From Candidatus Hydrogenedentota bacterium (GTDB lineage: Bacteria > Hydrogenedentota > Hydrogenedentia > Hydrogenedentales > JAEUWI01): a stretch of DNA of 32,491 nt. Location: contig JAEUWI010000071.1 in NCBI GenBank assembly GCA_016791475.1, positions 1 to 32,491 of the forward strand, read 5' to 3'. The notes below the pieces were generated by a model. That model searched no databases and had not been told where the DNA came from. It was given only the letters and a program-made list of their open reading frames with translations. The first letter of the stretch is position 1, and every line of letters starts with the position of its first letter. The position numbers and the translations under genes were made by a program. Positions 1 through 32,491 of this stretch are shown piece after piece.

Positions 1-69
1 GGCTACCGAACGCCAAATGAAGTCTTCTATTCCCAACGAAAAGAACAGCATGTTGCACTTAGAGCTTGA
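1..69 (+). pseudogene. 3' end of a transposase (integrase-core type), cut by the window edge
   Basis: Frame 1 is open from the first base to a TGA at 67-69 and reads GYRTPNEVFYSQRKEQHVAL followed by RA. The GYRTPNEVF block is characteristic of the very C-terminus of IS3-type and related integrase-core (rve) transposases. Only 22 residues are visible, so it is unclear whether the element is intact to the left. The stop lies 22 bases before the terminator of the convergent ferredoxin gene, so the right end of the insertion sequence should lie at about 70-95, but I cannot define its terminal repeat. Confidence 0.5.
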
Positions 70-90
70 ATCCAGGCGGGCGCGCCACCC

Positions 91-120
91 AAAAAAGGGA
101 AGCGCCCGGGGGCGCTTCCC
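91..120 (-). terminator. Rho-independent terminator of the ferredoxin gene
   Basis: A perfect 10-bp stem (gggaagcgcc at 97-106, ggcgcttccc at 111-120) with loop CGGG is followed, reading the minus strand, by six T residues (91-96). It starts 22 bases after the ferredoxin stop codon. Confidence 0.9.
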
Positions 121-142
121 TTGAATTTGCGTTCTAAGCGAA

Positions 143-478
143 TCAGGCTCCGGGCGCGGAACTGAACTCGCCAGTCTTGCCTTCCTTATCCTTGTATTCG
201 TCGGCCGTGTCCAGAGGCTCTTTGCCCTCTTCGATAAGGGGCCACTCCGCGGCATACTTCTTGTTCAATTCGACGAAGCTGCTCCACTTCTCGGGCACTT
301 CATCTTCGGAGAAGATCGCCGTTACCGGGCACTCATCCACACACACGCCGCAATCGATGCATTCTTCGGGATCAATCACCAGCATGTTCTCGCCTTCGTG
401 AAAGCAGGCCACGGGGCATACGTCCACACAATCCGTGTACTTGCACTTGATGCAGGGTTCGGTGACGACAAAAGCCAT
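143..478 (-). CDS. fdxA: 7Fe ferredoxin (3Fe-4S plus 4Fe-4S), FdxA type
   Basis: This 111-residue protein is a small soluble electron carrier. The N-terminus [17 protein letters not shown] has the spacing of 7Fe ferredoxins: the cluster I cysteines lie in [14 protein letters not shown], and a second motif [12 protein letters not shown] supplies the 4Fe-4S ligands. An acidic C-terminal tail of about 50 residues is also usual for FdxA. I chose the ATG at 478 because AAGGAG lies 8 bases upstream; the frame stays open to 556 but that extension has no family similarity and begins at about the predicted transcription start. The gene stands alone with its own promoter and terminator, so its redox partner cannot be read from context. 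Confidence 0.93.
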
Positions 479-565
479 GGTATTTTCTCCTTGGTTATTG
501 TGCAGACGCAGCAATAAGGTCATTGGCAAGATGGAATTCGGGCTGGCAGTAACCAACCTGGCCGG

Positions 566-595
566 ATTCTAACAACGAATCCAGGGGCTTATCAA
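566..595 (-). promoter_or_regulatory. Predicted sigma-70-type promoter of the ferredoxin gene
   Basis: On the minus strand a TTGATA -35 box (595-590) and a TAGAAT -10 box (571-566) are separated by 18 bases. The predicted start at about 559 gives a leader of about 80 bases ahead of the ATG at 478. Confidence 0.45.
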
Positions 596-689
596 CGGCA
601 AGCCTATACACTTGTTTACACCATTAAACAACGATATGCCCACTCCCGTCAAGGCTGCGGGACATCGGAAGGGCAGGACCTGCCAACTC

Positions 690-734
690 TGCGCCCCTGC
701 TCTCGTACCACACGACATCGTGCGTTGCGGTGCC
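690..734 (-). pseudogene. 3'-terminal remnant of a second FG-GAP/VCBS propeller gene
   Basis: On the minus strand this stretch encodes GTATHDVVWYESRGA, identical over 15 residues to the C-terminus of the intact propeller protein at 5524-6768 (its bases 5592-5548). Six of the 45 bases differ and all six changes are synonymous, which suggests both copies were once under selection as coding sequence. The remnant's frame has a TAG a few codons upstream and runs about 30 codons past the match to a TAA near 604, with no further similarity. Everything 5' of this tail is gone. Confidence 0.7.
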
Positions 735-805
735 CCTTGCGTAAGCCGTCCGCCGAGTCTTATTCTACGTTATAGCGGAGCTTAGTCTGAAAATCGACCC
801 AAACG

Positions 806-845
806 GACAACACCCGGAATCCGTTACGGATTCGCGGGCGTTGTC
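806..845 (-). terminator. Hairpin after the secreted-repeat gene pair, probable terminator
   Basis: A long imperfect inverted repeat (acaacacccg-gaatccg against cggattcgcgggcgttgt, loop TTA, one bulge) lies 17 bases past the stop codon of the gene ending at 862. The T-run after it is poor on the minus strand, so termination is likely but not certain. Confidence 0.5.
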
Positions 846-861
846 GGGCGGAAGGAGCATA

Positions 862-1221
862 TTACTTACTTGAATTCTTGTGCTCTTTTCCGTTGAGACC
901 GTGCTCGTGCATTACCGTGCTGGTGGCCTCTGGCGTATCAGCCGACCACCCTTGAAGACCTACATTGAGTACGGGTTTCAAGAATCGTCCCTTGCGCTCG
1001 TAGGTGCCGAGGTCGCCTTTGTTGATGAGCGCCTTACTTTCGTCCGGGGTGGCAATTGCTTCAGTCCGGGTTGAAGTGGTGAGAATCGGCTTCACGAAGC
1101 GTCCCTGGCGGACATAGGTTCCGAGGTCACCTTTGTCGATGGTGGTCTCTGCGAAGGCCGTGGTTCCCAGGGTGGCGAGGGCGAGGGCGCCCGCAAAGGT
1201 GAGTATCAGAGACTTTTTCAT
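862..1221 (-). CDS. Small secreted protein with two DKGDLG-type repeats, downstream paralogue
   Basis: I do not recognise this 119-residue protein. It starts with a clear signal peptide (MKK, hydrophobic core, predicted cut after AFA at residue 24), so it is exported. The mature part has two copies of a 20-residue motif, I-(D/N)-K-G-D-L-G-T-Y-x-R-x-G-R-F-x-K-P-(I/V)-L, at residues 28-47 and 66-85. A shared GWSAD segment (about 91-95) and a polar tail HEHGLNGKEHKN follow. The ATG at 1221 has AGGAG upstream; the open frame extends to 1437 but into the 3' end of the paralogue. It is about 65% identical to the protein at 1338-1709 and is probably cotranscribed with it. No cysteine or catalytic motif is present; a structural, envelope-associated or ligand-binding role is possible but unproven. 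Confidence 0.85.
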   Translation of the reverse strand: MKKSLILTFAGALALATLGTTAFAETTIDKGDLGTYVRQGRFVKPILTTSTRTEAIATPDESKALINKGDLGTYERKGRFLKPVLNVGLQGWSADTPEATSTVMHEHGLNGKEHKNSSK

Positions 1222-1236
1222 GGTTATTCTCCTATT

Positions 1237-1249
1237 GCCCCGTTGGGGC
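1237..1249 (-). promoter_or_regulatory. GC hairpin in the leader of the downstream secreted-repeat gene
   Basis: The stem gcccc/ggggc with a 3-base loop sits directly before the AGGAG ribosome site and ATG at 1221. A similar GC block (1726-1737) occupies the same position before the paralogue's ribosome site, so the leader was duplicated with the gene. It could influence translation, but this is inference. Confidence 0.3.
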
Positions 1250-1337
1250 GTGGCGGGCGCGCTGCCGGACGGCTCTTCGCCCAATTTCGGTATGGCATTC
1301 AGGTCAATTTCAAGTAGTACTCGGGTGGTTGGCGTGC

Positions 1338-1709
1338 CTAGCTCGCGCGCTTGTGCCCGATGTTCCTGTGCTCTTTTCCATCGAGACCATGCTTGTGTGC
1401 GACGTTGCTGACAGGTACGGCCGCATCCGCAGACCAACCTTGGTGGCCGACTTCCAGTACAGGTTTCAGGAAACGTCCCGTGCGCTCGTAGCTGCCGAGG
1501 TCGCCCTTGTCGATAACTGCACTGCGCTGGGTCTGACCCGCGACGGCTTCAGTTCGGAGCGACGACGTGAGAACCGGCTTTACAAAGCGGCCCTGGCGGA
1601 CATATTTTCCAAGGTCGCCCTTGTCGATGGTGTTTTCGGCGTAAGCCGCGCTTCCGAGTGTTGCGATGGTGAGTGCACTCGCGATGGTGAGTATCAGAGA
1701 CTTTTTCAT
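1338..1709 (-). CDS. Small secreted protein with two DKGDLG-type repeats, upstream paralogue
   Basis: This 123-residue protein is the first gene of a tandem duplicate pair. It has a signal peptide (residues 1-24, cut after AYA). Two 20-residue motifs follow, at 28-47 (IDKGDLGKYVRQGRF, then VKPVL) and 66-85 (IDKGDLGSYERTGRF, then LKPVL), joined by a linker of 18 residues. Then come GHQGWSAD and a His/Lys-rich end (HKHGLDGKEHRNIGHK). The start at 1709 has GGGAG at good spacing. The most constant residues are K-G-D-L-G, Y, R, G-R-F and K-P-L, repeated four times across the pair. A sigma-54-type promoter lies about 160 bases upstream, next to a gene for an NtrC-type regulator. The family is unknown to me; function is not assigned. 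Confidence 0.87.
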   Translation of the reverse strand: MKKSLILTIASALTIATLGSAAYAENTIDKGDLGKYVRQGRFVKPVLTSSLRTEAVAGQTQRSAVIDKGDLGSYERTGRFLKPVLEVGHQGWSADAAVPVSNVAHKHGLDGKEHRNIGHKRAS

Positions 1710-1879
1710 GGCTATTCTCCCTGTTGCCCCGGGGGGCCTGTATGGGTGCGAAGCAATTAAAGCGTCTCACCCGGTTTCAATTGGTTGCTCTGGGTTTCCG
1801 CGAGCCTTGGAGCTTTCCGTCCGAGCTGAGCACCCGGCTTCACCTTGCTCCCGGCCTTGCGGCCCTTGCCTTCGTTAGC

Positions 1880-1895
1880 GCATCATTCGTGCCAG
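1880..1895 (-). promoter_or_regulatory. Sigma-54 (RpoN) -24/-12 promoter for the secreted-repeat pair
   Basis: The minus strand reads CTGGCACGAATGATGC. It matches the consensus YTGGCACG-N4-TTGC at every informative base except one (A for the first T of TTGC). The invariant GG and GC are exactly 10 bases apart. Predicted transcription starts at about 1868 and runs into the gene starting at 1709. The adjacent genes encode a sigma-54-dependent regulator with its kinase, which strengthens the call. Confidence 0.7.
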
Positions 1896-1954
1896 AATTT
1901 CAGAGCGTCTGAACGTAAGAAAAAGGGCCGTTTCGCGTGTGCAACTGCCCCCAA

Positions 1955-1994
1955 CTGATCAGAACCTGAGCAGGGGCGCTGGTCAGGATCTGAC
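1955..1994. promoter_or_regulatory. Candidate enhancer sites for the NtrC-type regulator
   Basis: Two dyads, CTGATCAG at 1955-1962 and GTCAG-GAT-CTGAC at 1982-1994, lie about 60-100 bases upstream of the -24 box. That is the usual zone for upstream activating sequences of enhancer-binding proteins. They share the TCAG/CTGA half-sites. No experimental or comparative support is available here. Confidence 0.3.
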
Positions 1995-2075
1995 TTCCGA
2001 GAGCGAACGATTCAGTGAAAACACCGGTCATGCCAAGCGACCGTTCGCCGCGTGGTGTAGTCCCGTGGTCTGCTC

Positions 2076-2081
2076 TATAAT
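2076..2081 (+). promoter_or_regulatory. Possible -10 box of the kinase-regulator operon
   Basis: A perfect TATAAT lies 126 bases before the kinase start. No good TTGACA-like box is found 16-18 bases upstream, so the promoter would be weak or activator-dependent. Confidence 0.3.
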
Positions 2082-2206
2082 GGACTGTTCCGGTTCGTGG
2101 CAGCTTGTGAGCGCGCCACGCTACCCATTTGAGGAAAACGTACCTTGAACATCACCCCACCCCTGCTGTTTGTGCTGGATGGCCCACCTGAAGCGAGAAC
2201 AAGAAC

Positions 2207-4006
2207 ATGTTGGGAAGAAGCCTTAGGAATCGCGTGTTTTTCGCGCTGACCCTCCTCTCTCTGTTGCCGCTCGTGAGTACAGCCTATCAAGGTTATCACT
2301 GCGGGCGGATGGTGGTCATGGACCTGCTGCAGCAGCATGCCATTTCGGTTGCCGAGGTCCATCAGACCATGTTTACACAGTGGCTCGAAGAGCGAACGCA
2401 GGACACCGACGCGATTGCCAGTATGCCCCTCGTCACCGACTGTCTTGAGAAAATTCTAGGAGAACGCGATGATGCCGCAGTCAAGATCCTGGGCGACACC
2501 CTTCGCACCGTCCAGTCTGCCGGCGCAATCTATGAGCAATTGGAAATCTTTGATTCCACATGGAGGCTGGTCGCGTCGTCCCGGGATGGCAAACACTCCG
2601 ACGCCCGATTAGTCGATCCCGATTTTCAAGAACACGTGCGCGATGCCGCTGGAGTCTACTTCGGCCAGGTCCACCGGCACCGTGAAGGCGACATGGGGAC
2701 ACACTTCGGAAGGAGGATCCGCGATGGCAACGGTGAGACACTAGGCTACCTCGTCGCAAATCTCAATCTGACCACGAGCCTGACGCCGCTGCTCACGGAT
2801 CGCAGCGGACTATGGAGTACGGGGGCAGTCTATATTGTTAACGCGGAATCTCGACCTATCATTGGAACCAACGACAACAGTGGGGAGCCTTCCCTCGTGC
2901 CGCCACGAAGGGATGAAACAGGAATGGGCGATCACTCTGGCGGTGTAGCCCCCCGTTCAGCGCGCCACGCGCTCAAGACAATTGGCGCATCGATGCCCCT
3001 CCCGATAAATGATTGGCGGGTGGTCGTCGATATCGATATGGAAGAGGCCATGGCCACCGTACGTGTCCTGCTCTATCGAGCCCTCGGGATGGTAAGTGCT
3101 GCGTTGCTCGCGGTGGTTCTGGTTTCACTCTGGCTCTCCAGATTGCTGGGGAGCCCCCTCGCCAATCTGGCCTCGGTCGCGCGAAAAATTTCCGCCGGGC
3201 ATTCCGACGAACGATTGGAACCAATGCATTTGCGCGAAGCCGACGAAGTGCGCAGCGCATTCAATCAGATGCTGGATGAGCTTCGGGACAAGGAAGCCGT
3301 GATTGTACGCTCCGCGAAACTGGCAATTGTCGGAGAACTCACTTCGCGTGTCGTCCACGAAATGCGCAATCCCCTCTCCTCAATCAAGATGAATCTTCAA
3401 GCGCTCAAACGGTCTTCCGATTTGGATGCCGGCGATCAGGAACTTGCGGAAATCGCAACAGAGCAGGCCCAGCGGCTGGAACGTATGCTCAATGAATTGC
3501 TGCTCTACGGGCGGCCAGTTGAACTGCATCTGGAGCCTGTGGCTGTTGCCCGCCTTTTTGAGTCGGCGCTCGCCGACGTACGCGGTGGCGCAGAAGAGAG
3601 GGGGGTGACCATTGAGTCCGGTTTGGACGAAGCACTTGGGACCACCTCCATTTCCGTCGACCCGGATCAATTCTCTCGGGTGCTCACGAATCTGCTGAAG
3701 AACGCGATAGAGGCGTCTCCCGCCGGAGCCAGGGTCCGGTTATGCGCCCATGCCTCCGAACTACAGGCCTCTGAGATAGTCATTGAAGTGCGGGATACGG
3801 GTGTCGGAGTTCGTCCGGAGCATCAGGAGCTACTCTTCAAACCCTTTTTCACCACCAAGGGCAATGGTACAGGTCTGGGCCTCGCCAATGTGCGCAAGAT
3901 TGTGGAGTTACACGCCGGGCGCGTTCACGCGGAAAGCATCTCCTCAGGCGGCACAAGGTTCATCGTCGAAATGCCTTGTACCTCCGCGACCGCCTCGCCG
4001 TGCTGA
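2207..4006 (+). CDS. Membrane sensor histidine kinase, NtrB/ZraS-like
   Basis: This 599-residue kinase senses a signal outside the membrane and phosphorylates the regulator encoded 83 bases downstream. It has a membrane helix at about 10-27 and an extracytoplasmic sensor region at about 28-290 of the Cache type in outline (a WRVVVDI segment precedes the second helix). The second helix is at about 293-312 and a HAMP linker at 312-362. The HisKA box VVHEMRNPL has the phospho-acceptor His384. The ATPase domain has N box NLLKNAIEA (495-503), G1 DTGVGV (530-535), FFTTKGNGTGLGLAN and a C-terminal GGTRF segment. All catalytic motifs are intact. The ATG has only a weak purine-rich ribosome site. The ligand cannot be deduced from sequence. 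Confidence 0.93.
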   Translation: MLGRSLRNRVFFALTLLSLLPLVSTAYQGYHCGRMVVMDLLQQHAISVAEVHQTMFTQWLEERTQDTDAIASMPLVTDCLEKILGERDDAAVKILGDTLRTVQSAGAIYEQLEIFDSTWRLVASSRDGKHSDARLVDPDFQEHVRDAAGVYFGQVHRHREGDMGTHFGRRIRDGNGETLGYLVANLNLTTSLTPLLTDRSGLWSTGAVYIVNAESRPIIGTNDNSGEPSLVPPRRDETGMGDHSGGVAPRSARHALKTIGASMPLPINDWRVVVDIDMEEAMATVRVLLYRALGMVSAALLAVVLVSLWLSRLLGSPLANLASVARKISAGHSDERLEPMHLREADEVRSAFNQMLDELRDKEAVIVRSAKLAIVGELTSRVVHEMRNPLSSIKMNLQALKRSSDLDAGDQELAEIATEQAQRLERMLNELLLYGRPVELHLEPVAVARLFESALADVRGGAEERGVTIESGLDEALGTTSISVDPDQFSRVLTNLLKNAIEASPAGARVRLCAHASELQASEIVIEVRDTGVGVRPEHQELLFKPFFTTKGNGTGLGLANVRKIVELHAGRVHAESISSGGTRFIVEMPCTSATASPC

Positions 4007-4089
4007 CATAGCCTCGTGCCCGGACACACGGGGTTTGCTACAATGCCCGCAGAAGGCTGCCGGCGGGCGCCGTTGGACAGGAAAAAGCC

Positions 4090-5430
4090 ATGCGCATGAT
4101 CGTAATAGACGATGACAAGGCCCTTGGCCGCTCACTCCAGATTCACTTGGAGCGGGTGGGGCATTCGGTCGATGTTACACATACGGCGGCGCAAGGCCTG
4201 GACCTGCTGCTCGAGAACGGTTATGACTTGGCCTTCATCGATCTTAACCTTCCCGATATGACGGGCATCGATATTCTGCGCAAGTTCAAAGATATCCGGC
4301 ACAACACGTTCACGGTCATGATCACGGGGATGCAGGATTCGAAATCTACGATCGAAGCAGTGCGTCTCGGGGCCTTTGACTATATCCGAAAGCCGCTGGA
4401 TCTGGACGCGGTAATGGTCACAGTCGAGAAAGTGGCCCACCAGTTTGAGAACCTCACTCCAGGAAAGTTTCAACGCGTCTTTGCGGGCACTGCGGGTGGC
4501 CCGCATGAAATCGTGGGTTCGCATCCAGGCATCATCGAAGTGCTCAAACAGATCGCACTCACCGCGGAGAGTCGTGTGCCCGTCCTGGTGCAGGGCGAAA
4601 CGGGAACCGGAAAGGAACTGGTGGCGCGCGCACTTCATGACACCAGTACGCCGCAGGAACCCTTTGTGGCCGTCAACTGTTCCGCCGTTGTTTCCACGCT
4701 GCTGGAGAGCGAGTTGTTCGGGCATGTGAAAGGCGCATTTACGGGGGCTGATGGGGACAAACCAGGCAAGTTGGAGGTGGCCGGGTCGGGGACTATATTC
4801 TTCGATGAAATTGGAGACATGTCCTACGACCTTCAAGCAAAACTTCTGCGCGTATTACAAGAGCGAGTTTTTGAGCGCGTCGGGAGCACCAAGACCATGC
4901 CGTTCCGCGCACGGGTTATTGCCGCGACCCATCGAGATCTAAAGTCGATGGTTATGGAGCAGAAGTTTCGCGACGACCTGTATTATCGGCTGGCGGTGTC
5001 GACCATCCATGTTCCGCCGCTGCGCGACAGGCGATCGGACATCGCGGGTCTGGCCGAAAACATGCTGGCGCGGCTCGGCCAGGAACTGCACAAGGAGATA
5101 GACGGAATCAGCGAAGCGGCGCTCAAGTGCTGCGAGAATTATGACTGGCCGGGAAATATTCGCGAGCTGAACAACGTCTTGACGCGAGCCGTACTGCTTT
5201 CCCGAGGGCCGGTCATCAGCGAGCAGGGCATTCTGTCGGCTATGGGCAACGGAACGACTGCGGGGATTTCGACTGACGAACTCAAGCCCCTTCGCGACGT
5301 CGAGCGAGACTACGTGTATCGGGTACTGTTGTCCACAGACTGGAATATTTCGAGGGCCTCGGAAATCCTCGATATTACACGCGTAACGTTACGCAAGAAG
5401 ATTGAGGACTATGGATTGGCTAAGCCGTAA
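4090..5430 (+). CDS. Sigma-54-dependent response regulator, NtrC family
   Basis: This 446-residue enhancer-binding regulator activates RpoN promoters when phosphorylated by the upstream kinase. It has a receiver domain (1-115) with acid pocket DDD 7-9, phospho-acceptor Asp51 and Lys101. The AAA+ domain (about 140-370) has Walker A GETGTGKE (169-176), the sigma-54-contacting GAFTGA loop (215-220) and Walker B GTIFFDE (234-240). It also has FRDDLYYRL (293-301) and WPGNIREL (353-360). A C-terminal Fis-type helix-turn-helix follows (about 418-443, [20 protein letters not shown]). Every motif needed for activity is present. The start has AGGA upstream. Its probable target is the -24/-12 promoter at 1880-1895. 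Confidence 0.95.
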
Positions 5431-5523
5431 AAGCTGATTCAGGGACTAAGTAAGGGATCTTACATCCCGCGATTTCTAAAGTAATTTTAACAATATTGGA
5501 GTGTGGGCGTCAGGTCTGTGGTC

Positions 5524-6768
5524 TCAATTTCTCGAAGAATCTACTTGCGCGCCCCTGCTCTCGTACCAGACAACATCGTGCGTCGCCGTTCCGGTTGCAA
5601 CGAGATCTGGACTCCCGTCGCCATTCACGTCTCCTACAGTTAGCCCCGCCATTGCCACGCCCACTGCATCAATGACCTGGCGTTGCCAACCTGTCCCGCT
5701 CCAACGGAACAGGAGTACTTCGTGGGAGCCACCTCGGCCTCCGGCAATGATCTCGTCCGTCCCATCTCGGTCCACATCGAGGCAGACCAGTGCGTGGCCG
5801 TCCACCAGCGATTCATCGATGACCGTTCGGGGCCAGGGTAGCGGATCGCCATCCCGCCCGCTGTATACCACCACCTCATTCCCATGCCATGGTTCAATCG
5901 TTGCGATAAATCGCAGCTCGCCCTTGTTCACGCGCCCCAGTCCAACCTCGCTTGTTCCCTGGGCTGGACGGGTTCCAGCGTGGCCCACGCCGAGTTGGGT
6001 TTTCTCCACAACACCCGTTTTCCATTCAAAACGATGGACGCCATCAAAACTGGCCGTGAAAATGACGGTCCCTCCGCCCTCATCCCGGGGCGCGATCAGC
6101 AGGCCATGCGCCATGCAGAGCGTATCGTCTAACAAGGTCGAAGTCCAGGGCGCCGTCGGGTCCACGGGTGGGTGATAGGCGCGAAACTGAAGCCCGACGG
6201 CGTAATCGGGTGGGGTGGCGCCGACTCCGATAATCGGCAAGTTGATCAGTTCCTTTTTCCCATCGCCGTCCATGTCCGCCCAGCGAACACGGTGCGACGT
6301 GGGAATCGCGTCAATGGGATGAACAACCCACTCGGGGTTGCTCACAGGATCACCTGGATTCTCCAGCCATTGAAGCGTGCCGCCATTGCGGGAATCCCCA
6401 AGGTCGAAGTCGCTCGCCACCGCGAGATCGGCGTCACCGTCACCATCGATATCGTGGGGCGCGGCGTCGATGTTCCGCTGCGTTGCGGTACTGATAGAAA
6501 AGCGCGCCCAGTCGGGGTTTCGATACCACACCAGTTGGGACGGCTGGGTCGAAAGGGCAATTACATCCAAATCGCCGTCCCGGTCCAGATCGGCCGTGCT
6601 GACCTGATAGCCGTTGGCGAAGTCCCCATCAATCAGGTGCTTTTCAAAGGCCGGCGGCGCTGCTTCGCTCCAGGCGGGCACGGCCCCCATCAGGAAGACC
6701 GCAATTGACGCGAGCGCTTCGCCCGCGTACCCCGCGCACGTTATCGCGGGCGGTCTATTGCGCCACAC
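5524..6768 (-). CDS. Exported FG-GAP/VCBS repeat beta-propeller protein
   Basis: This 414-residue protein has an N-terminal hydrophobic stretch (about 17-35, ending AWSEA) that looks like a signal peptide. Repeated calcium-loop motifs of FG-GAP/VCBS blades follow: DLDRDGDLDV, DIDGDGDADLAV, DMDGDGKKELI, DVDRDGTDEII and DVNGDGSPDLV. These usually build a seven-bladed propeller used in adhesion or as a scaffold. I took the GTG at 6768, which overlaps the end of the upstream leucine-rich-repeat gene by 14 bases, implying coupled translation. The last 15 residues before QVDSSRN are repeated in the remnant at 690-734. No enzyme motif is visible. Confidence 0.88.
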   Translation of the reverse strand: MWRNRPPAITCAGYAGEALASIAVFLMGAVPAWSEAAPPAFEKHLIDGDFANGYQVSTADLDRDGDLDVIALSTQPSQLVWYRNPDWARFSISTATQRNIDAAPHDIDGDGDADLAVASDFDLGDSRNGGTLQWLENPGDPVSNPEWVVHPIDAIPTSHRVRWADMDGDGKKELINLPIIGVGATPPDYAVGLQFRAYHPPVDPTAPWTSTLLDDTLCMAHGLLIAPRDEGGGTVIFTASFDGVHRFEWKTGVVEKTQLGVGHAGTRPAQGTSEVGLGRVNKGELRFIATIEPWHGNEVVVYSGRDGDPLPWPRTVIDESLVDGHALVCLDVDRDGTDEIIAGGRGGSHEVLLFRWSGTGWQRQVIDAVGVAMAGLTVGDVNGDGSPDLVATGTATHDVVWYESRGAQVDSSRN

Positions 6769-7984
6769 AGGTCTGATCCACTTCCACTATCACACCGCGG
6801 GCTTCCAGCGTCGGGATTCCGCTGCAGAGTGCGTCGGCATTCAACGGATTGCCCGTAAGTCGGACCACGTCGTTGAAGCCCAACCCGGGGTTGGCCACCA
6901 GTGGAGCAAGATCCTGGACCTGGTTCATTTGAAGGGTCAGTAGTTGAAGCGATTCGAAGGCGGTGAGCACGCCGATATCCGCGATGCCATTGGCGGACAA
7001 CTGGAGTTCCCGCAGGTTCACCAGATCGGCCAGGGGGCTGATATCCTCTACCTGGCAATCGAACAGGATCAAGGTTTCGAGATTCACCAGCTCGGAAATG
7101 GCCCCGAGATCGCGCAGGTCGTTTGCCGCCAGATCGAGGAACTCCAAATTCGTGAGGAGTCCCAGGGGACCGAGATCATCGCCCTCGGGGTCGCCTTCGA
7201 TCTGGGTAAGTGCCGTGAATGCCAGCGACAACTCGCGCAGGCCGGTTCGGAACCGCAGCGGCAGTATCTCGGCGAGATCGGGGTTACGCTCCAGATTCAA
7301 CTCGGTCAGATGTTCCAGATCCCGGAGGGGTGTGATATCGGTCACCTGATTGATACCGAGATCGACCAATTCGACCTCTCTCAATGCGGCCAGGGGTGAG
7401 ATATCGGTGATGGCGTTGTCGCGGAGGTTCAATGTACGCAACTTCCGCAGGGACCCGATCTCCGCGATCTCAGTGAGATCATTCGATTCGAGCAGAAGCG
7501 TTTCCAGGTTTACCGCGAATTCCAGGCCGGCAAGGTTGCTGATGCCAGCCTCTGCTCCGTCCAGCGTCGTGAGGGTTTCCAGATCGGCCACGCGGATGCT
7601 TGCCGTGGGTATGCCCAGGGCCGCGCGCAGGGTCGCGTCCAGCCGGGCATCGGGAAAGCGCACGACCTGCCGCACCTCGATGAGATCTTCCACCACCCGC
7701 TCGCTCGTACCCCACGGCGTCTCCACGATAAGCGAAACGGTGTAGGTGCCGCGCTCGGTGTAGGTGTGGACGGGATTGATGGCCGTGCTCGTCGTGCCGT
7801 CGCCGAAGTCCCAGCGCCAGTTGGTGATGGGCTGGCCGCCGTCCTTGCTCAGGTCGGTGAAGGCAACCTCCAGCGGCAGATCGCCCGCGCGCACCGAAGG
7901 ACTGAAGTCCGCAATGGGCAGATAGAACTGGCAGCCGGACAGCACTATGGCCAGGCAACACAACACGATGGAATAACGGCGCAT
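6755..7984 (-). CDS. Lipoprotein with PKD domain and internalin-like leucine-rich repeats
   Basis: This 409-residue surface protein starts at the ATG at 7984. The signal sequence ends in the lipobox LSGC (Cys18), so it should be lipid-anchored. A PKD domain covers about 26-95, with the typical WDFGDGTTST and HTYTERGTYTVSL. From about 115 it has a helical cap followed by repeats of about 22 residues (LETLLLESNDLTEI, LRTLNLRDNAITDI, LTELNLERN and so on) of the internalin type. The gene overlaps the following propeller gene by 14 bases, so both are made together and may act as a surface pair. A longer open frame to 8185 crosses the upstream terminator and was rejected. A role in adhesion or protein binding is inferred from domains only. 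Confidence 0.9.
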   Translation of the reverse strand: MRRYSIVLCCLAIVLSGCQFYLPIADFSPSVRAGDLPLEVAFTDLSKDGGQPITNWRWDFGDGTTSTAINPVHTYTERGTYTVSLIVETPWGTSERVVEDLIEVRQVVRFPDARLDATLRAALGIPTASIRVADLETLTTLDGAEAGISNLAGLEFAVNLETLLLESNDLTEIAEIGSLRKLRTLNLRDNAITDISPLAALREVELVDLGINQVTDITPLRDLEHLTELNLERNPDLAEILPLRFRTGLRELSLAFTALTQIEGDPEGDDLGPLGLLTNLEFLDLAANDLRDLGAISELVNLETLILFDCQVEDISPLADLVNLRELQLSANGIADIGVLTAFESLQLLTLQMNQVQDLAPLVANPGLGFNDVVRLTGNPLNADALCSGIPTLEARGVIVEVDQTCVAQ

Positions 7985-8020
7985 GTCGTAAGGGTCCTCG
8001 GTGACTCGGAGCAAGGCCCT

Positions 8021-8049
8021 AGTATAGGGGATTCGGCAGGGCAAGTCAT
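8021..8049 (-). promoter_or_regulatory. Predicted promoter of the LRR/propeller operon
   Basis: On the minus strand an ATGACT -35 box (8049-8044) and a TATACT -10 box (8026-8021) are 17 bases apart. The boxes lie between the aconitase terminator and the lipoprotein start at 7984. Confidence 0.45.
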
Positions 8050-8080
8050 CTTTGGCGATGTTCACTCCTATCAGTCCGAC

Positions 8081-8114
8081 AAAAAAGCCCCGGCACCCAA
8101 AAGGCGCCGGGGCT
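8081..8114 (-). terminator. Rho-independent terminator of the aconitase gene
   Basis: The 9-bp stem agccccggc (8086-8094) / gccggggct (8106-8114) is followed on the minus strand by six T residues (8086-8081). It lies 17 bases past the aconitase stop. Confidence 0.9.
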
Positions 8115-8130
8115 TGTGATGTCTCTTGGC

Positions 8131-10398
8131 TTATTTCGCGTTCTGCAGCTTGATCAGGTTCAGCGCGCTGCCGGCCTTCCACCACTCGATCTGGCCTTCG
8201 TTGAAGCTGTGATTTACCTTGAACTCTTCCGTGGAGCCGTCGCCGTGGGTCAGGCGCAGGGTCAGCGGGGTATTCGGGGCAAAGCTGTCCAGCCCGAGGA
8301 TGTCGATGGTGTCATCCTCGCGAATCTTGTCGTAGTCCGCCGTGTCGGCAAAGGTCAGGGCCAGCATGCCCTGCTTCTTCAGGTTGGTCTCATGGATACG
8401 GGCGAAGCTCTTCACCAACACGGCGCGCACGCCCAGGTGGCGCGGTTCCATGGCGGCGTGCTCGCGGCTCGATCCTTCGCCGTAGTTGTCGTCGCCCACC
8501 ACGATCGTGGGGACGCCGGCGGCTTTGTAGCCACGGGCAACGGCTGGCACTTCGCCGTATTCGCCGGTGAGCTGGCTCTTCACCTTGTTGGTTTCTTCGT
8601 TGTAGGCATTCACCGCGCCGATGAGGCAGTTGTCAGAGATATTATCCAGGTGACCGCGGAAGCGGAGCCAGGGGCCCGCCATGGAGATGTGGTCCGTCGT
8701 GCACTTGCCCTTGGCCTTGATCAGCAGCTTCGCGCCGGTGATATTGCCGTCGTTCGGCAGGAACGCATCGAGCAACTGGAGGCGATTGGACTTGGGATCA
8801 ACGATCACTTCCACGCCGCTGCCGTCTTCCGCCGGCGCCTGGTAGCCCGGATCGTCGCAGCCGAAGCCATTCGGGGGCAGCTCCACCGCCGTGGGGGCAT
8901 CGAGCTTCACCGCGACGCCGTCTTCGTTGATGAGCGTGTCGGTGATGGGGTTGAAAGTCAGGTCGCCCGCGAGCGCCAGCGCCGTCACCAGCGCGGGCGA
9001 AGTCACGAAAGCGTGGGTCTTCGGGTTGCCGTCGGCGCGCTTGGCGAAATTGCGGTTGAAGGAGTGAACGATGGTGTTCTCCTTCTGCTCTTCACCGTGG
9101 CGGTAACGGGCCCACTGGCCGATGCACGGGCCGCAGGCATTGGCCAGCACCTGGCCGCCGATGGTCTCGAAATCGGCCAGGACGCCGTCGCGCTCCACCG
9201 TGGCGCGCACCAGCTCGGAGCCGGGCGTGATGGTGAATTCGGCCTTGGCCTTCAGGTTCTTCTCTTTGGCTTGACGCGCTACGGAGGCGGCCGAGGTCAT
9301 GTCTTCATAGCTGGAGTTGGTGCAGGAACCGATGAGGCCCACTTCCACCACCTTTGGCCAGCCATTTTCCGCGCAAACCTGCTTCATCTGGGAGATGGGC
9401 GTGGCGCGGTCCGGCGTGAAGGGCCCGTTGAGGTGGGGCTCCAGCTCGCTCAGGTTGATCTCGATAAGCTGATCGTAATACGCGCCGGGGTTTTCATACA
9501 CCTCGGGGTCCGGACGAAGGTGATCGGCCTGGGCCTTGGCCAGCGCCGCCACATCGGCGCGGCCCGTGGCTTCCAGGTAACGCACCATGGAATCGTCGAA
9601 GGCGAAGGTCGACGTCGTCGCGCCAATTTCCGCGCCCATGTTGCAGATGGTGCCCTTGCCCGTGCAGGACATGCTTTCAGCGCCTTCGCCGAAGTACTCG
9701 ACGATCGCGCCCGTGCCGCCCTTCACCGTGAGGATACCGGCCACCTTCAGGATCACGTCCTTCGGGGTGGTCCAGCCGCTCATCTTGCCGGTAAGCTTCA
9801 CGCCGATGAGCTTGGGAAATTTCAGTTCCCAGGCCATGCCGGCCATCACGTCCACCGCGTCCGCACCGCCGACGCCGATGGCGACCATGCCGAGGCCGCC
9901 CGCGTTCACGGTGTGCGAGTCGGTGCCGATCATCATGCCGCCGGGGAAAGCATAGTTTTCCAGCACCACCTGGTGGATGATGCCCGCGCCCGGCTTCCAG
10001 AAGCCGATGCCGTACTTATTGGAAACCGAGGCCAGGAAATCGAAGACCTCTTTGTTGTTGGTGATGGATTCGGCCAGATCGGCCACCGCACCGGCCTTCG
10101 CCTGGATCAGGTGATCGCAGTGGGCCGTGGAGGGAACGGCAACCTTCTTGCGGCCCGCCTGCATGAACTGGAGCAGGGCCATCTGGGCCGTTGCGTCCTG
10201 CATGGCCACGCGGTCCGGAGCGAAATCGACATAGTCCACGCCGCGCGCAAAGGCCGTGCTCGGGGTCCCGTCCCACAGGTGGGAGTAAAGGATCTTTTCC
10301 GACAGGGTCAGCGGACGACCCACGACCTTCCGCGCCGCATTGACGCGCTCGGCCGCCCGGGCGTACACCTTTTCAATCATGTCGATGTCAAATGCCAT
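8131..10398 (-). CDS. acn: Aconitate hydratase, mitochondrial type
   Basis: This cytosolic enzyme isomerises citrate to isocitrate in the TCA cycle. The 755-residue length and sequence match the mitochondrial-type aconitase rather than AcnB or the longer AcnA/IRP type. The three 4Fe-4S ligands are Cys359 ([10 protein letters not shown]) and Cys422 and Cys425 ([10 protein letters not shown]), nearly the same numbers as in the mature mitochondrial enzyme. Also visible are TAHCDH (91-96), MIGTDSHT (156-163) and the swivel-domain segment [23 protein letters not shown] chose the ATG at 10398, with AAGG 8 bases upstream; a GTG at 10407 is too close to the AGGAG to be used. It is transcribed alone, with its own promoter and terminator. 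Confidence 0.97.
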
Positions 10399-10564
10399 GG
10401 TATGCACCTTCTCCTGGAATCATGCGGTTTGGACAGACAGCCCGTTGAGTTCAACGATGCTCGCCCGGCGGGATCGGGCCGTGAAGATCACACGGAACGA
10501 GCAGCCGCTTGGGTGGCGAGGGAGCAGTGGCGCGCCTGGAGAGCCGAGGCCGCCACGAATGGTC

Positions 10565-10594
10565 ATTATACTAAGACAGGCCGGAACCGCGCAA
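10565..10594 (-). promoter_or_regulatory. Predicted promoter of the aconitase gene
   Basis: On the minus strand a TTGCGC -35 box (10594-10589) and a perfect TATAAT -10 box (10570-10565) are 18 bases apart. This gives a leader of about 160 bases ahead of the ATG at 10398. Confidence 0.5.
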
Positions 10595-10605
10595 GACGAC
10601 GCAGA

Positions 10606-11244
10606 TCAGCGTTTTTCCGCTTCCGGCAACGGGAAGTCGATGCCGGGCACCCCGTTGCGTATCTGCCACGCGGTATAGGACCGGTCCACCCATTTGAAGA
10701 GGGAGGTTTCGAGCAAAAAAGGTCGGGCAATCAGGAAAACAACGCCCCCAATCACCACCGCGGCACAGGCAAGCCCCGCCTTGTGGGCCATCGCCCGGAC
10801 CGGCCACGGCTCGCGCTCGATCGGCGCCGCGATTTCCGTGGGCAACTTGATGGGCGCGCCCGCCTTCGCCTGCTCCCGTGCCTTGTCAAGCAGGGTCCGC
10901 ACCCGGACAATGGACTCCTCCACCGCCCGCCAATCGCGCACCAGAGGCCCATCCCCCTGCTGCGCCTCGCGCGCAAAGGCCTCCAGCGTCCCCGCGCGGG
11001 CCACCAGCTTCGAAATTGCCCCCGACAGGCCCAGATTGCCCGCGCGCCAGCGGGAAAGTATCGGGTAATCGCAGGAAAAACGGCTCTGGAGCTGGATGAA
11101 GGCCAACTGACGCTGCGCCCCGTCGTCCAGCGTCGGCGCGGACGCCAGTTGGAAGAAACGACGCCAGTCCTCGTGCAACGAGGCGCACTGACGGATGATA
11201 TCCGCCAGTTCCTCCGGCGAAATGGATTGGTGCTGCCTGCCCAT
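10606..11244 (-). CDS. Hypothetical protein with one C-terminal membrane helix
   Basis: I do not recognise this 212-residue protein. Residues 1-150 are soluble and mostly helical in character (SPEELADIIRQCASLHEDWRRFF, then a region rich in Ala, Arg and Glu). They contain Cys20 and Cys58. One hydrophobic segment lies at about 157-178, followed by a short C-terminal tail of about 34 residues. With no signal peptide it is probably a single-pass inner-membrane protein with its N-terminus in the cytoplasm. The start at 11244 has GAGAGG upstream. It precedes aconitase in the same direction, but aconitase has its own promoter, so a functional link is not implied. Confidence 0.75.
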   Translation of the reverse strand: MGRQHQSISPEELADIIRQCASLHEDWRRFFQLASAPTLDDGAQRQLAFIQLQSRFSCDYPILSRWRAGNLGLSGAISKLVARAGTLEAFAREAQQGDGPLVRDWRAVEESIVRVRTLLDKAREQAKAGAPIKLPTEIAAPIEREPWPVRAMAHKAGLACAAVVIGGVVFLIARPFLLETSLFKWVDRSYTAWQIRNGVPGIDFPLPEAEKR

Positions 11245-11338
11245 GATTGCTTGCCTCTCTCCAGGACAATTCGTTCCTCCAAAGAATAGCGCGGATCGCG
11301 CGAATTTGCAACAGCCAAATCCTCTGCTCCATTGCTAC

Positions 11339-11367
11339 TTGACTATTGCCGCGAACTCGGGTAAGGT
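11339..11367 (+). promoter_or_regulatory. Possible promoter of the EF-hand lipoprotein gene
   Basis: TTGACT (11339-11344) is followed after 17 bases by TAAGGT (11362-11367). The -35 is good and the -10 poor. Confidence 0.3.
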
Positions 11368-11435
11368 GCACACCCGCTCTATCCCGGGGCGGCACAGGCA
11401 TTGGGCCATTCCAAAACGAAGGAAGGAAATAGATC

Positions 11436-12926
11436 ATGACGCTCGTCAGAAAAGCAGGAGCCGCAGCCGTGCTCCTCTTCGCAACGACAGTATTTAGCGG
11501 CTGTCAACCGCCTACGCTCGCCACCATCGCCGCTGAACTGCGGGACGACTTCGCAACCGCCGATGCCGACAGTGACGCGCGCCTGTCCCTGGCGGAAGCG
11601 CAGGCCGCCAATACCGACCTAACCGAAGCGCAGTTCAACAGCATAGACACGGACGACGACGGGTTCCTTTCGCTGGCGGAACTGGAAGTGGCCGCCGAGC
11701 CCGGCGGTGAAGGGGAAGGCGAGGGTGAAGGCGAAGGCGAAGGCGAGGGCGAATTTATCGCGGTAAGCACGAAAATCGAGATGCACCAGCAGGGCATGAT
11801 CAAGGCCGGTGACGACATCATTGCCTATGGCTATGGCGGCTTCAGCGGCGTGGATTACATCATCCCTTCCGAGTTTTCGACCGACGAGACCGGACTCGGC
11901 ATCCCCGATGGCGATGATTTCCAGGCCGGCAATTTTGCCGTCGCCGGGAAGAAGATCGCATTGGTCAGCAATTTCCTCGTCACCATTTTTGACACGGAAA
12001 CAGAATCTGTCACCGCCATACCCGAGACCACGATACGGCTGGTCAATTCTCCCTCGGGCCAAAACGCCCAGGGAACCCTGCAAGCCGACGGAAACCTCAT
12101 CATCGTGCGCAACGATATTGACGAGACGGGGAACCACGCCGCAATCATTGACGTCAGCGGCGAGACGCCCGTGGTGACCGGCCTGGCCAGTCCCACCGGG
12201 GACAACGAGATCAGCCAACTGGAGCACGCCGTGGTCGACGCCGACGCGCGCGTGGCCGTGGGCACCGCGTTTGTAAACGGTACGGACGCGCTCGTAGTTT
12301 GGAATCTGGACACGCCCGAAACAGAACCCACAGTTTACCCCTTCGAACGCGGTATCGACGATGCCTTGATAAAAGTCGACGGCGACCTCGTGCTTTTCCA
12401 TGACACTTCCTTGGATAGCAGTGTCGATGTCTGCGCGCTGAACCTCACCGACGGAACCTTCACCTGTGACAACGAGGCGGCCGGTCAGGTCGCGCTCAAT
12501 GGCGGCAGCTTCCTCTATTTCCTCGACCGCGACGCCGACGACAACAACGGCGGCGACTCCCGCTCCGCCACCGGCGGCATCACCGAGACACCCGACATCG
12601 CCGACTTCGTGGAAGCGGGCGATGCCGCGGGCAGCAACTTCATTGACGGAAGCACGACCAACAACGGCGTGTTCGGCTGGGGCCAGATGGGCGCCATTAC
12701 CGACGACGGCACCCTGCGGTTCATCTCGGGCGTCGACACCGTCGGCTCGGGCGAGTACCTGCAGGTCAGCAGCGGCGGAAGTTTCACCGTGGTGCAGTGC
12801 CCGACCTGCCTCGAAGATCCCTACGGCGCCGGCGGCACGAACGTGGACATCTACGGCCACACGCTTGCATTTAAGAACGGCGACAACAGCGGCTTGACTC
12901 ACGTGGCGTTTATAATCTTGCCGTAG
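11436..12926 (+). CDS. Lipoprotein with two EF-hands, Gly-Glu linker and propeller-like domain
   Basis: This 496-residue protein has a signal sequence with lipobox FSGC (Cys23), so it is lipid-anchored outside the cytoplasmic membrane. Two calcium-binding EF-hand loops follow, DADSDARLSLAE (43-54) and DTDDDGFLSLAE (71-82). A pure Gly-Glu linker spans about 90-106, and about 390 residues of beta-rich sequence then resemble propeller blades without a family I can name. The start has AAGGAAGG upstream. Gly-Glu linkers of this kind are, to my knowledge, frequent in Hydrogenedentota-like genomes. The first loop has Ala where the conserved Gly usually stands, so it may bind calcium weakly. A terminator follows directly. 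Confidence 0.85.
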   Translation: MTLVRKAGAAAVLLFATTVFSGCQPPTLATIAAELRDDFATADADSDARLSLAEAQAANTDLTEAQFNSIDTDDDGFLSLAELEVAAEPGGEGEGEGEGEGEGEGEFIAVSTKIEMHQQGMIKAGDDIIAYGYGGFSGVDYIIPSEFSTDETGLGIPDGDDFQAGNFAVAGKKIALVSNFLVTIFDTETESVTAIPETTIRLVNSPSGQNAQGTLQADGNLIIVRNDIDETGNHAAIIDVSGETPVVTGLASPTGDNEISQLEHAVVDADARVAVGTAFVNGTDALVVWNLDTPETEPTVYPFERGIDDALIKVDGDLVLFHDTSLDSSVDVCALNLTDGTFTCDNEAAGQVALNGGSFLYFLDRDADDNNGGDSRSATGGITETPDIADFVEAGDAAGSNFIDGSTTNNGVFGWGQMGAITDDGTLRFISGVDTVGSGEYLQVSSGGSFTVVQCPTCLEDPYGAGGTNVDIYGHTLAFKNGDNSGLTHVAFIILP

Positions 12927-12950
12927 CATCCCAGCCACTTTCGCTCGAGA

Positions 12951-12983
12951 AGCGGGAGCGCCTCCCCGGCGCTCCCGCTTTTT
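12951..12983 (+). terminator. Rho-independent terminator of the EF-hand lipoprotein gene
   Basis: A perfect 12-bp stem (agcgggagcgcc at 12951-12962, ggcgctcccgct at 12968-12979) is followed by a run of T. It lies 25 bases after the stop. Confidence 0.92.
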
Positions 12984-13055
12984 CATTCGCGACGCCCGCG
13001 CCGATGAACCTTTCGCCGATTCAGACGTAGGATCCTCCGAAAGGATATTCCGCCC

Positions 13056-14642
13056 ATGCGTCTGTACAAACTCGTCGCATGCCTCGTGTTGCCCCTGGCC
13101 GCATCCGCCGAGGACTGGCCCGCGTGGACCGGCCCCCTCGGGCGCAATGTGGCCCGTGAGACCAATCTCCCCGCCGACTTTGACCGGGACACAGGCCGCA
13201 ACATCAAGTGGGTCGCGGAACTGGGCGATGTGGCCTTCGGCGCACCGACGGTGTCGCAGGGCCGGGTATACATCGGCACCAACCTCACCGCTCTGCGGGA
13301 CGACCCGCGCTTCGATGGCCTGCAAGGGGGAGTCCTGGCCTGCCTCGACGAAGCGACCGGTAAACCCCTCTGGCATCTGGTGACGCCCGAGCGCACGGAG
13401 GGATTTCCTGAGCGCACCCACATGATTCATCAGCGTTGGGGGCTTTGCTCCTCACCCGCCGTTGATGAGGACCGGGTGTATGTCGTCACAAACGGCGACG
13501 ATTTGCTCTGTCTGGACACGGCAGGGTTGCGGAACGGCAATGATGGCCCCTTTCAAGACGAAGCCGCCTTCATGGCCGGAGAAGGCCGCCCACCCATCGC
13601 GCTTGAAACGGAGCGGGACGCAGACATCCTGTGGCGCTACGACATCCCGGGAGAACTGGGCGTCGCGCCCCACGACACGGCCAGCAGCTCCGTGCTGGTT
13701 GAAGGCGACTTCGTCTACGCAGCCACGTCCAATGGTATTGGCGAAGGTAGTCCGGTCTATGCGCTGAATCAGCAGGCGCCGGGCTTCATCGCGCTCGACA
13801 AGCGCACGGGGCAATACCGGGCGCGGGAGCAGACGACCCTCGGAGAAAGTCTCTTTCACGCCCAATGGGGCTCGGCCACGCGAGCCGTTGTGAATGAGAA
13901 GCCGCTTATATTGCTCGGAGGCAATGACGGCGTCTGCTACGCTTTTGAAGCGCTGGACGAAACCAGCGCTGCGGAACGCCCCGAGGCGCTGAAGACCGCG
14001 TGGCATTTCGACGCCAACCCGCCCCACTACCGGAGCTATCCCAACGGCAAACCGATCTACTACTACCAGGGCGACATGCGTGTCTATCGAAACAAACTGA
14101 AAAATGGCGAAGACACGTCCACCTTCAACGCGGGCGATGGCAGCTTCATCGGCCCGAACGAAATTCTGGCCAGCCCGATCTTTTATGAGAGCCGGGTCTA
14201 CGTCCTCACGGGCCGCGACCCGCTCCATGGACACGCACGGGGAACCTTGAGCTGCGTCAACGCCACGAAGACGGGCAACATCAGCGAAAGCGGCCTGATC
14301 TGGCGCTTTGAAAGCATCGGCCGGTCGCTGAGCAGCGTCGCCGTCGATGCGGGCCTGGTCTACGCCGCCGACCGTGCGGGAATCGTTTATTGCCTCGACA
14401 CCGCGAACGGTGCGCTGTACTGGCAACACGACACGCCACACGAGATCTGGGGTAACCCGCTGGTGGCCGACGGCAAGCTCTACGTCAACACGAAACACTC
14501 CTTCTGGATCCTCGCGGCTGAGAAGGTAAGGCAGGTGCTCTTCACCAGCCGCGGCGGCGGCGAATGCGGGCCCATCGCGGCGAATGGCGTGGTGTACGCA
14601 TTTATCCGGGGCAAGCTCTACGCGATTGCGAAGGGGGCGTGA
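13056..14642 (+). CDS. Exported PQQ-like (BamB/alcohol-dehydrogenase-fold) beta-propeller protein
   Basis: This 528-residue protein has a signal peptide (about 1-18, cut after ASA). It opens with WPAWTGPLGRNVARETNLPADF, the form seen in planctomycete-type PQQ-like repeat proteins. Propeller blades with Ala/Gly-Trp docking features follow: GAPTVSQGRVYIGT, LACLDEATGKPLWHL, SSPAVDEDRVYVVTNGDDLLCLD, GFIALDKRTG, YCLDTANGALYWQ and GNPLVADGKLYVNT. There is no haem-binding CxxCH, and PQQ-ligating residues cannot be confirmed, so it may be a scaffold rather than an oxidoreductase. The ribosome site is weak (AAAGGA, spaced far from the ATG). It lies alone after the terminator at 12951-12983. Confidence 0.85.
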   Translation: MRLYKLVACLVLPLAASAEDWPAWTGPLGRNVARETNLPADFDRDTGRNIKWVAELGDVAFGAPTVSQGRVYIGTNLTALRDDPRFDGLQGGVLACLDEATGKPLWHLVTPERTEGFPERTHMIHQRWGLCSSPAVDEDRVYVVTNGDDLLCLDTAGLRNGNDGPFQDEAAFMAGEGRPPIALETERDADILWRYDIPGELGVAPHDTASSSVLVEGDFVYAATSNGIGEGSPVYALNQQAPGFIALDKRTGQYRAREQTTLGESLFHAQWGSATRAVVNEKPLILLGGNDGVCYAFEALDETSAAERPEALKTAWHFDANPPHYRSYPNGKPIYYYQGDMRVYRNKLKNGEDTSTFNAGDGSFIGPNEILASPIFYESRVYVLTGRDPLHGHARGTLSCVNATKTGNISESGLIWRFESIGRSLSSVAVDAGLVYAADRAGIVYCLDTANGALYWQHDTPHEIWGNPLVADGKLYVNTKHSFWILAAEKVRQVLFTSRGGGECGPIAANGVVYAFIRGKLYAIAKGA

Positions 14643-14862
14643 GCCAACAGAGCTCGCCGAAGGTGGCTTAACCTTTGAGGTTGAGAGATCGCTCGCTTTA
14701 ACCGTCAAGCGGCCCACGCACTCGTCACGGCACCGTGATCCGTGCAGTACACGCCGGGCCCTTACGCGATTCGAGTGGGCTCTGTGACAGGCTGGAAGCC
14801 TATCCCACGTTGGGGCGCGTTGATTATCGTGAGTACTCGATCCTGGTTCCCCGCCTACCCCC

Positions 14863-14891
14863 TTGACTATCGAGGCCATAGAAGGCATATT
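14863..14891 (+). promoter_or_regulatory. Possible promoter of the DUF3160 gene
   Basis: TTGACT (14863-14868) and CATATT (14886-14891) are 17 bases apart, 43 bases before the chosen start. The rest of 14643-14862 holds no gene that I can support. Confidence 0.35.
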
Positions 14892-14933
14892 GAACCCATC
14901 GTGAAATCGAAGCGGACAGGAAAGGGTGGTGCC

Positions 14934-17900
14934 ATGAGGGAGCGTTGGATGGGTGGGGTCGGGCGTGTTGTGCTTGGGGCGATACTTCTTATCGCGTCAC
15001 CGATACTCGGAGAGGCGCCGCTCTTCGTGGATTTGTCGGTCGTGCAGGGCATCGCACACTATAGTGGACCCGACGCGGGCAAGGACCTCCTGTCGAAGAA
15101 TGGCTTTGTCGTCACCCGCGAGTTTCAGCATCACATTTTTGTCCCCTATCTGAACGATAACCTCCCCCACTTTGTCACCGCCGATTCGGTACATCGGACC
15201 TTTCATGTGCTCCTGGAGGACCACCTGAAACTGGTGGAAACCCGTGCGGCAGGCGAGGTAAACCTCATGCTGGCTGCCCTGCGCGCAAGTCTGGAGGCCC
15301 AGCCGCCGGATGCAGTCGCAACCGGTGCACTGGCCCCGCTTGCTGCGGAGGCGAAAGCCCTCGCCCTGGCCTATCTTCAGGTGGCGGAAGTCCTCCTGGC
15401 GGGTGATTCGGTCCCGGCGGGTCTGCCGGAGGGGGTTGCTGCCGAGGTCGCGGCTATCCTGAACGCGGACGGCTTCGGAGCGTCGCGATTGTTCGGGGAA
15501 GAGGTGGACTACTCCCAATACAAGCCGCGCGGCTTCTACACCGAGTCGCCGGAGTTGCAGCGCTATTTCCGCGCCATGAGCTGGTTCGGCAATGCGGCCT
15601 TCCTCCTCGGCAGCGACGTGCAGACGCTGGCCGCACTGATGCTATCCAAAGCCCTGCAGGATACGCAGGACGCGCAGCAGCGCTGGCGGAAGCTGGACAG
15701 GCTCTACACCCGCTTCCTCGGCCCCTGCGACGATCTGACGCCCGAGGAGTACGGCGCGCATCTGCCCGGTATAGGTATGCTCGATTCGCCCGCCGCGCTT
15801 GCGGACGCGATAGCACGCTTGCGCGAGGAATTGCGTGACCCCAGGATCAACTCCATGCTCACGGTGGCGGAAAAGAGCGAATGGGTGGCGCAAACCAAGG
15901 GCATGCGTTTCATGGGCAAGCGGTACTTACCCGACAGCGAAATCTTTCTCGCGCTGGTCGAACCCAATGTTGCCCGTCGGGTATTTCCTTCGGGCCTCGA
16001 TCTTATGGCGGCCAATGGATCGGCCCGCGCGGCGGAATTGATGGCTGGCACGCCCGAGGGAAGCCAGCCGGACTATAGCGCTGCGGCGGCCAAATCCAGG
16101 GGAGTCGTGAGCACCTATAAGCGCGATAGCGACACCCACTATGCCGCCATATTGCGGCTCGCCGAAACCCTCACCGCGCCGCCCGTCGAGCAGGCCGCCC
16201 CCTTCGCCCGAACCTCGGCATACGGGGACAAGAACCTCATGACCTCCCTAGCGGCCTGGGCCTCCACCCGCCACACCTGGGCGCTGCACGCTAAGCAGTC
16301 CAATATGATGAGGGGAGGTGAAGACTTTGATCCTGAGGACCCGCCCCCCGGCTATGTGGAACCCAATCCCACATTTTTCTCGCAGATGACGGATATCGTC
16401 ACACGAACCACTACATTGTTTGGTGAGGCTGGCTTGGCGGACTTGGACAAGTTCGAACAGTTTGGGTCCCTGGTCGGGGAGCTGGCTGAAATCGTGCGCA
16501 AAGAACTCGCCGGAGATCCACTCAGCGAAAACGAGCGCCATCTCTTGAAGAACTATGGCATCGTTCTCAAAAAACTTCACGGAATGGAGGGCGGGAATTC
16601 TCGCAATCCAGGATCGTCCTGGATGTCTCTCGTGATGGATGTCTACACCTACGCCGATACGGGACAATGTCTCGAGGTCGCCACGGGCGGCGCGATGCCC
16701 ATCTACGTGATCCTGGAGCACGGAGGCAAGCCCCACCTGCTCGTTGGAAGCGTTTACTCGTACTATGAATTCCAGCAGCCGATATCGGCGCGGCTGAACG
16801 ACGAGGAATGGCGTGAACAATGGGACGAGGGGCGGGTGCCCGAGCTGCCCGCCTGGTCGGGCTCCTTCGTCGCGGGCGGGCACGATGTTCAGGATGTCAT
16901 TGCGCGCCTGCGAAACGGCGAGTACGTGAGCGGGCTGGAGTTTATTCAGGATCCCGCGTTGGATGCCTATCTGGTAGAAAATGTGCGCCCGGATAGCCCG
17001 TCCTTGGAGAAAGAGAATGTTGCGTATCTCTTTTATTCTGCGGCGCGGCGCGCGCCGGATGTGGTGAATCCCATTTTGGTGAACATGATTCGCAGCGGAG
17101 ATCTCGATACTGCGGGGGCGAGAGGAACGAAAACACCCAGTCCGGAGGTCGCGGCTGTGGCGATTAGCGGCAATGTGCGCGAGGAGGACTTGCAGGAGTT
17201 GGTGGATATCATGACCACCACCAATGCGATTCGGGCGAAAATGGTGGGATTTGTCTTTAGTGGATACAAGTCCGACATACTGGCCACTATCGCAATCGAG
17301 GCAATTACACGTTGCGCTGATCCGATCTTGAAATGCGAGCTTCTTGATCTAATTCGAAGCAAGGCTTCGCTGGATTGCACCCCCGACCTGTTGAAAAACG
17401 CAAGCACCGAGGAGGGCGCGATGCAATTCAAATACCTCCATACGCTCGCGACGATTTGGAGACGCTGGAACCTCGATTCCGTGGCGTTTCAGCACTTATC
17501 CACAACCGAAACCGAAGCCCAGCGGGAACAATGGTCCGCACAGCTCGACGCGGCAGTGCTGGAAGCCCTGGCAACCTTTGATTGGGTGAGCTACGACAGC
17601 AATCGCGACACGCTCCGGCGGGAGTCAGAGACTCTTCAGGAGAGGGCAATGAAGGATTCCAACACGCTGGGACACTTTTATGGTCATAAATCGATGGCCG
17701 AGTATCGGTGGGTTCAATTCCAGGTCGAGTTGATGAAGGAAATCGCCGAGATAATAATGGATCTCCGCTTGGAAGGTGCGGTGCCCTTTCTCGCAGAGTC
17801 GTTGAATCATGCCGACCGCCAGACGACCGCGATCATTCTGAAAGCTCTAGCAACCATCGGCACGGACGAGTCGACCGATGTCCTTGCCAATTCCGCAGGT

Positions 17901-18257
17901 TCACCGCATTTGGACCCGGTGTTGAAAAGTTCTTTCCGCACGTACATGTATGATCGCGAAATTCCCGATTCGTCATCCCCCGGCAATGCCCTGATCCGGC
18001 TACTGGAGCACACGTCGTCGTTTGGCGGCGGCGGACTCCGCGTGTGCGACATCGTGCTTGGCATTCTGGCAGACACCGACATTCCGGGCCATCCCGGCCT
18101 TCCGCCCTCCGCGAGTCTGGCCGACCGCGATGCGAAGTTGGCGGAGTGGATTGCCTATCTTCAAGAACAACCCCTTCCCAGTGATTATGAGGACGATGAT
18201 CATGGTTTTGGCAGGCCGGGCCCGCCTCGTGCCCTTTCCGCGCCGGGAGGGCCCTGA
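14934..18257 (+). CDS. Large exported DUF3160 protein
   Basis: This is a 1107-residue protein of unknown function. I chose the ATG at 14934, which has AGGAAAGGG upstream and begins a clear signal peptide (MRERWMGGVGRVVLGAILLIASPILGEA); the frame is open to 14742 without such support. The segment LNDNLPHFVTADSVHRTFHVLLEDHLK (about 73-99) is the signature of DUF3160, whose members are large secreted proteins of bacteria and archaea. DUF3160-type sequence runs to about residue 640 (the VGSVYSYYEFQQP segment). The last 450 residues look helical and contain HEAT-like stretches (AVPFLAESLNHADRQTTAIILKALATIG), ending in a Pro/Gly/Asp-rich tail. Mature function is unknown. Confidence 0.85.
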   Translation: MRERWMGGVGRVVLGAILLIASPILGEAPLFVDLSVVQGIAHYSGPDAGKDLLSKNGFVVTREFQHHIFVPYLNDNLPHFVTADSVHRTFHVLLEDHLKLVETRAAGEVNLMLAALRASLEAQPPDAVATGALAPLAAEAKALALAYLQVAEVLLAGDSVPAGLPEGVAAEVAAILNADGFGASRLFGEEVDYSQYKPRGFYTESPELQRYFRAMSWFGNAAFLLGSDVQTLAALMLSKALQDTQDAQQRWRKLDRLYTRFLGPCDDLTPEEYGAHLPGIGMLDSPAALADAIARLREELRDPRINSMLTVAEKSEWVAQTKGMRFMGKRYLPDSEIFLALVEPNVARRVFPSGLDLMAANGSARAAELMAGTPEGSQPDYSAAAAKSRGVVSTYKRDSDTHYAAILRLAETLTAPPVEQAAPFARTSAYGDKNLMTSLAAWASTRHTWALHAKQSNMMRGGEDFDPEDPPPGYVEPNPTFFSQMTDIVTRTTTLFGEAGLADLDKFEQFGSLVGELAEIVRKELAGDPLSENERHLLKNYGIVLKKLHGMEGGNSRNPGSSWMSLVMDVYTYADTGQCLEVATGGAMPIYVILEHGGKPHLLVGSVYSYYEFQQPISARLNDEEWREQWDEGRVPELPAWSGSFVAGGHDVQDVIARLRNGEYVSGLEFIQDPALDAYLVENVRPDSPSLEKENVAYLFYSAARRAPDVVNPILVNMIRSGDLDTAGARGTKTPSPEVAAVAISGNVREEDLQELVDIMTTTNAIRAKMVGFVFSGYKSDILATIAIEAITRCADPILKCELLDLIRSKASLDCTPDLLKNASTEEGAMQFKYLHTLATIWRRWNLDSVAFQHLSTTETEAQREQWSAQLDAAVLEALATFDWVSYDSNRDTLRRESETLQERAMKDSNTLGHFYGHKSMAEYRWVQFQVELMKEIAEIIMDLRLEGAVPFLAESLNHADRQTTAIILKALATIGTDESTDVLANSAGSPHLDPVLKSSFRTYMYDREIPDSSSPGNALIRLLEHTSSFGGGGLRVCDIVLGILADTDIPGHPGLPPSASLADRDAKLAEWIAYLQEQPLPSDYEDDDHGFGRPGPPRALSAPGGP

Positions 18258-18316
18258 TTGCGGGGAGACGAAGAGAAGCACCGCGGTTCCAGGCCAAACG
18301 AGAAGCCCTCTCAAGG

Positions 18317-18534
18317 GTGCCACGCGACCCGGCCACGCCGGTTCGTGTGTCCGTGGTGTGGAAGCCTTGATGCGCCAATGGCAACTCGAACGGCCCTTTT
18401 GACCTACGGCAAGTTCTGCAATTGGGTACAATGCTCCTCGCCCGACGAACAAACCGCTTGGTCAGAGCAATATTCGTAACCTCGGTATTCTATACGCGAG
18501 GCACACGAACCGGCGTTGCCGGATCGCGTGGCAC
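18317..18534. repeat. 33-base inverted repeat pair around a 152-base core
   Basis: 18317-18349 and the reverse complement of 18502-18534 agree at 31 of 33 bases. Each arm contains its own small palindrome (CCGGC-N3-GCCGG in the right arm). Both arms are followed on the plus strand by GTCCGTGGTGT. The arrangement is like a MITE or a REP pair; no target-site duplication is evident. Confidence 0.65.
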
Positions 18535-18628
18535 GTCCGTGGTGTTCTTGAATGATGGCGTGTACAGGACGTTGTCTGGCGTCCGATTACCCGGCGTGGG
18601 CCTGAACAATTGGGCCTTCGGTCTCCCC

Positions 18629-18837
18629 GGCCTGAAAGGCCAGTGCAGCTTCCCGCCCTGGGCAACGCCCAGGGAACAGTGCGGCCCGACGAAGACATCG
18701 CCCTGTAAGGGCAGCGAAGTTTCCGGATGGTCCAAATCTCGCCACCCAACTGCGCTGCCCTTTCAGGGCGATAAATCTAACGCGGCTTTTTCCCTGGCCG
18801 TTGCCCAGGGCTGGAAGCTGCGCTGGCCCTTCGGGGC
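18629..18837. repeat. Inverted pair of compound REP-like units, about 88 bases each
   Basis: 18629-18716 and the reverse complement of 18753-18837 align along their whole length at roughly 75%. Each unit contains the same three elements in order: a GGCC-type mini-palindrome, CCCTGGGCAACG(C/G)CCAGGG, and a CGCCCTG-N-AAGGGC palindrome. The 36-base gap is unrelated. This looks like a two-unit BIME. Confidence 0.65.
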
Positions 18838-18997
18838 GAAAACAGACTACCCATCAATCGCGAGCTGTCGGCCGCCCGGGGCGGCCCGTCCTCCTGCGGC
18901 GGATCGGCGATAGTGGGTGGCATCCGGGGAGGGCTTGGCTGCTTGGGGCCGCTGTCCGGTGGTCACAAGGACGGCAGGGACTTCAGGGTCAACAGTA

Positions 18998-19024
18998 ACG
19001 GCAGGATCTCCTCGATCCTGCCGT
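18998..19024 (-). terminator. Hairpin downstream of the aminotransferase gene, possible terminator
   Basis: A perfect 10-bp stem (acggcaggat / atcctgccgt) with a 7-base loop lies 65 bases after the aminotransferase stop. There is no T-run on the minus strand, so it may instead be another intergenic repeat. Confidence 0.35.
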
Positions 19025-19088
19025 CCCTGATGTCGCTGTCGTCTCTGTAAACCGCGGGTGGTGTCTCCGGCATTTCGCCATCACCCAC

Positions 19089-20270
19089 TCAGTTGTAATA
19101 CGCCACCGCCGCCTGGGCGCCTGCGCCGCTGTGGATGGGCGCGCCCATACGCGTGAGCACGCTGTCCAGCGCCGTGAGGCAAAGGATCACGTTTTTCTTG
19201 GAGCTGGCATGGCCCATGAGGCCGATGCGCCAGACTTTGCCCGCGCCCGCGCCGAGGCCCGCGCCGATTTCGAGGCTGTATTCGGTGAGCAGGGCCGTGC
19301 GCACCGCGCCGTCGTCGATGCCTTCGGGAATCTTTACGACGTTAAGCTGGGGCAGGCGGCAGGACGGGTCCACGGGCATTTCGAGGCCCATGGCTTCGAG
19401 GCCCGCCTTGAGGGCGTTGTGGTTATTCAAGTGGCGCGCCCAGGAATTCTCCAAGCCTTCGTCCTGCAGCAAAACCAGGGCTTCGTGGAGTCCATACAGC
19501 GCATTGATGGGCGCGGTGTGGTGGTAAGCACGCTTGCCGCCGCCGTTGCCCCAGTAGCCCATGACGAGGGTCTGATCGAGGAACCAGCTCTCGATTTTGG
19601 TCTTGCGGGCCTTGAGATGCTCCACGGCGCGCTCGCCGAAGCTCACGGGCGAGAGGCCGGGCGTGCAGGAGAGACACTTCTGGCTGCCGGAATAAATCGC
19701 GTCGATGCCCCAGTCATCCACGCGCAGCTCGATGCCGCCCAGGGCAGTCACCGCATCAACGATCACCATCGCGCCGTGTTTGTGCGCGATTTCCGTGAGG
19801 GTCTTCACGTCGGAGCGCGCGCCCGTGGCCGTCTCGGCGTGGACGAAGGCCGCGATCTTCGCATCGGGATTCGCCTTCAGGGCGTCTTCCAGCTTGTTCG
19901 GATCGGCCGGGCTGCCCCAGGCGTCTTCCACGATAATGGGCTGGGCGCCGCAACGCTCCACGTTCTCGATCATGCGCGTGCTGAAAACGCCGTTCTTACA
20001 GACGATGACCTTGTCGCCCCGTTCCACGAGGTTAACGAAGCAGCACTCCATACCGGCGGAGCCGGGCGCAGAGATGGGCAGGGTCATTTCGTTTTTCGTC
20101 TGATAAGCATATTGGAGGAGCTGTTTCATCTCGTCCATCATCTCGATGAAGGCGGGGTCCAAATGGCCCAGGGTGGGCTTGGCCATGGCCGCGAGCACGC
20201 GGGGGCTGATATCGGAGGGGCCGGGGCCCATGAGGGTGCGGACGGGCGGTGAAAAAGACGTGATGGCCAT
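19089..20270 (-). CDS. Class V aminotransferase, alanine/serine-glyoxylate type
   Basis: This 393-residue PLP enzyme transfers an amino group, most likely from alanine or serine to glyoxylate. Visible family features are MGPGPSDISPRVLAAMAKPTLGHLDP near the N-terminus, the SAPGSAGMECC loop (67-77) and HAETATGA (144-151). The PLP-pyridine Asp is in VDAVTALGG (Asp172) and the Schiff-base lysine in YSGSQKCLSCTPG (Lys198). C-terminal GAGLGAGAGKVWRIGLMGHAS binds the substrate carboxylate through its Arg. The ATG at 20270 has GGAG upstream at a rather long spacing. The exact amino donor, and whether it works in photorespiration-like, serine-cycle or purine catabolism, cannot be read here. It stands alone. 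Confidence 0.92.
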   Translation of the reverse strand: MAITSFSPPVRTLMGPGPSDISPRVLAAMAKPTLGHLDPAFIEMMDEMKQLLQYAYQTKNEMTLPISAPGSAGMECCFVNLVERGDKVIVCKNGVFSTRMIENVERCGAQPIIVEDAWGSPADPNKLEDALKANPDAKIAAFVHAETATGARSDVKTLTEIAHKHGAMVIVDAVTALGGIELRVDDWGIDAIYSGSQKCLSCTPGLSPVSFGERAVEHLKARKTKIESWFLDQTLVMGYWGNGGGKRAYHHTAPINALYGLHEALVLLQDEGLENSWARHLNNHNALKAGLEAMGLEMPVDPSCRLPQLNVVKIPEGIDDGAVRTALLTEYSLEIGAGLGAGAGKVWRIGLMGHASSKKNVILCLTALDSVLTRMGAPIHSGAGAQAAVAYYN

Positions 20271-20295
20271 GGGGGTATGCTCTCCATAAAACAGG

Positions 20296-20312
20296 GCCGC
20301 GCAAGGCGCGGC
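20296..20312 (-). promoter_or_regulatory. Leader hairpin of the aminotransferase gene
   Basis: A perfect 7-bp GC stem (gccgcgc / gcgcggc, loop AAG) lies 26 bases before the start codon. A TATACT -10-like box (20347-20342, minus strand) lies just upstream, without a convincing -35. Confidence 0.3.
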
Positions 20313-20492
20313 TTGGAAATGACGTTGGGGTTGATAGCCTTAGTATAAGCGGGATTCGGAGGCCGATTCCACGTGGGGAAGACGGGATCGCTGGTTTTCC
20401 CGCTGACGGCGCGTCCCAGACTTACCCGCGTACAGTGCGCCAAAGGCGCGCGATGAACACGGACTGGGAAGTCCATGCTCCCGAATTGCGGC

Positions 20493-21119
20493 CTACTTGC
20501 CCAGCTTGTCCACGTCGATGCCTTCGTCGAGCACCACTTCCTTTTCGTGTCCGGACAGCATGTGCTCCGGCGGGATGTACCGGGTCTTCAACTGCCCGCC
20601 CTTCTCGGCGGACTCCAGCGCCGCGTGGTCGATGGAGTAGAAGTATTTCTGCTTGGGGCCCTCATGAAGGCGAAGCACGCCATTAACCAGAATTGGACCC
20701 TCGAAAATACGAGTGGTGGTCCCTTCCTCCATCTTGATCGCCATGACGTCGTGCACGGGCGGGCGCTTGCAGAAGTAGCACTCGATGGGCAGGGGCAGCA
20801 TGAGGAATTCCTTCACATCGCGGAATTCGTTCTCGGGCACCATGAAACCGATGAGGTTGACCTGTTTGTTGTTGTAGGCCTTGAGCTCGTCGGTGAAGCT
20901 TGCGCCGCTGCGCAGGTTGCCGTCGGTGGCGCGCATGTGGTGCCACTTGAGGATGTCCATCCCATCCTTTTCACGGGCGGCCTCGGCGGTTTTTCGTATC
21001 TGGTCGTACTTCTCGACGAGATCCGAAAGACTGAAGGTGTAGTTCAACACGATCAGCACGGCTATAACTATCACCACGCCACCCAGGGCTATCAAATCGC
21101 GTTTCGCTCGTTGTCTCAT
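20493..21119 (-). CDS. DUF3299-like membrane-anchored protein of the ABC operon
   Basis: This 208-residue protein has one N-terminal membrane helix (about 9-28) and an extracytoplasmic domain. The segment VNLIGFMVPENEFRDVKEFLMLPLPIECYFCKRPPVHDVMAIKM matches the DUF3299 pattern (GFMVP, then FLL-P, then a Cys-containing turn and Pro-Pro). The pair CYFC (about 116-119) could bind metal. It is the last gene of a three-gene operon, 40 bases after the permease. To my knowledge the Zur-controlled zinc operon PA4063-PA4066 of Pseudomonas aeruginosa has the same order ending in a DUF3299 gene, which supports a role in metal handling. The specific activity is unknown. Confidence 0.82.
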   Translation of the reverse strand: MRQRAKRDLIALGGVVIVIAVLIVLNYTFSLSDLVEKYDQIRKTAEAAREKDGMDILKWHHMRATDGNLRSGASFTDELKAYNNKQVNLIGFMVPENEFRDVKEFLMLPLPIECYFCKRPPVHDVMAIKMEEGTTTRIFEGPILVNGVLRLHEGPKQKYFYSIDHAALESAEKGGQLKTRYIPPEHMLSGHEKEVVLDEGIDVDKLGK

Positions 21120-21159
21120 GCTACTTCCAATTCCTTATGATGACGGGATGATTATATCG

Positions 21160-22497
21160 TTATTGGCGGTCGGCCAGATCGTTGGCCACGTCGCCATTAT
21201 ACGCCTGCCAGGCCGGGAGTATGCCCGCAATCAGCCCGACCAGGGCCACGGAGGCGAATGCGCGAATCTCTTCGCCGCTGAGGCCGAAAGGCGTAATTAC
21301 CAGGCCGTAGTCGCGCGCCAGAATCTGGCCCATGACAACGATCACCAGATTGCCAAAGAGCCACCCGGCGGCGATGCCCAGCAGCGTGACCAGAAGCGCT
21401 TCGATAAGCACCGCCCCGAATATCTCCGTGGAGCTGGCGCCGAGGGCGCGCATGATGGCCAGATCGCGGCGACGCTGAATGATGCTTAGGTAAAGACCGA
21501 TCAGGATGCTCAGGGCCGAGATCACCACCACCAGATAGCCCGTGGCCAGCATCAGCCCCTTGATCGGATCGAGGAAGTCTTTGAAGAAATCACTGATGAT
21601 CTGGATCGGTACGGCCGCCATGGCGTTGGTGTTTTCGTTGATCCAGCCTTCGTATTCAAAGCGCTGGGCCGGGCTGTGCAACTGCAACAGCGCCGCGCTG
21701 ATGGTCAGGCCGTCGCCGTCGGCGTGACCTTCCTCGGCATGCCCGGCTTCGGTATGGCCTTCCGCGGCGTGATCGTGACCGTCGCCTTCGTGGTGCTCAT
21801 GGGGCTCGCCGCCTGCCGCGATCGACCCTTCGTGGCCGTGGGCGTTCCAGACCGATTCGATGCTGCAATAGATCGCGCGGTCGAAGGGCGAGCCGCTGGT
21901 CTCCAGGATACCAACGACGGTGTAGGGATGGCCGCTGTGATCAAACTCCTGAAGATCCTCGGAAATATTGAAGGATCCGTGGATACTCTCAAAGGTGTCG
22001 CCAATTTTCAGCCCCAGCTTGGCCGCGGCAACCGCACCGACGACCGCCTCCATGGGCGCCTCGAAGGCGCGGCCGTCTCGCAGCACAAAAGGCCGACGCA
22101 CTTCACCGCTGATGGAGCCCACCCACTCGTGGTGCAGCAACTCCGGCGTGGTGCCCACGATCCGGAAACCGCCGTAGGTGTCGCCGAGGCCAATGGGGAA
22201 GATGTCCTTGACGAAATCCTTGTCGTTCTTCAGCTTATAGAAGTCGGCCAGATCCATGGCGCCGATGGCGGAGTCCATGAAGTAGACACTGCCCAGCACC
22301 AGCGACAGGGGGCTGCCTTTTGGGCCGACCACCAGGTCGAAGGCCTGGCCCTCTTCCGCGAAGCGCTGTTCCAACTGCTGGCGCAGGCTGAGCACTGAGG
22401 AGATCAGGCCCACTGCGAGCGCCACGGAAAGGATCGTCAGCACCGTCGTCAATTTGCGGTTCCAGAGGTAGCTCCAGGCGATTTGCCACAGGCTCAT
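21160..22497 (-). CDS. FtsX/MacB-type ABC permease with a histidine-rich loop
   Basis: This 445-residue protein has an N-terminal helix (about 17-38), a large extracytoplasmic domain (40-315) and three C-terminal helices (about 316-340, 358-392, 412-432), the usual MacB/LolC plan. The coupling segment [20 protein letters not shown] lies at 341-360. Residues 220-258 hold ten histidines with many Glu and Asp (for example [11 protein letters not shown]), a likely zinc- or other metal-binding insert. The ATG at 22497 overlaps the ATPase stop (ATGA), so translation is coupled. With the ATPase it should form an exporter-like or mechanotransmission ABC complex; by comparison with zinc-linked operons it may serve zinc uptake or sensing. 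Confidence 0.9.
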
Positions 22498-23156
22498 TGC
22501 GCTTCCTCCGTCACCAGGCCCTTGCACTCGAACTGGATGGGAAGTCGGGCGGCCAGTTCCTTGTCATGGGTCACCAGCAGCATGGTCACCTTCTCTTCCG
22601 TACATATTTCGAGGAACAGGTTCATCACCTCCGCCGCGTTCTTGGGGTCAAGACTCCCCGTGGGCTCGTCCGCCACGATAATGCGCTGGTGGTTCGCCAG
22701 GGCCCGGGCAATCGCCACGCGCTGCTGCTCCCCCACGCTCATCGTCCGCGGCTTGCTGTGCAGCCGGTGGCCCAGCCCCACCCGCTCCAGCAGCATGGTG
22801 GACCGGCTTTTCCATTCGCCCGAGGGCACTTTGTCGCTGAAGCGCATGGAGAGCATCACATTCTGCAATGCGGTGAAAGGCGAAAGGAGATTGAAGGTCT
22901 GAAACACGAAACCCAATCGGTCCCCCCGGAAATAGTCCAGCTTACCTTCGCTCAGGGCCTGGATTTCGGTCCCATCGACTATCACCTTGCCGGAGTCGGG
23001 GCGGAGCAGCCCGGAAACGAGGTTGAGCATGGTGCTCTTCCCGCAACCGCTCGGTCCCCAGAGGGCCACATGATCCCCCTCGGCCGCATGGAAATGCTCG
23101 CAAAAAAAATGGGCGCCTGGGCCAAGCTTTCGCCGGCACTGCTCTATCGTGACCAT
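22494..23156 (-). CDS. ABC transporter ATPase, LolD/MacB type
   Basis: This 220-residue ATPase powers the FtsX-type permease encoded next to it. It has Walker [10 protein letters not shown] (34-42), Q-loop Gln86, and the signature MSVGEQQR (139-146, a variant of LSGGQ in which Val replaces the first Gly and Glu the second). Walker B with D-loop is [13 protein letters not shown] (158-170) and the switch His is in LLVTHDKE. The length and the AIARALAN segment fit the LolD/MacB/FtsE group. It is the first gene of the operon; AGGAA lies 11 bases before the ATG at 23156, and a promoter lies just upstream. Confidence 0.93.
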
Positions 23157-23207
23157 GTAAGGACGTATTCCTGATATAAATGAGAACAGGTTATCGTTAA
23201 AACACTG

Positions 23208-23236
23208 ATCCTATATTCTCTTGGAGCGTTTTTCAA
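23208..23236 (-). promoter_or_regulatory. Predicted promoter of the ABC operon
   Basis: On the minus strand TTGAAA (23236-23231) and TAGGAT (23213-23208) are 17 bases apart; TATAGG at 15 bases is an alternative -10. It lies about 50 bases before the ATPase start. Confidence 0.45.
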
Positions 23237-23382
23237 GCGCATGCCGGTACGGGGACGTACCCTCGCGTATGCCCGGGACCAACACTGCGGTGGACGCGAA
23301 CGCGTAGTATGCTATATCGCGCCCGTCTCCTTCCACCCGGCCGAACTGTAAATAGTGTGGAGAGTGAAGAGGATGATATTAC

Positions 23383-23411
23383 TTGTGGATGGTACGTCCG
23401 TGCGTTATAGT
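23383..23411 (+). promoter_or_regulatory. Predicted promoter of the APH-type kinase gene
   Basis: TTGTGG (23383-23388) and TATAGT (23406-23411) are 17 bases apart. Transcription would start at about 23418, which argues against a start codon at 23417 and for the ATG at 23462. Confidence 0.55.
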
Positions 23412-23461
23412 GTAGTGTGTTCGTCTGCCAGGGCAAAGTCGAATCGGAACTTTATTCATAC

Positions 23462-24484
23462 ATGGGAATCGATACGCGTATAACTCCAAAGCTTTCCGGC
23501 ATGGAGATCATCCAGGCGGTAATTCGCGAGAATTACGACTTGGGCGAGGTTCAGTTGCCGTGGCAGTTGGAAAGCACCCATCAGCGGCGGCACCGCAAGA
23601 TGGTGGTGGATACGGATGGCGGCCGATTCCTCGTTAAGACCTACCAGCGCGATCCCGTCGTCCTGGACAACCTCCGCTTCCAGCACAACCTCTCGGCGCA
23701 CCTGACGAAACATTCCATTCCAGTGGCCCACATCAAGCGGGCCCGCAACGGCAAGGGCATCGTGGAGGCCGATACCTGGGCGATGGAACTCCAGGAATTC
23801 GTGCCGGGCGAACCAATGCACGTCACCACCGGCACCCTGGAGACGTCTTCCCGCGTGCTGGGCCATTTTCACGAGATATGTCGCGACGTACCGGTGCCCC
23901 CGCGTGACGCCCGCAAGTGGCGCTTCAGCGAAGTCCCCCGGGAGTCCCTCCACCGCCTCTTCAAACTGGCCCAGAAGGACGGGGTGCGGGAACACATGGA
24001 GACCTACGCCAACCACATTTCACGCTTCCTCTACGACGCATCGATGGTATTGAGCAAGGAGAAGCGGGACACCTTTGAGACCGGGCTGATCCACGGCGAC
24101 TGGCACGGCGGCAACCTGCTCTATGTAGGCGAACAACTCACCGCGGTGCTCGATCTCGAATTCGCCGGCGACGGCTGCTATCTCGAAGACATCGCGTACG
24201 CTATTTCCAACCTGTGCATCCGCACGACCCTCAGCGACGAGAAAATGAGCCACCGCGTCAACGTGCTTCTGGACAGCTACCAGGCCTATCGCACCCTGAC
24301 CTACAACGAACTCGTGGCCCTGTTCTACGCCGTCGGCGTAAAGCACGTCACCACCGTGTCCTACCAGGCGCCCCAGATGGGCGGCACCGTCGCGGGCTAC
24401 ACGGCCGCCCAGTGGCTCCACCGCCTCGCGGTGCAATGCCGCTGGCTCGCCGAACAATCGCGCAAAGCCCGCTGGGGCGAGTAG
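23462..24484 (+). CDS. Aminoglycoside-phosphotransferase-family kinase
   Basis: This 340-residue protein has the APH/choline-kinase fold. An N-terminal lobe carries the ATP lysine in RFLVKTY (Lys59). The Brenner motif is HGDWHGGN (211-218, catalytic Asp213, Asn218) and the metal-binding Asp is in AVLDLEFAGDGCYLEDIAYAI (Asp231). The family phosphorylates small molecules such as aminoglycosides, homoserine, choline or methylthioribose, or fructosamine on proteins. Nothing in the sequence decides among these, and resistance should not be assumed. The start is supported mainly by the promoter position; its ribosome site is poor, and a Met 13 codons further in is possible. It stands alone. Confidence 0.85.
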   Translation: MGIDTRITPKLSGMEIIQAVIRENYDLGEVQLPWQLESTHQRRHRKMVVDTDGGRFLVKTYQRDPVVLDNLRFQHNLSAHLTKHSIPVAHIKRARNGKGIVEADTWAMELQEFVPGEPMHVTTGTLETSSRVLGHFHEICRDVPVPPRDARKWRFSEVPRESLHRLFKLAQKDGVREHMETYANHISRFLYDASMVLSKEKRDTFETGLIHGDWHGGNLLYVGEQLTAVLDLEFAGDGCYLEDIAYAISNLCIRTTLSDEKMSHRVNVLLDSYQAYRTLTYNELVALFYAVGVKHVTTVSYQAPQMGGTVAGYTAAQWLHRLAVQCRWLAEQSRKARWGE

Positions 24485-24520
24485 CAAGCGAAGAACTTTG
24501 CCCTGCGCAACTGAGCTCCC

Positions 24521-24550
24521 TTGACCCCTCCTTCACTACTCCCGTAAACT
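24521..24550 (+). promoter_or_regulatory. Possible promoter of the aquaporin gene
   Basis: TTGACC (24521-24526) and TAAACT (24545-24550) are 18 bases apart, 79 bases before the start codon. A perfect TTGACA at 24552-24557 lacks a matching -10 box. Confidence 0.35.
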
Positions 24551-24628
24551 CTTGACAATACGGCGGCGAGTTCGGGAGGCGCCCGTTCTTCGCGCGCACG
24601 TCAATGGCAAATGGGAAAGGGTTCGACA

Positions 24629-25315
24629 ATGAACCGATATGGTGCGGAATTCCTGGGTACGTTCTGGCTGGTTTTGGGTGGTTGCGGAAGCGCGGTGCTG
24701 GCCGCGGCCTTCCCGGAAGTCGGCATTGGCCTCCTCGGCGTTTCTTTCGCCTTCGGCCTCACGGTGCTGACGATGGCCTACTCCATCGGCCACATCTCGG
24801 GCTGTCACCTGAACCCGGCGGTGTCCATCGGCCTCGCGGCGGGCGGTCGCTTTCCCGCGAAGGATCTTCCGGCCTACATCATCTCTCAGGTGCTCGGCGC
24901 CATCGCAGCGGGCGGCGTGCTGTACGTCATCGCGACGGGTAAAGTCGGCGCGGAGATTGGCGGCTTCGCCTCCAACGGCTTCGGGGAACATTCTCCCGGC
25001 GGCTACTCCATGGTGGCCGCGCTCGTCACTGAAATCGTCATGACGGCCTTCTTCCTCTTCATCATAATGGGCTCCACCGACGACCGCGCGCCCAAGGGCT
25101 TCGCCCCCATCGCCATCGGCCTGGGGCTCACCCTGATCCACTTGATCAGCATCCCCGTTACCAACACCTCCGTCAACCCCGCCCGCAGCACCGGCGTGGC
25201 CCTTTTCGTCGGCGATTGGGCCATCGCCCAGTTGTGGCTCTTCTGGGTTGCCCCCATCATCGGCGCGGTCATCGGCGCGGTGGCCTACAAGGCGCTGGCC
25301 GAGTCGAAGTCCTGA
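24629..25315 (+). CDS. aqpZ: Aquaporin Z
   Basis: This 228-residue inner-membrane water channel closely resembles E. coli AqpZ throughout (231 residues), including [21 protein letters not shown] and [17 protein letters not shown]. Six helices and two half-helices are visible. The NPA boxes are at 62-64 (HLNPAVS) and 183-185 (SVNPARS). The water-selective filter residues Phe42, His171, Thr180 and Arg186 are all present, so it should exclude glycerol. I chose the ATG at 24629, which has AAAGG upstream and matches the family N-terminus. It is monocistronic with a hairpin right after the stop. The closeness to proteobacterial AqpZ is notable for a genome that otherwise looks non-proteobacterial. 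Confidence 0.96.
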
Positions 25316-25340
25316 GCAAGCGCGCGACGCGCTTGCCTTC
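25316..25340 (+). terminator. Hairpin terminator of the aquaporin gene
   Basis: A 9-bp stem gcaagcgcg (25316-25324) / cgcgcttgc (25328-25336) starts directly after the stop and is followed by a pyrimidine run CTTCTTCTT. Confidence 0.7.
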
Positions 25341-25352
25341 TTCTTAAGGTGC

Positions 25353-25417
25353 TCATCGGACGGATTGGACCGATCAGACTGATCAGATCAGTCCGATCCG
25401 TCCGATCCGTCCGATGA
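25353..25417. repeat. 65-base imperfect palindrome built from GATC/GTCC units
   Basis: The two halves (about 31 bases each) are reverse complements except for about three positions. The right half iterates TCCGATCCG. It lies between the aquaporin terminator and the PQQ dehydrogenase start. This kind of iterated intergenic palindrome may be a mobile REP-like unit or a backup bidirectional terminator. Confidence 0.7.
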
Positions 25418-25485
25418 TCTTTTGCACCGCCCGGCACGCCCCGTGCATACTCCAGTGGCCCCCTTCACCAACCGGAGCCGCACCC

Positions 25486-27339
25486 ATGACCTTCACACGC
25501 ACCGCGACCCTCCTCGCAACCATGGCCCTCGCCTTCACAGCCCAGGCTGGAGACCCTGATAGCGAATGGCGCTATTACGGTCAGGATCCCGGCGGCGCGC
25601 GGTACTCTCCCCTGGATCAGATCAACCGCGACAATGTCGGCGCCCTCGAACGCGCCTGGACCTGTCGCACGGGTGATATCGGCCCCGGCAAAACCCACTA
25701 CGCGGAATGCACGCCGCTGATCGTGGACGGTGTGATGTACGTGATCACGCCCTTCTCGCGACTCATCGCCATTGATGCAACGACGGGCGAAGAAGCCTGG
25801 CGCTTTACGCCCGAACCGCCGCTGGACCTGAAAGAGACGGCGGGCGGCGGTCTGGCCAGCCGGGGTGTCACCTACTGGAAATCCGGCACGAAAGAGCGCA
25901 TCTTCCTGCCCGTGCGGGATGGACGCGTCTATTCTATCGACATTAAGACGCGCCGGCCCGATCCCGTTTTCGCCGACGCGGGCTGCCTGAACCTCCGCGC
26001 GGGCATCCCGGATGGCGGCGCCTTCTTCTTCCTCAGTTCGCCCCCCGCAGTCTGCAAGGACGTACTCCTCCAGCCTTACGGCATCGACGATACTTCAGCG
26101 CGGCGCCTGCACTATGTGCCCCTGCGCGCCTTCGACGCCCACACGGGCAAGCCCGCCTGGACCTTTAACACGGTGCCCCAACCGGGCCAGTTCGGCAACG
26201 ACACCTGGGGCGGTGATAGCTGGAAGAACCGCGCGGGCTGCAACCCCTGGGCTCCCATCAGTGCGGACCTGGATCGTGGCATTTTCTACGTACCCGTGGG
26301 CGCGCCCAACAGCGACAAAGTGGGCGTAGACCGCCCCGGCGACAATCTCTTCGGCAATTCCATCGTGGCGTTGAACGCGCTCAACGGCGAACGCCTCTGG
26401 CACTTTCAGATCGTCCACCACGACCTATGGGACTATGATGCCCCCGCCATGCCCAGCCTTTTCGAAATCGAGCGAAATGGCGAAGCAATTCCGGCGGTGG
26501 CTGTCGTGGGCAAGCACGGCCAGACCTTCACCTTCAATCGCGTAAGCGGCGAGCCGCTGTTCCCCATCGAAGAGCGGCCCGTTCCGGCGAGTGACGTGCC
26601 GGGTGAAGTGGCTTCGCCCACGCAGCCTTTCCCCACGAAGCCTCCCGCCTTTTCGCGCAACCGCATGAGCCGGGATGACCTCCATTCAACCGACTCCGAC
26701 AAGCTCACAGAGCTTCAAGCCTTCTATGACACCTTGCGCTCCGAAGGTCCCTTCACGCCGCCGTCGGCCCAGGGCTCCGTGGTCATCCCCGGTCAGCTCG
26801 GCGGCGCCAACTGGTCCGGCGCGGCCATCGCACCCGGCGGGATGATGTACATCACGGCCAACGAGCTCCCCTACGTCACCTCCATCAAGCCCAGCGACGG
26901 ACCCTTTGGTTTTACGCCGAGCGCACGTCACTTTCTCGATAGCAAAGGCAAACCCGCGATCAAACCACCCTGGGGCACCCTCACCAAGATCGATCTCGCG
27001 AAGGGTGAACTGGTCTGGCAGAAGCCGCTGGGCAATTTCGCGGAGCTCAACCTGGGCGAAGAGCCGACCGGCACAATGAACTTCGGCGGCGGCACGGTGA
27101 CGGCGGGCGGGCTCTTCTTCGTGGCGGCGGCGCTCGATGCAAAGCTCCGCGCCTTCGATATGGAGAGCGGCGAGGTGTTGGCCGAGTTTCCCCTCGAAGT
27201 TCCGGGCCAGGGCGCACCGGTGACGTGGCTCGGTGCGGACGGCAGGCAGTACGTGGCGGTATTCGCCGGCGGCGGCGGGAAAGCGGGCAGTCCCAGCGGG
27301 GATTACGTGATCGCGTTTCGACTGCCGGGCAATCCTTAA
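25486..27339 (+). CDS. PQQ-dependent dehydrogenase, glucose-dehydrogenase-like propeller
   Basis: This 617-residue periplasmic quinoprotein has a signal peptide (about 1-21, cut after AQA). It opens with SEWRYYGQDPGGARYSPLDQINRDNVGALERAW, the typical N-terminus of membrane-type PQQ glucose dehydrogenases and relatives. Further hallmarks are HYAECTPLIVDGVMYV, LIAIDATTGEEAWRF, VPVGAPNSDKVGVDRPGDNLFGNSIVALNALNGERLWHFQIVHHDLWDYDAPA and GGANWSGAAIAPGGMMY. It lacks the five N-terminal membrane helices of E. coli Gcd and any CxxCH haem site, so it would need a separate electron acceptor. GGAG lies 9 bases before the ATG at 25486. The substrate (sugar or alcohol) is not determined; no PQQ biosynthesis gene is in the window. 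Confidence 0.9.
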   Translation: MTFTRTATLLATMALAFTAQAGDPDSEWRYYGQDPGGARYSPLDQINRDNVGALERAWTCRTGDIGPGKTHYAECTPLIVDGVMYVITPFSRLIAIDATTGEEAWRFTPEPPLDLKETAGGGLASRGVTYWKSGTKERIFLPVRDGRVYSIDIKTRRPDPVFADAGCLNLRAGIPDGGAFFFLSSPPAVCKDVLLQPYGIDDTSARRLHYVPLRAFDAHTGKPAWTFNTVPQPGQFGNDTWGGDSWKNRAGCNPWAPISADLDRGIFYVPVGAPNSDKVGVDRPGDNLFGNSIVALNALNGERLWHFQIVHHDLWDYDAPAMPSLFEIERNGEAIPAVAVVGKHGQTFTFNRVSGEPLFPIEERPVPASDVPGEVASPTQPFPTKPPAFSRNRMSRDDLHSTDSDKLTELQAFYDTLRSEGPFTPPSAQGSVVIPGQLGGANWSGAAIAPGGMMYITANELPYVTSIKPSDGPFGFTPSARHFLDSKGKPAIKPPWGTLTKIDLAKGELVWQKPLGNFAELNLGEEPTGTMNFGGGTVTAGGLFFVAAALDAKLRAFDMESGEVLAEFPLEVPGQGAPVTWLGADGRQYVAVFAGGGGKAGSPSGDYVIAFRLPGNP

Positions 27340-27346
27340 GTTTCGT

Positions 27347-27375
27347 TTGCCAGATTACCCCGCCTCGGGTATACT
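27347..27375 (+). promoter_or_regulatory. Strong predicted promoter of the first toxin-antitoxin module
   Basis: TTGCCA (27347-27352) and TATACT (27370-27375) are 17 bases apart, starting only 8 bases after the dehydrogenase stop. The -10 box touches the palindrome at 27375-27397. Confidence 0.7.
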
Positions 27376-27397
27376 GTTGTTGAAAATTTCAACAACA
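27375..27397. promoter_or_regulatory. Perfect palindromic operator at the toxin-antitoxin promoter
   Basis: Arms tgttgttgaaa (27375-27385) and tttcaacaaca (27387-27397) are perfect reverse complements around one central base. The site covers the end of the -10 box and the expected transcription start, the classical position for an antitoxin autorepressor. It lacks a T-run, so a terminator is less likely. Confidence 0.65.
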
Positions 27398-27473
27398 CAA
27401 ACAAATTCAAGAATTTCGCAATGAAGTCCGCTGGCCATAGCACGAACGATTTGTTGGCATTTTAATCCAACAG

Positions 27474-27665
27474 ATGAAGCAAACAAAAACCGTAAAAGAA
27501 CGGCGGATTAAGGCCATTGGTGCGATTCTAGCGTTTCGGAAGACAACGAAACCTATCTCCACGGAGGAGATCTTGCAGATTAAAGAGGAATTGCAGGAAT
27601 CCATTTTCGATGGGCTGGATGGTGCAGATTTTGCATCAACATCCAATTTAAGAGAGGCAAGCCCC
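27474..27665 (+). pseudogene. Leader remnant repeating the antitoxin C-terminal tail
   Basis: Frame-open codons encode MKQTKTVKERRIKAIGAILAF, then RKTTKPISTEEILQIKEELQE. This repeats the last 33 residues of the antitoxin just downstream (about 21 of 33 identical). The frame continues into the antitoxin without a stop, so a 141-residue form is formally possible. However, the ATG at 27474 has no ribosome site and sits right after a TGTTGG/CCAACA hairpin (27452-27472), while the inner ATG at 27666 has AGAGG. I read it as the tail of a lost tandem antitoxin, or as an N-terminal extension if translated. Confidence 0.5.
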
Positions 27666-27899
27666 ATGTCTACTATGAATTTCAGCGTGCCCGACAGGGT
27701 TAAGGAAGAGTTCAACAAATACTTCGCGGGCGAGAACAAGAGCGCCGTACTGACTCGGTTGATGGAAGACGCCATCGAGGCGAAAAAGAAGAAAGAACAA
27801 CGTGCCAAAGCCATGGATGCTATTCTGGAATTCAGGAAGCAGACCAAGCCGATTTCGACGGAGGAAATTTTAAGGACCCGGCAGGAATTGAGGGAATGA
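27666..27899 (+). CDS. Type II antitoxin (VapB-like), partner of the PIN toxin
   Basis: This 77-residue protein begins MSTMNFSVPDRVKEEFNKYF, a ribbon-helix-helix type DNA-binding start. A charged helix (EAKKKKEQRAKAMDAILEFRKQ) and the tail TKPISTEEILRTRQELRE should wrap the toxin. It overlaps the toxin start by four bases (ATGA), so the two are translationally coupled, typical of VapBC. AGAGG precedes the ATG. Autorepression through the palindrome at 27375-27397 is expected. The alternative is a 141-residue form from 27474 with a tail copy on each side of the DNA-binding part. Confidence 0.8.
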   Translation: MSTMNFSVPDRVKEEFNKYFAGENKSAVLTRLMEDAIEAKKKKEQRAKAMDAILEFRKQTKPISTEEILRTRQELRE

Positions 27900-28303
27900 A
27901 ACGAGTACTTGATGCTTCCGTTATCCTCAAGTGGTTTCTGAAAAATCGAGCGGGCGAAGAAGATGTGGAGGCCGCCATGGATATCTTCCGCCGCGTCCGA
28001 AATGACGAAGACCAAACCGTACAACCTGTTCACTGGTGCGCGGAAGTATTGGCGGTATTGGCAAGAGAAGAGCCCCTCTTTGTCGAGTCGGCTGCCGACC
28101 TTCTGGATGAAGTGGCATTCGTCGTGGCCGACAGTTGGCACATTTACAGACGCGCTGCGGAAATGTCCGCCACTCTAAACCATCACCTCTTCGACACGCT
28201 ATACCATGCCGTGGCACTCGAACACGGTGCGGAGCTAATCACAGCGGATAAAAAATACTTCGATAAAGCCCGCGGTCTCGGGTCCATTTCGCTGTTGGGC
28301 TGA
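27896..28303 (+). CDS. vapC: PIN-domain ribonuclease toxin, VapC type
   Basis: This 135-residue toxin should cleave RNA with bound Mg2+ or Mn2+. The four acidic residues of the PIN active site are visible: Asp6 (MKRVLDASVILKWF), Glu50 (WCAEVLAVL), Asp100 (HLFDTLYHAVAL) and Asp118 (LITADKKYF). The form DASVILKWF with HHLFDTLYHAVALEHGAELITAD is the class often paired with a short RHH-like antitoxin, as here. The ATG overlaps the antitoxin stop. The target RNA is unknown. Confidence 0.9.
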   Translation: MKRVLDASVILKWFLKNRAGEEDVEAAMDIFRRVRNDEDQTVQPVHWCAEVLAVLAREEPLFVESAADLLDEVAFVVADSWHIYRRAAEMSATLNHHLFDTLYHAVALEHGAELITADKKYFDKARGLGSISLLG

Positions 28304-28328
28304 ACTTGATTTAGGGGAGGAAGATCTT

Positions 28329-29975
28329 GTGCGCAGTGTGACCACCTTCTGTGCCGCTGCTTCGCTGATCGGTCTTGTATTGGTGGTCGAAGTCGCGGCG
28401 CAGAACCCCGCCCCGGACATCGTACTTAACCGCGACTTCCTCGTCCACCCTCTCGAACTCACCGCACAGCCCCTTCCTTTCGTTGACTGGTCCCTGGTGG
28501 AAGCCGGTCATGTCGCCTGGGTGGGTCCCGATGGCGAGCCCGCACCCCTGAACGATCCCCACGACATTGAGCGCGCGGAAGACGTGCGCGCGATGCCCGT
28601 TGGCCTCGCCCACGGCGTACGCATTCAGACACAACCCGCCCGCAAGGGGCCGCGCTTCAATGAAACGTTCCCGCGCGACTTTCCGTGGGAGGAGGGCCGA
28701 CTTCAGCCCCATACGTTGCTGCACGACACCGAAACAGGCTTGTATCGCCTCTGGTACGAGTGCCGGGGCGGCATCGCCTATGCCGAATCGACGGATCTGG
28801 GAACCTGGAAGAAACCGCTGCTCAACCCCGAAGCGCGTGATGAGCAATCGGGCTCGAATCTGACCTTCTTCGCGAACCACGACGCCATTGCGGCCAGCGG
28901 CGTCTTCCAGCATCCCGAGTCCTTGCGCGTGGCGGCCTCGGGCACGGTCTTCGTCGATCCGAGCGCACCGCCCGCCGAGCGCTTTAAGTGCACCGTGCTC
29001 GCGAGCAGCGATCCCGCCAAGCTCCAGGCCTTCGTCGCGCGCACGGGAAAGCCCCTCGGCTCGCGGGTCAGCCCCAACTCGGGCAATTGCCTCTACCCCG
29101 CCTGGTCTGCCGACGGCGTCGCGTGGACGCTCGGCCTGGAGCCCAATCTCCTTCAGGATGCCGATACCCAGACGGTCGTGCATTTCGACACGGAGATCAA
29201 GCGCTACGTTGCCTACACGCGCAACTGGGACTTTGATCGTCGTGTCATTGCGCGAAGCGAGAGCGAGAACTTCAACGATTTCCCGCTGCCGCGCACCGTG
29301 TTGCGCCCCGATTCGTCCGAAGCGCCGTGGACCGACTTTTATCTCAACACCATGACGCCCTATCCCGGTCAGCCGGACCTGCGACTCATTTTATGTCTCG
29401 CCTATGATCGCCAGGCGGACAGCAGTTCCATCCGCCTCGCCACGAGCCGCGATGGTGCAAATTGGGAATTCTCGCCAGGCCCGCCGCTGGTTTCGCCCGG
29501 CAGTGCGGACGCGTGGGACGCGTACTTCCCCATGCCCCACCCTGGCCTCGTGCGCAAACCCGATGGGGGATTCCTGCTCTATTACTCTGGCTACAAGTAC
29601 CCCCACAAGTTTCCCCGCAGCAGATTCCAGGAAGGCGATTCCGGCGCGGCCCTGTGGGACGCGGACCGGCTCGTGGCCATCGAGGCTGAATCCGAAGGCG
29701 AATTTACCACCTCCCCGCTTCGCCTGAGAGGCAAGCAGGTTCGGATCAACGCGACCACCTCGGCAACAGGCGAGATTCGCGCGGAGTTGCTGGACAAGGA
29801 ATTCGGCGCGATCGCCGGGCGAGGGCTCTCGGAGGCGCTTCCGGTCAAGGGCGATCATGCGGATGTTGTACTGGCATGGACCGACGGCGGTGACCTCGCA
29901 GCACAGGAGGGAGAATTCGTGCGCGTGCGCTTTGTGATGCGCAATGCGAGAATATTCTCCATACGAGCGGAGTAG
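28329..29975 (+). CDS. Secreted glycosidase-like five-bladed propeller protein
   Basis: This 548-residue protein starts at a GTG (28329) with an excellent GGGGAGGAAG ribosome site and a signal peptide (about 1-24, cut after VAA). The middle (about 100-450) has features of the five-bladed propeller of the GH32/43/62/68 superfamily: LLHDTETGLYRLWYE, GIAYAESTDLGTWKKP, AWSADGVAWT, RYVAYTRNWD, RLATSRDGANWEFSPG and FLLYYSGY. A C-terminal beta-sandwich (about 450-548) follows. I cannot place the catalytic acids, so hydrolase activity is not certain. It follows the toxin gene by 25 bases and may be read from the same promoter. Confidence 0.8.
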   Translation: MRSVTTFCAAASLIGLVLVVEVAAQNPAPDIVLNRDFLVHPLELTAQPLPFVDWSLVEAGHVAWVGPDGEPAPLNDPHDIERAEDVRAMPVGLAHGVRIQTQPARKGPRFNETFPRDFPWEEGRLQPHTLLHDTETGLYRLWYECRGGIAYAESTDLGTWKKPLLNPEARDEQSGSNLTFFANHDAIAASGVFQHPESLRVAASGTVFVDPSAPPAERFKCTVLASSDPAKLQAFVARTGKPLGSRVSPNSGNCLYPAWSADGVAWTLGLEPNLLQDADTQTVVHFDTEIKRYVAYTRNWDFDRRVIARSESENFNDFPLPRTVLRPDSSEAPWTDFYLNTMTPYPGQPDLRLILCLAYDRQADSSSIRLATSRDGANWEFSPGPPLVSPGSADAWDAYFPMPHPGLVRKPDGGFLLYYSGYKYPHKFPRSRFQEGDSGAALWDADRLVAIEAESEGEFTTSPLRLRGKQVRINATTSATGEIRAELLDKEFGAIAGRGLSEALPVKGDHADVVLAWTDGGDLAAQEGEFVRVRFVMRNARIFSIRAE

Positions 29976-30060
29976 TAAGGTTATCTGCCGTGCACCTGCG
30001 CCACAACTGAACTCAGCAAAACTGTATGCTTTGGGTCGAACCCGGGGGGACTTTTCCACC

Positions 30061-30564
30061 ATGGATATCCTGAAGAAATCACTCATCGCGGCCGCCATAG
30101 GCTTCATCGCGATTGGCGTGTTCGGAACGCTCGATCGCGCCACACCAACGGCAAGCCCACCGCCCGCTGCGACCGTGGCCCGCACCCACGCACCCACCGT
30201 CACGACTCCGCCCCCGGCGGCGGCCGACGCCACCGACGCCCTCCTTGCCCAGGCCTTCCAGCAGCGCCTCAGCAATTACCAGATCACCGGTTCGCTGCCC
30301 GTCTCGCGCCTCCTCCCCGACGACAACAACGGAAGCCGCCACCAGAAATTCATCCTTCAGACCTCCACCGGCCAAACGGTATTAATAGCGCACAACATCG
30401 ACCTGGCACCCCGAATCGCCAATCTCCAGGTGGGCGATACCGTCGAGTTCTGCGGCGAATACGAGTGGAACGAAAAAGGCGGCGTGATACACTGGACCCA
30501 CCACGATCCGGCTGGTCGCCACGCCCACGGCTGGCTGCGGCATAAAGGAAGCCTTTATCAATAA
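30061..30564 (+). CDS. DUF3465 protein with signal anchor
   Basis: This 167-residue protein has an N-terminal hydrophobic segment (about 7-22) and a Pro/Ala/Thr-rich linker to about 60. A DUF3465 domain then covers about 75-167: [75 protein letters not shown]. The domain has an OB-like pattern and invariant His residues, but its biochemical role is unknown. I chose the ATG at 30061 because it begins the hydrophobic segment; the frame is open to 29944 inside the preceding gene. Its last 40 codons are repeated at 31312-31434, beyond the second toxin module. Confidence 0.85.
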   Translation: MDILKKSLIAAAIGFIAIGVFGTLDRATPTASPPPAATVARTHAPTVTTPPPAAADATDALLAQAFQQRLSNYQITGSLPVSRLLPDDNNGSRHQKFILQTSTGQTVLIAHNIDLAPRIANLQVGDTVEFCGEYEWNEKGGVIHWTHHDPAGRHAHGWLRHKGSLYQ

Positions 30565-30593
30565 GCGGCGGGGAGACGCCACGCAATTAAACG

Positions 30594-30627
30594 TATGATA
30601 CAATGACGAAAGAGATCACAACTCTTT
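30594..30627 (+). promoter_or_regulatory. Possible -10 box and operator of the second toxin-antitoxin module
   Basis: Overlapping TATGAT (30594-30599) and TACAAT (30599-30604) boxes are followed by the inverted repeat aaagag-N7-ctcttt (30609-30627), just before the GGAG of the antitoxin gene. No good -35 is visible. Confidence 0.35.
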
Positions 30628-30639
30628 GGAGTCAATTAT

Positions 30640-30846
30640 ATGCGAGCTACGCTGAATATTGATGACGCCCTCCTCGACCAAGTGATGCAATTTACCGAAT
30701 CATCCAATCGCTCCGAAGCGGTCCGCATTGCCCTCAAGGCGTACATACGCCAGCAGGAAATACGGCAGATCCGGGCGATGCGAGGCACGATGGATATCGA
30801 CGAGAGCTGGCGTGAATTGCGTGCGCTGGATACCAGACCTCTATGA
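30640..30846 (+). CDS. vapB: VapB-type antitoxin
   Basis: This 68-residue protein starts MRATLNIDDALLDQVMQFTESSNRSEAVRIALKAYIRQQ, a ribbon-helix-helix domain typical of VapB (formerly DUF2191). The tail MRGTMDIDESWRELRALDTRPL should bind and block the toxin. GGAG lies 9 bases before the ATG. It overlaps the toxin gene by four bases (ATGA). It is not related to the antitoxin at 27666 beyond general type. Confidence 0.92.
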   Translation: MRATLNIDDALLDQVMQFTESSNRSEAVRIALKAYIRQQEIRQIRAMRGTMDIDESWRELRALDTRPL

Positions 30847-31235
30847 GGCCCGTACTTGTCGATACCAGCGCCTGGGTGGATTTTCTTCGTCCCGGATTGC
30901 GGCCACTGGGCGAGCGGGTTGACGAATTGCTGGATGCCGATCAGGCCCGGATTTGCGGCGTGGTCGTCGCAGAACTGTTGCACGGTCTCAAGGGCACAGG
31001 GGAGCAAAGACAGATGCGTTGGCTGCTTGACAGGGTTCAGCGTTTAGACACCATAGAACAAGACTGGGACGATGCAGGAAACTTGCTCCGGGGACTGCGC
31101 GAGAAAGGTTTGACCGTACCTGTGACCGACGCCATACTGGCGGTCGTTGCCCGGCGGAACGACATTGCCGTGCTGACGGCAGACGACCACTTTCGACTTA
31201 TGGGTGCCGCAATCGATACCTCGGACAATCTTTAG
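30843..31235 (+). CDS. vapC: VapC-type PIN ribonuclease toxin
   Basis: This 130-residue toxin has the PIN quartet at Asp7 (VLVDTSAWVDFLR), Glu44 (VVVAELLHGLKG), Asp96 (VTDAILAVVARR) and Asp114 (VLTADDHF). The DTSAWVDF start and ELLHG motif are the classic VapC form paired with this kind of VapB. The start codon overlaps the antitoxin stop. The module lies between an intact DUF3465 gene and a truncated copy of it. Confidence 0.94.
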   Translation: MRPVLVDTSAWVDFLRPGLRPLGERVDELLDADQARICGVVVAELLHGLKGTGEQRQMRWLLDRVQRLDTIEQDWDDAGNLLRGLREKGLTVPVTDAILAVVARRNDIAVLTADDHFRLMGAAIDTSDNL

Positions 31236-31311
31236 AGCCCCAATTGCTGCACCTCTCCCCGCAGAGATACGTCCTCTCCTTTAGGCATCACAATTTGCGT
31301 CAGATTCGGAA

Positions 31312-31434
31312 GCCGAGTCCTGCGGCGACTACGAGTGGAACGAAAAAGGTGGCGTGATACACTGGACCCACCACGATCCGGCTGGTCGCCACACTCATGG
31401 CTGGCTGAGGCATCGGGGTGCCGTTTACCAATAG
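31312..31434 (+). pseudogene. 5'-truncated copy of the DUF3465 gene
   Basis: This stretch encodes [37 protein letters not shown] and a TAG stop, and aligns with bases 30442-30564 of the intact gene at an offset of 870. A block of 42 bases is identical. Changes are mostly synonymous or conservative (E/D, K/R, S/A, L/V), so it was a separate functional copy before it lost its 5' part. No start codon or signal segment remains. Confidence 0.85.
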
Positions 31435-31452
31435 CGAAAGGCAGATCGGCCT

Positions 31453-32085
31453 ATGTGGCCACCCAACGACAGCCCAGGAAGTCCCGCCGTGTTTTCCCAA
31501 CCCTCCGCCCTGAACTTTGAAATGCCCGACTGGCTCCTGGCCTCCGCACGGAGCGCCGAACCCATGGCGTCGTACGACGCCTGCATGAACTTCGTGATCG
31601 AGGCGGCTCGCCAGAACATTGAGCGGCGGACCGGGGGCCCCTTCGCCGCAGCCATCTTCGAATCGGCCTCCGGCGCGCTGGTCTCCCTCGGCGTCAACCT
31701 CGTCACCACCCGAAACGCCTCCATGCTCCATGCGGAAATGGTGGCGATTGCCCTGGCGCAACTCAAACTTCGCACGTACGACCTGGGGCGACCTGACCTG
31801 CCAGCACACACCCTCGTGACCAGCACCGAACCCTGCGCCATGTGCCTCGGCGCCATTCCCTGGTCGGGTGTGCGACGGGTCATCACCGGGGCGCGGGACT
31901 GCGATGCGCGGGCCGTCGGCTTCGATGAAGGGCAGAAGGCCGCCGATTGGCAGGGCGGATTACGGGATCGCGGCATCGAAGTGGTCACAGACGTTCAGCG
32001 CAAGGCGGCTCGTGCGGTGCTGGAGGTCTACCGGGACCTGGGTGGAAGTATCTACAACGGCGGGCATATGGGGAACTCCGCCTGA
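31453..32085 (+). CDS. Nucleoside/cytidine-type deaminase
   Basis: This 210-residue zinc hydrolase has the deaminase motifs MLHAEMVAI (His93 zinc ligand, Glu95 proton shuttle) and TEPCAMCLGAI (Cys128 and Cys131 zinc ligands). The ending PCAMCLGAIPWSGVRRVITGA is shared with guanine deaminases and TadA-like enzymes. The C-terminus VLEVYRDLGGSIYNGG also fits guanine deaminase-like relatives. It is longer at the N-terminus than E. coli TadA. The ATG at 31453 has AAAGG at a long spacing; inner Met codons at residues 24 and 38 are alternatives. Guanine or cytosine-type deamination is more likely than tRNA editing, but this is not settled. Confidence 0.85.
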   Translation: MWPPNDSPGSPAVFSQPSALNFEMPDWLLASARSAEPMASYDACMNFVIEAARQNIERRTGGPFAAAIFESASGALVSLGVNLVTTRNASMLHAEMVAIALAQLKLRTYDLGRPDLPAHTLVTSTEPCAMCLGAIPWSGVRRVITGARDCDARAVGFDEGQKAADWQGGLRDRGIEVVTDVQRKAARAVLEVYRDLGGSIYNGGHMGNSA

Positions 32086-32491
32086 AGTTTATAATGCCAT
32101 AACTGGGCACAAACTCGACTTGCTAAGGAGTAATTGTGGTCCACTGCGCATTCTCAGCACATCTGATTGCGGCTGTATTCGTTTTGATTCTGAACATGCT
32201 CATCAAACATCCATCAAATACGGAAGAAATTGTTATTAAACAACTTACACCAATTGCGTCGATTCGCAGGCGAAATCGATCAAACAAATCTGGCCCAATA
32301 CGGCACATAACGCATCAGTTTGTTTCCAACATTCGGTTTCAGAGGACGGGTCTTGTTGGCTTGGATAGCCTCTCAAACTAGCCTTGAGGCGCTTCTTCAC
32401 CCCCAAATCCTTATCCTGAGTGATCCCCAGTTTTCGATTCTTTGCAATTGTTTGTGTAGCAGATAGTTAGCTGTTGACGTAGCGCCAAATT
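32086..32491. other. AT-richer end region with little coding signal
   Basis: Base composition drops visibly from the GC-rich genes to the left. Apart from a doubtful small frame at 32136-32381, I see no gene, RNA or clear repeat. It may be the edge of a separate accessory segment. Confidence 0.5.
32136..32381 (+). CDS. Doubtful small membrane protein
   Basis: The 81-codon frame begins at a GTG preceded by a perfect AAGGAG at 5 bases. Residues 8-24 (AHLIAAVFVLILNMLIK) could form one membrane helix, followed by a basic, polar tail. I know no homologue, and the tail has no domain features. The strong ribosome site is the only positive evidence. Confidence 0.25.
   Translation: MVHCAFSAHLIAAVFVLILNMLIKHPSNTEEIVIKQLTPIASIRRRNRSNKSGPIRHITHQFVSNIRFQRTGLVGLDSLSN

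Follow-up and report, generated by a model that had tools for sequence, protein, structure and literature searches.

A family of small secreted proteins with a doubled motif in Hydrogenedentota and its candidate sigma-54-dependent metal or envelope-stress circuit

Hydrogenedentota are a phylum known mainly from metagenomes. In a stretch of 32,491 nucleotides from Candidatus Hydrogenedentota bacterium (contig JAEUWI010000071.1; here called the window, and the genome that contains it the host), a preliminary description had noticed two tandem genes, each encoding a signal peptide and two copies of a 20-residue motif, and had proposed a new family of small secreted proteins. This raises the questions of whether the family is new, by what its genes are controlled, and what the exported proteins may do. 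Here, we compared the two genes, designated A and B, and their surroundings with 68 Hydrogenedentota genomes, many of which are fragmented.

Gene pair, doubled motif and distribution of the family

Gene A (1338-1709, minus strand) starts with ATG and encodes a protein of 123 amino acids (P0001) with a signal peptide, two motif copies and a histidine-bearing tail. Its tandem paralogue B (862-1221, minus strand) encodes 119 amino acids (P0002) from an ATG located after AGGAG; the list of open reading frames had opened B at a spurious upstream TTG (1437), and the ATG was preferred. Both proteins begin with a Sec-type signal peptide (MKKSLILT...AxA; the signal peptides of the family were called by eye), followed by motif, linker, motif and tail, and they are 68% identical with a single gap of four residues near the C-terminus. 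The motif occurs twice in each protein with the consensus IDKGDLGxYxRxGRFxKP[VI]L. In A, copy 1 (IDKGDLGKYVRQGRFVKPVL; 1569-1628, minus strand) is predicted to form a three-strand unit (pLDDT about 80-86), while copy 2 (IDKGDLGSYERTGRFLKPVL; 1455-1514, minus strand) is seen in the sequence, in the shuffle test and in the structure prediction. In B, copy 1 (IDKGDLGTYVRQGRFVKPIL; 1081-1140, minus strand) and copy 2 (INKGDLGTYERKGRFLKPVL; 967-1026, minus strand) are both seen in the sequence, in the alignment with A and in the shuffle test.

The four copies agree without exception in K-G-D-L-G, Y, R, G-R-F and K-P. These elements had been listed correctly before, except that the last one reads K-P-[V/I]-L and not K-P-L. 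In A, B and seven homologues alike, the internal repeat scored above every one of 2000 shuffles, and both genes are real and lie on the minus strand. Between them, dN is 0.19 and dS 0.96 (dN/dS about 0.19) over the whole length; repeat 1 has a dN of 0.06 and the linker one of 0.44. The genes are thus under purifying selection and the motif is constrained, in agreement with the initial impression of a conserved motif against a freely varying linker. The description as four motif copies also holds, but it had overlooked that the C-terminal tail is conserved too (HKHGLDGKEHRN in A and HEHGLNGKEHKN in B). The A-B alignment and the clustering of histidines in the tails define it as HKHGLDGKEH in A (1368-1397, minus strand) and HEHGLNGKEH in B (880-909, minus strand).

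None of ten family members matched a Pfam or NCBIfam profile above the curated cut-off; the best match was NF041742 with residues 1-48 of B (E 0.064, well below the cut-off). The PDB sequence search gave no credible relative, and in a literature search with the motif strings no paper containing them was found. Placement of the motif inside a characterised family had been named as the result that would speak against a new family, and the profile searches of Pfam and NCBIfam gave no such family. Together with homologues detected only in Hydrogenedentota, these searches support a family that is new to the libraries searched (Pfam, NCBIfam and PDB).

The family is present in six to seven of the 68 genomes. 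Homologues were found in G035 and G036, which belong to the genus of the host, and in G034 of the same taxonomic family, where two stand in tandem as in the host; G046 has two, and G051 has two plus a third as a fragment. Defined by signal peptide, doubled motif, His tail and a length of about 118-130 amino acids, the family comprises A, B and seven homologues, each of which has the tail and one or more clear motif copies. G041 contains a weak remnant of 45 amino acids (L032:9143-9280, minus strand) without signal peptide, with the His tail VIKHHKHTHRYPS and an upstream sigma-54-like site TGGCATGGGATATGCT. A divergent member, G046:C31 (L029:899-1312, minus strand), has more than two motif copies and neither the His tail nor a sigma-54 promoter. 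When one genome per species was scanned for the core pattern [DN]KG[DEA][LR]Gx[YW][EV]R (about 85,000 species), 22 stretches were obtained, of which five were relatives, four of them in Hydrogenedentota; since the scan demands the core pattern, more divergent relatives could be missed. Spread to Planctomycetota was rejected, as the fifth relative, the sole match in Brocadiia (L015:8010-8198), is the C-terminal part of a protein that differs little from a Hydrogenedentota one. It sits at a contig end and continues from an unrelated reading frame, and the contig is probably chimeric or misbinned. An origin from phages, plasmids or viruses was rejected as well: no relatives were found in phages or viral contigs, and the one plasmid match was at chance level.

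A stable hairpin without a clear T run (806-845, minus strand) lies downstream of B and is possibly the 3' end of an A-B transcript. Also, a short CCCC-GGGG hairpin is located directly before the ribosome-binding site of A (1710-1760, minus strand) and of B (1222-1260, minus strand), and similar C/G runs precede some homologues, inconsistently. An RNA element in the long 5' leader was considered and rejected, as no Rfam match was obtained and the GC hairpin before the ribosome site is not consistently conserved. Elsewhere in the window, a probable toxin-antitoxin pair (27474-28303, plus strand) is formed by a PIN-domain protein (27896-28303) and a 141-amino-acid partner overlapping it by 4 nt, which has no Pfam match and carries A[IM]xAILxFRKxTKPISTEEIL at both ends. 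A second pair (30640-31235, plus strand) consists of a VapB antitoxin and a PIN toxin.

Adjoining kinase/regulator pair and sigma-54 promoter

Divergently from A-B, the window encodes a sensor histidine kinase (2207-4006, plus strand) with a weak dCache_1 match, HAMP, HisKA and HATPase_c, and an NtrC-type response regulator (4090-5430, plus strand) with receiver, sigma-54 activation AAA+ and Fis-type HTH domains. Orthologous pairs adjoin family genes in four genomes, with divergent orientation in the window and in G035, codirectional orientation in G034 and convergent orientation in G046. In G051, the fragment of the third family gene is located just upstream of another such pair. The pair has been kept although the gene order varies, which speaks for a functional link to the family genes; family members unlinked to the kinase occur in G036 and in G051 (C209). 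As a separate observation, four aligned kinases, that of the window and its relatives, have in common an invariant QGYHC immediately behind the first transmembrane segment.

Upstream of A, a putative -24/-12 promoter of the A-B operon (TGGCACGAATGATGCG; 1879-1894, minus strand) scored 18.2 of 20.4, with 0.01 such sites expected per 350 bp; scoring followed a consensus of the type TGGCAC-N5-TTGC as quoted in PMC3707914, with ad hoc weights. Sites of this kind were found within 94-210 bp of the start in eight of ten family genes (scores 17.0-19.4 of 20.4), at a chance expectation of 0.01-0.10 per 350 bp each. The upstream search gave none for B and none for G046:C31, and B, having no sigma-54 promoter of its own, is thus probably co-transcribed with A. 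RpoN is encoded in the host (G000:C12), so the host has both the -24/-12 promoter and the sigma factor of a sigma-54 regulon. The preliminary description had anticipated that a new family would appear as a spread of short secreted proteins in sigma-54 loci, and the homologues show this pattern.

In most members, the palindrome GGTCAGnnnCTGACC is present 75-100 bp further upstream of the promoter, usually doubled. The window has two operator-like palindromes at a distance of 24 bp: the proximal one (GCTCAGGTTCTGATC on the minus strand; 1957-1971) has two mismatches to GGTCAGAnnCTGACC and the distal one (AGTCAGATCCTGACC on the minus strand; 1981-1995) has one. Over the family as a whole, palindromes close to GGTCAGAnnCTGACC stand upstream of most members and are doubled at a spacing of 23-26 bp in five; the matches in G034 and G036 are weak. 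This combination of predicted promoter and distant palindromes is the classical sigma-54 layout with a remote activator site. For the kinase gene, a sigma-54 promoter of its own was not found; the best upstream scores were 15.5 of 20.4 in the window and 14.0 in G035. Judged from these features, control of A-B by the adjoining pair is very probable.

Operator and promoter at heavy-metal genes

Three pattern searches were performed, each combining palindrome and promoter. In the host genome, gene A was the only match in all three. Across the 68 genomes, the strict pattern gave seven matches compared to three for the reversed control: A, a family gene of G051, CusB-type genes in G026 and G036 (two, one of them cut by a contig end), the gene of a YHS/His-rich secreted protein in G041, and one unexplained match. 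When up to one mismatch in the palindrome was allowed in eight selected genomes, nine of nine sites preceded family genes (four), HMBD-bearing CusB-type genes (three, of which G036:C251 runs off its contig) or genes for YHS secreted proteins (two). Matches inside long open frames, such as G035:C17 and several others, were rejected and taken as chance. The operator had been derived from the family genes and was then met at metal genes genome-wide, which makes this a fair test; phylum-wide, the predicted operator-plus-promoter marks almost only the A/B family and heavy-metal genes (CusB adaptors and YHS/His-rich secreted proteins). The domain calls comprise HMBD, CusB-like, YHS, cation efflux, CusA/CzcA pumps and copper-type P-type ATPases. 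One family gene of G051 that has both operator and promoter stands immediately behind a run of CusA, HD-domain and outer-membrane-efflux genes. In G036, a sigma-54 promoter with a weaker operator is located upstream of two small genes, followed by one for a secreted His/Met/Cys-rich protein (DGKNKHAGHGDHP...; L083:7118-8559, minus strand); these genes are a possible further member of the regulon.

A profile of the sensor detected kinase relatives in 17 of the 68 genomes. The tree of the kinases places that of the window together with those of G035 and G034 and with a metal-locus kinase of G041, encoded beside a YHS gene (99/98), while the regulator tree was poorly resolved. In locus sets that were selected on account of the kinase, relatives stand beside metal genes in G026 (CusB-CusA-outer-membrane protein), G051 C222 (copper-type ATPase, CusA and CusB), G036 (an ATPase with YHS and HMBD domains and a secreted YHS protein), G037 (YHS protein and efflux outer-membrane protein) and G041 (YHS/His-rich protein with a perfect palindrome).

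No metal gene lies next to the module of A-B and kinase in the window. The pattern searches for a larger host regulon gave A-B only, and the single HMBD-type CusB gene of the host (G000:C10) was rejected as a member because no promoter of the A-B type was found upstream of it. The metal reading for the host therefore rests on its relatives, and the host pair may have A-B as its sole target and may respond to a different signal. One explanation of this kind is that the promoter likeness reflects a general similarity among NtrC-type systems and that rewiring has put the window pair under an unrelated signal, in which case the metal link of the relatives would be uninformative for A-B. The sensor domains, which differ between the kinases (25-39% identity), and the host metal genes without operator site would be in line with rewiring. 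It fits less well with G036, whose family gene is preceded by a sigma-54 promoter with a weak operator; the one orthologous kinase detected there, split over two contigs, sits in a copper-type locus. Nor does it fit well with G051, where family genes have their operator in common with a YHS gene of the same genome. We regard such rewiring as unlikely.

As the sole detectable target of the circuit in the host, A and B could instead be primarily negative-feedback signalling proteins that bind to the periplasmic domain of the kinase and have no direct protective role. That a family gene adjoins the kinase in four genomes is in favour of this, and ZraP is called a repressor of ZraSR in a title cited in PMC4987338. 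Members that are unlinked to a kinase or located beside efflux genes are difficult to reconcile with a pure signalling function, and the tandem duplication suggests that dose matters, so that we consider this explanation quite improbable. Returning to the metal reading, the signal is rather probably a metal or a metal-related envelope stress.

His tail, related systems and proposed role

Of the 39 histidines in nine family proteins, 29 fall within the C-terminal 25 residues; a hypergeometric test that takes the sequences as independent, though they are related, gives a p of about 1e-10. The tail exists in two types: HxHGLxGKEH in the genus of the host, VVDHxKHxH in G051 and G046 and, with small changes, in G034. 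The mature proteins, mostly of about 90-108 residues, contain no Cys and 0-3 Met each, which argues against binding of soft Cu(I) or Ag(I). AlphaFold predicted each motif to fold as one strand followed by a short turn helix and a pair of strands, with the pLDDT given above for copy 1 of A; linker and tail are poorly defined (overall pTM 0.22-0.26), and the models suggest that each repeat is a small, rigid beta unit and that the chain carrying these units is flexible. A PDB fold search with the predicted models found nothing and is uninformative because of the low model confidence. The preliminary description had read the motif as a ligand- or surface-binding unit, which it may be. With a regulatory context that speaks for metal or envelope stress, the His tail is a likelier metal-ligand part than the KGDLG/GRF motif.

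The mature proteins are mostly basic, with a pI of 8.3-11.0 in nine of ten members and of 9.0-11.0 in eight, and basic and aromatic motif residues are conserved. This would also suit the same circuit responding to a general envelope stress, with A and B as positively charged proteins that bind anionic surfaces (outer-membrane lipid, peptidoglycan or exopolymer) and no functional metal binding. The host module is not located beside metal genes, and ZraP itself is tied to envelope stress (PMC4987338). Because CusB and YHS genes carry the same operator and promoter, the His tail is conserved and one member has a pI of only 6.2, we rate this explanation as somewhat unlikely. It overlaps, as do the other alternatives, with the preferred metal reading and with the rest, and the probabilities expressed here are not meant to sum to one.

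Among known systems, ZraSR-ZraP of enteric bacteria, which has divergent sigma-54 promoters, an NtrC-type regulator and a small periplasmic zinc-binding protein (PMC4987338), is by analogy the nearest working model for the A-B circuit. Common to both are a sigma-54-dependent NtrC-type two-component system, a divergent gene for a small secreted protein, and the theme of heavy metal and envelope stress (PMC4987338). In the window and in G035, the family gene is, like zraP, divergent from the two-component system and has a sigma-54 promoter of its own. Unlike ZraP, none of the ten members had a Pfam match at E 0.1, so no ZraP-type domain was found; further differences are the beta-repeat units predicted in A and B, the two target genes, and the kinase gene of the window, which in contrast to zraSR has no detected sigma-54 promoter. 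Some Hydrogenedentota genomes were annotated with ZraSR in a published survey (PMC10866078), and in the literature on these genomes no description of an output protein was found.

The nearest known sigma-54 copper system, again by analogy, is CorSR of Myxococcus xanthus, a kinase and a sigma-54-dependent regulator with several putative sigma-54 promoters, which control copper genes including copA and a gene for a His-rich secreted protein (PMC3707914). The window likewise encodes a HAMP sensor kinase and a regulator with receiver, AAA sigma-54 and HTH domains. However, the regulator genes of M. xanthus are located inside the copper operon (curA operon), whereas the A-B locus of the host contains no copper gene, and the secreted M. 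xanthus protein is cupredoxin-like, whereas A and B match no such domain. SilE, a small secreted metal sponge, uses His and Met motifs for Ag+ (PMC5008109). A and B resemble SilE and PcoE in being small and secreted, in having a His motif and in the link of the family to metal efflux; they differ in that they lack Cys, hardly contain Met and carry His in the tail alone, and no sequence relation was found in the libraries searched. The HMBD-type CusB and YHS secreted proteins of other Hydrogenedentota have the same operator-plus-sigma-54 promoter as A-B, but they possess recognised metal-binding domains and are not homologous to A and B. A and B fall outside ZraP by sequence and outside SilE/PcoE by composition, and they are therefore to be regarded as analogues of these proteins and not as members of their families.

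Taken together, we slightly favour the reading that A-B is the dedicated output of the divergent kinase/regulator pair within a ZraSR/CorSR-like sigma-54 module for metal or envelope stress, its proteins being secreted to bind metal or to shield the envelope. The kinase would sense an envelope signal, most likely an excess of a copper-like or other heavy metal, or damage caused by metal. The phosphorylated NtrC-type regulator would then bind to the doubled palindrome (1957-1995) and drive sigma-54 RNA polymerase at TGGCACGAATGATGCG, giving rise to the A-B transcript. Exported by their signal peptides, A and B may act in the envelope as small basic accessory proteins with two rigid beta micro-units on flexible linkers, and the C-terminal His cluster may bind metal. 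The outcome could be metal buffering, envelope protection, or feedback on the kinase as described for ZraP on ZraS. What the sequence gives directly is the family with its signal peptides, repeats and conserved tail, the regulator next door, the promoter, the operator and a promoter design in common with heavy-metal genes; binding of the regulator to these sites, metal as the signal in the host and metal binding by the proteins are inferred. Against this reading stand the isolation of the host module from metal genes, the kinase gene without sigma-54 promoter of its own, the composition with no Cys and almost no Met, the low pTM, the G046:C31 member without tail and promoter, and the weak operators of G034 and G036.

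With this reading, a motif of unclear meaning becomes a testable circuit in which sensor, regulator, operator, promoter and secreted output are named at base level, and a heavy-metal sigma-54 regulon is predicted for Hydrogenedentota. A more far-reaching proposal, which we put forward tentatively, is that the family may represent a new structural class of secreted metal-handling protein, built from three-strand micro-units and a His tail without Cys/Met motifs, as an accessory of a Hydrogenedentota-wide sigma-54 metal regulon with the operator GGTCAGnnnCTGACC. Already under the favoured reading, A and B would extend the short list of periplasmic accessory proteins used by metal-stress systems, such as ZraP and SilE, by a protein with no apparent relation to them.
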